A stretch of 64,000 nt of DNA from the NCBI RefSeq assembly GCF_013911755.1, contig NZ_JACESP010000002.1, positions 124,001-188,000 of the forward strand. The letters are read 5' to 3'. This stretch comes from Sphingosinicella sp. Lineage in GTDB: Bacteria > Pseudomonadota > Alphaproteobacteria > Sphingomonadales > Sphingomonadaceae. The translations under genes were made by a program, and so were the position numbers. The notes beneath the pieces were generated by a model, which saw nothing but the letters and a program-made list of their open reading frames with translations, was not told where the DNA came from and ran no database searches. Below, piece after piece: positions 1 through 64,000 of the stretch. How positions within the stretch are numbered: position 1 is the stretch's first letter; every line of letters begins with the position of its first letter.

Positions 1-215
1 GCGAGGATGCGCGGCACGGCATCGAGCCCGTCGGCATCGGGCAGCACGACGTCGGTAATCACCGCGTCCCCCACCCCCGCTTCGATCAGTTGCCAGAGGC
101 CTGCAACCGTGTCCGTGGTGCGGACCTCATGGCCCGCGCGCACGAGCACCTGCCGCACGACCGTGCGGATCGCGGCGTCGTCGTCGGCGACGATGATCGT
201 TCCCGTGCGGCTCAC
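1..215 (-). CDS. ntrC: Nitrogen regulation response regulator NtrC (N-terminal part, cut by the window edge)
   Basis: Reading the minus strand from a GTG at 215 gives a response-regulator receiver domain: a beta-strand ending in an acidic cluster (VADDD, residues 9-13) and the phospho-acceptor Asp55 in ITDVVLPDADG. The rest, expected to be the AAA+ sigma-54 activator and DNA-binding domains, lies outside the window. The GTG start overlaps the ntrB stop as GTGA, so the two are translationally coupled. In the family, NtrC is phosphorylated by NtrB under nitrogen limitation and activates nitrogen-assimilation promoters. The identification rests on the receiver fold plus the dusB-ntrB-ntrC gene order, which is standard in alphaproteobacteria. 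The frame has no stop before the window edge. Confidence 0.88.
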   Translation of the reverse strand, partial: MSRTGTIIVADDDAAIRTVVRQVLVRAGHEVRTTDTVAGLWQLIEAGVGDAVITDVVLPDADGLDAVPRIL

Positions 216-1303
216 TGGCTGCCCGCCGTCGGCAGCAGCACGCGGAAGATCGTGCGCGGCGGGTTGTTGTGCCGGTCGTACTCGATGAGCCCGCCGTGGT
301 CGCCCACAAGCTTCGCAACGAGCGCGAGGCCGAGCCCCGTACCGCCGGGCTTCGACGAGACGAACGGATCGAACAGGTGCTCGGCGACGTCCGCCGGCGC
401 GCCGGGGCCGTCGTCGATCACGCAGACCTCGATGGGCACCGACATGCGCCGCTTGGAGCCCTTCACCGCGACCTTCAGGCCGTGCCGGTAGGCGCTGCGC
501 AGACGTATCTTGCCTTTGTTCCCCGTCGCTTCGCTCGCATTCTTCACGAGGTTCACGAAAATCTGGATCAGTGCATCGCGGTCCCCGTCCACGTCCGGCA
601 ACGAGGGGTCGTATTCCTCTTCGAACTCCACGTCGCGCGCGAAGCCGTGCTCTGCGAGGCGGCGCACATGGCCAAGGATCAGGTGGATATTTTCCGGCTG
701 CCGCTTCAGCGGCCGCGTGTCGGTGAACTCTTCCATCGAATCGATCAACGTGCTGATGCGATCGACCTCGGTGCAGATAAGATCGGTAAGTTCCGGGTCA
801 CCGTCCTGCGCCAGAAGCTGCGCAGCGCCGCGAATCCCCGAAAGCGGGTTCTTGATCTCGTGCGCCAGCATCGCCGCGACACCCACGGCGGTTTTCGCCG
901 CGCCCACCTGTTCGCGCTGACGGTTCACCATCGTCGCGGCCGCCCGGCGCTGAAACACCAGCGTCGACCAGCCGGGCGAATCCGGCACGGGTGAAACCAG
1001 CAGGTCGGCCGTGATGCGCCGCCCGCCGATGAATGCGATCTCAAGGTCGTAGGCCGCGAACTCACCGCCGGTGACGACAGCTTCGAACAGCACGGCGCGC
1101 ACGGCGCTGTCCTCGGGGAAGATCGCGCCCCAGCCGCGGTCGACGAGCGCCGGCTCGCTGAGGTTGAACATGTCCTCGGCTGCCGTGTTCATCCGTGCGG
1201 GCGCGCCGTTTGCGTCGATGAGGACAATCGGGATCGGCAGGCTTGCGAGCAGGTCGTCGGCCGATGGCGGCGGAACCAGCGGAACCGCGGGCACAGTGGC
1301 CAT
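212..1303 (-). CDS. ntrB: Nitrogen regulation sensor histidine kinase NtrB
   Basis: This is a 363-residue cytoplasmic two-component kinase without membrane segments. An N-terminal PAS-like sensor region (about residues 15-115) is followed by the dimerisation/phospho-acceptor box MLAHEIKNPLSGIRG with His148, and by a HATPase domain with the G boxes VIDDGPGAP and GGTGLGLALV. Family role: autophosphorylate and transfer to NtrC, under control of PII protein. An ATG 33 bases further upstream is in frame but would overlap the dusB stop; the ATG at 1303, one base from that stop, fits operon spacing better. It ends in a GTGA overlap with ntrC. Identification is strong from motifs and context. Confidence 0.92.
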   Translation of the reverse strand: MATVPAVPLVPPPSADDLLASLPIPIVLIDANGAPARMNTAAEDMFNLSEPALVDRGWGAIFPEDSAVRAVLFEAVVTGGEFAAYDLEIAFIGGRRITADLLVSPVPDSPGWSTLVFQRRAAATMVNRQREQVGAAKTAVGVAAMLAHEIKNPLSGIRGAAQLLAQDGDPELTDLICTEVDRISTLIDSMEEFTDTRPLKRQPENIHLILGHVRRLAEHGFARDVEFEEEYDPSLPDVDGDRDALIQIFVNLVKNASEATGNKGKIRLRSAYRHGLKVAVKGSKRRMSVPIEVCVIDDGPGAPADVAEHLFDPFVSSKPGGTGLGLALVAKLVGDHGGLIEYDRHNNPPRTIFRVLLPTAGSQ

Positions 1304-1304
1304 G

Positions 1305-2306
1305 TCAGGCGGCCGCCCGGGCAAGCCAGGGCGCATAGAACTCGCGGAGCATGGCCTTGACCCGCACGGGATCGCCGACCTGATTGACGCTGTTTCGGAA
1401 TTCGGCGGAGCCGTGCATCCCCTTGGTGTACCAGCCGATATGCTTGCGCGCGAGGTTGACGCCGGTGTCGGTGCCGTAAAGCTCCAGCATCATCTCGTAC
1501 TGCTCGATGATCAGGTGATACTGCTCCTCGATCGTCGGCGCCTTGAAGCGGTGGTCGCAGAGATCGGCCATCACCTCGCCGAGCAGCCACGGCCGGCCAT
1601 AAGCCCCCCGCCCCACCATCACCGCGTCCGCGCCGGACTGTTCGAGCGCGGTGCGCGCGTCCTCCACCGAGCAGATGTCGCCGTTCACCACCACGGGGAG
1701 CAAAACTGCGTTCTTCACATTGCGGACGAATGCCCAGTCGGCGCTTCCCGAATACATCTGGTTGCGCGTGCGGCCGTGCACCGTGATCATCTTCACGCCG
1801 AGGTCTTCGGCGATGCGTGCAAGCTCGGGCGCATTGAGGCTGCCATGGTCCCAGCCCATGCGCATTTTCAGCGTCACCGGCAGGTCTACGGCCTTCACCG
1901 TCGCCTCGATGAGCGAGGCGGCAAGCTTCAGGTCGCGCATCAGCGAGGAGCCGGCGTGGCCGTTCACGATCTTCTTCACCGGGCAGCCCATGTTGATGTC
2001 GATGATTGCCGCGCCGCGATCGGCGTTCAGCTTCGCCGCTTCCGCCATGATGCCGGGTTCGCAGCCCGCAAGCTGCATCGAGATCGGCTCTTCGGAAGGA
2101 TCCCATGCCGCCTTCTGCAGCGACTGGCGCGTTTCGCGCACCATCGCCTGGCTCGCGATCATCTCGGTCACGGTGAGTCCCGCGCCGAAACGCTTCACGA
2201 CCTTGCGGAACGGCAGGTCGGTAACGCCGGTCATCGGCGCCAGGATCACCGGCTGTTCGATGCGCACGGGTCCGATCGAGATTGGCTTCAGCTTCGGCAC
2301 GGTCAT
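1305..2306 (-). CDS. dusB: tRNA-dihydrouridine synthase DusB (NifR3)
   Basis: This 333-residue FMN-dependent enzyme reduces specific uridines in the tRNA D-loop. Visible hallmarks are the N-terminal strand APMTGVTD (residues 23-30) of the TIM barrel, the NMGCPVKKI motif with catalytic Cys108, and the flavin-binding [12 protein letters not shown] segment. An ATG 93 bases upstream is in frame, but the conserved protein starts at MTVPKL (2306), so that start was chosen. It is the first gene of the nifR3-ntrB-ntrC operon and lies divergent to ispDF across an 80-base gap. The link between dusB and nitrogen regulation is one of gene order; nothing here shows a functional tie. Confidence 0.93.
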
Positions 2307-2386
2307 TGGCTGCCCAAAAATAAGGCACGGCGCATAGCCCAAGCAGGGCTGTTCGGCAAGCACAGCCTGCGCTAAAGCCGCCGCCC

Positions 2387-3550
2387 ATGAGTGAACCAAG
2401 ACGGGTCGCCGCCATCGTCGTTGCCGCAGGGAGAGGCTCCCGTGCGGGCGAAGGCGCGCCGAAACAATACAGGGTGCTCGCTGGCCAGCCGGTGCTCCGC
2501 CGTTCGCTTGCTGCGCTCGCGGGCCATCCCCGCGTTAGCCATGTGGTGGCGGTTATCCACCCCGAAGATACCGCCGCCTTTTCCGAAGCCGCGCAGGGAC
2601 TCGGCGCCTTGCCGGTCCGCGGCGGCGAGACACGGCAGGACTCGGTGCGCCGCGGTCTCGAAGCGCTCGCGGATTTTGCGCCCGACCTCGTCTTGATCCA
2701 CGACGCCGCCCGCCCGCTGCTCATGCATGACGTCATCGACCGGCTACTAGACGCGCTCGCGGAAAACGACGGCGCCGTCCCCGCCCTGCCCGTCGTGGAC
2801 AGTCTGCGCACCGGCGAAACCCATGCCGACGGCGAGGTCGACCGCAGCCGCCTGAAGCGCGTCCAGACCCCGCAGGCATTTCGGTACGCCGCCATCCGCG
2901 CGGCACATGCCACGGCCGCCCCCGATGCGACCGATGACGTCGCAGTTGCGCTCGCTGCGGGGCTGAGCGTCGCGTTCGTGGAGGGTGATGAACGTTTGGC
3001 CAAGCTCACTTACCCAACGGATTTCGCCCGCGCGGAAGCATTGCTTGGCGCTGGCCTCGTCACCCGCGTCGGCCAAGGCTTCGACGTGCACCGCTTCGGC
3101 CCCGGCGACCACGTCTGGCTTTGCGGCGTGAAGCTACCCCACGATCACGGCCTCATCGGTCACAGCGACGCCGACGTCGGCCTCCACGCCCTCACCGACG
3201 CGCTGCTTGGCGCTGCGGCGATGGGGGACATCGGCGACCATTTCCCGCCGAGCGATCCCAAGTGGCGCGGCGCGCCGTCGGACCAGTTTCTGGTCCACGC
3301 CCGCGACCTCATCCTCGCGCGCGGCGGCATCATCGATCACGTGGACGTCACGCTGATCTGCGAAACGCCGAAAGTCGCGCCGCATCGTGATGCCATGCGA
3401 CGGCGGGTCGCCGCGCTGTTGCGGCTCTCGGTCGAGGGGGTTAGCATCAAGGCCACAACGACGGAAAAGCTTGGCTTCACGGGACGCAAGGAAGGCATTG
3501 CGGCCCAGGCCACGGCTTCGATTCGACTCAGCACGGTGGAGATGAAGTGA
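2387..3550 (+). CDS. ispDF: Bifunctional IspD/IspF (MEP cytidylyltransferase / MECDP synthase)
   Basis: The 387-residue protein fuses two non-consecutive enzymes of the non-mevalonate isoprenoid pathway. Residues 1 to about 230 are the IspD cytidylyltransferase, with the nucleotide-binding loop [15 protein letters not shown] (13-27) and DAARPL. Residues from about 231 on are IspF, with the zinc-binding DVH in [11 protein letters not shown] and the [17 protein letters not shown] motif. The fusion is common in alphaproteobacteria. Translation starts at ATG 2387. The gene is the first of a + strand run whose next members start in GTGA overlaps, so it appears to lead a three-gene operon with a secreted unknown protein and pncC. 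Confidence 0.95.
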
Positions 3551-4074
3551 AACGTCCGGTCCTGATTCTGGCCTTGGCGAGCCTTGCGGTTTCCAGTGCT
3601 CATGCTGAAACGGGCAAGGATTGCATGAACGAAAAGCAGGCCCTCGCCTTTTCCGATTTCCTGCTCGCCACGGTCGCGCCGATCGTGGCGGAGCAATGCG
3701 GCACCGGGCACGCCGCCGTTTCGCCGGCGATCCTTGCGGCGCAGCCGCAGCTCCGCACACGTTTCAAAGCGCGCGGTGATGCTGCCTGGCCGGTGGTGCT
3801 GGATCATTTTCTGGGTCAGCAGGAAGACAAGGCCGTCGCCGACGCGATGCGCAAGCAGAGCGACGCCATGCGTCCCCTCGTCGCGAGCGTGACGGCGAGC
3901 GCGATCATCAAGGACATGTCGGCAAGCGACTGCGCCATGGCTAATGACCTCGTAGACGCCCTGCTGCCTTTGCAGGACGCGCAGATCGCGCGCCTGATCA
4001 CAGCCTTCATGCGTATCGGTGCCGGCAAGACCCCGTCCGGCCCGCAACTTTGCCCGTTGGGAGCAAAAGAGTGA
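3547..4074 (+). CDS. Secreted protein of unknown function, four cysteines
   Basis: The 175-residue product begins (GTG start overlapping the ispDF stop as GTGA) with a classical cleavable signal peptide: a short basic start, a hydrophobic stretch [10 protein letters not shown] and a likely cut after AHA (about residue 20). The mature part is mostly alpha-helical by composition and has four cysteines (in KDCMNE, AEQCGTG, ASDCAMA and QLCPLG), enough for two periplasmic disulfides. I recognise no domain. Its stop overlaps the start of pncC in the same GTGA fashion, so it is sandwiched and coupled between an isoprenoid gene and a nucleotide-repair gene. Nothing in the context reveals its role. 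Confidence 0.8.
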
Positions 4075-4589
4075 CATTGTTTGACGAAGACATCCTCGCG
4101 CTGGCACGCCGCGTGGTGGAACTGAACGCGGCGGCCGGACGCAAGGTCGTGCTTGCCGAGTCCTGCACCGGCGGCCTCGTCTGCGGTGCGATCACCGAGA
4201 TTCCCGGCTCCTCGGCCGTTCTGGAGCGCGGCTTCGTCACCTATTCGAACGAGTCGAAAACAGCGCAGCTCGACGTGCATGGCGACGTGCTCGAAACCTT
4301 CGGCGCGGTTTCGATCGCGACGGCCTGGGCGATGGCGCAAGGCGCGCTCGCGCACAGCGAGGCGGATGTCGCCGTGGCGATCACCGGCATCGCCGGGCCG
4401 GATGGCGGATCAGAATCAAAGCCCGTCGGCACCGTCGTCTTCGCCCGCGCGATCCGCGATGCGGACCCGGAAGACGTGGTTGCGGACATGAGGCAGTTCG
4501 GCGACCTCGGCCGCACGGGCATCCGGCTTCAGGCCGTGCGCTGCGCGCTCGAACTGTTGCTCACCGAAGAAGCGCCTGTAGCCGCATAG
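4071..4589 (+). CDS. pncC: Nicotinamide-nucleotide amidohydrolase PncC (CinA C-terminal domain)
   Basis: The 172-residue protein is a stand-alone CinA C-terminal domain, which deamidates NMN to NaMN in pyridine-nucleotide recycling. Family motifs seen are LAESCTGGLVCGAI near the N-terminus, the FVTYSNESKT strand and the ITGIAGPDGGS loop followed by KPVGTVVFA. I chose the GTG at 4071 (GTGA overlap with the upstream stop) because a GGGAG lies 7 bases before it; a TTG at 4050 is also in frame. The last 61 bases overlap the 3' end of the convergent Coq10-like gene, a long tail-to-tail overlap. Confidence 0.88.
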   Translation: MTLFDEDILALARRVVELNAAAGRKVVLAESCTGGLVCGAITEIPGSSAVLERGFVTYSNESKTAQLDVHGDVLETFGAVSIATAWAMAQGALAHSEADVAVAITGIAGPDGGSESKPVGTVVFARAIRDADPEDVVADMRQFGDLGRTGIRLQAVRCALELLLTEEAPVAA

Positions 4590-5008
4590 ACCTTGGCGGC
4601 GCGCGTTTCGAACGCCGTCACCATCTTGCGGAAGGCTTCGTGGAAGTACGCGCCCGCCAGCGTGTTCAGTATCGACTGCCGGAACGCGAAATCGACGTGG
4701 AAATCGACCTCCGTCCCTGCCCCGACGGGTTTGAAGCGCCAGTCGTTGTAAAGGAATTTCAGCGGGCCGGAGATGTAGTCGATGTGGATATGGTGCGGCC
4801 TGTCCAGCACCACGCGGCTGGTGAAGGTCTCCCGAAACACCTTGAAGCCGACCACCATGTCGGCGACCATGTCCGTATCGCTGCGCGACTTCACCCGCGT
4901 CGCGATCACCCACGGCAGGAACTCGCCGTAGCGGCCGACATCGGCGACGAGATCAAAGAGCTGCTCCGGTGTGTACGGAAGAACCCGGACCTCGCGATGT
5001 TCAGGCAT
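4529..5008 (-). CDS. Coq10/RatA-type SRPBCC (START-like) protein
   Basis: The 159-residue protein matches the alphaproteobacterial Coq10/RatA group: it opens with a strand and the motif [22 protein letters not shown] and continues with FTSRVVLD and [12 protein letters not shown], typical of this helix-grip fold. Eukaryotic Coq10 binds ubiquinone and assists respiration; bacterial relatives are often labelled ubiquinone-binding or RatA toxin, and the label alone does not establish toxicity. Its start overlaps the lipA stop by 8 bases, so it is the second gene of a lipA operon, an arrangement repeatedly seen in alphaproteobacteria. The Ser-rich C-terminal tail overlaps pncC. Confidence 0.82.
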
Positions 5009-5930
5009 CGGCGCGTTGATGCTTCGCGAGGCGCGCGGCCTTCAGCTTCGCGAAATCGTCGCCGGCGTGATACGACGAGCGTGTCAGCGGTGAGGCGGCG
5101 ACCAGCGCGAAGCCCTTGGCACGGCCCAGCGAGGCATAAGACTTGAACGTATCCGGCGTCACGAAATCGATCACCTTGGCGTGGCGCGGCGTTGGCTGCA
5201 GGTACTGGCCGATGGTGAGGAAATCGATGTCGGCGGAGCGCATGTCGTCCATCACCTGATGGATCTCCAGCCGCTCCTCCCCAAGCCCGACCATCAGGCC
5301 CGACTTGGTGAAAATCGTCGGGTCGAGCGTCTTCACCCGTTCGAGCAGGCGCAGCGAATGGTAGTAGCGCGCGCCCGGGCGAATCGTCGGATAGAGCCTC
5401 GGCACGGTTTCAAGGTTGTGGTTGTAGACATCGGGCCGGGCATCGACGATGCGCTTCACTGCCTCGTCCGCCTTGTTGCGGAAGTCCGGCGTCAGGATCT
5501 CGATCGTGGTGTTCGGCGCGCGTCGGCGCAGCGCTTCGATCACGCGCACGAACTGCGTGGCGCCGCCGTCCGCAAGGTCGTCGCGGTCCACGCTGGTGAT
5601 GACGATGTGTTCAAGGCCAAGTTCGGCGGCTGCAGTCGCGACGTGCTCCGGCTCCAGCGGATCGACCGGGTTCGGCATTCCCGTCTTCACGTTGCAGAAG
5701 GCGCAGGCGCGCGTGCACGTGTCGCCAAGGATCATCACGGTCGCGTGCTTCTGCGTCCAGCACTCGCCGATATTGGGGCACGCCGCCTCTTCGCACACGG
5801 TGTTGAGGCCGAGATTCCGCATCAGCTTGCGCGTCTGCGCGAAACCGACGCTCGTCGGTGCCTTCACGCGCAGCCAGTCCGGCTTGCGGGTGCGGATCGG
5901 GGAAACGGGTGCGGGATCAGCGTCTGCCAT
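5001..5930 (-). CDS. lipA: Lipoyl synthase LipA
   Basis: The 309-residue radical-SAM enzyme inserts two sulfurs into octanoyl groups on lipoyl domains, here serving among others the two lipoyl-bearing PDH subunits encoded a few kilobases away. Two iron-sulfur signatures are present: the auxiliary cluster motif [12 protein letters not shown] (C-x4-C-x5-C) and the radical-SAM motif CTRACAFC (C-x3-C-x2-C). The C-terminal serine that ligates the auxiliary cluster is visible in PLTRSSYHA. Start ATG at 5930. It overlaps the following Coq10-like gene by 8 bases. Confidence 0.96.
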
Positions 5931-6012
5931 GCGCGCCTAGATAGCGACGGCAGCGACATAATCCAACTGCGAGTTCTTGCATGAGAGCCATGATCGGGTT
6001 AGCCGCTTGCTC

Positions 6013-6654
6013 ATGTCAGGCTTCGATGAATTGATCGACGGCTACCGCCGGTTTCGCGGCGGCGCCTATCTCGCCCAAAAGGCCCGCTACGATTCGCTGA
6101 GGTCGAGCCAGAGCCCCAGAACGATGATTATCTCGTGCTCCGACAGCCGTGTCGATCCCGGGATGATCTTCGACGTGGGCCCCGGCGAGATCTTCACCGT
6201 GCGTAACATCGCGAATCTCGTGCCGCCGTTCGAGATCGGCGGCGGCCGTCACGGCGTTTCCGCCGCGCTGGAGTTCGCGGTGACTCAGCTTGAGGTGGAG
6301 AACGTCGTGGTGATGGGCCACGGCGGCTGCGGCGGCGTGCAGGCCGCGCTCACCAGCAAATTCAAGGGTGCGCCGGCCGGCGCGGGAGGCTTCATCGCCC
6401 ACTGGATCGATCTTCTCGACGAGGCGCGCGACCGCATCCTGCACGACCACGGCGGCCGCATGGACCGCGATGTGGAACATGCGCTGGAGCTGGAAGCCGT
6501 GAAGGTCTCGCTCAAGAACCTCCGCACCTTCCCCTGCATCCCGGAACGCGAGGCCGCAGGTAAGTTGAAGCTGATCGGCGCCTATTTCGCGATCCGCGAC
6601 GGCGTGCTGCATGTCCTGGATGAGGCTGCCGGCACGTTCGCACCGGCAGTCTAA
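6013..6654 (+). CDS. Beta-class carbonic anhydrase
   Basis: The 213-residue cytosolic enzyme interconverts CO2 and bicarbonate. Zinc and catalytic residues are visible: Cys42 and Asp44 in SCSDSRVD, and His103 and Cys106 in MGHGGCGG. I chose ATG 6013 (MSGFDELIDGYRRF), which matches the usual beginning of the family; a TTG at 5977 would add 12 residues and lacks support. Bicarbonate is a substrate for carbamoyl phosphate synthetase (carAB, 20-24 kb). A second, gamma-type carbonic anhydrase-like protein is encoded at 17.9 kb. The gene converges on lpdA with a 9-base gap and no visible terminator. Confidence 0.93.
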   Translation: MSGFDELIDGYRRFRGGAYLAQKARYDSLRSSQSPRTMIISCSDSRVDPGMIFDVGPGEIFTVRNIANLVPPFEIGGGRHGVSAALEFAVTQLEVENVVVMGHGGCGGVQAALTSKFKGAPAGAGGFIAHWIDLLDEARDRILHDHGGRMDRDVEHALELEAVKVSLKNLRTFPCIPEREAAGKLKLIGAYFAIRDGVLHVLDEAAGTFAPAV

Positions 6655-6663
6655 ATCTTTTAA

Positions 6664-8064
6664 TCAGATGTGCAGCGGGCGGCCATAGGCGGCGAGCACG
6701 CTTTCGTGCATCATTTCCGACAGCGTCGGGTGCGGGAAGGTCGTGCCCATCAGCTCGACCTCGGTCGTCTCCAGCTCACGCGCGACGACATAGCCCTGGA
6801 TCAGCTCGGTGACTTCTGCGCCGACCATATGCGCGCCGAGAAGTTCGCCGGTCGCCTCGTCGAACACGGTCTTCACGAAGCCCTCGGTCTCGCCGAGCGC
6901 GATCGCCTTGCCGTTGCCGATGGCGGGGAACTTGCCGACCTTGACCTTGTAGCCCGCCTCCTTCGCCTTCGCTTCGGTAAGGCCCACGGAGGCCACCTGC
7001 GGGCGTGAGTAGGTGCAGCCGGGGATGTTGGCGGTGCTCATCGCGTGAACGTCCTTCGCGCCCGCCATCTTCTCGACGCAGATCACCGCCTCGTGCATCG
7101 CCTTGTGCGCGAGCCAAGGCCCGCTGGTGACGTCACCAATCGCCCAGAGGCCCTCCACATTGGTGCGGCCGTATCCGTCCGTTTCGATGTGCTTGTTGGC
7201 AAGCTGCTTCACGCCGAGCTTTTCCAGCCCGATGTCCTCGACGTTCGGCACGATGCCGACCGCGACGATGACATGGCTGAACTCCTGCGTTTCAACCTTC
7301 CCGTCCGCGAACTTGATCTCGGCCTTCACGCCCTTCGCGGTCGCCTCAAGCTTCTGCACGCCGGTCTTGGTGTGGATCGCCATGCCCTGCTTGGCGAGCG
7401 CCTTTTCCATGAAGGCGCTCACCTCGGCGTCCTCCACCGGGAGGATACGCTCCAGCATTTCGACGACCGTCACCTTGGCGCCGAGGTCCGAATAGAAGCT
7501 CGCGAACTCGATGCCGATCGCGCCCGATCCGATCACGAGCAGCTTTTCCGGCACCGCTTCGGGCACCAGCGCATGGCGATACGTCCAGATGCGCTTGCCG
7601 TCGGCCTTCGCGAACGGAAGCTCGCGGGCACGGGCGCCGGTCGCGACGATGATGTTCTTCGCCGACAGTTCCGTGCTCTTGCCGTCCTTGGAAACGGAGA
7701 GCTTGCCCTTCCCCGTCAGCGTGCCGACGCCTTCGTGGACGTCGATCTTGTGCTTCTTCATCAGCCCCTTGACGCCGCCGTTCAGCTGATCCGCGACCTT
7801 GCGGCTGCGCGCCACGACCGCCTTGATGTCGAACGACGGCTTCTCGGCGCTGAGCCCGTAGGCCGAAGCGTGCGTCAGATAGTGGAAGATCTCCGACGAG
7901 CGCAGCAGCGCCTTCGTCGGGATGCACCCCCAGTTGAGGCAGATGCCGCCAAGCCGCTCGCGCTCCACGATCGCCGTCTTCATTCCAAGCTGCGCCGCCC
8001 GGATGGCGGCGACATAGCCCCCCGGGCCGGAGCCGAGGACGATGAGATCGTAAGTGTCAGCCAT
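6664..8064 (-). CDS. lpdA: Dihydrolipoyl dehydrogenase (E3 of pyruvate dehydrogenase)
   Basis: The 466-residue FAD flavoprotein reoxidises dihydrolipoyl groups and passes electrons to NAD+. It shows the FAD dinucleotide motif LGSGPGGY (10-17), the redox disulfide GGICLNWGCIP with Cys42 and Cys47, a second NAD-binding GSGAIGIEFA, and the C-terminal His-Glu dyad in FPHPTLSEMMHE. The conserved start MADTYDL (8064) was chosen over an in-frame ATG at 8160 that lies inside the AT-rich upstream gene. The start overlaps the end of that small membrane-protein gene by 8 bases, so lpdA translation may depend on it. It is the last gene of the pdh operon. Confidence 0.96.
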   Translation of the reverse strand: MADTYDLIVLGSGPGGYVAAIRAAQLGMKTAIVERERLGGICLNWGCIPTKALLRSSEIFHYLTHASAYGLSAEKPSFDIKAVVARSRKVADQLNGGVKGLMKKHKIDVHEGVGTLTGKGKLSVSKDGKSTELSAKNIIVATGARARELPFAKADGKRIWTYRHALVPEAVPEKLLVIGSGAIGIEFASFYSDLGAKVTVVEMLERILPVEDAEVSAFMEKALAKQGMAIHTKTGVQKLEATAKGVKAEIKFADGKVETQEFSHVIVAVGIVPNVEDIGLEKLGVKQLANKHIETDGYGRTNVEGLWAIGDVTSGPWLAHKAMHEAVICVEKMAGAKDVHAMSTANIPGCTYSRPQVASVGLTEAKAKEAGYKVKVGKFPAIGNGKAIALGETEGFVKTVFDEATGELLGAHMVGAEVTELIQGYVVARELETTEVELMGTTFPHPTLSEMMHESVLAAYGRPLHI

Positions 8065-8272
8065 CGTATCTTTCCGTTCTCTTGGTCTCCATGAGAGACC
8101 ATCCAATGAAACCTGTGGTAATACCAAAAAGAGCCCCGACCCAAGGGGCAGAAAAATCATCGGGTATATAGAAAAAACTCATAATATCAAAATATTGATA
8201 TAATTTTATCATTGAAAATCCCAACAATGATCCGATTAAACATATCAATATCAAGTCATTTTTTTTTCCCAA
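8057..8272 (-). CDS. Small AT-rich membrane protein, possible 3' half of a frameshifted gene
   Basis: This 71-residue ORF has two hydrophobic segments (about residues 6-26 and 41-60) and a charged tail METKRTERYDG. Its only early start is a TTG lying within the end of the preceding small ORF, with no Shine-Dalgarno of its own. The overlap falls in a run of nine A residues on the coding strand (8259-8267). Removing one A would fuse this ORF to the upstream one into a single protein of about 149 residues with four or more membrane segments. GC content is near 40% by my count, far below the neighbours. I recognise no family. See the paired ORF at 8256-8507. Confidence 0.5.
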   Translation of the reverse strand: MGKKNDLILICLIGSLLGFSMIKLYQYFDIMSFFYIPDDFSAPWVGALFGITTGFIGWSLMETKRTERYDG

Positions 8273-8507
8273 AAAATCTGCACGATGGGTAAAACAATAT
8301 CAGAACGCCAATAAGAGTATTAGGAAAGGCGATGACCGATGCAGGGGCGGTAAGTATAAGCCCTTCGAGAAATGCGTAAAAAATACTGTCTAAATTCTCA
8401 AACCGCCCATCAATTGCCAAGTGCGCGAAAGGAAATAGAAACCCTCCCATCGCTGCACCCCCTACAACTGTAAGGGGTATTTTTTCAAATCTACTGGCTG
8501 TCTTCAA
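8256..8507 (-). CDS. Small AT-rich membrane protein coupled to pdhC, possible 5' half of a frameshifted gene
   Basis: This is an 83-codon ORF starting at TTG 8507, which overlaps the pdhC stop as TTGA. It encodes hydrophobic segments at about residues 11-32 and 43-79 and ends RFFGKKK directly after a nine-A run. The start is inferred from the overlap; the first ATG in frame (residue 20) is inside the first hydrophobic segment. No family recognised. Placement inside the pdhC-lpdA interval is unusual: other alphaproteobacterial pdh operons that I know have hypothetical genes here only occasionally. Composition suggests later acquisition. Together with the next ORF it reads naturally as one protein broken by one extra A. 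Confidence 0.5.
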
Positions 8508-9790
8508 GCCAGCAGGCCGAGCGGGTTTTCGACAAGGCGCTTGAACGCCTGCATCAGGCGGGCGCCGTCCGCGCCGTCGATGGCGCGGTGGTCGAAGCTG
8601 CCGGTCGCCGACATCACGGTGGCGATGGCGAGCGCGTCGTTCACGATGAACGGCCGCTTCTCCCCCGCGCCGATCGCCATGATCATGCCCTGCGGCGGGT
8701 TGATGACCGCGTCGAACTGCGTGATGCCATACATGCCCATGTTGGAGATGGAGGCCGTGCCGCCCTGATACTCGTGCGGCTGCAGCTTGCCCTCCTTGGC
8801 GCGGGCGGCGAGTTCCTTCATCTCGGTCGCAATGGCGGACAGGCTCTTGCCGTCCGCGCCCGTGATGATCGGCGTGATCAGGCCGTTCGGAATCGACACC
8901 GCCACCGAAATGTCGGCGCGGCTGTACTTGAACAGCTGGTCGCCCGAGATCGAGACGTTGCACTCCGGCACCTCGATCAGCGCGGCGGCGAGCGCCTTGA
9001 TGAGCAGATCGTTGACGCTGAGCTTCACGCCGCGCGGCTCCAGCGCCGCATTCAGCTCGCCGCGCAGCTTCAGCAGCGCATCGAGCCGGATATCCACGGT
9101 GAGGTAGATGTGTGGGATCGTCTGCTTTGCCTCGGTAAGGCGCCGCGCGATGGTCTTGCGCATGTTCGAGAGCTTCACAGCCTCGTGCGGAATTTCTGTA
9201 TCGAACGCTGCAGGCGCCGCGGATGCAGCGGCCTTGGCTGGGAGCGCAGCAGCAGCTGGTTTTCCGCCGTCGAGGTCCGCCTTCACGACGCGCCCGCCCG
9301 GGCCGCTACCCTGAACCTCGCCAAGGTCGATGCCCTTGGCTTCAGCGATACGGCGCGCAAGCGGGCTTGCCTTCACGCGTTCGCCAGCGTCGGTTGCCGC
9401 CGGTTCCGGCGCTGTCGGTTTCGGTGCTTCAGCCTTCACCGGTTCGGGCGCCGGCTGTGGTTTCTCTTCGGCCTTTGGGGTAGGTGCAGCCGCCTTCGGC
9501 GCCTCTTTCGGTTCCGCTTTTGCAGCCTTTGGCGCGGAGACCGCTTCGCCCTCTTCCGCGAGCACGGCGATCAGCTGGCCCACTGGAACGTCCTCCGTTC
9601 CTGCTTCAACGACAATCTTCGCGACCACGCCCTCGTCGATGGATTCGACCTCCATCGTCGCCTTGTCGGTCTCGATCTCGGCGATGACGTCACCGGGCGA
9701 AACCTTGTCGCCTTCCTTCACCAGCCATTTCGCGAGCGTACCGGTTTCCATCGTCGGGGACAGCGCGGGCATTGTAATGTCTATCGGCAT
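8504..9790 (-). CDS. pdhC: Pyruvate dehydrogenase E2, dihydrolipoamide acetyltransferase
   Basis: The 428-residue protein is the core of the pyruvate dehydrogenase complex. One lipoyl domain occupies residues 1-80 with lipoyl-lysine Lys43 in [10 protein letters not shown] long Ala/Pro/Lys/Glu linker follows, then the peripheral-subunit-binding domain ([16 protein letters not shown] and [13 protein letters not shown], about 138-175). The C-terminal acyltransferase domain carries the catalytic DHRAIDG with His401 and Asp405. Start ATG lies two bases after the pdhB stop. The stop overlaps a TTG start of an AT-rich ORF. Confidence 0.96.
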
Positions 9791-9792
9791 GT

Positions 9793-11175
9793 TCAGTCCT
9801 TGTAGGTAACGCGCTTGGCAGCGGCGACAACGTCGGCGGCCTTCACGAGAGCAGCCTTTTCGAGGTTCGCGGCGTAGGGCAACGGAACGTCGACATTGGT
9901 GACGCGGAGTACCGGCGCATCAAGATCGTCAAAGCCGTCCTCCATCACGATCGCCATGATTTCAGACGCGATCGAACACTGCGGCCAGCCTTCCTCGACG
10001 ACGACCATGCGGTTCGTCTTCTTGAGGCTGGCGAGGACAGTGCTGCGGTCGAGCGGACGCAGCGTGCGAAGATCGACGACCTCGGCCTCGATCCCCTCCT
10101 CCGCCAACGTCTTCGCCGCGTCGAGCGCGACGCCGACGCCGATCGAGTAGGAGACGATGGTGACATCGCTCCCCTCGCGCGCGATCCGTGCTTTCCCGAT
10201 GGGGAGCACGTAATCCTCAACCTCGGGCACATCGAAGCTCTGGCCGTAAAGCAGCTCGTTTTCGAGGAACACGACCGGATCGGGCGAGCGGATAGCCGCC
10301 TTCAATAGCCCCTTCGCGTCCGCCGCACTGTACGGCGCGATGACGATAAGGCCGGGCACGCTCGCATACCACGGGCCATAGTTCTGGCTGTGCTGCGCGC
10401 CAACGCGCGACGCCGCGCCGTTCGGACCGCGGAACACCATCGGGCAGCGCATCTGGCCACCCGACATGTAGTTGGTCTTGGCGGCCGAGTTCACGATGTG
10501 GTCGATCGCCTGCATGGCGAAGTTGAAGGTCATAAACTCGACGATCGGGCGGAGCCCGCCCATCGCCGCGCCCGTGCCGACGCCCGCGAAACCGTATTCG
10601 GTGATCGGCGTATCGATCACGCGCGTCGGGCCGAACTCTTCAAGCAGGCCTTGCGTCACCTTATATGCGCCCTGATACTCGGCGACCTCTTCGCCCATCA
10701 CAAAGACGCGGTCGTCGGTGCGCATCTCCTCGGCCATCGCATCGCGCAGCGCCTCGCGGACGGTCATGCGGCGGAGGTTGGTGCCTGCCGGGATTTCCGG
10801 ATCGTTCGCGATCTCGGGCTGCGGAGTGGGGATCGCCTTGGCGCCCGACGGTGCTTCGACCTTCTGCTCCGGCAGCTTTGCCGGGTCCTCTTCCTTGGCG
10901 GCAGGCTTTTCGGTCTTGGTTGCGATTTCGCCTTCGCCGTTGTCGATCACCGCGATCAGCGTGCCGACAGCAACGCTGTCCGACCCCGCCGGCACGAGGA
11001 TTTTCGAGAGGACACCGCCCTCATCGGTTTCAAGCTCCATCGTCGCCTTGTCGGTTTCGATCTCGGCGATCACGTCGCCGGGCTTCACCTCGTCGCCTTC
11101 CTTCACCAGCCATTTCGCCAGCGTCCCCTCTTCCATCGTGGGGGACATGGCAGGCAGCTTGATCTCGATCGCCAT
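9793..11175 (-). CDS. pdhB: Pyruvate dehydrogenase E1 beta subunit with N-terminal lipoyl domain
   Basis: The 460-residue protein joins a lipoyl domain (residues 1-80; Lys43 in ETDKATMEL, nearly the same sequence as the start of PdhC) through an acidic/Pro linker to the E1 beta transketolase-like domain, which starts near residue 133 ([15 protein letters not shown]) and includes [17 protein letters not shown]. The lipoyl-E1 beta fusion is a known alphaproteobacterial feature, giving the complex extra swinging arms. The ATG shares one base with the pdhA stop (TGATG). With PdhA it decarboxylates pyruvate and acetylates lipoyl groups. Confidence 0.96.
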
Positions 11176-12248
11176 CAGTAGCTCCCCACCAGAACGTCGG
11201 TATACAGCTCGGAAAGCTCCGGCTCGGGCGCCTGCTCTGCGAAGTCGGCGGAATCGTTGACGATGGCGCGCACCTCCTTCTCAATTTCCTTGAGCTTGGC
11301 CTCATCGACGCCTGCCGCGAGCAGATGCTTCTTCGCGGCCTCGATCGGGTCGGACTTTTCGCGCATCGCCTGCACTTCCTCGCGCGAGCGGTATTTCGCC
11401 GGGTCGGACATGGAATGGCCGCGATAGCGGTAGGTCTTGAGCTCAAGAAGCAGCGGCCCCTTGCCCGAGCGAACCCATTCGATGGCCATCTGGGCGGCGC
11501 CGCGCACCTCGAGAACGTCCATGCCGTTGACCTGGATACCTTCGATGCGGAAGCTCTCGCCGCGACGGTAAAGCTGGTCCTCCGCGCTCGCGCGGTTGAC
11601 GCTGGTGCCCATCGCGTACTGGTTGTTTTCGATCACGTAGACCACGGGGAGCTTCCAAAGCTCCGCCATGTTGAAGCTTTCGTATACCTGCCCCTGATTC
11701 GCGGCGCCGTCGCCGAAATAGGTGAGGCAGATGTTGCCGTCGCCTTTGTACTTGTGCGCGAAGGCGAGCCCGGTGCCGAGCGGCACCTGCCCGGCGACGA
11801 TGCCGTGCCCGCCATAAAAGCCGTGCTCGACGCTGAACATGTGCATCGAACCGCCCTTGCCCTTGGAAATGCCCGCGGCGCGGCCGGTCAGTTCCGCCAT
11901 GACTTCACGTGATTCGATGCCGCACGCGAGCATGTGGCCGTGGTCGCGATAGCCGGTGATGACGCTGTCGCCGGCCTTCAGCGCGGACTGGAGGCCGACG
12001 ACGACGGCTTCCTGCCCAATGTAGAGGTGGCAGAAGCCGCCGATCAGACCCATGCCGTAAAGCTGGCCCGCCTTTTCCTCGAAGCGACGGATGAGCAACA
12101 TCTGGCGGTAGAAATCGAGGAGTTCGTCGACGCTGGCCTTGTAAGGCGAATAATCGGGCAGCCGATCCAGCCCCTCGCGCGCTTCAGACTGCCGGTGCAA
12201 TGCCGCAGCCTTTGTTTTACGAGCGGCAGGTTTGGGCTTGGGCGCCAT
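11175..12248 (-). CDS. pdhA: Pyruvate dehydrogenase E1 alpha subunit
   Basis: The 357-residue subunit binds thiamine diphosphate: the GDG-x(n)-NN motif starts at residues 179-181 ([16 protein letters not shown]) and ends at [11 protein letters not shown]. The segments [16 protein letters not shown] and [15 protein letters not shown] are typical for E1 alpha. The N-terminal 20 residues are Lys/Ala-rich and variable in the family. It is the first gene of pdhA-pdhB-pdhC-(small ORFs)-lpdA. A promoter candidate lies 75-104 bases upstream (see 12323-12352), so this operon can be transcribed independently of the ftsB and eno genes before it. Confidence 0.96.
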
Positions 12249-12322
12249 TTTCGCCTCTTTGGTTCGCTCGGCGATGATCCCCTCCTCTGGTTCGCAGGGT
12301 AAAGATTTTTACTTCACCGCCG

Positions 12323-12352
12323 CTATACGTGCGACTGTGCTTAAAGTTCAAG
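12323..12352 (-). promoter_or_regulatory. Sigma-70-like promoter candidate for the pdh operon
   Basis: On the minus strand a TTGAAC hexamer (12352-12347) is followed after 18 bases by TATAGC (12328-12323), a good match to housekeeping promoter elements. It would start transcription near 12316, giving a leader of about 68 bases before pdhA. The 124-base gap between ftsB and pdhA is relatively AT-rich, which supports a promoter here. Not tested. Confidence 0.5.
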
Positions 12353-12372
12353 CGCGCGCGAACCTTGGCTGC

Positions 12373-12687
12373 TTATTTGTCGAGACGGATGACGAACTCG
12401 TCCTCACGGACGAGGCCCAGATTCTCGCGAACGAGTTCATCGGCAAGGTCCGGATCGACCTTCGAGGGATTGAGGAGCGTGACCTTGCGCTCAAGATCCG
12501 CCTTCCGCTTGGCGACCACAGCCGCTTCCTTCGCAAGGCGCGCCTCTTCGGCCTTGTAGCCGCCCAGCGCGAGAATGCCCGTGTCGCCCGCGACCGCGTG
12601 CCATCCGAAGAACGCAACGAGGCCGATGCACAGCGCGGGAAGCCACGCTGAGCGGATGTAGGAGACAAGGCGGACGGGTTCGCTCAC
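12373..12687 (-). CDS. ftsB: Septum formation initiator FtsB/DivIC family protein
   Basis: The 104-residue protein has a short cytoplasmic N-terminus, one membrane helix (about residues 14-33, AWLPALCIGLVAFFGWHAV) and a periplasmic coiled coil (about 38-78, KAEEARLAKEAAVVAKRKADLERK), followed by the typical LVRENLGLVREDEFVIR tail. In the family it links FtsL and FtsQ in the divisome. The start is GTG at 12687 with AAGG before it. It follows eno, the same order as in many proteobacteria, and precedes pdhA. Identification is by architecture and gene order. Confidence 0.9.
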   Translation of the reverse strand: MSEPVRLVSYIRSAWLPALCIGLVAFFGWHAVAGDTGILALGGYKAEEARLAKEAAVVAKRKADLERKVTLLNPSKVDPDLADELVRENLGLVREDEFVIRLDK

Positions 12688-12695
12688 GCCCGCCT

Positions 12696-12723
12696 TTGAA
12701 TCACGCGAATCCTAATGATTCAA
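12696..12723 (-). other. Inverted repeat between eno and ftsB
   Basis: A perfect 7-base inverted repeat (TTGAATC / GATTCAA, 14-base loop) occupies the gap between the eno stop and the ftsB start. On the coding strand its second arm ends directly at the AAGG ribosome-binding sequence of ftsB. There is no T tract, so it is not a typical terminator; it could limit ftsB translation or mark processing. Confidence 0.4.
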
Positions 12724-12726
12724 GCG

Positions 12727-14052
<1,326 letters not shown>

Positions 14053-14124
14053 TCAGCCTCGGCGCGTGGGGCAACGCCGCTTGTTCGGCCATTGTCGCGA
14101 CGCTGCCTTGTTTTTGCCCACGAC

Positions 14125-14149
14125 GGAACCAACATCCTGTTCTATTGTT
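14125..14149 (+). promoter_or_regulatory. EcfG (general stress response) type promoter candidate
   Basis: GGAAC at 14125-14129 is followed by 16 bases and TGTT at 14146-14149. This resembles the alphaproteobacterial EcfG/SigT promoter consensus (GGAAC, 16-17 bases, CGTT or similar). The ATG of the DUF883 protein is 36 bases downstream, which gives a sensible 5' leader of about 25-30 bases. The downstream genes belong to families induced by stress or stationary phase in other bacteria, which agrees with such a promoter. Confidence 0.55.
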
Positions 14150-14184
14150 GTATTACAGCCTCCGTAAGCCTGAAAGGAATTGGC

Positions 14185-14613
14185 ATGTCCGACACTCTTC
14201 CCGCGCCTCCCACTGCCGATCCCGTTGCTGCGAAAACGGACCGGCTGGCCACGATCAAGGCTGAAGCCAGCAAGCTCAAGACCGAAGCCTCTACCAAGGC
14301 GCGCAGCGCCGCCGAGGAAGGCAAGACCCGCGCCGCCGAAACGCTCGGTAGCGTCTCGAACGTCACGCGCGAAGCCGCCGACAAGCTGAAGGGCACGCAG
14401 GCGGAGCCGCTTGCGAACATCATTAATTCGGCCGCTGATTCGGTGGAATCCTTCGCCCAACGGATGCGCGAAAAAACGGTCGACGACATCATCGACGACA
14501 CGCGCGAGATGGTGCGCCGGTCGCCGGTTCTGGTGATCGCCGCCGCAGCCGCCGCGGGCTTCATTATCTCGCGCTTCTTCAAGGCCAGCCGCAACGACGA
14601 CGCTGAAGCCTGA
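14185..14613 (+). CDS. DUF883 (ElaB/YqjD-like) tail-anchored membrane protein
   Basis: The 142-residue protein has a long amphipathic helical region rich in Ala, Lys and Glu (about 20-110), the motif DDTREMVRRSPVLVIAAA, and one C-terminal membrane helix (about 116-133) with a short basic end. This is the layout of the ElaB/YqjD group, inner-membrane proteins that in E. coli bind ribosomes in stationary phase. The start ATG 14185 has an AAAGGAA 8 bases upstream; an in-frame ATG at 14092 is upstream of the putative promoter and was rejected. First gene of a three-gene operon. Confidence 0.8.
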   Translation: MSDTLPAPPTADPVAAKTDRLATIKAEASKLKTEASTKARSAAEEGKTRAAETLGSVSNVTREAADKLKGTQAEPLANIINSAADSVESFAQRMREKTVDDIIDDTREMVRRSPVLVIAAAAAAGFIISRFFKASRNDDAEA

Positions 14614-14627
14614 GAGGACTAACAGGG

Positions 14628-14984
14628 GTGGCCGATCAGGACGTTAAGATTTCCGATCTCTTCGAGCGCCTCGTCGACGAAGGCGGCGATCTGGTGCAGG
14701 CGGAGGTCAGCATTGCCGGGGCGAAGATCGCGCGGCGGCTACAGCTCGCGCGATTGCCGCTCGGGCTGCTGAGCGCTTCGGTCGCGCTCGCATTCGTGGC
14801 GCTGATGGGGGTCGCGACAGCGCTCGTCGTGCTGATCGGTCCCCTTGTCGGCTTCTTCCTGGCGGTGGTGATCGTCACCCTGATCTCCGCGGGCGTATCG
14901 TGGCTGCTGTTTGTTGAAGGGCGCAGGCGCCTTGAAGTCGTGCTCGAGCCCCCGTCCCTGCTGCGCAACCGGAGCAAAACGTGA
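14628..14984 (+). CDS. YqjE-like membrane protein (phage-holin-superfamily label)
   Basis: The 118-residue protein starts at GTG 14628 and has two long membrane helices (about residues 43-68 and 72-97) after an N-terminal amphipathic segment DLFERLVDEGGDLVQAEVSIA. Databases often call this family phage holin or YqjE; there is no lysis context here, so a holin function is unlikely. Its position between a DUF883 and a DUF3618 protein matches the yqjD-yqjE-yqjK arrangement of other proteobacteria. The stop overlaps the next start as GTGA. Confidence 0.8.
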   Translation: MADQDVKISDLFERLVDEGGDLVQAEVSIAGAKIARRLQLARLPLGLLSASVALAFVALMGVATALVVLIGPLVGFFLAVVIVTLISAGVSWLLFVEGRRRLEVVLEPPSLLRNRSKT

Positions 14985-15850
14985 GCGACAAGATCGTTGA
15001 TACGGCCCTGTATGAAGCGGACGCCGCCGACGCGCGACGACGCATCGCACTGACAGTGGGCGAAATCCGGCACCGCCTCGATCCCCGCACGATCGCCAAT
15101 GAGGCTATCGACGCGGCAACGGAACGAGGGGCACAACTGGTTGCACGCGGCCGCCAGGCAGCGCGCGACAATCTTGGCGCGATCTCCATCGTCGGCGCGC
15201 TTGCCGGCATGATGGCAGGCGCGCGGCATTATCGGAAAGACAGAAAGGCACCGGCCATGAGCGAGTACGAAGATGACTTCGGCAACGAGGCGCCGGGGAA
15301 GGACCGGCTTGAAAGCGTGAAACAGACCGCACAACAGGTGCGCGAGACGGTGACGCACAAGGCGCAGGCCGCGCGCGAGGCTGCCGGCGAAACGTTTGCT
15401 TCCGCACGCCAGCACGCGAATGACGCCTGGGAAACCGCGCGCGAACGTGCCGCGGACTATTCGGAGCGCGCGAAGATGCAGGCGGCAAGGGCGCGTGAGC
15501 GCACCGCCGAAAGCGTCGACCAAAATCCGCTCGTCGCCGTGCTTGCGGGCGCGGCGCTCGGTGCGATCATCGGCGCGCTCCTCCCGCGCAGCAGCGGCGA
15601 GAACCGCGCGCTCGGCCCTGTCCGCGAAAAGCTCGCGTCAACGGCGCGGACAGCGGCCCGGGTCGCGCGCACCGCCGGCGAGGCGAAGCTCGCCGAACTC
15701 GGCATCAAGGAAGCCGCCAAGCTGCGTTTCAGCGAGATCAAGGAAGGCGCGACCGAAGTCGCAAAGTCTGCGACAGCCGCTGTGCGGGGCAAGGGCAAGG
15801 CCGTGAACGGCAGCACTGCCGAGGATGAGGGTCCCGCCGAACTCGCCTAA
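14981..15850 (+). CDS. DUF3618 domain protein with long helical tail
   Basis: The 289-residue product begins with the DUF3618 pattern ARRRIALTVGEIRHRLDP (about residues 19-36). A weak hydrophobic stretch near 69-80 (ISIVGALAGMMAG) and a second one near 184-200 (NPLVAVLAGAALGAIIGALL) flank an Ala/Glu/Arg-rich helical region similar in style to DUF883. It is translationally coupled (GTGA) to the YqjE-like gene. Likely an inner-membrane protein of an envelope or stress assembly; function unknown. Its TAA stop shares four bases with the stop of the convergent DUF2336 gene. Confidence 0.78.
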   Translation: MSDKIVDTALYEADAADARRRIALTVGEIRHRLDPRTIANEAIDAATERGAQLVARGRQAARDNLGAISIVGALAGMMAGARHYRKDRKAPAMSEYEDDFGNEAPGKDRLESVKQTAQQVRETVTHKAQAAREAAGETFASARQHANDAWETARERAADYSERAKMQAARARERTAESVDQNPLVAVLAGAALGAIIGALLPRSSGENRALGPVREKLASTARTAARVARTAGEAKLAELGIKEAAKLRFSEIKEGATEVAKSATAAVRGKGKAVNGSTAEDEGPAELA

Positions 15851-16797
15851 GCGGCGGCAGGCACAACCTCGTCGATTTCCGATGGCACGAGTCCCACTTC
15901 GCGCAGCATTTGCCGCGCGGAGTCGGGATGATCGAAGGCTTCGACCACGAGGCCGTACCGAAGCCCTGTGAGCCGAGACACGACCGCCTGCATCAGTTCG
16001 CGGTCGCCGAGCCGCCCGGCGCGAATGACGAGCGAGGGTTGCAGCTTCCCCGCCGCGTGCAGTTGATCGACCATGGCGATGAGGTCGAGGACGTCGGTTT
16101 CGCCGCCGCCCAGGATGAACGCCGCACCCTCCGAAACCTGCGCAAGCCCCGTCGCGAACTGCTGGAAACGGTCGCCCTCCCCGGCCATGCGCGCCCTGAG
16201 ACGGCTGGAAACCAGCGCGACGAGCCGTTCCGCAATGGCAAGCGGCAGCGATGGGCGATCCGCGAGCGGCATCGCCACCGCCTCCTCATTGCCGAAGCGC
16301 TCGACAGCGCGCGCCATTGCGGCCTCCGCGATGTCCGCGCCCGCATTGGCGGCAAGCGTCGACACCGCCCGCACCTCGGCATGTTCGACGATCGCCGCCG
16401 AAACCGGCTCCCGTACCACGGGCCGCGCGGCAATGGCGACGCGGTGGTCTTCGCTCCGCGACTTCACGATCTCGACCAACATGTCGTCGTCCAGAAGATC
16501 GCTCGCCTTCAGGATCGGCTCGGCGACCTCGATAACGTCGTGCGCCATGCGCAGCGCCACGTCCTGCGGAATGTCCGTGCTTGAAGCGATGGTCTGCGCC
16601 AGCGCCTTGCGCACCTCCACCTCGACGTCGCGGGCGATGGCGCGCACGATATCGTCCGCGATTCCGCGCTCGCGGTCGCCGAACAGGTGCTGCGTGTAGC
16701 TGTGCCCAAGCTTCAGCGCGAGCGCGCGGCGGGCATCCGCGTTCGCGTTCTCCTGCAGCCGCTCGACGTCGGCAAGAGAGGGCAGAAGCGGGTCCAT
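15847..16797 (-). CDS. DUF2336 domain protein
   Basis: The 316-residue protein is all-alpha and HEAT-like, with repeated modules such as FGDRERGIADDIVRAIARDVEVEVRKALAQ and VALRMAHDVIEVAEPILKAS that mark DUF2336, a family largely confined to alphaproteobacteria. No membrane segment or signal peptide. Function is not established; a role as protein-interaction scaffold is only inference. It is transcribed alone, divergent from the cytochrome c gene across about 90 AT-rich bases and convergent with the DUF3618 gene, sharing a 4-base CTAA stop overlap. Confidence 0.8.
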   Translation of the reverse strand: MDPLLPSLADVERLQENANADARRALALKLGHSYTQHLFGDRERGIADDIVRAIARDVEVEVRKALAQTIASSTDIPQDVALRMAHDVIEVAEPILKASDLLDDDMLVEIVKSRSEDHRVAIAARPVVREPVSAAIVEHAEVRAVSTLAANAGADIAEAAMARAVERFGNEEAVAMPLADRPSLPLAIAERLVALVSSRLRARMAGEGDRFQQFATGLAQVSEGAAFILGGGETDVLDLIAMVDQLHAAGKLQPSLVIRAGRLGDRELMQAVVSRLTGLRYGLVVEAFDHPDSARQMLREVGLVPSEIDEVVPAAA

Positions 16798-16888
16798 CTC
16801 TTTACAATAGCCCGAAAAACATTACCGATTAATCGCCGATTCACAGGGGATCGCGCATTCCATCCGCATGGAAAAGAAAGCTACCCAC

Positions 16889-17272
16889 ATGAAAACATGC
16901 GCGCTCAAGCTTGTTGCCCTCTCTGCCTTCGCCGTGCTGGTTTCCGGTCCGGCAGCAGCAGCCGATGGGGCGCAACTGTTCAAGAGCCGCTGTGGCATCT
17001 GCCACTGGGATCCGGCGCAGGCGGGCGAAAAGCCGCGCCAGGGGCCATCGCTCAAGAAGCTGATCGGACGCACTGCGGGCACCGAAAAGAGCTTTCCGCG
17101 CTATTCGCCGGCGATGAAAAAGGCCGGCTTTACGTGGACGGCGGACAAGCTCGACACGTATCTCGATAATCCCCGCAAGGTGGTTCCGGGAACTTCGATG
17201 GCCTTTGTCGGGTTGAAGAAGCCTGACGAGCGCAAGGCGGTCGTCGATTACCTCTTGAAGGCGTCGCGCTAA
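16889..17272 (+). CDS. Periplasmic c-type cytochrome (cytochrome c2-like)
   Basis: The 127-residue protein has a signal peptide (cut likely after AAA, about residue 25) and a single class-I cytochrome c domain: haem attachment CGICH and the sixth ligand Met in VPGTSMAF, with the class-typical GPSLKKLIGR and YSPAMKKAGFTW. It should shuttle electrons in the periplasm. I chose ATG 16889 since its signal peptide then has the normal length; ATG 16868 adds seven residues. It is followed 30 bases later by an MlaC-like gene, so it may lead a four-gene operon. Confidence 0.88.
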   Translation: MKTCALKLVALSAFAVLVSGPAAAADGAQLFKSRCGICHWDPAQAGEKPRQGPSLKKLIGRTAGTEKSFPRYSPAMKKAGFTWTADKLDTYLDNPRKVVPGTSMAFVGLKKPDERKAVVDYLLKASR

Positions 17273-17302
17273 GCGAACGCCAAGCGGACGGAGTTCTCAT
17301 CC

Positions 17303-17926
17303 ATGATTATTCGCGCAATCGCGATTCTTCTCGCCTCGGCGGCCGTTGCCACGCCCGCTGCCAGCCTTGCGGCGCCAACGACAGCATCTGCTGAAAACGG
17401 CAAGGCAGCCGGCGCCTTCATTGCCGATCTCTCCCAGCGCGCCTATGCGGTGCTGCGCGACAAGTCGAACGACAAGAACGACGTGCGCGCCAAGTTCCGT
17501 GCGCTCCTCAAGGAGAACTTCGCGGTTACCGACATCGGCAACCGCCTGATCCGCCGCCATGTGCGGACGATCAACAAGCAGCAGTATCAGGCCTATCAGG
17601 CTGCCTTCCCGGACTATGTCGTCGATACCTACACCGACAACCTGTTCGAGTTCGCCGACAGTGAACTCAAGGTCATGCGCACCGTGCCCCGCGGTACGCG
17701 CGGCACCATCGACGTTTACGCCCGCGTCACCCGAAACAACGGGGCGCAGCCGATCGATTCAATCTGGACCGTGAAGAAGAACCAGAACGGCAAATATGTC
17801 GTCGATAACCTCACGGTCGCGGGCGTGAACCTGTCGCTGACGCAGGAGGCCGACTTCACCGCCTATATTCAGAAGAATGGTTTCGATGCGCTCGTCCAGT
17901 TCATGAAGGATCGTAAATCCGCATGA
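17303..17926 (+). CDS. MlaC/Ttg2-like periplasmic phospholipid-binding protein
   Basis: The 207-residue secreted protein (signal peptide ending near SLA) contains the MlaC pattern: FIADLSQRAYAVL, a FRALLKENFAVTDIGNRLI stretch, YQAAFPDYVVDTYTDNLF and the C-terminal DNLTVAGVNLSLTQEADF. In the Mla system this protein ferries phospholipids between outer and inner membrane. No mlaA, B, D, E or F gene is adjacent. A GGAG lies 12 bases before the ATG. The stop overlaps the next gene as ATGA. Confidence 0.85.
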   Translation: MIIRAIAILLASAAVATPAASLAAPTTASAENGKAAGAFIADLSQRAYAVLRDKSNDKNDVRAKFRALLKENFAVTDIGNRLIRRHVRTINKQQYQAYQAAFPDYVVDTYTDNLFEFADSELKVMRTVPRGTRGTIDVYARVTRNNGAQPIDSIWTVKKNQNGKYVVDNLTVAGVNLSLTQEADFTAYIQKNGFDALVQFMKDRKSA

Positions 17927-18492
17927 CATCGGTCATCGACCGCGAAGCTGCGGCGTTCATCCACCCCTCGGCGCAGCTCTACGGTCATATCCGTTTCGAG
18001 GAGGGCTCTTCGGCCTGGTGCAACGTGGTCATGCGCGCTGAGGCGGAACATATCCGGATCGGGCGCTTCACGAACATCCAGGACTTCGTGATGGTTCACG
18101 CGGAGCCGGGCCGTGCGGTGGAAATCGGCGATTACTGCTCGATCACGCACCATGCGACGATCCATGCCTGCAAGCTCGGCAACAACGTTCTCGTCGGCGT
18201 GAACGCCACGATCTTCAACGACGCGGTGATCGGCGACAACAGCATCGTCGGCCAGCACGCTTTCGTGCGCGACGGCACGGAAGTGCCGCCGAACAGCATC
18301 ATCGTCGGCTCTCCCGCCAAGGTGATCCGCACCCACAACAGTTGGATCGCGAACCGAATGAACGCGATGATCTACCACCGCAACGCGCTTGCGTATGCAA
18401 GGGGCGATCACAGGGCATGGGCAGCGCCGGAGTTCGAGCGCTGGGCCGGTGCGACGCTGGAACGCTTGCAGCGTGAGTTCGAGGCGCTATAG
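17923..18492 (+). CDS. Gamma carbonic anhydrase-family hexapeptide-repeat protein
   Basis: The 189-residue protein is a left-handed beta-helix of hexapeptide repeats (for example IRIGRFTNIQDFVMVH, VEIGDYCSITHHATIHACKLGNNVLVGVNATIF, VIGDNSIVGQHAFV) closing with a C-terminal helix. Zinc-ligand-type histidines are present in VMVHAEPG and SITHHATIH. Relatives are called gamma-CA or PaaY/YrdA-like; enzyme activity cannot be told from sequence. ATGA overlap with the mlaC-like gene upstream and a DUF4170 gene 9 bases downstream. Confidence 0.87.
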   Translation: MTSVIDREAAAFIHPSAQLYGHIRFEEGSSAWCNVVMRAEAEHIRIGRFTNIQDFVMVHAEPGRAVEIGDYCSITHHATIHACKLGNNVLVGVNATIFNDAVIGDNSIVGQHAFVRDGTEVPPNSIIVGSPAKVIRTHNSWIANRMNAMIYHRNALAYARGDHRAWAAPEFERWAGATLERLQREFEAL

Positions 18493-18501
18493 CGCACGTG
18501 C

Positions 18502-18741
18502 ATGGACCAGACTGAAAAACAGAAACTCCACCTCGTATTCGGTGGTCGCGTCACGGACCCGCGCGGGCTTGAGTTCGAAGACCTCTCCGCGCTCGACATC
18601 GTCGGCATCTTCCCGGACTTCAAAAGCGCGGAAAATGCCTGGCGCGCCAATGCGCAGCGCACGGTGGACGATGCCGCGATGAAGTATGTCGTGGTGCACC
18701 TGCACCGGCTGCTGGAGCCCGACGCGGACCCCTCCGCCTAA
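18502..18741 (+). CDS. DUF4170 domain protein
   Basis: A 79-residue cytosolic protein with the family pattern KLHLVFGGRVTDPRG, FEDLSALDIVGIFPDF and AWRANAQRTVDDAAMKYVVVHLHRLL. DUF4170 proteins are small alphaproteobacterial proteins of unknown role. It closes the cytochrome c-mlaC-gamma-CA run. Its TAA stop shares four bases (CTAA) with the stop of the convergent rhomboid gene. Confidence 0.85.
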   Translation: MDQTEKQKLHLVFGGRVTDPRGLEFEDLSALDIVGIFPDFKSAENAWRANAQRTVDDAAMKYVVVHLHRLLEPDADPSA

Positions 18742-19364
18742 CGGAACCGTTGCGCGATCGCTGCGCGGGCGAGCGGCAGGGCGACGATCAGGCCCGCCAC
18801 GAAGCCGCCCACGTGCGCGCCGATCGCGATACCGCCGGCATCTGTGTTGAGCACGAGTCCCGTTGCGACCTGAAGGCCGATCCAGAGCGCGGCGAGTTGG
18901 AGCGCCCGCGCGAACTCGCCCTTCCCGCCCGATCGCCCGAAGATCATCGCGTGCGCGGCGAACACGCCCGAGATCGCGCCGCTTGCCCCAACAACCGGGA
19001 TTGGCGAACCGGGATCGAGCGCGACCTGAACCAGCCCGCCCGCGATGCCCGAGACGAAGAACAGCAGCAGATAGCGCCAGCGGCCGAGCACCGCCTCCAC
19101 GAAACGGCCGATCCACGCAAGAAACAGCATGTTGAAGCCAAGGTGCGCCCAACTTCCGTGCAGGAAGATCGACGATACCAGCGTCGCAGGCGCCGGGATC
19201 GCGTGATCGAAGGCGAGGCTGCCGCTGATCCGCGCCGGGATCAGCCCCCCACCCATGCTGATCGCCATCTCGAAACCGGGTCCGCCAAGCGTCACCGCGA
19301 GCTGGATCAGAACGCAGGCGATAATGATCGCGCGGGTCGCGAGATCCACGCGTTCAGCTTCCAC
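18738..19364 (-). CDS. Rhomboid-family intramembrane serine protease
   Basis: The 208-residue protein has six predicted membrane helices and the rhomboid active-site set: HGSWAHLGFNMLFL between the first two helices, the nucleophile Ser in GASGAISG, and the partner His in GAHVGGFVAG. Bacterial rhomboids cleave membrane proteins within the bilayer; the substrate here is unknown. It follows greA by 14 bases on the same strand and may be the last gene of a carA-carB-greA-rhomboid transcript. Confidence 0.9.
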   Translation of the reverse strand: MEAERVDLATRAIIIACVLIQLAVTLGGPGFEMAISMGGGLIPARISGSLAFDHAIPAPATLVSSIFLHGSWAHLGFNMLFLAWIGRFVEAVLGRWRYLLLFFVSGIAGGLVQVALDPGSPIPVVGASGAISGVFAAHAMIFGRSGGKGEFARALQLAALWIGLQVATGLVLNTDAGGIAIGAHVGGFVAGLIVALPLARAAIAQRFR

Positions 19365-19378
19365 CGGCTTTCCGCCTT

Positions 19379-19858
19379 TCAGATGAAGTTGAGTTTGACG
19401 ATCTCGTAGTATTTGTCGCCGGACGGGGTCGAAACTTCGACCTCCTCACCGACGCGGCGCCCGATGAGCGCGCGACCGAGCGGGGACGTGTACGAGATGC
19501 GGCCCTGCTTGGCATCGGCCTCGTAGGGCCCGACGATCTGGTAAACGACGGGTTTGTCGTCTTCGTCCAGGAGATCAACGGTGGCGCCGAACACCACCTT
19601 GTCGCCCGAAAGCGTTGTTGGATCAATCACCTGCGCGCGTGCGAGCTGATCTTCCAGCTCGATGATCTGCGCCTCGATCTGGCCCTGCCGCTCTTTCGCG
19701 GCATGATACTCGGCGTTTTCGGAAAGGTCGCCGTGCGCACGTGCTTCCTCGATGGCCTGCACGACCTCGGGACGGTCAACCGTCTTCAGCTTTTGCAGCT
19801 CGGTCTGCATTTTCGCATGACCGGACGGCAGGATCGGAAGCTTTTCAAGCGTCGCCAT
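19379..19858 (-). CDS. greA: Transcription elongation factor GreA
   Basis: The 159-residue protein shows the N-terminal coiled coil with the acidic tip [14 protein letters not shown] that reaches into the RNA polymerase secondary channel to stimulate RNA cleavage, and the C-terminal FKBP-like domain ([30 protein letters not shown]). Standard length for GreA. It lies 86 bases downstream of carB, an order known from other alphaproteobacteria. Confidence 0.95.
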
Positions 19859-19944
19859 GTTCGTAACCCACTCCTAGCCTACTCCCCCGGCAAACCGACC
19901 CTCCGCCGGAAAATCCGCCGTCTCTTCGCCAGAACTGTCGGGGA

Positions 19945-23190
<3,246 letters not shown>

Positions 23191-23194
23191 GGTG

Positions 23195-24355
23195 CTACTT
23201 CAGTCCCTTCACGAACTTCTCGAAGAGGTAGAAACTGTCCTGCGGGCCGGGGCTGGCCTCCGGATGGTACTGCACGGAAAATGCCGTCTTGTCGGTGAGT
23301 TCGAGCCCGCAGTTGGAGCCGTCGAACAGCGAGACATGCGTGGCGCGCGCGTTCGCGGGAAGCGTGTCCGCATCCACCGCGAAGCCGTGGTTCATGCTGG
23401 TGATCTCGACGAGACCGTCGGACAGACGCTTCACCGGATGGTTCGCGCCGCGGTGCCCCTGATGCATCTTCGCGGTTTTCGCACCCACGGCGAGGCCGAG
23501 GAGCTGGTGGCCGAGGCAGATTCCGAAGATCGGCACGTTCGCGTCGAGCAGTTTGCGAATGACCGGAACGGCATATTCGCCGGTCGCGGCAGGGTCACCG
23601 GGGCCGTTCGAGAGGAATACGCCGTCCGGGCGCAGCGCCATCACCTCTTCGAAGGTCGCGCTCGCGGGCATCACCGTCACGCTCGCGCCCGCCGCCGTCA
23701 GGTTGCGCAGGATGTTGTTCTTCGCGCCGTAGTCGATGGCGACCACATGCGGCCGGCCTTCACCGGCGCTTTCGCCGAAGCCCTTTCCGAGATGCCACGG
23801 CCCGCCGGACCAATCCTGCCGCGCGCTCCGCGTCACGTCCTTGGCAAGGTCCATGCCTTCCAGCCCCGGCCACGCCTTCGCCTCGGCGAGCAGCGCATCG
23901 AGGTCAAACGTGCCCGAGGGGCTATGCGCGATCACCGCGTTCGGCGCCCCGAGCTCGCGGATGCGGCGCGTCAGCGCGCGCGTATCGACGCCCGAGAGGC
24001 CCACCCGTCCCTTGCGCTTCATCCACGCGTCGAAGCCTTCAAGGCTGCGGAAGTTGCTCGGCGCCGTCACGTCCTGGCGCACCACACAGCCGACGGCGGC
24101 GGGTGTATCGGCCTCGACATCCTCGGCATTCGTGCCGACATTGCCGATGTGCGGGAAGGTGAAGGTAACGATCTGCCCGGCGTAGGAGGGGTCGGTCATC
24201 ACCTCCTGATAGCCGGTCATCGCGGTGTTGAAGCAAACCTCGCCGACCGCGTGACCCTCGGCGCCGAAACCACGCCCCCAGATCACCGTGCCGTCCGCGA
24301 GAATCAAGACCCCCGTGGCTCCTTTGGGTGCGCGCGCGGGTTTGGCGTCGGACAC
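23195..24355 (-). CDS. carA: Carbamoyl phosphate synthase small (glutaminase) subunit
   Basis: The 386-residue subunit supplies ammonia to CarB. The N-terminal CPSase domain ([39 protein letters not shown]) is followed by a class-I glutamine amidotransferase with the nucleophile Cys in [11 protein letters not shown] and the catalytic His/Glu in [10 protein letters not shown]. First gene of carA-carB(-greA-rhomboid), divergent from yqeY with a 138-base control region between them. Confidence 0.97.
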
Positions 24356-24493
24356 GTGGTCTGGCCCCTTCGACTCTGGTTTCGTGCTTTGTGGCTAAGG
24401 CGCCTAGCTATTGGCGAGGGTCCGGAGCGTCAATCTATTCTTTTGCCTTTTTGGCGGCTAGACGGGCCGCTTGCTCTTAAAGGGAAGAAAAGC

Positions 24494-24949
24494 ATGATTC
24501 GCGACGACATCAAGGCGGCGCAGGTGGCGGCCATGAAGGCGGGCGAGAAGGAACGGCTGGCGGCCGTGCGCCTGATCCTCGCGAAGCTGAAGGACCGCGA
24601 TATCGAGCTGCGCACCGCGAAATCCGTGCCCGACGATGACGTCATCGTCGTCGACGTGCTGCAGAAGATGGGCAAGCAGCGCCGCGAATCCATCACCATG
24701 TTCGAACAGGGGGGCCGCGACGAACTCGCCGCGCAGGAAAAGGCGGAGCTTGCCGTCATCGAATCCTTCCTCCCCGCGATGATGAGCCCCGAAGAGGTGA
24801 AAGCCGCCGTCGCCGCCATCGTCAGCGAGATCGGCGCCACCGGCCCCAAGGACATGGGCCGCGTGATGGCCGAGGTGAAGGCGCGCCACGCCGGGCAGAT
24901 CGACATGAGCACGGTCAGCGGAGTCGTCAAAGCCGCGCTGGCGGGATAG
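24494..24949 (+). CDS. yqeY: YqeY/GatB-tail domain protein
   Basis: The 151-residue protein matches the YqeY family: MIRDDIKAAQVAAMKAGEKERLAAVRLIL at the start, KMGKQRRESITMFEQGGRDEL in the middle and a C-terminal GatB-like helical domain (TGPKDMGRVMAEVKARHAG). The family resembles the tRNA-binding tail of the amidotransferase subunit GatB; its own function is unsettled. Start ATG 24494 follows an AGGGAAG. Ten bases upstream of dnaG, giving the familiar yqeY-dnaG-rpoD order of the macromolecular-synthesis operon. Confidence 0.9.
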   Translation: MIRDDIKAAQVAAMKAGEKERLAAVRLILAKLKDRDIELRTAKSVPDDDVIVVDVLQKMGKQRRESITMFEQGGRDELAAQEKAELAVIESFLPAMMSPEEVKAAVAAIVSEIGATGPKDMGRVMAEVKARHAGQIDMSTVSGVVKAALAG

Positions 24950-26808
24950 CCCTGCCCGCATGTCCATCCCTCCCCAATTCCTCGACGAGATCAGGAGCCG
25001 GGTGAGTCTGTCGTCCGTGGTGGCACGGCGGGTGAAGCTGCTCAAGGCCGGGCGCGAGATGAAGGGCTGTTGCCCCTTCCACAACGAGAAAAGCCCAAGC
25101 TTCTACGTCAACGACGACAAGGCCTTCTATCACTGCTTCGGCTGCGGCGCGCACGGCGACGTGATCCGCTTCGTGGTGGAGCAGGAAGGCCTCAGCTTCC
25201 GCGATGCCGTGGCGGGCCTCGCGGCGGAAGCCGGGCTGGAGATGCCGGAGGAAAACCCGGAGGCGCGCGCGAAGGCGAAGGCCGCTGCGGGACTTCATGA
25301 CGTCACCGCCGCGGCAAGCGACTGGTTCCGCAAGCAGCTTTCCGGCCTCGGCGGCGCGGACGCACGCGCTTACATCGAGAAGCGCGGCCTGAAACCCGCG
25401 ACGATCGAAGCCTTCGGCCTCGGCTTCGCGCCCGACAGCCGCGGCGCGCTCAAGGCCGCGCTCGGCGATATAGACATTCGCAAGCTCATTGAGGTCGGCC
25501 TCGTCATCGAAGCCGAGGGCCGCGAGCCTTACGACCGCTTCCGCGGCCGCTTGATGTTCCCCATCCGCGACCCGCGCGGGCGCGTCGTCGGTTTCGGCGG
25601 GCGCATCATTGGCGCGGGCGAGCCCAAGTACCTGAATTCCCCCGATACGCCGCTCTTCGACAAGGGCCGGCTGCTCTACAACCTCGACAAGGCCGGCCCC
25701 GCTGCACGCAAGTCGGGCCGCATCGTCGTCGTCGAAGGCTATATGGATGTGATCGGCCTCGCGCAGGTCGGCTTCGCGGAGGCCGTCGCGCCGATGGGCA
25801 CCTCGCTCACCGAAGACCAGATGAAGCTCCTGTGGCGCGTCGCGCCCGAGCCGGTGCTGTGCTTCGACGGCGACGCCGCCGGACGCCGCGCGGCGATCCG
25901 GGCCGCGATGCGCGCGCTTCCGCTGCTCGAACCCGGAAAGTCGCTGCGTTTCATCACCATGCCGCAGGGTCAGGACCCTGACGATTTCGCAAAAGCGCGA
26001 GGCCTCGCCGCGTTCACGGACCTCGTGAACGGCGCGGAGAGCCTGATCGATACGCTGTGGAAGGCGGAGACCGAAGGCGTCGACACCGCCACGCCCGAAC
26101 GCCGCGCCGCTGTCCGCCAGCGCCTGTTCGAGCACGCGCACGCGATCCAGAATCAGACCGTCGCCTCGCTCTACCAGAGCGAGTTCCGCGAGCGCTTCGA
26201 TGCGATGTTCCAGGCGCGGCGGCAAAACCGCTTCATGCCCGTCATTCGCGGGGCGTCGAGCGCGGCGAAGGAGCGCGCCGGGGTCGAAGGCACGCAAAAG
26301 CAGATGTACGCGATTTTTCGCGGTCTGCTCGACAGGCCGGAACTCGCGGAGGCGCACGCGGAAGACATCGCCAGCCTTTATATCGCCGATCCTCAGCTCA
26401 TGGCGCTGAGAACTGCAATTTTTGCCGCAGTTTCGCGTAATCCGAATCTTGACAAAGACGGCCTGGCGCACGACCTAGCAGCACAAGGGCTCGGTCAGTA
26501 CGCGGAACACATCAGGCAACAGCGATATGCTCGCAACCGCCTCGATTTCAGCTTCACGCGACCCCGGACGCCCGCCGCGATTGCGGATCAGGACTTGGCA
26601 TGTGTTGTGGGCCACCTTATGGCGCTGCAACGCATCGATGAGGATTTGGCGGATCTGCGTGCGCGCTACGATTCCCTGGTCCAGTCGGAATTCGAGGAAC
26701 AACAACGGCTTCGCGCTGAAAAGGCGCGTGTCGAACGAGAACTTATCGATTTGGCAGAGGCGCGACGCGGGGATGATACGTCGGCGCCCATGAAGGAACG
26801 GAACCTGG

Positions 26809-28839
<2,031 letters not shown>

Positions 28840-28960
28840 TCGCGGGTTTCCGTAAATTGCATCGCGAGGCGCTGCGATTAAGGCTCCCTTTACATTGAAC
28901 GCTCTACGCTGCGTGCCGGCGGTGAAAACCGCGGGGCAGCGTATGCGGAGACGACGGCAA

Positions 28961-29677
28961 ATGGCGCCAGCGGTGGTCCCCACCTTCATGGACCAGCTTC
29001 AGAAGACCCTGCGGGCCGCGGGCAGCGTTGCCGATTCGCGCAGCTTCGCGGCGGCGGTGATCGGGGCGCTGCGCGACAGCGGCGCCGGCGGGAGCCGCCA
29101 CCTGCGTGCGCTTTCCGAAGGATCGGTCGCGCGCCCGTTGCAGGCCGTTGCCGATACGGCGCATTTCCTCGTCATTCTCCACGGTCAGCTGCCGAGCGTG
29201 CTCGAAATCGCGCGCCTCAATGCCGATGAGCCCGCGGCCTCCTGGCTGCGCAGCGCCGGCATGGCGTTCGATCAGGACCGCCGCTGGATGGCCGGGCTTG
29301 CCGCGATGACCGGCGGCGCGCTGGATCTCCATGGTCTCAGCACTGCCGAGCAGGTGGTGCGCGACCAGCGCGATGCGATGCTGACGCTCGCCAAATCGAA
29401 CCGCATGGGCTGCGCGCTCGGCGCGGCGGTAACGCTCGTGCTCGATTGGCAGGCCGTGCGCAGCCGCCTGCCCCGCGCCGCGCAGCACCTCGGCTACGAT
29501 CGCCACGAGCGGCTTTCAGACCCATGGCCCGAGGATGGCGCGCTCGATGCGCTCGCCTGCCACGCGGACGATGTGCGCGTGCGCCGCGCCATCGAGTTCG
29601 GCGCGCTGCAGCTCGCCAGCCTCCACGCACAGCTTTTCGATCTTCTCGAAGCCCGCCACGCCCAGCGCCTCGCCTGA
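28961..29677 (+). CDS. Conserved-looking alpha-helical protein of unknown function
   Basis: The product (238 residues from ATG 28961) lacks signal peptide and membrane segments and is mostly helical by composition, with an N-terminal part around MDQLQKTLRAAG, a central RPLQAVADTAHFLVILHGQLPSVLEIARLN and a C-terminal VRRAIEFGALQLASLHAQLFDLLEARH. I recognise no named domain; similar proteins may be confined to sphingomonads. Starts at 28895 (TTG), 28943 and 28988 are also possible; I chose 28961 because a GGAG lies 10 bases before it. It stands alone between rpoD and a MoxR gene. Confidence 0.7.
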   Translation: MAPAVVPTFMDQLQKTLRAAGSVADSRSFAAAVIGALRDSGAGGSRHLRALSEGSVARPLQAVADTAHFLVILHGQLPSVLEIARLNADEPAASWLRSAGMAFDQDRRWMAGLAAMTGGALDLHGLSTAEQVVRDQRDAMLTLAKSNRMGCALGAAVTLVLDWQAVRSRLPRAAQHLGYDRHERLSDPWPEDGALDALACHADDVRVRRAIEFGALQLASLHAQLFDLLEARHAQRLA

Positions 29678-29688
29678 GCCTCCTATCG

Positions 29689-29710
29689 CAAACAGGCGGT
29701 TGCCCGTTTG
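29689..29710 (+). terminator. Hairpin after the unknown helical protein, possible terminator
   Basis: A stem of CAAAC pairing with GTTTG, extended by GG/CC after one mismatch, with a 6-base loop, starts 11 bases past the stop codon. There is no T run after it, so any termination would be weak or factor-dependent. It separates this gene from the MoxR gene that follows. Confidence 0.35.
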
Positions 29711-29759
29711 ACCTTCACGCTTTAGGCCCGAACGCGAACGGGTATCAGCGGAGAATTTC

Positions 29760-30611
<852 letters not shown>

Positions 30612-30625
30612 GTGACGATCGTCAC
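30612..30625. promoter_or_regulatory. Perfect 14-base palindrome between moxR and the VWA gene
   Basis: GTGACGATCGTCAC begins on the base after the MoxR stop codon. A perfect, uninterrupted palindrome in the only intergenic gap (145 bases) of this gene pair could be an operator. No obvious T run follows, so it is not a terminator. No regulator is encoded nearby. Confidence 0.3.
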
Positions 30626-30756
30626 GCTGCCTTGTTTATTCGGCATGAGCACCCCGCGCCGCGAATGTGACAGCCCTAGCGGAACCGGGTAATGCGTCGG
30701 CGCGCGGATTGTTCTATGCCTTCCGCGGACTGGACCACCGAAAGGCCCCGCAGCGC

Positions 30757-31938
30757 ATGTTTCTCGATTTCCTCGACGCCCTCCGCGCCGCGAAGATCCC
30801 GGCGAGCCTCAAGGAGCATCTGACGCTTCTGGAGGCGCTGAAGGCGGGCGTGATCGACCGGAATGTCGAGAGTTTCTACTATCTCTCGCGCGCCGCCTAC
30901 GTGAAGGACGAGGCGCTGCTCGATCGCTTCGACCAGGTGTTCGGCAAGGTCTTCCACGGCCTTGAAACCAGCTTCGAGGCGGAAACCGCCGAAATCCCCG
31001 AAGAGTGGCTGAAAAAGCTCGCCGAGCTTTACCTCACCGAGGAGGAGAAGGCCGAGATCGAGAAGCTCGGCTCGTGGGACGAGATCATGGAGACGCTGAA
31101 AAAGCGCCTCGAAGAGCAGAAGGAGCGCCACGAGGGCGGCAATAAGTGGATCGGCACGGCGGGAAAATCCCCCTTCGGCGCCTATGGCTACAACCCCGAG
31201 GGCGTCCGCATCGGCCAGAAGGAAGGCCGCCAGGGCCGCGCCATCAAGGTGTGGGACAAGCGCGAGTTCAAGAACCTCGACAACGAGGTCGAGCTCGGCA
31301 CGCGCAACATCAAGGTCGCGCTCCGCCGCCTGCGCCGCTTCGCGCGCACCGGCGCGGCGGACGAGCTGGACCTCGACGCCACGATCAAGGGCACCGCGCG
31401 CAAGGCCTACCTCGACATCGTGATGCGCCCCGAGCGGCACAATGCGGTGAAGGTGCTGCTGTTCCTCGATGTCGGCGGATCGATGGACCCGCACATCAAG
31501 CTCTGCGAGGAACTGTTTTCCGCCGCCAGCAGCGAGTTCAAGCACCTCGAATTCTTCTACTTCCACAATTTCGTCTACGAAGGCGTGTGGAAGGACAACC
31601 GCCGCCGCTTCACCGAGCGCACACCGACGCTCGATGTGCTCCACAAGTTCCCGGCCGACTACAAGCTGATCTTCGTCGGGGACGCTTCGATGAGCCCCTA
31701 CGAGATCAACTATCCCGGCGGCTCGGTCGAACACTGGAACGAGGAAGCGGGCGAGGTGTGGCTGCGGCGGATGACCGATGTCTATCACAGCGCCGTGTGG
31801 CTGAACCCGATCCCGGAGAAGAACTGGCAGTATGGCCAATCGATCCAGATGGTGAAGACGTTGATGGAGGGCCGCATGTTCCCGCTGACGCTGGAAGGGC
31901 TCGACGACGCCATGCGCGCGTTGACCCGAGCGCATTGA
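30757..31938 (+). CDS. VWA-domain (CoxE-like) protein, partner of the MoxR ATPase
   Basis: The protein (393 residues from ATG 30757) opens with MFLDFLDALRAAKIPASLKEHL, typical of the CoxE-like group, continues with an acidic helical region and ends in a von Willebrand A domain with the altered metal-binding motif FLDVGGSMDPH (near residue 238) and a further GDASMSPYEI. A GTG at 30667 is in frame; I prefer 30757, which has AAAGG upstream and the family-like N-terminus. Pairing with MoxR implies a joint chaperone role. The stop overlaps a TTG start of the GNAT gene. Confidence 0.87.
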   Translation: MFLDFLDALRAAKIPASLKEHLTLLEALKAGVIDRNVESFYYLSRAAYVKDEALLDRFDQVFGKVFHGLETSFEAETAEIPEEWLKKLAELYLTEEEKAEIEKLGSWDEIMETLKKRLEEQKERHEGGNKWIGTAGKSPFGAYGYNPEGVRIGQKEGRQGRAIKVWDKREFKNLDNEVELGTRNIKVALRRLRRFARTGAADELDLDATIKGTARKAYLDIVMRPERHNAVKVLLFLDVGGSMDPHIKLCEELFSAASSEFKHLEFFYFHNFVYEGVWKDNRRRFTERTPTLDVLHKFPADYKLIFVGDASMSPYEINYPGGSVEHWNEEAGEVWLRRMTDVYHSAVWLNPIPEKNWQYGQSIQMVKTLMEGRMFPLTLEGLDDAMRALTRAH

Positions 31939-32480
31939 TCGTCCGCTACGGAAGCGACGCCGACATTGCGGCGCTGGCGGTGGTCGAGCTGTCCGCCGCG
32001 ACGCTGTTCGAAGGCACGCACATGGCGTGGGCGGTCGGGCAGACCTCTGCGCGGGAGCACTTCCACGCCGCGCTTTCGCAAAGAGCGTTGTGGGTTGCGG
32101 ACGACGGCGGAATGCCGGTCGGTTTCCTGCGCGCCGAACGGCTGCAGAACAGCTTCTATATCGACGAGATATCGGTTTCCGCGTCCTGCCAGCGACGCGG
32201 CATCGGGCGGTTGCTGATCGAAACGGCGCTCATCGCTGCCAGGAAGCGCCGCTTCAAGGCTGCGAGCCTCACAACGGATCGCACGATCCCCTGGAACGCG
32301 CCCTACTACGCGCGGCTCGGTTTCCGCGTTCTCGCCACCGATCAGACCCCGCCGGCGCTTGCGCGGCGACTGGCGGTGCAGCCGAACCCGGCGCGACGCT
32401 GTGCCATGTGGCGCGACCTGCGCATCTACCCGCCCTTGGCCTCCGACGCTGCCAACAGCTTCGCCTTGCCCGCGACATAA
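31935..32480 (+). CDS. GNAT-family N-acetyltransferase
   Basis: The ORF starts at TTG 31935, overlapping the VWA stop as TTGA, and encodes 181 residues. The acetyl-CoA-binding motif A is clear (YIDEISVSASCQRRGIGRLLIETAL), followed by NAPYYARLGFRVL typical of motif B. Substrate unknown. Because the first ATG lies well inside the fold, the TTG start is needed for a full domain. The last 55 bases overlap the 3' end of the convergent PQQ dehydrogenase gene. Coupled expression with the MoxR-VWA pair is suggested by the overlap but may only reflect genome packing. Confidence 0.78.
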   Translation: MIVRYGSDADIAALAVVELSAATLFEGTHMAWAVGQTSAREHFHAALSQRALWVADDGGMPVGFLRAERLQNSFYIDEISVSASCQRRGIGRLLIETALIAARKRRFKAASLTTDRTIPWNAPYYARLGFRVLATDQTPPALARRLAVQPNPARRCAMWRDLRIYPPLASDAANSFALPAT

Positions 32481-34522
32481 GCGCGGATCGCCTCGGCATC
32501 GTCCGCCGACATCCACGGGGCGAAGCTCACCATGCCGCGCTCTTTGAGCGCACCGCCGATAACGACGGCGTTCCAGTTGTCTTTGTCGGCAAGTACGCCC
32601 GAGCGTCGCAGGTCCGGCAGCACGCCGGAGGAAATGCCCGCCGCGCCGTGACAGACGCCGCATGTGGCCTCATAAAGCGCCGCGCCGTGCGTCACGGTTT
32701 CGGCGCTCCACGCCGCCTCGACGACCGTTGCGGGCGCATTCTCGATGCGCTCGATCTTGTAGGGTGTGCGTCCGCCGAGCTTGAAGACGAGCAGGCGGCC
32801 GTTCGGCATCGGGCGCGGATTGTCGACGAATGACGACGAAAGCGGATAAGCGCCGCCATAGCCCGCCATCACCGCCACATATTGCTCGCCGTCCACCGCA
32901 TAGCTGACCGGCGCGGCGATCACGCCGGTGCCCGCATCGAAGGCCCAGAGCTTCTTGCCGCTGTCCGCCGCGAACGCCGCGAATTCACCGTGGGCATTGC
33001 CCTGAAACACGAGGTTCCCTGCGGTCGCGAGCACGCCGCCGTTCCACGGCCCATCGTATTGAACGCGCCAGACCTCCTTCTGCTGCACGGGGTCCCACGC
33101 GATAAGCTGGCCCTTCAGCAGAGCGCGGAGCGCACGAAACTGCGCCGGGTCATCCGGCGCGGCGTTGGCGAGGAAGTCGATGGCGATGTTCCAGCCGCCT
33201 TCGCGCCCCTTGAAGCCGGCATCGGCGAGATAGGCGAACGGCACCTCCTGCGCGGGAAGATAAACAAGACCCGTCTTCGGACTGAACGCCATCGGATGCC
33301 AGTTGTGCGCCCCCAGCGCAGAGGGCAGCGCCACGAACGTGCCCTTGGTGAAGCGGGCGTTCTCGGCCTCGATCGGGCGCCCCGTCGCCATGTCGATTCC
33401 GGTCGTCCACGTCTGCGGCACGAAGCCTTTGGCCGAAACGAGCTTCCCGTCCTTGCGGTCGATCACATAGAAATAGCCGTTCTTGGGCGCCTGCATCATC
33501 ACCTTGCGGGGCGTGCCGTCGATGGCGAGGTCGGCGAGGATGATCGGCTGCGTCTGCGTGAAGTCCCACGTTTCGCCCGGCGTCCCCTGATAGTGCCACT
33601 TGTAGGCACCGGTATCGGCATCGAGCGCGACGACCGACGAGACGAACAGGTTGTCGCCCTTCCCTTCGGAGCGGATCTTGTGGTTCCACGGACTGCCGTT
33701 GCCCACGCCGATCAGGATCTGGTTGAAATCCTTGTCATAGACGATCGCGTCCCACACCGTGCCGCCGCCGCCGAATTTCGACCAGTCGCCCGCCCACGTG
33801 GCACGCATGGTCTCGATCATCGGGTCCGAAACCGCGCCGTCCGCAGGCGCGCCGGGGCCGGGCGGAACGGTATAGAAGCGCCACGCGAGCTTGCCGGTCT
33901 TGGCGTCATAGGCGGAAACATAGCCGCGCACGCCGTATTCGGCGCCCCCGTTGCCGATCAGCACCTTGCCCTTCACGATGCGCGGCGCGCCGGTGATCGT
34001 GTAGGGCTTCGACTGGTCGACCGTGACCTCGCTCCACACGAGCTTGCCGGTTTTCGCGTCGAGCGCGATCAGCCGCCCGTCGAGCGTCCCCGAATAGACC
34101 TTGCCGTCATAGAGCGCGACGCCGCGGTTCACGACGTCGCAGCACGCCTTGAAGCCGGTTTCGCCCGGCACCTTCGGGTCGTGTTCCCACAGCAGCGCAC
34201 CGGTTTTCGCGTCGAACGCGTAGACCTTGGACCATGCCGACGTCGTGTAGAGCACGCCGTCCGCCACGATCGGCGTCGCCTCCTGCCCCCGGTTGGTGTC
34301 GAACGTGTGGCTCCACGCGAGCCCGAGCTTGGCCACGGTATCGGTATTCACGGCATCGAGCCGGCTGTAGCGCTGCTCCTCATAGGTGCCGCCATGCGTC
34401 AGCCAGCTTCCGGCTTCGTCGACCGCAGCGGCGAGCCGCGCGTCATCTACCGCAGCCTTCTTCCCGGCACTGCCGCACGCAGCCGCGAGCAGGCAGGCCG
34501 CGATCACTCCCCAATGGCGCAC
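32426..34522 (-). CDS. PQQ-dependent quinohaemoprotein alcohol dehydrogenase
   Basis: The 698-residue periplasmic enzyme oxidises alcohols with pyrroloquinoline quinone and passes electrons to a fused cytochrome c. Evidence: eight-bladed propeller repeats such as LIALDAKTGKLVW, VSAYDAKTGKLAWRF and VVALDADTGAYKWHY; the vicinal Cys pair in FKACCDVV (near 127); the active-site segment GETWDFTQTQP; and a C-terminal haem domain with CGVCH (621-625) and Met664 as likely ligand. The N-terminus (CLLAAACGSAG) resembles a lipoprotein signal. No PQQ-synthesis or accessory cytochrome genes are in the window. Specific substrate unknown. Confidence 0.92.
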   Translation of the reverse strand: MRHWGVIAACLLAAACGSAGKKAAVDDARLAAAVDEAGSWLTHGGTYEEQRYSRLDAVNTDTVAKLGLAWSHTFDTNRGQEATPIVADGVLYTTSAWSKVYAFDAKTGALLWEHDPKVPGETGFKACCDVVNRGVALYDGKVYSGTLDGRLIALDAKTGKLVWSEVTVDQSKPYTITGAPRIVKGKVLIGNGGAEYGVRGYVSAYDAKTGKLAWRFYTVPPGPGAPADGAVSDPMIETMRATWAGDWSKFGGGGTVWDAIVYDKDFNQILIGVGNGSPWNHKIRSEGKGDNLFVSSVVALDADTGAYKWHYQGTPGETWDFTQTQPIILADLAIDGTPRKVMMQAPKNGYFYVIDRKDGKLVSAKGFVPQTWTTGIDMATGRPIEAENARFTKGTFVALPSALGAHNWHPMAFSPKTGLVYLPAQEVPFAYLADAGFKGREGGWNIAIDFLANAAPDDPAQFRALRALLKGQLIAWDPVQQKEVWRVQYDGPWNGGVLATAGNLVFQGNAHGEFAAFAADSGKKLWAFDAGTGVIAAPVSYAVDGEQYVAVMAGYGGAYPLSSSFVDNPRPMPNGRLLVFKLGGRTPYKIERIENAPATVVEAAWSAETVTHGAALYEATCGVCHGAAGISSGVLPDLRRSGVLADKDNWNAVVIGGALKERGMVSFAPWMSADDAEAIRAYVAGKAKLLAASEAKGG

Positions 34523-34594
34523 GCGATGTCTCCCCCTCGCTGTTGCGTGGGCAAGTCTATCCGGGGCTGAGCGCCCGGCAACTGAAGCAAAATG

Positions 34595-34774
34595 TCAGGT
34601 TATGGGTGCGGCGAGCAGCCAGACGTTGACGAGCGTCACGATGGCGACGCCCACCATCAGCAGGCCCTTATTGCGTTCGCCCGGACGTTTCAGCACGATC
34701 CACACGCCGCCGCCGCCGATGATGAGGGCGGCGATCACGGCAAACGACAGGATGATCGCGAGCATATTGGTCAT
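34595..34774 (-). CDS. 59-residue membrane protein coupled to glpK
   Basis: A short ORF with two membrane helices (about residues 4-28 and 38-56) linked by a basic turn KRPGERNKG. Its ATG overlaps the glpK stop as ATGA, so it is translated together with glycerol kinase. The layout resembles small DUF-type inner-membrane proteins of sphingomonads, but I cannot name a family. Being right after glpK and with no glycerol facilitator gene nearby, it might be linked to glycerol uptake, though 59 residues is too small for GlpF; this is speculation. Confidence 0.65.
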   Translation of the reverse strand: MTNMLAIILSFAVIAALIIGGGGVWIVLKRPGERNKGLLMVGVAIVTLVNVWLLAAPIT

Positions 34775-36246
34775 TCGGGAAGCCCCGCCATCACCTGCCG
34801 CACCGCTGTCGCCCAGTTGGTTTTGCGCACGCTCCGCGTCTCCTCGTTCAATACCGGCTCGAACCTGCGTTCGGCGTGCCACATCACGCTGGCCGATTCG
34901 AGGTCGGCGAACAGCCCGCACCCGACCGCGGCCAGCATGGCCGCGCCGAGCGCCGTCGTCTCCACGACCTTCGGGCGTTCGACCGTGACGCCGAGCACGT
35001 CGGCAAGGTCCTGACACAGCCAGTCGTTCGCCACCATGCCGCCATCGACACGCAGAAGTGAAGGCGACACGCCGTCGCGGCGCATCGCATCGAGCAGATC
35101 CGACGTTTGCAGGCTCATCGCCTCAAGGCAGGCGCGGACGATGTGCGCGCGCGTCGTGCCGCCGCTGATCCCGGTGATGATACCGCGCGCATCGGGCTCC
35201 CACCACGGCGCGCCGAGGCCATTGAAGGCGGGCACGAAGGCAACGCCGCCGCTGTCGGGCACCGATGCGGCAAGTCCGGCAGTTTCCGAAGCGCTCGCGA
35301 TGATGCCGATCTGGTCGCGCAGCCATTTGATCGCGCTGCCCGCCACGAAGATGCTGCCTTCAAGCGCATAGGCGGCGCGCCCGCCGAGCCGCCACGCCAC
35401 CGTCGAAAGCAATCGGTTCGACGACACCGGCGCGGCGTCTCCCGCGTGCGCCAGCAGGAACGCGCCCGTGCCGTAGGTCGATTTGACTGCGCCGGGTTCA
35501 AGGCACACCTGCCCGATCGCAGCGGCCTGTTGGTCGCCCGCGCACCCGGTGATCGGAATCGTGCGCCCGCCGATCAGCCGCGTCTCGCCGATGCGTCCCG
35601 CGCAATCGACGATCTCGGGAAGCGCCTCCATCGGCACATCGAACAGCGCGGCGAGCCCGGCGTCCCATGTGCAGCGCTGAAGGTCCATCAGCAGTGTGCG
35701 CGCGGCGTTCGTGGCGTCGGTGACGTGGAGCCCGCCGGTCAGACGCCAGATCAGCCACGAATCGATCGTACCGATGGCCAGCCGTTTCGCCTTCGCCGCC
35801 TCGCGGACCTCGGGCCAGTTTTCGAGCGCCCAGCGGATCTTGCTCGCCGAAAAATAGGGGTCGAGCAGAAGCCCGGTGCGGCCCTGTACGTCGTCTTCCA
35901 GCCCGCGCGCCTTCAGGTCCGCGCAGATCGCCGCGCCGCGCCGGTCCTGCCAGACGATCGCGGGCGCCAGCGGATCGCCGGTCCTTCGGTCCCAGAACAC
36001 GATCGTTTCGCGCTGGTTGGTGATGCCGATCGCGGCGATCGATTGCGCGCCGACGTCTCCGACGACGCGATTCGCGGCGCGCAGCGTCTTGTCCCAGATC
36101 TCGGCGGGATCATGCTCCACCCAGCCGCTCTGCGGGAAATGCTGGACGATTTCCTCGCCGTGCACGGCGCCGATGCGCCCTTCCGGCCTGAAGGCCACCG
36201 CGCGCGTCGAGGTCGTGCCTTCGTCGATGCTGAGGATGTGCGTCAT
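34771..36246 (-). CDS. glpK: Glycerol kinase
   Basis: The 491-residue FGGY-family kinase phosphorylates glycerol. Motifs: the N-terminal phosphate loop SIDEGTTSTRAVAF, the TNQRETIVFWDRRTG segment, the FSASKIRWALEN stretch, TYGTGAF and the C-terminal LRVDGGMVANDWLCQ. The longer ORF start is discarded because the conserved protein begins at MTHILSIDEG (36246). It is divergent from glpD with only 43 bases between starts, so both share a control region. Confidence 0.95.
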   Translation of the reverse strand: MTHILSIDEGTTSTRAVAFRPEGRIGAVHGEEIVQHFPQSGWVEHDPAEIWDKTLRAANRVVGDVGAQSIAAIGITNQRETIVFWDRRTGDPLAPAIVWQDRRGAAICADLKARGLEDDVQGRTGLLLDPYFSASKIRWALENWPEVREAAKAKRLAIGTIDSWLIWRLTGGLHVTDATNAARTLLMDLQRCTWDAGLAALFDVPMEALPEIVDCAGRIGETRLIGGRTIPITGCAGDQQAAAIGQVCLEPGAVKSTYGTGAFLLAHAGDAAPVSSNRLLSTVAWRLGGRAAYALEGSIFVAGSAIKWLRDQIGIIASASETAGLAASVPDSGGVAFVPAFNGLGAPWWEPDARGIITGISGGTTRAHIVRACLEAMSLQTSDLLDAMRRDGVSPSLLRVDGGMVANDWLCQDLADVLGVTVERPKVVETTALGAAMLAAVGCGLFADLESASVMWHAERRFEPVLNEETRSVRKTNWATAVRQVMAGLPE

Positions 36247-36289
36247 TACCCGCTTTCCTAGCGCGCGCAGCGGCTTTAGGTAAACGCCC

Positions 36290-37762
36290 GTGAACAGGGG
36301 CCATTTCGATCTTCTCATCATCGGCGCGGGCGTCAATGGTGCAGGGCTTGCGCGCGACGCCGCCGGGCGGGGCCTCAAGGTCGCGCTCGTTGATGCCGCC
36401 GACATCGGGGGGGCGACGTCCTCGTCATCCACGAAGCTCATCCACGGCGGGCTGCGTTATCTCGAATTCTACGCGTTCCGGCTGGTCCGCAAGGCGCTCG
36501 CCGAACGCGAGGTGTTGCTCGATATTGCCGCGCACCTCACGCGGCCGATGCCCTTCATCCTGCCGCTCGGCCCCGATACGCGCCCCGGCTGGATGATCCG
36601 CGCCGGGCTGTTCCTCTACGATCATCTCGCGCGCCGCAAGCAGGTGCCGGGCTCCGCAAAGGTCGTGCTGAGAGACGACCACGCCGGCCAGCCACTCGAC
36701 AAGCGCTACACGCAGGCGTTTCGGTACTGGGACGGCTGGGTGGACGACGCCCGCCTCGTCATCGCGAACGCGCAGGATGCCTCGTCGCGCTCCGCCCTCG
36801 TCCTCCCCCGCACCGCCGTCACGAGCGCGTGCCGAAGCCCATCGGGCTGGAATGCCGAACTCGGCGACGGCACGAACCTGTCCGCAACCCACGTCATCAA
36901 CTGCGCCGGACCGTGGGCGGCCCAAGTCGCCGCCAACGTCCTCGGCCTCCCCGACGCTCCCCGCCTCCGCCTGGTGCAGGGCGCGCACCTCGTCACGCGT
37001 CGCATCGGCCGCGGGCAGGACAGCTACATTCTCCAGCAGCCTGACGGCCGCATCGTCTTCATCATCCCCTACGAAAACGACTTCTCGCTGATCGGCACCA
37101 CCGAAACGACGATCGACTCGCCGGAAGCGCCGCAGATCACCGAGGCGGAAACCGAGTACCTGCTCGCCGCCGCGAACCGCTATCTCTCCCGCCCGCTCGA
37201 ACGCGCCGACATCATCTCAACCTACGCCGGCATCCGCCCGCTGGTGCTGGAGGAAGGCAAAGGCGCGCGCGAGACGACGCGCGACTGGAAGATCGTCGCG
37301 CACGAAGGCGGTGACGCCGTCACCGTCATCGGCGGCAAGATCACCACGTACCGGCTGCTTGCCGAAGACGTGCTCGGCCGCCTCTATCCCGAAAGCACGC
37401 GCTGGACGGCGGGGCAGCCGCTGCCGGGCAGCGATTTCCCGCGCCTTCCGGGCCTCACCGGCCAGCAGGCGTGGACGAAGTGGCGCGAAAACCTGCGCGT
37501 GAAACACGCCGACTACGACCCGCGAATCGTAGATCGGCTGGCAAGGCTCTACGGCACGCGCGCTGACACGATGCTGGAGAACGGCCTCGGCGAAAACCTC
37601 GGCGGCGTGTTCACCGCGGAGCTTGAACACATGGTCGCCGAGGAGTGGGCGCAAAGCGAGGACGATGCGCTCTGGCGCCGCAGCAAGCTCGGCCTCCACC
37701 TCACGGACGAGGCCAGAACGGCAGTCGAGCAGTGGTTCGCCGCACGATTTACCAAGAGTTAG
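36290..37762 (+). CDS. glpD: Aerobic glycerol-3-phosphate dehydrogenase
   Basis: The 490-residue FAD enzyme oxidises glycerol-3-phosphate to dihydroxyacetone phosphate at the inner membrane and feeds the quinone pool; the product enters glycolysis through triosephosphate isomerase (tpiA, 62 kb). Evidence: FAD motif LLIIGAGVNGAGLARDAAGRG, SSSSTKLIHGGLRYLE, YAGIRPLV and VIGGKITTYR. The GTG at 36290 is the start. Together with glpK it forms a divergent glycerol-utilisation pair; no glpF or glpR is in the window. Confidence 0.95.
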   Translation: MNRGHFDLLIIGAGVNGAGLARDAAGRGLKVALVDAADIGGATSSSSTKLIHGGLRYLEFYAFRLVRKALAEREVLLDIAAHLTRPMPFILPLGPDTRPGWMIRAGLFLYDHLARRKQVPGSAKVVLRDDHAGQPLDKRYTQAFRYWDGWVDDARLVIANAQDASSRSALVLPRTAVTSACRSPSGWNAELGDGTNLSATHVINCAGPWAAQVAANVLGLPDAPRLRLVQGAHLVTRRIGRGQDSYILQQPDGRIVFIIPYENDFSLIGTTETTIDSPEAPQITEAETEYLLAAANRYLSRPLERADIISTYAGIRPLVLEEGKGARETTRDWKIVAHEGGDAVTVIGGKITTYRLLAEDVLGRLYPESTRWTAGQPLPGSDFPRLPGLTGQQAWTKWRENLRVKHADYDPRIVDRLARLYGTRADTMLENGLGENLGGVFTAELEHMVAEEWAQSEDDALWRRSKLGLHLTDEARTAVEQWFAARFTKS

Positions 37763-37807
37763 GAAGCCGGTCGTAGATTCCCTTGCAACGCACAAGGAAA
37801 TCGCCCG

Positions 37808-38047
37808 ATGGTCGCCCACAATCACAACTTCGCCGCCGACTACGCCACCAGCACGTCCGTCAGCCTGCTCGACGCGCTGATCGACGCCATGACGCTGGCG
37901 CGTCCCGGCAAGGACGCGAGCGCGTTCGCGACCGACATCAAGCGCCTCGGCGACGGTGCCGCGCGCGCCGCCTATGAACTCGACGGCCTGCTCGACGAGC
38001 CGGTAACGGCGAAGGTTCGCACGATCCGCAAGACGGACGCCGCCTAA
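37808..38047 (+). CDS. Small protein of unknown function
   Basis: The 79-residue cytosolic protein (MVAHNHNFAADYATSTSVSL...) has an acidic-Ala helical middle and a basic end VRTIRKTDAA. AAGGAA stands 8 bases before the ATG. It follows glpD by 45 bases and may be co-transcribed. No domain recognised. Its stop shares four bases (CTAA) with the stop of the convergent dehydratase gene. Confidence 0.6.
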   Translation: MVAHNHNFAADYATSTSVSLLDALIDAMTLARPGKDASAFATDIKRLGDGAARAAYELDGLLDEPVTAKVRTIRKTDAA

Positions 38048-38994
38048 ACGCCGAGGCAGACCCGGTAGGTTTCCGCATCGACGTTGCCGCCCGACAGGGT
38101 GATCGCAACGGTCTTGCCCTTCAAATCCAGCTTTCCCGAAAGCGCCGCCGCCAGCGCCGCCGCGCCGCCGGGCTCCACCACCAGTTTCAGCGTGCGGAAC
38201 GCGAACGCCACCGCCGCCTTCACGTCGGCCTCCGAGACAGCCACGCCCCGCGCGCCGCGCCCATGCAATATGTCGAAGGTCAGCGGCACGGTAACGAGCG
38301 TCTGCAGCGCGTCGCACAGTGTCGGCCCCGGATCGCGAACCGGTTCGATGGCGCCGTTTGCGAGCGACCGAGTGACGTCGTCATAACCCTCAGGCTCGAC
38401 GACGACGATCTCGCTGTCCGGCAGCGCGAGCGAAATGCCGCTCGCCAGGCCGCCGCCGCCGCAGCACACCAGCATGATATCGGGCTGCCCGATGTCCTCG
38501 GCGATCTCGAGCCCCGCCGTCCCCTGCCCCGCAACGATCCACGGGTCGTCGTACGACGGAACGATCACCCCGCCGCGCTCCGCAGCGATCTTCGCGGCGA
38601 TGACCTCGCGGCGTTCGCTCAGCCGGTCGTAGCTGACGATTTCCGCGCCATAGCCGCGCGTCGCCTCCGCCTTGATGCGCGGCGCGTCGGACGGCATTAC
38701 GATCGTCGCGCGGATGCCGAGCAGCTTCGCCGCCAGCGCGACGCCCTGCGCGTGATTCCCCGAGGAGAAGGCGACAACGCCTTCGCGGCGCTCGTCCGGC
38801 GTCAGCGCCGACAACCGATTCCATGCGCCGCGGAATTTGAACGAGCCGGTGCGCTGCAGGCATTCGGCCTTCAGCCAGACCTTCGCGCCGGTCACATCGT
38901 CAAGCGCATCCGAGCGCAAAAGCGGGGTTCGAATGGCGACGCCGGCAATGCGCGCGGCCGCCACCTGGACGTCTTCAAGGGCGGGTGTGTTCAT
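38044..38994 (-). CDS. Threonine/serine dehydratase-like PLP enzyme
   Basis: The 316-residue fold-type II PLP protein has the Schiff-base Lys53 in TGSFKFRGA, the substrate loop SSGNHAQGVALAA, the phosphate-binding glycine loop CCGGGGLASG and the C-terminal SGGNVD. These fit threonine ammonia-lyase (catabolic, no ACT domain) or serine racemase; the lack of a regulatory C-terminal domain argues against the biosynthetic IlvA. The substrate cannot be decided from sequence. It stands alone, divergent from the ornithine decarboxylase gene. Confidence 0.88.
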   Translation of the reverse strand: MNTPALEDVQVAAARIAGVAIRTPLLRSDALDDVTGAKVWLKAECLQRTGSFKFRGAWNRLSALTPDERREGVVAFSSGNHAQGVALAAKLLGIRATIVMPSDAPRIKAEATRGYGAEIVSYDRLSERREVIAAKIAAERGGVIVPSYDDPWIVAGQGTAGLEIAEDIGQPDIMLVCCGGGGLASGISLALPDSEIVVVEPEGYDDVTRSLANGAIEPVRDPGPTLCDALQTLVTVPLTFDILHGRGARGVAVSEADVKAAVAFAFRTLKLVVEPGGAAALAAALSGKLDLKGKTVAITLSGGNVDAETYRVCLGV

Positions 38995-39125
38995 CTTCTG
39001 TTAACTCGCTGATTTCACATGGGGAAACAATAAGAACGCTTCAGCGATTTTTTCTTTACATCACGCGCCCCCGACCCTAAACAGCGCGTCCGCTGCCCCA
39101 TGGGACTTCCACCGCAAGGCAGTGC

Positions 39126-40337
39126 ATGTCAACTGTCTCCTGGAGGTCCCTTGAGTTGCGAGAATTTCATAGCGCGCTGGGGGTAGCGTCGGTCCTTCGA
39201 CCTGACGCGCCTGTCACCCTCATTCGTCCTCACGCGGCAAACCGTGCGGCCCGATTCTTCGTCGAGAAGTTTCCGGGGCTGTCGATGTATGCCGTGAAGG
39301 CCAATCCTTCACCCGAGATCATCAAGACGCTCTGGGAGGGCGGTATCACGCATTTCGACGTTGCCTCGATCAACGAGGTGCGTCTGGTGCGCGGCCTGCT
39401 GCCGGAAGCGACCTTGTGCTTCATGCACCCGGTGAAATCGCCCGAGGCGATCACCGAGGCGTATTTCGAGCACGGCGTCCGCACCTTCTCGCTCGACAGC
39501 CACGAAGAGCTCGCGAAGATCGTCGAGGCGACGGGCGGCGCTGCCGACCTGACGCTCTGCGTTCGGCTGCGCGTGTCCTCGGCGCACTCGAAGCTCAGCC
39601 TCGCCTCCAAGTTCGGCGCCTCCATCGAGGAGGCTCCGGCGCTGCTGCTCGCCGCGCGGCAGGCGGCGGACGCGCTCGGCGTCTGCTTCCACGTCGGCAG
39701 CCAGGCGATGAGCCCGCAGGCCTATGTGGAGGCGATGACGCTGGTCCGCGCCGCGATCGTCCACGCGGGCGTCACGGTTGACGTCGTCGATGTCGGCGGC
39801 GGCTTCCCGTCGATCTATCCGGGGATGGACCCGGCGCCGATGCAGATGTTCTTCGATGCGATCCACCGCGCCTTCGAAGCAATGCCGATCAGCTATTCGG
39901 CGGAGCTTTGGTGCGAGCCGGGCCGCGCGCTCTGCGCGGAATACGCGAGCGTTCTGGTCCGCGTCGAGCAGCGTAAGGGCGACGTCATCTACATCAACGA
40001 CGGCGCCTACGGTTCGCTGTTCGATGCGGCGCATGTCGCATGGCGCTTCCCCGTGAAGCTGCTGCGCGGCAGCATCGGCGCGGAAGAGGCGTTCAGCTTC
40101 TACGGCCCCACCTGCGACGACATGGACTACATGGCCGGCCCGTTCATGCTGCCCGCCGATGTCAAGGCCGGCGACTATATCGAAATCGGTATGCTCGGCG
40201 CCTATGGCGCGGCCATGCGCACGGCATTCAACGGCTTCGTGAACGGCGAAACCGTGATCGTCACCGACGAACCGATGGCGAGCGCCTATGCTGTCACGGA
40301 GTCGACACCGCAGAGCGTTACTGCCATACGCAACTGA
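39126..40337 (+). CDS. Ornithine decarboxylase-type (fold III) PLP decarboxylase
   Basis: The 403-residue enzyme belongs to the alanine-racemase-fold decarboxylases. PLP Lys58 lies in MYAVKANPS; the phosphate-binding glycine stretch is VVDVGGGFPSIYPGM; the C-terminal active site has GPTCDDMDYM, as in ornithine/lysine decarboxylases, rather than the diaminopimelate pattern. It should produce putrescine. Two starts compete: ATG 39126 (AAGG upstream) and TTG 39156, which has a stronger GGAGG 9 bases before it. The next gene, a DHS homologue, probably uses the putrescine. Confidence 0.85.
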   Translation: MSTVSWRSLELREFHSALGVASVLRPDAPVTLIRPHAANRAARFFVEKFPGLSMYAVKANPSPEIIKTLWEGGITHFDVASINEVRLVRGLLPEATLCFMHPVKSPEAITEAYFEHGVRTFSLDSHEELAKIVEATGGAADLTLCVRLRVSSAHSKLSLASKFGASIEEAPALLLAARQAADALGVCFHVGSQAMSPQAYVEAMTLVRAAIVHAGVTVDVVDVGGGFPSIYPGMDPAPMQMFFDAIHRAFEAMPISYSAELWCEPGRALCAEYASVLVRVEQRKGDVIYINDGAYGSLFDAAHVAWRFPVKLLRGSIGAEEAFSFYGPTCDDMDYMAGPFMLPADVKAGDYIEIGMLGAYGAAMRTAFNGFVNGETVIVTDEPMASAYAVTESTPQSVTAIRN

Positions 40338-40339
40338 GA

Positions 40340-40364
40340 ACGGCCGCCTGTCATGGGCGGCCGT
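40340..40364 (+). terminator. GC-rich hairpin after the decarboxylase, terminator or attenuator
   Basis: A perfect 9-base stem (ACGGCCGCC / GGCGGCCGT) with a 7-base loop starts three bases after the stop codon. It is followed by C-rich sequence and only two T, so classic termination would be weak. Standing between two genes of one pathway, it could lower read-through into the DHS homologue or stabilise the upstream message. Confidence 0.5.
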
Positions 40365-40373
40365 CCCCTTCCC

Positions 40374-40423
40374 GCTCGGCGCCGGCAAATCCGGCCGCGG
40401 GCGGCGCTTTTCATGCGCCGAGC
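40374..40423 (+). promoter_or_regulatory. Structured leader with alternative hairpins before the DHS homologue
   Basis: The segment GCTCGGCGC (40374-40382) can pair with GCGCCGAGC (40415-40423), enclosing a GCCGG/CCGGC hairpin (40381-40395). Alternatively CGGCGC (40402-40407) can pair with GCGCCG (40415-40420). The two folds exclude each other. The leader ends 37 bases before the start codon, whose GGAAGGAA ribosome-binding site lies outside the stems. It might be regulatory; no known riboswitch was recognised. Confidence 0.4.
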
Positions 40424-40459
40424 CAGTCCACAGCAACTTATCGACTGGAAGGAATACCA

Positions 40460-41512
40460 ATGACCGATGTTCGCGTAGACGCGCAGCGCAAGGCCGAGCT
40501 TCTCTCGAAAGAAGTGCGCCACATCGATATCAAGAGCTTCGACGCCCGCCCGATCATCGATCAGATGGACGGCATGAGCTTCACCAGCCGCGACCTGGCG
40601 CGTGCTACGAAAATCTACAACACCATGCTGGAAGACAAGGACTGCTCGATCTTCCTCGTCATCGCCGGTTCCACCTCGGCGGGCGGCTGCATGAATCTCT
40701 ATGCCGATCTCGTCGCCAACAACATGGTGGACGGCATCGTCGCCACCGGCGCGTCGATCGTCGACATGGATTTCTTCGAAGGCCTTGGCCACAAGCACTA
40801 CCAGGCGCTTGAAATCCCTGATGATAACGTTCTGCGTTCGCTCTACATCGATCGCATCTACGATACCTATATCGATGAAGAGCAGCTTCAGGATTGCGAC
40901 CACACGATCGGGGAGATCGCGAACGGCCTCGACCCGAAGCCCTATTCGAGCCGCGCCTTCATCCGCGAGATGGGCCGCTATCTCTCGAAGCACGGCAAGA
41001 AGGACAACAGCCTCGTCAAACTCGCCTTCGAGCACGACGTGCCGATCTTCTGCCCGGCGTTCACCGATAGCTCGGCGGGCTTCGGGCTCGTGAAGCACCA
41101 GGTCGATGCCATGAAGGCGGGCCGCCCCTACATGACGATGGATTCGATCGCGGACTTCCGCGAACTCACCGACATCAAGATCAAGGCGGGCACCACCGGC
41201 CTCCTGATGATCGGCGGCGGCGTTCCGAAGAACTTCGTTCAGGACACCGTCGTCTGCGCCGAAATCCTCGGCCATGAAGACGTCGAGATGCACAAGTACG
41301 CCGTGCAGATCACGGTCGCCGACGTCCGCGACGGCGCCTGCTCGTCCTCGACGCTCAAGGAAGCCGCCAGCTGGGGCAAGGTCGACACGACGCTCGAACA
41401 GATGGTGTTCGCCGAAGCAGGCTCGGTGCTGCCGCTGCTCGCGTCGGACGCTTACCACCGCGGCCACTGGAAGACTCGCCCCAAGCACGGCTGGGCGAAG
41501 CTCTTCGCTTAA
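40460..41512 (+). CDS. Deoxyhypusine synthase-family enzyme, probable homospermidine synthase
   Basis: The 350-residue protein has the DHS fold: the NAD-binding IAGSTSAGGCMNLYADLV, VDGIVATGASIVDMD, a central PIFCPAFTDSSAGFG and the active-site lysine region IGGGVPKNF with Lys257. Bacteria lack the eIF5A substrate of true DHS; characterised bacterial homologues make sym-homospermidine from putrescine or act on agmatine. Pairing with an ornithine decarboxylase favours the first. Start ATG 40460 has GGAAGGAA upstream. The stop shares TTAA with the rlmD stop on the other strand. Confidence 0.85.
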   Translation: MTDVRVDAQRKAELLSKEVRHIDIKSFDARPIIDQMDGMSFTSRDLARATKIYNTMLEDKDCSIFLVIAGSTSAGGCMNLYADLVANNMVDGIVATGASIVDMDFFEGLGHKHYQALEIPDDNVLRSLYIDRIYDTYIDEEQLQDCDHTIGEIANGLDPKPYSSRAFIREMGRYLSKHGKKDNSLVKLAFEHDVPIFCPAFTDSSAGFGLVKHQVDAMKAGRPYMTMDSIADFRELTDIKIKAGTTGLLMIGGGVPKNFVQDTVVCAEILGHEDVEMHKYAVQITVADVRDGACSSSTLKEAASWGKVDTTLEQMVFAEAGSVLPLLASDAYHRGHWKTRPKHGWAKLFA

Positions 41513-42702
41513 CCGCGCAGGAAAACGGCGGCCAGTTCCACATGGATAGACCAGCGGAACTGGCCGACCGGCCATAGCTCGGTCAGCCGAAATCCGGCCT
41601 CGTGCAGGATCTTTGCATCGCGCGCGAACGTATTGGGATTGCACGAGACATGCACGACCCGCTTCAATTTTGAACGCGCGATCGTCTCCACCTGCGTCTT
41701 TGCGCCCGCGCGCGGCGGGTCCAGAACCACGGCATCGAATTTACTGAGCTCCGCAGGCTGCAACGGCTGACGGAACAGGTCGCGGTGAGTGGTCGTGATC
41801 GGTCGTCCGGAGCGTTTGGCGGCCGCTGAAAGCGCGGCGACGGCATCGCGCGCCGCATCCGCCGCGAAGACCTTCGCGCGCGCGGAGAGCGGCAGGGCGA
41901 ACGTGCCGGCGCCGCAGAACAGGTCCGCCACCGTTCCAGCGCCGCCGATCCCCTCCCGCACAGCCGCCTGCAACGCCGCTTCCCCGTCCACGGTCGCCTG
42001 CAGGAAGCCGCCCGGCGGCAATGCCACGGTGACGTCACCGAAGCGCACGGCGGGCTCGGCAAGCTGAAGCGCGATCTCGACGCCCGCCGAGGTTTCGGTC
42101 GCAATCCGGGCCAGCCGCGCCTCCGACGCCAGCGCCGCAAGCGCGCCGATGTCTGCAGCGGCAAGCGAGAGGTTGGTGAGCAACACGTCGAAGCCGGAGA
42201 GCGTTTCGGTAAGCGTCATGCCGACGGCGTGCCCGGCGCGCAGCTTCGGCGCGAGCGCGTCCCGCAGCGCGCGTGCCGCGTCCCAGAGCGCAGGCTGAAC
42301 CACCGGACATTCCGCAAGGTCGACAACCGCGCTGCTGCCCTCGACGTTGAAGCCGATGCGAACGCTGCCGTTGTCGCGTACCAGCCGGAAGCTTGCACGC
42401 CGCCGTGCGCCCGCTGGCGACAAATGCGCCGGGTGGACCGTCTCCGGCACGATGCCGACACCGGCCAGCGCGCCGAGGATGCGGCCCGATACAAATTCGG
42501 CAAGCACGGCGTCGTCCGCGTGCTGCAGCTGGCAGCCGCCACAGACCCCGAAATGCCGGCAGGCTGGCGCAATCCGGTGCGGCCCCGCCGCGATGACGTC
42601 ACCCTCCACCGTATCGCCGGGGATCGCCCCGGCGACATAGCGGCCGCTTTCGGTGACGCCGTCACCGCGCGCTGCGAGGCGAACGATGGTCTCGATGCTC
42701 AA
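41509..42702 (-). CDS. RlmD-type 23S rRNA (uracil-C5) methyltransferase
   Basis: The 397-residue TrmA/RumA-family enzyme has a degenerate N-terminal TRAM-like start (MSIETIVRLAARGDGV), an iron-sulfur cluster motif CRHFGVCGGCQLQH plus a later Cys (AECPVV), the SAM-binding VADLFCGAGTFALPL and the catalytic VVHVSCNPNTFARD. The cluster argues for RlmD rather than TrmA, though RlmC or an undivided RlmCD role is possible. It starts at TTG 42702, overlapping the nnrD stop as TTGA. Confidence 0.85.
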   Translation of the reverse strand: MSIETIVRLAARGDGVTESGRYVAGAIPGDTVEGDVIAAGPHRIAPACRHFGVCGGCQLQHADDAVLAEFVSGRILGALAGVGIVPETVHPAHLSPAGARRRASFRLVRDNGSVRIGFNVEGSSAVVDLAECPVVQPALWDAARALRDALAPKLRAGHAVGMTLTETLSGFDVLLTNLSLAAADIGALAALASEARLARIATETSAGVEIALQLAEPAVRFGDVTVALPPGGFLQATVDGEAALQAAVREGIGGAGTVADLFCGAGTFALPLSARAKVFAADAARDAVAALSAAAKRSGRPITTTHRDLFRQPLQPAELSKFDAVVLDPPRAGAKTQVETIARSKLKRVVHVSCNPNTFARDAKILHEAGFRLTELWPVGQFRWSIHVELAAVFLRG

Positions 42703-44069
42703 CGGATCAGGCCGACAAGATCTTCCGCGATGAGGCCGTCCCGCCCCCGAAGCGCGGCATCACCGTGACGCCACACGGCGGCGCAAGCGGCGTCGAACGG
42801 CGCATCACCGCGTGCGAGGTGCGCCGCGATCATGCCCGAAAGCACATCGCCGCTGCCGGCGGTCGCGAGGCGCGCCGATGCATGGTCGTTGATGGCCGCG
42901 CGGCCGTCCGGTGCGGCAATCACCGTGTCCGGGCCTTTCAAGACGATTACGTTACCGGAGCGTGCGGCGGCAGCGCGGGCGCGATCCACCTTGCTGCCCG
43001 GAAGATCGCCGAAGAGGCGCGCGAATTCGCCTTCGTGCGGCGTCATCACGGCGCCGAGGTCGAAAATCGACGCAGGATCGTCCGCAAACAGCGTGAAAAT
43101 GTCCGCATCGAGCACCAGCGGCCGTCCCGCGTTCAGCACCCTCCTGGCGCGTGCCTGCGCCTCAGCATCGCGGCCAAGTCCAGAGCCGAGCACGACGGCA
43201 TCCGCGCGGGCGAGGTCGATTGCGCCGAGCGGCTGCACGACGAGTGACGACGGCGGTAACGCCGTTTCCGAGGCCAGCGTCACATAGCCCGCCCCGGCCC
43301 GCTGCGCTGCGCGGGCGGCGAGCCATGCCGCGCCCGCCATCGCACCCGAAACGACGAGCACGTGTCCGCGGCGGTACTTGTGCGTGTCCGTCGCCAGTGC
43401 CGCAGTTTGCGGTGCGCCATTCCTGAAAAGCCTCGTCTCGATCTCGCCAAGGCCGATATCGGCCACGACGACACGTCCGCAGGATGCCGCAGCAGGATGC
43501 AGCAGGTGCGAGGGTTTCATCGCGCCGAACGTGACGGTGAGGTCCGCGCGCACGAGCGGCGACAGTGCCGTACCGTCGTCGGTTGCGGCACCGCTCGGCA
43601 GGTCGAGCGAAACAGTGACTGAAGATGCGTGTGCAAGCGCATGAAACTGCGAAAGAAGCGGCTCTTCCAGCCCGCGCGTCAGCCCTGTCCCGAACAGCGC
43701 GTCAACAAGGACGAAGCGCGGCTCCGCGTCGGCAATGTCGATCACGGGCGCGTTCCACAGCGCGGCGGCCTGCTGCGCCGCTTCGGTCGCGGGGGGCGCC
43801 AGCGCGGCGACCTCGACCGGCCAGCGGCGCTGTCTCAGCGCGTTCGCCACGACATAGCCGTCCCCGCCGTTATTGCCCGGGCCGACCAGCACCAGCACCG
43901 GCGCAGGACCGTAAAACGCAGCAATTCCCGCGGCGGCGGCTTCGCCCGCGCGGCACATCAATTCAAAGCCGCTCGTCTCCGCAGCGATCACTGTTGCCTC
44001 CGCAGTGCGCATTTCGGCAGCGGTCACGACGGGTTCGCGGGAGAGAAGCGGCGGGTATTCAGCTGGCAT
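42699..44069 (-). CDS. nnrD: Bifunctional NAD(P)H-hydrate epimerase / ADP-dependent dehydratase
   Basis: The protein (about 456 residues) repairs damaged NAD(P)H hydrates. The N-terminal YjeF_N epimerase domain shows LVLVGPGNNGGDGYVVA and DALFGTGLTR; the C-terminal ribokinase-like dehydratase shows GHVLVVSGAMAGAAWLAARAA, MTPHEGEFARLF and LATAGSGDVLSGMIAA. The start is unsure: ATG 44069 is chosen, and an in-frame GTG at 44084 would add five residues. It is coupled to rlmD through TTGA. Confidence 0.92.
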   Translation of the reverse strand: MPAEYPPLLSREPVVTAAEMRTAEATVIAAETSGFELMCRAGEAAAAGIAAFYGPAPVLVLVGPGNNGGDGYVVANALRQRRWPVEVAALAPPATEAAQQAAALWNAPVIDIADAEPRFVLVDALFGTGLTRGLEEPLLSQFHALAHASSVTVSLDLPSGAATDDGTALSPLVRADLTVTFGAMKPSHLLHPAAASCGRVVVADIGLGEIETRLFRNGAPQTAALATDTHKYRRGHVLVVSGAMAGAAWLAARAAQRAGAGYVTLASETALPPSSLVVQPLGAIDLARADAVVLGSGLGRDAEAQARARRVLNAGRPLVLDADIFTLFADDPASIFDLGAVMTPHEGEFARLFGDLPGSKVDRARAAAARSGNVIVLKGPDTVIAAPDGRAAINDHASARLATAGSGDVLSGMIAAHLARGDAPFDAACAAVWRHGDAALRGRDGLIAEDLVGLIR

Positions 44070-44137
44070 GGAAAGACCCGACACCGATCACGGCAGGCTT
44101 GTCAACGCGCACCGTTCTTGCGACAGCATATGACGTC

Positions 44138-44986
44138 ATGCGCCTTCCTGCCCTCATCGTTCTCACCGTCACGCTCATCGTCGGCGCCTGTGCGCCGTCC
44201 CCTTTCTATGCGGGCGGCGTCAGGACGACACCGGGTGAGATTCCGCGCGATTCGCGCGGAGAGCCCGTTTGGTCCGCGATACCCCAGCCCGCGCAGGGCG
44301 GGAGCGCGGGGGCGATACCGCCACAGCCGAAGTCGATCCCCGTGCTGCCGCTGCCGACATCGCCCACCACACTGTCTTCGCGCTCAGATGTCGGCGTAGA
44401 CGTGGCGCTCGGCGCTGGCGCCGGGATGCGTGCAGGCGCCCTTGCTGGCCGGGCCGACGTTCTGGGCGTAGCGCCACAGCGCGCCGGACTGGTAGGCGTT
44501 GATGCGCGGCTGCCAGCGCGCGCGGCGCTCAGCGAGAACATCGTCGCCGACGAGGAGGTCTATGGTGCCCTCGACAGCGTCGATGCGGATCAGGTCGCCG
44601 TTCTCGATAAGCGCGATGGGGCCACAGTCCGAAGCTTCGGGGCCGACGTGGCCGATGCAGAAGCCCCTCGTGGCGCCGGAGAAGCGCCCGTCGGTGATCA
44701 GCGCCACCTTGTCGCCCATGCCCTGCCCATAGAGCGCGGCGGTGGTGGCGAGCATTTCGCGCATACCGGGGCCGCCCTTGGGGCCTTCGTAGCGGATGAC
44801 GAGGACTTCGCCCTCCTCAAACTGGCGGTTCTCGACGGCAGCGAACGCGTCCTCTTCGCAATCAAACACGCGGGCGGGACCCTCGAAGGTGAGCTTGGCG
44901 AGCCCGGCCACCTTCACGATCGCGCCATCGGGAGCGAGCGAGCCCTTGAGACCGACAACGCCGCCCGTGGGGGTGATCGGGTTTGA
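44138..44986 (+). CDS. Putative lipoprotein ORF that runs antisense into ilvD
   Basis: From ATG 44138 the frame encodes a clear lipoprotein signal ([20 protein letters not shown], lipobox VGAC) followed by a Pro-rich secreted-looking stretch to about residue 82. It then has no stop until 44986 and overlaps 603 bases of ilvD on the other strand. The part beyond 44383 is most probably an open antisense shadow of ilvD, so the real product may be a short lipoprotein whose stop has been lost or lies in another frame (a TAG in the next frame is at about 44396). Only the N-terminal part is credible. Confidence 0.4.
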
Positions 44987-46102
44987 AACCTCGCGGATGA
45001 CCTTCTGGTCAGGGTTCCACGTGATTTCCTCGATGTTCTCGCCGAGCGTTTTGCCCGTCACGGTCATGCAGTTGCCGTGAAGGAAGCCGCCCTGGAGCAG
45101 CGTCTTCATCATCATGTAAACGCCGCCCGCCTCGTACATGTCCTTGGCGACGTACTTACCGCCGGGCTTCAAGTCTGCGACGTAAGGCGTTGATTTGAAA
45201 ATCTCCGCGACATCGAAAAGGTCGAATTCGATGCCCGCTTCCGAAGCCATCGCCGGAAGGTGCAGAGCGCCGTTCGTCGAGCCGCCCGTCGCCGCGACGA
45301 CCCGCGCGGCGTTCTCGAACGCCTCACGCGTGCAGATGTCGCGCGGGCGCAGGTTCAGTTCGATCAGCTTCATGATCTGGCGCCCGGCTGCCTCGGCAAT
45401 GTCGTCGCGCGTCTCGTAGGGCGCCGGCGCCATGTTGCTGTTGGGCAGGCTGAGGCCGATCGCCTCGGCCACGCACGCCATCGTGTTCGCCGTATACTGC
45501 CCGCCGCACGCGCCATGCCCGGGGCACGCCGCCTTCTCGATCGCGGTCAGGTGTGAAAGTGGACACTTGCCGGACGCATACTGCCCGACAACTTCGAATA
45601 CATCCTGCACCGTAAGGTCGCGCCCTTCGTACCGCCCCGGCAGGATCGAACCGCCGTAAACGAAGATCGAAGGCACATTCAGCCGCAGCATCGCCATCAT
45701 CATCCCCGGCAGCGACTTGTCGCAGCCCGCAAAGCCGACGATGGCGTCATAGCAATGCCCACGCACCGAAAGCTCGACCGAGTCCGCAATCACTTCGCGG
45801 CTGACGAGCGAGGCCTTCATGCCTTGGTGACCCATCGCGATACCGTCCGTGACGGTGATGGTATTGAACCGGCGCGGCAGCCCGCCCGCGGCGTGGACGC
45901 CCTTGCGCGCGATGTCAGCCTGATGGTCGAGCATCGTATTGCAGGGCGCGCTGTCGTTGCCCGCGGAGACGACGCCGACGAAGGGCCGGGCGATCTCTTC
46001 CTCGGTCAGGCCCATCGCGTAGTAATACGACCGCTGGGGCGCGCGCTCCGGACCGACGGAGACATAACGGCTCGGCAATTTCGATTTGTCGAATGTCGTC
46101 AT
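44384..46102 (-). CDS. ilvD: Dihydroxy-acid dehydratase IlvD/Edd family
   Basis: The 572-residue iron-sulfur dehydratase is expected to act in branched-chain amino-acid synthesis. Cluster and metal motifs: [24 protein letters not shown] and [17 protein letters not shown]; the C-terminus includes [19 protein letters not shown]. Paralogues of the family dehydrate sugar acids (Edd, pentonate dehydratases), and the operon with a crotonase and N-formylglutamate amidohydrolase is not an ilv operon, so the substrate is not certain. ATG 46102 overlaps the upstream stop as ATGA; a longer start at 46165 lies inside that gene. Confidence 0.88.
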
Positions 46103-46830
46103 GCGATTACCTCCAGAAGCTCGGATTCGACGATGCAAATGACACGGCCGAGACGCTGCGTCCATGCGGCAATCGCGCCCTCATCCGCAAGCAGATCCTG
46201 GCGGATCTCGAAGGTGAGATGGGGAAGCCCCCTCGCCTCCGCATGGCGGTCCGTCGTGTAGCCGTAGACCGCGCCTGAATAGGGCTGGTTGTCGCCCACC
46301 GTAAAACCTTCGGCGGCGAGGACGCGCATGGCGATCCGTGCGGCGCGGTCGTCCCGGTTGTGGAGCAGCGCGACGTGCCAGGGCCGCGCCTCCTCGGGGC
46401 GTGAGGCAAGGCATGGCGTGAAGCTGTGGACCGAGACAAGCAACCTAGGTTCGAGCCGGTCCAGCGCATCGGTGATCGCGACGTGATACGGTTCGTGCCA
46501 CGCCGCGAGGCGCGCTCGCCGCGCATCGGCGCTGAGTGCGTTGCCGGGCACGGGAATGCCGTCGCTCGCTGGGGGGATCGCTCCGCCGTCCTCCGGTGCG
46601 CGGTTGCAGTCCGCCACGAGACGCGATGCGGTCGCGAGGATCGCAGGCGCATTGAGCGCGGCCGACAGACTCCGTGCCAGCGCCGCGGTACCGATATCCC
46701 ATGCGATATGCTTTTGAAAGTCCGACGCGCTGACCCCGAGCGCGATCTCTGCCGGTACGACATTAGAAGCGTGATCGGCGATGATGAGCAGACGGCCCGG
46801 TGCGCCGGGCAGGTATTCGGCAGCCCTCAT
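46099..46830 (-). CDS. N-formylglutamate amidohydrolase family protein
   Basis: The 243-residue protein has the family pattern [13 protein letters not shown] near the N-terminus, [21 protein letters not shown] and VSVHSFTP, which hold the metal-binding and catalytic residues. The founding enzyme (HutG type) hydrolyses N-formylglutamate in histidine breakdown, but no hut genes are nearby, and many homologues are uncharacterised. Linked by ATGA overlaps to the crotonase upstream and ilvD downstream. Confidence 0.87.
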
Positions 46831-47609
46831 CGATCGGCGAACACCGGCTTGCGGCGCGCGGCAAATGCGGCCAGTCCTTCGGCGAAATCGGCACCGGCGA
46901 AGGCCGCATCGAATATCGCCGCGCTGGCCGCATCGTCATCCCGATCGCCATCGAGCACGCGGCGGACGAGCCCCTTCAGCCCCATGGTGCTCGACGGCGC
47001 ATTTTCCACGATCCGTGCGATCAGCAAATCCGTTTCACGGCTCAGTGCCTCCACGGTCGTCCCCATCTCGATGAGACCAATGACCAGCGCTTCGTCGGCA
47101 GACAATAGCTCGCCTGTGTAGAGGATGCGCCGCGCCTGGCCGGCCCCCACCAGATCGACGAGCAGCTTGATGTCGTGCAGCGGATAGACAAGCCCCAGCT
47201 TCGCAGGCGTGATTCCGAACCGGGCGCGCGACGAGGCGATCCGCATGTCGCAGGCGAGCGCAACGCCGCACCCTGCCCCCACACAGTCGCCGTCGACAAT
47301 CGCAAGCGTCGGGACCGGTGCACGCGATATGGCAATCTGAGCATTCCGTAGCGCTTGCCGGTTGCCCGTCTGCCACACCGGGTCTCGCGCCCGCTCCGCG
47401 AACTCGCCGATATCGGCGCCCGCCGAGAACATCGCGGGAGTGACCGATTGGATGGTGATAAGGCGAACCGCGCGGTCTGAAATGGCAGTTTCGATAAGAC
47501 GGGGAAAGGCCTCCCACATCGCCTGCGAAATGGCGTTGCGCTTGTCGGGGCGGTTGAAGGCGATACGCGCGACCGGCCCATCGATCTCGAGTTGCAGAGC
47601 GTCGGTCAT
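46827..47609 (-). CDS. Enoyl-CoA hydratase/isomerase (crotonase) family protein
   Basis: The 260-residue protein has the crotonase oxyanion-hole segments FSAGADIGEF and GDCVGAGCGVALACDMRIAS, and the NRPDKRNAIS start. The usual hydratase glutamates are not evident: the second segment lacks the Glu of typical hydratases, so isomerase or another acyl-CoA reaction is possible. First gene of a coupled trio with an N-formylglutamate amidohydrolase and ilvD. Confidence 0.85.
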   Translation of the reverse strand: MTDALQLEIDGPVARIAFNRPDKRNAISQAMWEAFPRLIETAISDRAVRLITIQSVTPAMFSAGADIGEFAERARDPVWQTGNRQALRNAQIAISRAPVPTLAIVDGDCVGAGCGVALACDMRIASSRARFGITPAKLGLVYPLHDIKLLVDLVGAGQARRILYTGELLSADEALVIGLIEMGTTVEALSRETDLLIARIVENAPSSTMGLKGLVRRVLDGDRDDDAASAAIFDAAFAGADFAEGLAAFAARRKPVFADR

Positions 47610-47690
47610 TTCAAAGTCCTGTTCCCCTCGGATCGGGCTCCAATGTCACGCGGGTTCCTGGGCCGCAACCGCAAATGCCTTGTCCCGCGC

Positions 47691-47729
47691 GCAAAGAAAA
47701 AGGGCTGCGGCAAAGCTGCCGCAGCCCTT
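47691..47729 (-). terminator. Rho-independent terminator of the 97-residue secreted protein gene
   Basis: A perfect 13-base stem (47700-47712 with 47717-47729) closed by a 4-base loop lies 27 bases after the stop codon of the gene at 47757. On the minus strand it is followed by TTTCTTTG, a fair T-rich tail. This is one of the strongest terminators in the window and separates this gene from the crotonase operon. Confidence 0.85.
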
Positions 47730-47756
47730 GAAGACCGCAGTGGGCCTTGGGAGGAC

Positions 47757-48050
47757 TTACTTCGCGAGCTGCGCGTATTCCTCTTCGGCGACGCCGAGGG
47801 TCTTGTACGCGCCTTCGAATTTCTTCTTGGCCGCACGCTCGTTGCCCGCATCGCAAAGAAGCTCGCCGGTGCGAACCAGCTTCAGCGCCTTCTTCGCCGT
47901 ATCGGCATCGCCCTTTTCGGCAACCGAGCGGATGTTGGCGGGCATCGCAGCGCAGGCTCCGTCGGCGGCGTGCGCCGGCGTCACCGATGCGCTGATGAAC
48001 AAAGCGGACGCGACGAATGCGAGGGGGAGAGTGACGAGAACGCGGTTCAT
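47757..48050 (-). CDS. Small secreted protein of unknown function
   Basis: The 97-residue product has a signal peptide (cut likely after AHA, about residue 28) and a short mature part with two cysteines (DGACAAM and LLCDAGN), probably a disulfide, and a helical Lys/Ala/Glu-rich end (AAKKKFEGAYKTLGVAEEEY). Family not recognised. It is a single-gene unit with its own promoter region containing a long inverted repeat and its own strong terminator, so it is probably regulated separately and may be abundantly expressed. Confidence 0.75.
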   Translation of the reverse strand: MNRVLVTLPLAFVASALFISASVTPAHAADGACAAMPANIRSVAEKGDADTAKKALKLVRTGELLCDAGNERAAKKKFEGAYKTLGVAEEEYAQLAK

Positions 48051-48084
48051 GATCTTGCTCCTGACTTGCCGTGGGAGGGCTACT

Positions 48085-48132
48085 ACTGAGTCTTACTTAA
48101 AACCACTGAAGCCTGTTTAAGTACCACTCAGT
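48085..48132. promoter_or_regulatory. Long inverted repeat overlapping the promoter of the small secreted protein
   Basis: The arms 48085-48103 and 48115-48132 are inverted copies (ACTGAGT, two mismatched bases, TACTTAAA, C; one extra A in the left arm) with an 11-base spacer. On the minus strand a TTGACT (48142-48137), a 16-base spacer and TTAAAC (48120-48115) form a plausible promoter that the dyad overlaps. It could be an operator or a 5' hairpin in the message. The surrounding 199 bases are AT-rich. Confidence 0.5.
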
Positions 48133-48249
48133 TCTAAGTCAAACGATTTTTTGAGTGACACACAAATTGCATACTGCAGTGCAGCAATGCAACAGCAAAA
48201 ATACGCTTGAAAACGGTTGCGACTATGCGCCGCGGTGCAAAAAAATGGC

Positions 48250-51200
48250 CTAGTTTACAGCGACCAGCTCGGCGGCTGTGACGCCGGAAATACGCTCGGC
48301 GCTGTGACGCATTTCCGAATCGAGCAGCAGACCACGCGCCAGCCGGATTGAGGCGAACCCACCCGAAACCGCGATTTCGGCAAAGATGTCGCCGCGCCCG
48401 GTGGGCTGGGCGTCGGCAAGACGCCGCAGCGCCGCGGCATCGAAGTCTCCCGAAACCTTGAGGTTCAGCCGCCCACGGCTGTGCTTCGAAAGCTCGGCAA
48501 CCGGGGTCAGCCCGCGTATGGTGACGCGCGGCGTCTCTTCTCCTTCGCGCCAGAGCAGTTCGGCGTTGATGAGCACGATCTCCTGCGTCGCTGCGGCGAC
48601 CTCGAGTGCTGGCATCACCTCTTCGTCGAAACAGCTCGCGACGTACTGGCCGCCCGAATCCGACAGGCTGGCGAGGAGGTAGCGTGAGCTGCGCCCGTTC
48701 TGAGGCGTGCGCCAGCGTACCGACTCGACGAGGCCCGCCATCGTCGCGCTACCGCGTCCGCCGTCCCACGGCGCGCCATCCTCGCAAACGCGAGCGTACG
48801 AGCGTGCGCCGTGCGTGTCGAGTACGTGCTGCCAGGCCGAGAGCGGGTGCGCGGCGAAATAGAAGCCGAAGGCATCGCGCTCCTTCGCCATTGTCTCGCC
48901 AAGCGACCATGCCGAGACGCTGCCGGGTGCCATCAATGTGATCGAGGCGCCGCCGCCCGCCCCGCCGAACAGCGCGCCCTGATGGGTTTCGCGCGCGTCG
49001 GCCGCAGCATTTGCCGCCGCGAGTACCGCCTCGGCCATCGCATATGCTCTCGATCGATTGGGCTCGACGCAATCAAAGGCACCGCCCGAGACAAGACTTT
49101 CAATCTGGCGTTTGTTGAGCAGCGTCGGATCGATACGCTCGGCAAAGTCTGTCAGCGACTTGAACGCTCCGCCCGACTTGCGAACCTCGACGATTCCCTC
49201 CATCGCACGTTCGCCGACGCCTTTAAGGCCGGCGAGCGCATATCGCACCTTGCCGTCCTCAACCGAGAAATCCGCCTCGCTGTTGTTGATGCAAGGCGGC
49301 AGACACTCCACGCCCATGCGCTTCATGTCATCGATGAACACGCTGAGTTTGTCGGTAAGCGCGATATCATAGGCCATCGACGCAGCGTAGAATTCGACCG
49401 GATACTTCGCCTTCATCCAGCCGGTTTGATACGCGACGAGTGCATAGGCGGCAGCGTGGCTCTTGTTGAAGCCGTAGCCCGCGAACTTCGCCACAAGCTC
49501 GAAAATATAATCGGCCTGCGCCTTATCGACGCCCTGCGCGGTCGCGCCTTCGAGGAAACGCGCCTTTTGGGCGTCCATCTCCTCTTTCTTCTTCTTGCCC
49601 ATCGCGCGGCGCAGAAGGTCGGCTTCGCCGAGCGAATAGCCCGCGAGCACCTGCGCGATCTGCATCACCTGTTCTTGGTAGATGATGACGCCATAGGTTT
49701 CTTTCAGGATGGGTTCGAGCTTCGGGTGAAGGCAGTCCACCGCCTCGGTCCCGTGCTTGCGGTTCGCGAAGCTCGGAATGTTGTCCATCGGGCCGGGACG
49801 GTAGAGCGAAACGAGCGCGATGATGTCTTCGAAACAGTCCGGCTTCACCTGCGCGAGCGTGCGGCGCATCCCTTCGGATTCGAGCTGGAACACGCCGACG
49901 GTGTCGCCCTTCGCCAGCAGCGCGAAGACATCGGGATCGTCCCACGGGATCGTCGATAGGTCGACGGTGACGCCACGCTTCGCAAGCAGGTCGAGCGCGC
50001 GCTGGAGGACCGAGAGCGTTTTGAGGCCGAGGAAGTCGAACTTCACAAGGCCAGCCTTTTCCACCCACTTCATATCGAACTGGGTGACAGGCATGTCCGA
50101 GCGCGGATCGCGGTAGAGCGGCACGAGTTCGTCGAGTGGGCGGTCACCGATCACGACGCCCGCCGCGTGCGTGGAGGCGTGGCGCGGCAGGCCTTCGAGC
50201 TTCATCGCGAGATTGACGAGGTTTTCCACCGCCGGATCGCGTTTCGTCTCGGCGACGAACTCGGCAACGCCGTTCAGCGTTCGATCGAGTGTCCACGGGT
50301 CAGTGGGGTGATTCGGCACCAGCTTCGCAAGCCGGTCGACCTGCCCATACGGCATCTGCAGAACGCGGCCGACGTCCTTCAGGACGGCGCGCGCCTTCAG
50401 CGTTCCGAAGGTGATGATCTGCGCCACCTGATCGCGCCCGTAGCGCTCTTGCACGTAACGGATCACCTCGCCGCGCCTGGTTTCGCAGAAGTCGATGTCG
50501 AAGTCCGGCATCGAAACGCGCTCGGGATTGAGGAAGCGTTCGAACAGCAGACCGAGCCGCATGGGATCGAGATCGGTGATGGTAAGCGCCCACGCGACGA
50601 CCGAACCCGCGCCCGAGCCGCGTCCCGGTCCCACGGGAATGCCCTGTGATTTCGCCCACTGAATGAAATCGGCAACGATGAGGAAGTAGCCCGCGAAGCC
50701 CATTTTGTTGATGATGCCGAGCTCGTAATCCAGACGCTCGAAATAGGGTTCGGTGTCGCTGCGCCCTTCAAGCCGCCGGACAAGCCCGGCGCGTGACTGC
50801 TCAATGAGCATCGTCGCTTCGCCCTCGCGGTCTCCGGCAAGGCTCGGCAAGATCGGTTTGCGCGTCGGCGCCATCACCGCGCAACGACGCGCGATGACGA
50901 GCGTGTTGTCGATCGCCTCGGGTACGTCCTCGAATAGGCGGATCATGTCGCCGGGCGGTTTCAGCCAGCATTCCTCGGAAACTCGGCGGCGGCCTTCGGT
51001 CTCCACATAAGCGCTGTCGGCGATGCAGAGCAGCACGTCATGTGCCGCCGCGAAGCTCTTGTCCGGAAAGGCCACCGGGTTGGTCGCGACGAGCGGCAGG
51101 TTGCGGGCATGGGCGAGAGCGATCAGCGCCTGCTCGGCGCTGTCCTCGATCGGGTTGTGTGTGCGCGAAAGCTCGATGTAGAGCCGGTCCGGGAAAAGGG

Positions 51201-51693
51201 ATTGCAACATGTCCGCATAAGCGCCCGCGGCATCCGCCTGCCCCTCCGCCAGCAGCCGGGTGAGCGCACCGTCCGGCCCTGCTGAGAGCGCAATGAGGCC
51301 GTCCGTAAGCCCCTCGAGCTCGGCCAGCGGTACGTGCGGGCCGTCGACGGGATCGGATTCTAGGTGCGCGCGCGAGACGATGCGGATGAGGTTCCTGTAT
51401 CCCGCCTCGTCCTGCGCGAGCAACGCCAGCCAGTCCTGCACCGGCTTGCTGCCCGTCTGCGGCGCGCCAGGCCGCGCGACCGCGAGCAGCGCGCCGATGA
51501 TCGGCTGGACACCTGCTTCTGCAAGCTTTTCGGAAAACTCCATGGCCGCGAACAGGTTGTTCCTGTCGGTGACGGCGGCGGCGGGCATACCGTACTTCAC
51601 GCAAGCTTTGGCGATGTCCTTCGCGTGAACCGCACCCTCCAGCATGGAATAGGGAGACTGGATGCGGAGATGGACAAAACGCGATTCGGGCAT
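48250..51693 (-). CDS. dnaE: DNA polymerase III alpha subunit
   Basis: The 1147-residue replicative polymerase contains the PHP domain at the N-terminus (FVHLRIQSPYSMLEGAVH, VTDRNNLFAAMEF), the C-family catalytic region with GPGRGSGAGSVVAWALTITDLDP and MPDFDIDFCETRRGEVI holding the catalytic aspartates, a fingers domain (GVFQLESEGMRRTL, YRPGPMDNIPSFANRK) and the C-terminal OB-fold region. It follows the GNAT gene by three bases and closes the proS-lolC-lolD-GNAT-dnaE run. Confidence 0.96.
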   Translation of the reverse strand: MPESRFVHLRIQSPYSMLEGAVHAKDIAKACVKYGMPAAAVTDRNNLFAAMEFSEKLAEAGVQPIIGALLAVARPGAPQTGSKPVQDWLALLAQDEAGYRNLIRIVSRAHLESDPVDGPHVPLAELEGLTDGLIALSAGPDGALTRLLAEGQADAAGAYADMLQSLFPDRLYIELSRTHNPIEDSAEQALIALAHARNLPLVATNPVAFPDKSFAAAHDVLLCIADSAYVETEGRRRVSEECWLKPPGDMIRLFEDVPEAIDNTLVIARRCAVMAPTRKPILPSLAGDREGEATMLIEQSRAGLVRRLEGRSDTEPYFERLDYELGIINKMGFAGYFLIVADFIQWAKSQGIPVGPGRGSGAGSVVAWALTITDLDPMRLGLLFERFLNPERVSMPDFDIDFCETRRGEVIRYVQERYGRDQVAQIITFGTLKARAVLKDVGRVLQMPYGQVDRLAKLVPNHPTDPWTLDRTLNGVAEFVAETKRDPAVENLVNLAMKLEGLPRHASTHAAGVVIGDRPLDELVPLYRDPRSDMPVTQFDMKWVEKAGLVKFDFLGLKTLSVLQRALDLLAKRGVTVDLSTIPWDDPDVFALLAKGDTVGVFQLESEGMRRTLAQVKPDCFEDIIALVSLYRPGPMDNIPSFANRKHGTEAVDCLHPKLEPILKETYGVIIYQEQVMQIAQVLAGYSLGEADLLRRAMGKKKKEEMDAQKARFLEGATAQGVDKAQADYIFELVAKFAGYGFNKSHAAAYALVAYQTGWMKAKYPVEFYAASMAYDIALTDKLSVFIDDMKRMGVECLPPCINNSEADFSVEDGKVRYALAGLKGVGERAMEGIVEVRKSGGAFKSLTDFAERIDPTLLNKRQIESLVSGGAFDCVEPNRSRAYAMAEAVLAAANAAADARETHQGALFGGAGGGASITLMAPGSVSAWSLGETMAKERDAFGFYFAAHPLSAWQHVLDTHGARSYARVCEDGAPWDGGRGSATMAGLVESVRWRTPQNGRSSRYLLASLSDSGGQYVASCFDEEVMPALEVAAATQEIVLINAELLWREGEETPRVTIRGLTPVAELSKHSRGRLNLKVSGDFDAAALRRLADAQPTGRGDIFAEIAVSGGFASIRLARGLLLDSEMRHSAERISGVTAAELVAVN

Positions 51694-51696
51694 GGC

Positions 51697-52302
51697 CTAT
51701 TGTGGCGCAGGCTCCCGATTTCGGGAAAGCATGAATTCGAGATTCTGCTTCACGCCGGTCCATTCGGTGGCGATGATGCTGTAGCAGACGATGTCACGGA
51801 CCCGGCCGTCCACCGCGATCTGGTGATTGCGGAGCACGCCGTCCCGCTTGGCCCCAAGTCGTTCGATGGCGCGTTGAGAGGCATGGTTGAGCCAGTCCGT
51901 CCGGATCTGGACGACGTTGCAGCCCATTGCCTCAAATGCGTGGCCGAGCAGCAGCAACTTGCATTCGGTGTTCACCGGCGAACGCTGCACCGACTTCGCG
52001 TAGAAGGTCGCGCCGATTTCGAGCCTGCGGTGCGCTTCATTCATGCGCAGGTAGCGGGTGGCGCCAACGATGCGGCCGCCCGCCTCGACCACGAACGGCA
52101 TCGATCGCCCCGCAGCCTTTTCGGCAAGCGCGGTTTCAAGCCAGCTCGGCACATCATCGGGCGAAGGCACGCGCGTGAAGAACAGTTCCCAGAGCCGGCC
52201 GTCGCGCGATACCTCGGCGATGCTGTCCGCATGTGCGGCTTCGAGCGGCAGAAGCCTGACATGCTGCCCTTCAAGCCGAGGCTGGTCCTGCCAAGCGGTC
52301 AT
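51697..52302 (-). CDS. GNAT acetyltransferase, RimJ/RimL type
   Basis: The 201-residue protein fits the RimJ/RimL subgroup: [17 protein letters not shown] at the start, [29 protein letters not shown], and the conserved [15 protein letters not shown] and [22 protein letters not shown]. Close relatives acetylate protein N-termini or small molecules; the substrate is unknown. ATGA overlap with the lolD stop, three bases before dnaE. Confidence 0.85.
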
Positions 52303-52979
52303 CGCGTTTCCACCAGTTGCCCCTCGTGCAGCGCGACCGTCCGGTCCATCTGCTTGGCAAGCGCAGTGTTATGCGTGGCGATGAGCGCGGCGGAGTTGTG
52401 GCTGCGCACGACGCGCAGAAACTCGGCGAGCACGCGCTGCGCGGTCGCTTCGTCGAGGTTGCCGGTGGGCTCGTCCGCAAGCACCAGCACCGGTTCGTTC
52501 GCGAGCGCACGCGCCACCGCGACGCGCTGCTGCTCGCCCCCGGAAAGCTGCGACGGGCGATGATCGAGGCGCTCGCCGAGGCCGAGATCGGTGAGCAGGG
52601 CCTTGGCCTTGGCTTCAGCCGAAGCCATATCACGGCCTGCGATCAGTTGCGGCAGCACGACGTTTTCGAGCGCGTTGAAATCCGGCAGCAGGTGGTGGAA
52701 CTGGTAGACGAAGCCGAGCTTGTCGCGACGCACCTCGGTGCGTTCGTAAGCGGAGAGCTTTTCGGCGGGGCGGCCGTCGATGACGATGGAGCCTTCGAAG
52801 CCGCCTTCGAGAAGGCCGATCGCCTGAAGCATGGTGGATTTGCCGGAGCCCGACGGCCCAAGCAGCGCCACGATCTCGCCCGGACCGACGGTGAGGTCGA
52901 CACCGCGCAGCACGTCGATCACCGCGCCGCCCTGCCGGAAGCTGCGCGCGAGGCCCTTGACCGCGAGCACATCACTCAT
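52299..52979 (-). CDS. lolD: Lipoprotein-releasing ABC transporter ATPase LolD
   Basis: The 226-residue ATPase has the Walker [13 protein letters not shown]-loop, the ABC signature [19 protein letters not shown], Walker [14 protein letters not shown] and the H-loop HNTAL. It powers extraction of outer-membrane lipoproteins from the inner membrane. It overlaps the lolC stop by 8 bases. Potential clients in the window include the lipoprotein-like ORF at 44138 and the PQQ dehydrogenase. Confidence 0.94.
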
Positions 52980-54219
52980 AGCGCAGCACCTGCACGGGAT
53001 CGGTGCTTGCCGCCTTCCACGCGGGATAGATCGTCGCGAGGAAGCTGAGCACCAGCGCCAGCGTAATGATGGCGGTGACTTCGACCATGTCGGTCTTCGC
53101 GGGGAGTTCGGTGAGGTAGCGGATGCGCGGATCCCAGAGATCGACGCCGGTGATCTTGGAAACGCCCATCACGATGTTCTGCCGGTAGTGCAGGAACAGG
53201 AAGCCGAGTGCCATGCCGAGCAAGATGCCCGCCGACCCGATCAACGTGCCGACGGTAACGAAGATGCGCATCATAGCGGCGCGGCTGGCGCCCATCGTCC
53301 GCAGGATGGCAATGTCGCGCGTCTTGGCGCGCACCAGCATGATGAGGCTCGTGAGGATGTTGAACACCGCGACGAGAATGATGAAGCCGACGACGACGAA
53401 CATCACCGTCCGCTCCACCGACAAAGCCTCGAACAGCACGCCGTTCATCTGCCGCCAATCGATGATGACGCCTCGCCCGGTAAGTGCGGGGACAAGCGGT
53501 TGGAGAATGCGGTCGGCTTTGTCCGCGTCGGTTGTCGTCAGCGTGATCATGCCGATGTCGTCGCCCATGCGGAGGAACGTCTGCGCGCGGTCGAGCGGCA
53601 TCAGCACGAAAGCCTTGTCGTAATCGAAGATGCCGACCTCGAACACGGCCGCGATCTGATACGGCACAATGCGCGGCGTCGTCCCAAAGGGCGTCACCTG
53701 CCCGTCGGGCGAGATCAGGCTGATCGTGTCTCCCACCCCGGCGCCGAGCGATTCGGAGAGGCGTGCGCCGATGGCGACGAAATTGCCTTCAAGTGAGAGG
53801 TCTTCGAGGCGCCCTGCTTTGACGTTGTCCGCAACGAGCTTGAGGCTGCGGATATCGTCCATCTGCATACCGCGCAGGAGGACGCCCTCGGCGCGGCTCT
53901 TGTAGGAGCCGATGAGCGGCTGTTCGATGATCGGCTCGGCCTGCACCACGCCCGGCGTCGCGCGGGCCTGCGCCAGCAGCGGCTGCCAGTCCGGCAGGCG
54001 GCCGCCGTAGCCCTGCACGACGGCATGGCCGTTGAGGCCCAGGATGCGGTCGAAAAGTTCGGCGCGGAAGCCGTTCATAACCGACATGACGGCGATGAGC
54101 GCTGCGACGCCGAGCGCGACGGCGACGAGGCTGATCGATGCGACGAGAAAGATGAACCCCTCGCCCCGGCCCGGCAGCAGATAGCGCCGGGCGATCATGC
54201 GCTCGTAGCGGGAGATCAT
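52972..54219 (-). CDS. lolC: Lipoprotein-releasing ABC transporter permease LolC/LolE
   Basis: The 415-residue permease has one N-terminal membrane helix (about 22-50), a large periplasmic domain ([14 protein letters not shown] ...), and three C-terminal helices (about 280-400) with the LolCE loop [25 protein letters not shown]. Only one such gene is present here, as in many alphaproteobacteria where a homodimer is likely. ATGA overlap with the proS stop. Confidence 0.92.
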
Positions 54220-55505
54220 CCCGTCAGCTTCTCCAGTGCCGCGTCGACGGAAAGCTCGTGGCGCTCGCCGGTCTTACGGTGTTTCAGCTCGACGATACCG
54301 GCGCTGACCCCCTTCGGTCCGACGACAAGCTGCCAGGGGATACCAACAAGGTCCATCCCCGCGAACTTGGCGCCGCCGCGTTCGTCGCGGTCGTCATAAA
54401 GCGTCTCGACGCCCGCGCGCTGGAGCTTTGCGTAAAGATCGTCGGCGGCCACATCGCAGGCCGCATCGCCGCTGCGGAGGTTGATGAGACCAACCTTGAA
54501 GGGCGCGATCGCTTCCGGCCAGACAATGCCGTCTTCATCGTGGCACGCCTCGATCACCGCACCGACGAGTCGCGAGACGCCAACGCCGTAGCTGCCCATC
54601 TGCGGCGTGACGGGCTTGCCGTCCTGCCCCTGCACCGAAAGGCCCATCGCGGCCGAATATTTGGTGCCGAAGAAGAAGATGTGCCCGACCTCGATGCCGC
54701 GGCGGCTGAGCAGGCGCTCGGCCGGAACCGGGCAGTTTGTTACCTTCTCATGCTCTTCGGCCTCCATCGCGTAGATGGAGGAGAGCTTGGAGACAGCGTC
54801 GGGGTCGGTGACGTTTACGTCCTCGATCGCCGAATCGTAGAAGATCTCGCTTTCTCCGGTTTCGGCGAGGATGTGGAACTCGTGGCTCATGTCGCCGCCG
54901 ATCGGGCCCGTGGGCGCGCGCACTGGAACGGCCTTGAGGCCCATCGCCGCGAAGGTGCGCAGGTACGCCTCGAACATGGCGTTGTACGAAACCTTGCCAC
55001 CCGCCTCGTCGAGATCGAAGCTGTAGGCGTCCTTCATCAGGAATTCGCGGCCACGCATGACGCCGAAGCGGGGGCGCACCTCGTCGCGGAACTTCCATTG
55101 GATGTGATAGAGCGTGCGCGGAAGGTCGCGGTAGCTCTTCACCGCGTCACGGAACAGTGCGGTGATCATCTCCTCGTTGGTCGGCCCATAGAGCATTTCA
55201 CGCTCGTGCCGATCCTTGAAGCGCAGCATTTCAGGGCCATAGGCGTCGTAACGGCCCGACTGGCGCCAGAGATCCGCGGACTGGATCGTCGGCATCAATA
55301 GCTCGATGGCACCCGCGCGATCCTGTTCGCGGCGGACCAGATCAGCGATCTTGTCGAGCACGCGCAGACCGACCGGCAGCCAGGCATAGATGCCGGCCGA
55401 GGTCTGACGCACGAGGCCGGCCCGCAGCATCAGCTGGTGGCTGACGATCTGCGCGTCGGTGGGGGTTTCCTTGAGGAGCGGAAGAAAATAGCGGGAAAGA
55501 CGCAT
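54216..55505 (-). CDS. proS: Prolyl-tRNA synthetase (short alphaproteobacterial type)
   Basis: The 429-residue class-II synthetase charges tRNA-Pro. Motif 1 is around [24 protein letters not shown], motif 2 is [26 protein letters not shown] and motif 3 includes [15 protein letters not shown]. It lacks the long editing insertion of the E. coli type, as usual in alphaproteobacteria. First gene of proS-lolC-lolD-GNAT-dnaE; the gap upstream (55506-55987) is non-coding on this strand. Confidence 0.95.
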
Positions 55506-55661
55506 GGTGCGCGCTGTCTAGCATGGGCTGCCGCGCAAGCAACTGCCCATTCCGCGATCCGCTAGCGAGGCTCCTTCCGCAACCGCGCAGAGCCGCATTG
55601 TTGCATCATATCCACACCCCTGGAAATTAATGTGCGTGAGGCGTGACAGTCTCTTGTCGGA

Positions 55662-55823
55662 ATGGCCACCTGCACCGTAACACTCTCGCCATCTGATCCG
55701 GTATCGCCTGTGGGAGGGCACCAGGGTTGGGGGAGGACGCGCGACGCGAACAACGACGGCGCGCTAGCAAGATCAGGGTCCGATGGGGGAACAAAGGACC
55801 TGATCTTCGCGGGAGTTAAATGA
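55662..55823 (+). CDS. Possible 53-residue small protein
   Basis: ATG 55662 opens a frame of 53 codons (starts MATCTVTLSPSDPVSPVG, ends DLIFAGVK) and stops at 55823, twelve bases before the terminator stem at 55835. There is no good ribosome-binding site. The sequence is hydrophilic and Gly/Ser/Asp-rich with no signal or membrane segment, and shows no domain I know. The fit between ORF end and terminator is suggestive, but the frame could equally be a chance reading of a structured RNA. Confidence 0.3.
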   Translation: MATCTVTLSPSDPVSPVGGHQGWGRTRDANNDGALARSGSDGGTKDLIFAGVK

Positions 55824-55834
55824 CTCGTCACGAG

Positions 55835-55873
55835 AGCGCCCGGGCCGGAAACGACCCGGGTGCTTTTCATTTT
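55835..55873 (+). terminator. Rho-independent terminator on the + strand
   Basis: The 10-base stem AGCGCCCGGG / CCCGGGTGCT (one G-T wobble) around a 10-base loop is followed by TTTTCATTTT. It does not belong to any flanking gene: proS and the AraC gene are both on the minus strand. It therefore marks the end of an otherwise unexplained + strand transcript. Confidence 0.75.
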
Positions 55874-55987
55874 GGGGCCACTCACAGCCACCGCCAGAAT
55901 TCTGTTTGTTCGACAGGCTGTTGCGGCGGCGCATCGCGCATGACACCGCCGCGCCACGGCTGAACGCCGCTGTTTCAACGCCATCCC

Positions 55988-56875
55988 TCAGGCTGCGCGG
56001 GCACTCTCGCGTACCACACGCGTGTCCCGGACCGGCGGCAGGCCGAACAGGCGGGCGTATTCGCGCGTGAACTGCGGCACGCTCTCGTAACCGACAGAGA
56101 ATGCCGCATGCGCGGCGCTCAGACCTTCCGAAAGCATCAACCGTTTCGCTTCGATGAGACGCAGCCGCTTCTGGAATTGCAGCGGCGAAAGCGAGGTGAT
56201 CGCTTTGAAATGGTGATGGAACGACGATGAACTCATGCCAGCGGCAGCGGCCAGGCGCTCGATGGGAATCGTCTCGACATAGGCCTGGCGCAGCACGGCA
56301 ACGGCCCGTGCGATACGCCTTGCGTGACCATCCGGCCAGCCGAGTTGTCGGATCGCGGGGCCATGCCGCCCGGCCAGTAACCAATAGTGCATCTCGCGCC
56401 GCAGCTGCCCCTGCAGCACCGGCAGCGCTTGCGGCCTATCCAGCAGCCGCATCAAACGAAGCGCGGCGTCGGCAACCTCCCCGTCCGTCGCATCAACGCG
56501 CACAGGTACGATATCGGACACGGGCGTGGGCTTCATTTCCGCCGTGAGCTCGGCGATCAGCGCAAGGTCGAGTTCAAGCACCAGCGAATAGTAAGGCGCG
56601 GCAAGGCTTGCCCGCGTAATCTGGCTGACGGTCGGCACGTCTGCCGTCACAAGCAGCGAATCCCCCGCGGAGAAGGCGAACGCCTGCGTTCCCATCGTCA
56701 CCTGCTTGCTGCCCTGCACGAGCAGGCAGACAAGCGGGCGGTAGACATCGTGAAGAAGCCCGCTCGGCGCGGTCGCGCGCACGGCAAACAGGCCGGGGAT
56801 CGGGGTCAGCGCGAAACCGAGCGAATCGGCATGGGCGTCCGCGTGACGCCGGACTGCATCGAGGAGCGTGGTCAT
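55988..56875 (-). CDS. AraC-family transcriptional regulator
   Basis: The protein (about 295 residues from ATG 56875) has an N-terminal AraC_N cupin-like domain (PSGLLHDVYRPLVCLLVQGSKQV, FSAGDSLLVTADVP) and two C-terminal helix-turn-helix motifs (IERLAAAAGMSSSSFHHHFKA and SAAHAAFSVGYESVPQFTREY). Start positions at 56911 and 56956 are also in frame. It is divergent from the SDR gene, a frequent regulator-target layout, so it likely controls that gene; the inducer is unknown. Confidence 0.88.
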   Translation of the reverse strand: MTTLLDAVRRHADAHADSLGFALTPIPGLFAVRATAPSGLLHDVYRPLVCLLVQGSKQVTMGTQAFAFSAGDSLLVTADVPTVSQITRASLAAPYYSLVLELDLALIAELTAEMKPTPVSDIVPVRVDATDGEVADAALRLMRLLDRPQALPVLQGQLRREMHYWLLAGRHGPAIRQLGWPDGHARRIARAVAVLRQAYVETIPIERLAAAAGMSSSSFHHHFKAITSLSPLQFQKRLRLIEAKRLMLSEGLSAAHAAFSVGYESVPQFTREYARLFGLPPVRDTRVVRESARAA

Positions 56876-56952
56876 GAGGCGTGCAATAGCCGCTTTCAGC
56901 TCGAAGCGCATCTCCTTCGGAGAATCAGGCAAGACATTCCGAGCTTCCGGCA

Positions 56953-56966
56953 ACACGAGAACGTGT
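56953..56966. promoter_or_regulatory. Dyad in the araC-SDR divergent region
   Basis: ACACG-AGAA-CGTGT is a perfect 5-base-arm dyad between the two divergent genes, eight bases before TATACG (56975-56980), which could be the -10 element of the SDR promoter. Its place suits a regulator site, although AraC proteins generally bind direct repeats. Confidence 0.25.
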
Positions 56967-57010
56967 GCAGCGCCTATACGTCAAGCAACACAAACCCGAG
57001 GAGAACGACC

Positions 57011-57766
57011 ATGACGAAGGTTTCGCTTATCACCGGCGCCAGCCGTGGCCTTGGACGCAATACGGCGCTCAACATCGCGCGCCGCGGCGGCGATGTCGTA
57101 CTCACCTATCACCGCCGCAGCGACGAGGCCGAGCGTATCGTCGCGGAGATTCAGGCAATGGGGAGTAAGGCCGTTGCGCTTCAACTCGACGCCGGCGACA
57201 TCACCACCTTCGCAGGCTTTGCAGACCGGCTGCGTGCGGCGCTGCGCGGTACGTGGCAGCGAGAGACGTTTGATCATCTGGTGAACAATGCTGGGCACGG
57301 CGAATACGCGCCCATCGCCGAGACGACCGAGGCGCAGTTCGATGGCCTCGTCAACGTCCACCTTAAAGGCGTCTTCTTCCTCACCCAGACGCTTCTGCCG
57401 CTCATCGCGGACGGGGGGCGCATCGTGAACATCTCGAGCGGTCTCACCCGTTTCGCCTACCCCGGTTACGCAGCTTATGCGGCGATGAAGGGCGCGGTCG
57501 AGGTGCTGACGCTCTATATGGCGAAGGAACTGGGCGCCCGGGGCATTGCGGTCAACACCGTGGCACCGGGCGCGATCGAGACCGATTTCGGCGGGGGCGC
57601 GGTGCGCGACAATGCCGAGATCAACAAGGGCCTTGCGGACATCACTGCTCTCGGTCGCGTCGGCGTGCCGGATGATATCGGGCCGATGGTTGCAAACCTG
57701 CTTTCGGAGGACAATCGCTGGGTGAATGCGCAGCGGATCGAGGTTTCCGGCGGGCAGGCGATTTAA
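57011..57766 (+). CDS. Short-chain dehydrogenase/reductase
   Basis: The 251-residue classical SDR has the cofactor motif TGASRGLG, NNAG, the catalytic YAAYAAMKG (Tyr-x3-Lys) with Ser in VNISSGL, and PGAIETDF. Arg/His residues after the second strand (TYHRRSDEA) suggest NADPH preference. Substrate unknown. A GAGGAG lies before ATG 57011. It is probably the target of the divergent AraC regulator and is followed by a hairpin shared with pyrG. Confidence 0.92.
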   Translation: MTKVSLITGASRGLGRNTALNIARRGGDVVLTYHRRSDEAERIVAEIQAMGSKAVALQLDAGDITTFAGFADRLRAALRGTWQRETFDHLVNNAGHGEYAPIAETTEAQFDGLVNVHLKGVFFLTQTLLPLIADGGRIVNISSGLTRFAYPGYAAYAAMKGAVEVLTLYMAKELGARGIAVNTVAPGAIETDFGGGAVRDNAEINKGLADITALGRVGVPDDIGPMVANLLSEDNRWVNAQRIEVSGGQAI

Positions 57767-57775
57767 GTCCTTCTG

Positions 57776-57807
57776 TTTCTCCCTCTCCCCGCCGAGAGAG
57801 GGAGAAA
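57776..57807. terminator. Bidirectional terminator-like hairpin between SDR and pyrG
   Basis: A perfect 12-base stem (TTTCTCCCTCTC with GAGAGGGAGAAA) and 8-base loop sit in the 41-base gap of two convergent genes. The stem starts with TTT and ends with AAA, so each strand carries a short T tail within the stem. Shape and place suit a shared terminator for both genes. Confidence 0.7.
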
Positions 57808-59520
<1,713 letters not shown>

Positions 59521-59922
59521 TTATTGAGCGGTCGGAATGTCGTCGCTGGCGGGCGCGGGCGGCAGCGCCATCGGCAGCGCGTCGTCAGCCGGTGCGGTGC
59601 CAGGGAGCGCGGTTGGCAAACCGTCGGCAGGCGCGGCCGGCGCTTCCGCCGTCGGCACGAGCGAGGTGTCGATCGTGGTCGGCGCCTTGGCGAGACTCGC
59701 GAGCACGGCAAGCAGGATGCTGGTGCTGAGGAAGAGCGCGGCAAGGACGCCGGTCGACTTCGTCAGCAGATTGCCCGCGCCCCGCGCGGTCAGCAGCCCG
59801 CCCGGACCGCCGCCAATACCGAGCGCCCCGCCCTCACTGCGCTGAAGCAGAATCACCGCGACAAGCGCGATCGCGATCAGCGAGTGGACGACGAGGACAA
59901 AATGCATCAGCGCGGTGGACAT
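59521..59922 (-). CDS. secG: Preprotein translocase subunit SecG
   Basis: The 133-residue protein has the two SecG membrane helices (about 4-24 and 49-73) with the family turn ILLQRSEGGALGIGGG between them, and a long Ala/Pro-rich cytoplasmic tail that is variable in alphaproteobacteria. It stabilises the SecYEG channel. Start ATG 59922; ATG 59907 is also possible. It precedes pyrG; the secG-pyrG order is common in this class. Confidence 0.9.
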   Translation of the reverse strand: MSTALMHFVLVVHSLIAIALVAVILLQRSEGGALGIGGGPGGLLTARGAGNLLTKSTGVLAALFLSTSILLAVLASLAKAPTTIDTSLVPTAEAPAAPADGLPTALPGTAPADDALPMALPPAPASDDIPTAQ

Positions 59923-60072
59923 GCGGAACCGATCGTTTCTGGCAGAATTTCTGCTGGCCACATAACGACGCGGGGACGGGAGTTCAAGCGCTCCGGGCTC
60001 CGCGCGCCGCGATTGACCTTTGCCTGCAGCAGCGCGATGGAGGACGGCGTCACCACGCAGGACACCGGCCCT

Positions 60073-60879
60073 ATGGACCCCAAGGATATGATCGCGGCCG
60101 CTGCAAGGCTCGGCCCCAGCGTCGATTTCGGTAAGGCTTCGTCAGATTACGGCAAGTTCCGGGCCGGTTTTCCGGAAGCGTTCTTCAGCCGCCTCGCCGA
60201 ACAGATCGCACTTCGAGCGGGGCTGAAAGCGCTCGATATCGGCACGGGCACGGGGGCCGTCGCGCGCAGCCTTGCCAGGCGCGGCCTCGACGTCATCGGT
60301 GTCGATCCATCGCGTGAGATGATGCAGGAAGGCGCCGAGATCGCACGGCGCGAAGGCGTTTCCGTCGATTTTCGCGAAGGCCGCGCTGAAACGCTGGCGT
60401 TTGCCGACCAGAGCTTCGACATCGTCACTGCCGGGCAGTGCTGGCACTGGTTCGAGCGCGAGCGCGCCGCCGCAGAAGCCTTCCGTGTGTTGAAGCCCGG
60501 CGGGCATCTCGTCATCTGCCATTTCGACTGGCTTCCACTCCGGGGCAACGTCGTCGAGGCGACCGAGCATCTGATCGTGGAGGCGAATCCGGCATGGATG
60601 CTCGCCGGCGGAACAGGAGTCTATCCGCACTGGCCTGCGGACATGGCGAACGCCGGTTTTGCAGGTCTTGAAACCCGCTCGTTCGACGTCGCCCAGCCCT
60701 ACAGCCACGAAGCATGGCGCGGCCGCATCCGTGCAAGTGCCGGGATCAAGGCCAGCCTCAACGCTGAGGCAACCGCTCGTTTCGACGAGACTCTGGTCGC
60801 CATGCTCCGCGCGCGTTTTCCAGAAGACCCGCTCGCGGTTCCCCACCGGGTTTGGTGGATCGTCGGTGAAAGACCCTAG
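60073..60879 (+). CDS. Class I SAM-dependent methyltransferase
   Basis: The protein (268 residues from ATG 60073) has motif I LDIGTGTGAVARSL, the acidic loop GVDPSREM, DIVTAGQCWHWF and LKPGGHLVI, typical of the UbiE/type-11 methyltransferases. The target is unknown. An ATG at 60037 would add 12 residues; neither has a strong ribosome-binding site. The TAG stop shares four bases with the pldA stop (CTAG). Confidence 0.85.
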   Translation: MDPKDMIAAAARLGPSVDFGKASSDYGKFRAGFPEAFFSRLAEQIALRAGLKALDIGTGTGAVARSLARRGLDVIGVDPSREMMQEGAEIARREGVSVDFREGRAETLAFADQSFDIVTAGQCWHWFERERAAAEAFRVLKPGGHLVICHFDWLPLRGNVVEATEHLIVEANPAWMLAGGTGVYPHWPADMANAGFAGLETRSFDVAQPYSHEAWRGRIRASAGIKASLNAEATARFDETLVAMLRARFPEDPLAVPHRVWWIVGERP

Positions 60880-61928
60880 CGGACGATGCCGATGCCGAAG
60901 CGGAGGCGGGTGCTCCGTTCGTCATAGTCGATGAGCGCCTCGCCGTAGCCGGTGTAGAGTTGGCTGTAGAGATAGAGGTTGAGCCCGGTCCATTGGCGGA
61001 GCGAATAGCTGACATCCACCTCGGCGCTGCCGCGGCCGCCCTCGATGTTGCCCTGAATGTCGGCGCGGATGCCGAGGCCGTCAGTCTGCTTTAGATCGAG
61101 CGTCAGGCCCGTGTATCCGCGGTAGCGGGCGATACGCTCGTTGCCTTCCTTGCTGCCGACATAGGCCCAGATCCGGGGCGCGGCTGTGAGCGTCCAGCCG
61201 TTGCCGAGGCCGAAGCCGACCGACGGCTCAACATAGAGCGTGTTGAAACTGCGCGAGTCTGCGCCGTCCTCGCCGTTCGACTGGTGGCGGACACCCGCCT
61301 GGATGCCGAGCATCGGGGAGCCCACGCTGGTCGAACCCGGCGAAACCGCTCGCACGAACAATTCGGGGCTGAACGTGATATCGTACATCGGGATCGACTC
61401 TTGGGAGAGGTCCCAGAACATGCGCTGCGTGTATCCGAAATAGAGCCCCGCACGCCATTCGCGACTGCCGTCTCCAGTGCTGAATTCGCGCGGCTTCTGG
61501 CCGAAGAGGCGATATCGGAAGCTCAACTGGAGCTTCGCATCTGAAGGGTTCGCGCCGACGAGCGCATACATCGGTTGATAGGTCTCGAAACGGCCAAGGC
61601 TCGTTGCTTCCGCTTCCTGCGGCGTGGCTGTTGAAACCGCGGCACCGACTTGCGGCTGTGCTGCAACCGCATCCGCGAGCCGGTAGCTGACGCGCGCGAA
61701 CCCGCCGGGCGCGATCTCGGCCGATGCAACCCCCTCAAGCGTTGCCTCGCCCTCCGCAACGGTAATCGTGCGGGGCGCATCGAGCTTCGCTGCCGCCGCG
61801 CCGTCGTTGAGGAAGACGACCTCGAACGTGCCCGTGCGCGGCGCCGCCGCCTCGGGCACCACGAGCCGTACCTCCGCCGCCGCAGGACTTGTGACAATCA
61901 GCACGGCGACAAGAGCGGCGGTGCGCAC
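60876..61928 (-). CDS. pldA: Outer-membrane phospholipase A (PldA/OMPLA)
   Basis: The 350-residue protein has a signal peptide (about 1-18) and the OMPLA catalytic signature HQSNGEDGADSRSFN with His215, Ser217 and Asn229 in the same spacing as the E. coli enzyme (His142, Ser144, Asn156). Alternating amphipathic strands to the C-terminal RFGIGIVR fit a beta-barrel. An N-terminal extra region of about 100 residues precedes the barrel. It hydrolyses phospholipids misplaced in the outer leaflet; MlaC (17.3 kb) acts on the same problem. Confidence 0.9.
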   Translation of the reverse strand: MRTAALVAVLIVTSPAAAEVRLVVPEAAAPRTGTFEVVFLNDGAAAAKLDAPRTITVAEGEATLEGVASAEIAPGGFARVSYRLADAVAAQPQVGAAVSTATPQEAEATSLGRFETYQPMYALVGANPSDAKLQLSFRYRLFGQKPREFSTGDGSREWRAGLYFGYTQRMFWDLSQESIPMYDITFSPELFVRAVSPGSTSVGSPMLGIQAGVRHQSNGEDGADSRSFNTLYVEPSVGFGLGNGWTLTAAPRIWAYVGSKEGNERIARYRGYTGLTLDLKQTDGLGIRADIQGNIEGGRGSAEVDVSYSLRQWTGLNLYLYSQLYTGYGEALIDYDERSTRLRFGIGIVR

Positions 61929-61931
61929 CGC

Positions 61932-62675
61932 TCAGGCTGCCGCGATGATCGGCAGGAAGTCCGAAGCTTTGAGACTGGCGCCGCCCACGAGGGCGCCGCC
62001 CACTTCGCGCACCGCGAACAGCTCGGCTGCGTTGGAGGGCTTCACTGAGCCGCCGTAGAGAATGAGGATGCGCCGCCCGTCCTCTCCGTAGCGGGCAACG
62101 AGACGCGCCCGAATGGCGTTGTGCATCTCGTCCACATCGCCCGCGAGCGGCGTGCGGCCCGTGCCGATCGCCCACACGGGCTCATAGGCGATGACGACAC
62201 TCGCCGGATCGGCGTCGGGAAGCGAGCCGTCGATCTGCGCCGCCACGACGTCGAGATGACGCCCGGCGTCGCGCTCGGCCTCCGTTTCGCCCACGCAAAT
62301 GATCGCACGCATGCCAGCGCCGATCGCGGCGGTCGCCTTCGCTTTCACGACCGCGTCGGTCTCGCCGTTGTCAGTGCGTCGCTCGCTGTGGCCGACGATC
62401 ACGAAGTCGCAGCCGAGATCGGCGAGCATCGCCGCTGCGATGCAGCCGGTGTGCGCGCCCGACGGGTTCGTGTGGCAATCCTGCCCGCCGATACGCAGGC
62501 GCGAGCCCGCTGCCGCGTCCTTCGCGAGCGCCAGGAGCGTGAACGGTGGCGCGATCGCAACTTCGACGCGGGACGGCGCGCTATCGGCCGCGCGCGCGAT
62601 CGCTTCCGCCTCGGCAAGCGCCGCTCTCAGGCCGTTCATTTTCCAGTTGCCCGCAACCAGCATCGGCTTTTCCAT
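61932..62675 (-). CDS. tpiA: Triosephosphate isomerase
   Basis: The 247-residue TIM-barrel enzyme interconverts dihydroxyacetone phosphate and glyceraldehyde-3-phosphate. Active residues: Asn10 and Lys12 in GNWKMNG, His96 in IVGHSERR, and Glu165 in [11 protein letters not shown]; phosphate-gripper [10 protein letters not shown]. Start ATG 62675 has GGAG six bases before it, so the longer start at 62693 is less likely. It links glycerol use (glpK/glpD) to glycolysis. Confidence 0.96.
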
Positions 62676-62819
62676 CAAACTCTCCATGTGCATTTGCGGT
62701 AGGCCTTAGCAATGCACGCACGGGCAAGCCAAGGGCGCGCTTGCCGCGCCTGCTGCAGATACCTATAAACCGGGCGCTATTTCCAATGCCGAACGCGCGC
62801 GAATGACCAAAGGCTCCCG

Positions 62820-64000
62820 ATGATCAGTTTTTTCCGCAAGGCCCTCTCTTCCTGGATCGTCCTTGCCCTTCTGGGGCTCGTGCTCGTCGCGTTCATTGTC
62901 ACCGGCATCGGTGACCCGTTCGGCGGTGGCCCGGCGGCGAACACAGTGGTCGAGGTGGCCGGAGAGGATGTCACCGACGCGCAGCTTTCCAGCCAGTTCG
63001 ACCGGCAGCTCGCGACGATCCGGCAGGAACAACCGGGTATCACCGCGGCGCAGGCCGTGCGCGGCGGCATGCTGGAAGGCGTGCTTGAACGCCTGATCGG
63101 CTCGCAGGCACTCAGCGCGATGGGTGAAAAGCTGGGCCTCGGGCCGAGCAAGCGGCAGGTGGACGCCGAAATCGCCTCGATCGCGGCGTTCCGCGGACCC
63201 GACGGACGCTTTTCCGAGGACGTTTTCCGCCAGGCGATCAGCGCTCAGGGGTTGACCGAAGACATGGTGCGCCGCGAGATCGGCGGCGACGTCGTGCGCC
63301 GCCAGTTGCTCGGCCTCGTCGACTCGATCCCGATGACGCCCCGCAAGCTCGCCGAGCCGTTCACGGCCCTCCAGCTCGAGCAGCGCACGCTCGAGCTTGG
63401 CGCGATTCCGGCGCAGTCCTTCCCGGTGCCGACGCTCAGCGACGCGGACCTCGAGGCCTTCTACAAGAAGAACATCGCCAACTACACGGTGCCCGAACGC
63501 CGCCGCATCACCTATGCGCTGATCGACAGCGCCGAGATCGCGAAGACGGTGAAGGTGACCGACGCGGCGTTCGCCGACTACTACAAGCGCCACGCCAGCG
63601 AATTCGCCGCGAGCGAAACGCGGACGCTGCGTCAGGTGGTGGTGCAGGACAAGGCGCAGGCCGACACGATCGCGAAGCGGGCGAACGCCGGCGAGGACTT
63701 TGCCGCTGTCGCGAAGGATGTGGCGGGATATGGCGAAACCGACCTTGAACTCGGCACGCTTTCGAAGATCGCGCTTGCCGACCAGACCGCCGACGCCGTG
63801 GCGGACGCGGCGTTCAAAGCCGCATCGGGCAAGATCGCCGGGCCGGTGCAGAGCGAATTCGGCTGGCATGTCGTGCATGTCGACGCCGTCGTAACCAAGC
63901 CCGCGCGCACGCTCGCCGAAGTTAAGGACGAGATACGCCCTGCGGTCGAAACCGAACTTGCCGCGAACGCTGTCGCCGATATCGTGGAGAAGGCCGATGA
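62820..64000 (+). CDS. PpiD-like periplasmic peptidyl-prolyl isomerase chaperone (partial, cut by the window edge)
   Basis: From ATG 62820 the frame stays open to the window end (393 codons seen). It begins with a short cytoplasmic start and one membrane anchor (about residues 12-30, WIVLALLGLVLVAFIVTGI), then a SurA-like N-terminal domain (VVEVAGEDVTDAQLSSQFDRQL) and a parvulin-type PPIase domain near residues 240-360 (TLRQVVVQDKAQADTI, GPVQSEFGWHVVHV). PpiD assists proteins leaving the Sec channel. Divergent from tpiA; trpE/trpG are frequent downstream neighbours in the class but are not visible. Confidence 0.88.
   Translation, partial: MISFFRKALSSWIVLALLGLVLVAFIVTGIGDPFGGGPAANTVVEVAGEDVTDAQLSSQFDRQLATIRQEQPGITAAQAVRGGMLEGVLERLIGSQALSAMGEKLGLGPSKRQVDAEIASIAAFRGPDGRFSEDVFRQAISAQGLTEDMVRREIGGDVVRRQLLGLVDSIPMTPRKLAEPFTALQLEQRTLELGAIPAQSFPVPTLSDADLEAFYKKNIANYTVPERRRITYALIDSAEIAKTVKVTDAAFADYYKRHASEFAASETRTLRQVVVQDKAQADTIAKRANAGEDFAAVAKDVAGYGETDLELGTLSKIALADQTADAVADAAFKAASGKIAGPVQSEFGWHVVHVDAVVTKPARTLAEVKDEIRPAVETELAANAVADIVEKAD

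Follow-up and report, generated by a model that had tools for sequence, protein, structure and literature searches.

In PMC1088944, a large fraction of genomes show avoidance of A/T runs from a length of nine onward, and genes whose frame was broken by lengthening of a run of eight A to nine are described as "pseudo pseudogenes" that may still yield product. Two other reports state that insertions prevail over deletions when slippage occurs at A/T runs (PMC5574713, PMC6260861). Slippage has been shown experimentally for tssM1 of Citrobacter rodentium, where a run of eleven A stands before the stop (PMC4256274), and for Thermus dnaX (as cited in PMC1088944). Here we describe a small gene in the pyruvate dehydrogenase (PDH) operon of a Sphingosinicella strain, located in a 64,000-nucleotide stretch of DNA (contig C12, 124001-188000) that was analyzed as a whole and is referred to as the window. 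This gene is like tssM1 and dnaX in that an A run inside the gene shifts, or could shift, translation between a short and a long frame, and it is like the "pseudo pseudogenes" in that the frame breaks in a run of nine A and an intact homolog exists in relatives. It differs from the latter because the main direction of slippage would not restore its frame. Whereas tssM1 and dnaX are demonstrated slippage genes, the small gene is at most a candidate, and close relatives lack it. With confidence somewhat above even, we read it as an accessory gene for a four-helix inner-membrane protein of about 150 residues, the second half of which has been put out of frame by a one-base change in the A run, likely a young frameshift.

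The original prediction held that two small ORFs between pdhC and lpdA meet at a run of nine T on the plus strand (8259-8267), that removal of one A joins them into a protein of about 149 residues with several membrane helices, and that the end of the small gene overlaps the start of lpdA. The layout bears this out (window positions):

8504 to 9790, minus strand: pdhC (PDH E2 subunit), the upstream neighbor; stop at 8506-8504, with the TGA overlapping the TTG start of the small gene
8057 to 8507, minus strand: the whole small gene, 149 residues if read as one frame
8256 to 8507, minus strand: ORF1, 83 aa with two predicted membrane helices, ending GKKK-TGA directly after the A run
8259 to 8267, minus strand: the A9 run (T9 on the plus strand), the point of frame change
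8057 to 8272, minus strand: ORF2 in the second frame, which continues for about 66 residues past the tract and has two predicted membrane helices
8191 to 8252, minus strand: candidate RNA stem-loop, a weak one, with a predicted 12-bp stem a few nucleotides past the ORF1 TGA
6664 to 8064, minus strand: lpdA (dihydrolipoyl dehydrogenase, E3), the downstream neighbor; ATG at 8064-8062

ORF1 starts with TTG (8507-8505), sharing the letters TTGA with the pdhC stop, and terminates at TGA 8258-8256 immediately past the A9 (8267-8259). ORF2 lies in the +1 frame, reads GKKNDL..., and stops at TGA 8059-8057 with an overlap of 8 nt with the lpdA start. The joined frame contains no stop besides the one at the A run; if the gene is a pseudogene, it is therefore a young one, or else the frame is still used. 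The openness of the second frame has a probability of 0.023 under an order-1 Markov model, which is modest evidence alone, and a stretch this long and AT-rich would contain nine A or nine T in a row with a probability of 0.14 (Markov model trained on the same stretch, run included), so the run as such is no surprise. The T9 is the sole single-base run of at least eight in the 64-kb window. The GC content of the small gene is 39.5% over 8066-8503 versus 64.9% for the window, and this stretch is the one of lowest GC in the window (438-nt windows stepped by 50 nt).

The candidate stem-loop at 8191-8252 (minus strand) has a z score of -1.95, with 10 of 200 shuffled sequences folding equally well, and it was absent from the prediction for a second stretch, shifted so as to take in the A run. 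We rejected ribosomal -1 frameshifting, since ORF2 is in the +1 frame and therefore cannot be reached by a -1 shift, and since the stem-loop after the stop is weak.

The joined 149-residue product has four hydrophobic segments, the predicted membrane helices, at residues 14-32, 54-72, 85-103, and 121-139. The A run encodes a basic loop between helices 2 and 3, which places the break between the two helix pairs. By the positive-inside rule, a basic loop between segments 2 and 3 would be cytoplasmic. An AlphaFold model built from two sequences contains helices only, at compatible places, with a mean pLDDT of 45. No Pfam or NCBIfam family matched the joined protein, and the second half alone gave three Pfam matches under the cut-off (E 0.073-0.23). 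The best matches among PDB sequences were to Photosystem I subunit XI (PsaL, E 0.016-0.023), which we read as chance similarity between hydrophobic proteins. Among the literature matches listed for Sphingosinicella pyruvate dehydrogenase and for the sphingomonad PDH operon, lpdA, or membrane proteins, there was no description of this gene.

We then compared the operons of relatives, as the original prediction had suggested. A search of 148 relatives gave a match in two genomes, the window genome itself and Sphingosinicella microcystinivorans DSM 19791 (G004, NZ_RBWX01000007.1). In the latter, the gene is a single 154-aa ORF in the slot between pdhC and lpdA, with a GTG start over the pdhC TGA and an end in the same GATGGCTGA overlap with lpdA. 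The match spans the junction in one frame and without a stop (E = 1.8e-27), both halves are matched, and the identity with the joined window protein is 42%. This orthologous protein, too, matched no Pfam family, and its gene has no such A run at the corresponding place. A profile search of 397 family genomes at E <= 0.05 gave matches in 18 of them (window genome and S. microcystinivorans counted), and five loci were inspected (L019-L022, L029). One of these belongs to a different genus (G027, locus L019) and holds a single 150-aa ORF between pdhC and lpdA with 25% identity. Hence both clear orthologs, S. microcystinivorans and G027, are single proteins at the same slot and neither is divided into two separate full-length proteins, which supports an ancestral gene of one ORF. 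An order-level search returned 2 of 396 genomes, namely the window genome and G116 with a short and unconvincing match (E 7e-4).

The remaining inspected loci were more distant. Two loci elsewhere in sphingomonads encode small membrane proteins of about 135 aa with weak similarity to the small gene's protein (L022, 1279-1800; L029, 1435-1848), but these genes differ in lying outside the pdh operon, directly after a VWA-type gene (label by eye). In a ten-sequence set, phmmer linked the L022 protein to its S. microcystinivorans counterpart (E 1.3e-7) but gave no row for it with the window protein, and the hhalign probability was 66%; L029 was a profile match only (E 0.042). The matches at L020 and L021 fall inside a transporter-like gene (label by eye), and we set them aside as chance.

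These orthologs bear on two rival explanations. The small gene might be a functional split gene, in which ORF2 is translated by re-initiation just past the TGA and the two two-helix halves assemble. This is consistent with the position of the break between helix pairs and with TTG codons in the ORF2 frame within about 10 nt after the TGA, but no obvious ribosome-binding site was seen by eye and both orthologs are undivided, and we consider this reading barely plausible. Alternatively, it could be a phase-variable contingency gene, with an A run that gains and loses bases and so switches a membrane protein on and off. A homopolymer in a fast-diverging accessory membrane-protein gene would suit such a role; however, the S. 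microcystinivorans ortholog lacks the run, which therefore is no switch that both species have conserved, and this explanation appears highly improbable.

The small gene has diverged from its S. microcystinivorans ortholog far more than its neighbors have. Over the whole gene, pS is 0.749 and pN is 0.385; by halves, pN versus pS is 0.431 versus 0.760 and 0.351 versus 0.717. In each half pN is thus lower than pS, which shows past constraint on the protein encoded by the joined frame. Among 28 rows of matched neighboring ORFs in the first 30 kb, pS does not exceed 0.515 and pN does not exceed 0.072 in 27; the 28th (3340-4107, pN 0.121) looks like a wrong-frame ORF. For pdhC, dS is 0.378 and dN is 0.025. 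Synonymous saturation beside flanks at a dS of 0.38 suggests that the two copies of the small gene split long before their neighbors did. Unless this gene mutates very differently, at least one of the two copies has probably been replaced by exchange. A pdhC-lpdA tree of six sequences groups the window genome (G000) with G001, which has no such gene, and not with G004, which has it (support 0.95). In a comparison of pdhC between G000 and G001, we also observed two internal stretches at 53-65% identity (60-nt windows), perhaps linker indels, with all other windows at 81-100%.

Three other genomes of the genus (G001, G005, G002) have pdhC and lpdA adjacent, with a few bases between them or a short overlap and no small gene. 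The locus was thus identified in four other genus genomes, and the gene is missing from three of them; G003, a draft of 83% completeness with a best lpdA match of only 43% identity, did not yield the locus and stands outside this count. Because some relatives carry the gene whole and others lack it, the window copy is most likely an ordinary broken gene. The small gene as such is probably dispensable and fast-changing, as judged from these comparisons.

A one-base error in the A9 would explain the same observations. In that case the strain would have an intact gene, and the assembly would misstate the number of A; apart from the run, the joined frame is clean, and the assembly is a draft (3.63 Mb in 48 contigs). 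We looked at long runs throughout the genome. A/T runs of at least nine occur at four places (five matches, two of which overlap), and the A9 at 8259-8267 is the only one found inside a gene. At the other three sites, no gene-like frame spans the run: two are tails of terminator-like hairpins, and the third showed no hairpin by scan but an inverted repeat with a longer loop by eye. No frame switch was seen at a further 27 long runs (7 A/T runs of exactly eight and 20 distinct G/C runs of at least eight), and the 16 that lie in gene-like frames all continue in one frame across the run. For several of these 16, the gene-like stretch opens just 16 to 54 nt ahead of the run, and one gene contains two of the runs side by side. 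Because the frame test depends on high GC at third codon positions, a gene as AT-rich as the small gene would escape it, and no gene-like frame was called at the small gene itself. The window ORFs matched to S. microcystinivorans also align as single ORFs. These unbroken runs speak against a general homopolymer error, not against one at the A9, and we regard a sequencing or assembly error as unlikely.

Transcriptional slippage at the A9 would provide mixed mRNAs and hence a short form of the protein with two helices alongside a full one with four. The length of the run fits that of published slippage genes (PMC1088944), the run is the only intragenic one of nine or more that was found in the genome, and C. 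rodentium tssM1 provides an experimentally tested precedent (PMC4256274). As in slippage genes, an A/T run of about nine stands at the frame change, and an intact homolog exists in one frame. However, the common slip product does not restore the frame. When we varied the run length from 6 to 12, the full frame appeared only at 8 and 11, and a run with one added A gave 85 residues followed by a stop within three codons of the run. Since insertions dominate, the required -1 or +2 slip products should be a minority, and efficient rescue is not expected. The orthologs also weigh against slippage: each is read from one ORF without any shift, and the run is missing from the S. microcystinivorans gene, so that the frame change is not a programmed slippage site conserved with either S. 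microcystinivorans or G027. Slippage could restore some full-length product, though the commonest slip (+1) would not, and we consider productive slippage quite unlikely as the explanation of this locus. Of the three causes offered in the original prediction, the broken gene is the best fit, a sequencing error is made less likely by the unbroken frames at other long runs, and productive slippage is disfavored because a +1 slip still runs into a stop.

The frameshifted accessory gene that we favor suggests the following course of events. A gene for an accessory membrane protein is lodged tightly between pdhC and lpdA, and replication slippage has most likely lengthened its A run recently, putting the second half out of frame. 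The main product in the cell would be the 83-residue two-helix fragment ending in GKKK, and with this fragment as the main product the gene would be non-functional or nearly so. Messenger RNAs with a slipped A count may still give full-length protein at a low level. The original prediction had pointed out that a frameshift would also alter coupling to lpdA. The purine-rich stretch upstream of the lpdA ATG is retained, so the loss of coupling may be mild, and lpdA would still be translated from its own ribosome-binding region.

After establishing that the small gene is patchily distributed, we turned to the question as to what other sphingomonads carry between pdhC and lpdA. A search for lpdA gave a match in 364 of 397 family genomes. 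From the higher-scoring matches listed, we picked 60 further junctions by hand (L037-L096) and sorted them by script labels. In 15 of these, about 700 nt of sequence contained no recognizable pdhC end, and some of the 15 may not be a pdhC-lpdA junction. The two genes are adjacent (gap below 60 nt) in 8 cases, 12 slots contain none of the sorted kinds, and another kind of ORF occupies the slot in 40 of the 60 (script labels): a thioesterase-like ORF in 19, a DUF559-like ORF in 6, a one- or two-helix ORF of about 70 aa in 7, and an ORF with three or four hydrophobic segments in 8. L058 and L077 also have a small hydrophobic ORF but were tallied as thioesterase. Pfam confirmed one thioesterase and one DUF559 example. 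Slot proteins with three or four hydrophobic segments from G150, G361, G409, G006, G058, and G427 were compared with the small gene's protein by hhalign; the probability did not exceed 3% for any of them, and this comparison therefore shows no homology with these six.

The original prediction knew of no described member of the PDH complex like this protein. We rejected the idea of a new PDH subunit, given that the gene is absent from most genus genomes with the locus and that the content of the slot varies. Its AT-richness and a divergence far above that of its neighbors make the gene look like an accessory one that was exchanged at a variable site. An origin from a mobile element was rejected as well. 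Neither plasmids nor phages contained a match to the S. microcystinivorans protein, and a search of viral contigs with a three-sequence alignment gave 32 stretches that fit the pattern, none of which was confirmed.

A more elaborate possibility is that the slot serves as a cargo site that swaps fitted small genes, some of them membrane-protein genes of foreign composition, and that the A9 acts as a slippage control giving two- and four-helix forms and altering coupling to lpdA. We deem this combination very unlikely. That the small gene's protein makes a poor candidate for an additional PDH subunit is itself useful to know. In a GC-rich alphaproteobacterium whose genome has few A/T runs of nine (four places), the locus offers a clear case for weighing a pseudogene against rescue by slippage. 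It also shows a slot in a core metabolic operon that holds different small genes in different sphingomonads; if this variety reflects real exchange, it would illustrate how tightly packed core operons can carry accessory genes.

Two minor observations concern the slot ORFs of other genomes. The ends of the DUF559-like ORFs at L042, L060, L070, and L096 encode peptides of the PSPLAGEG or NPSPARGEG type, as if they were a repeat-bounded cassette (by eye). At L094 (G150), the same slot holds a 143-aa four-helix ORF with 40% GC and similar start and stop overlaps.
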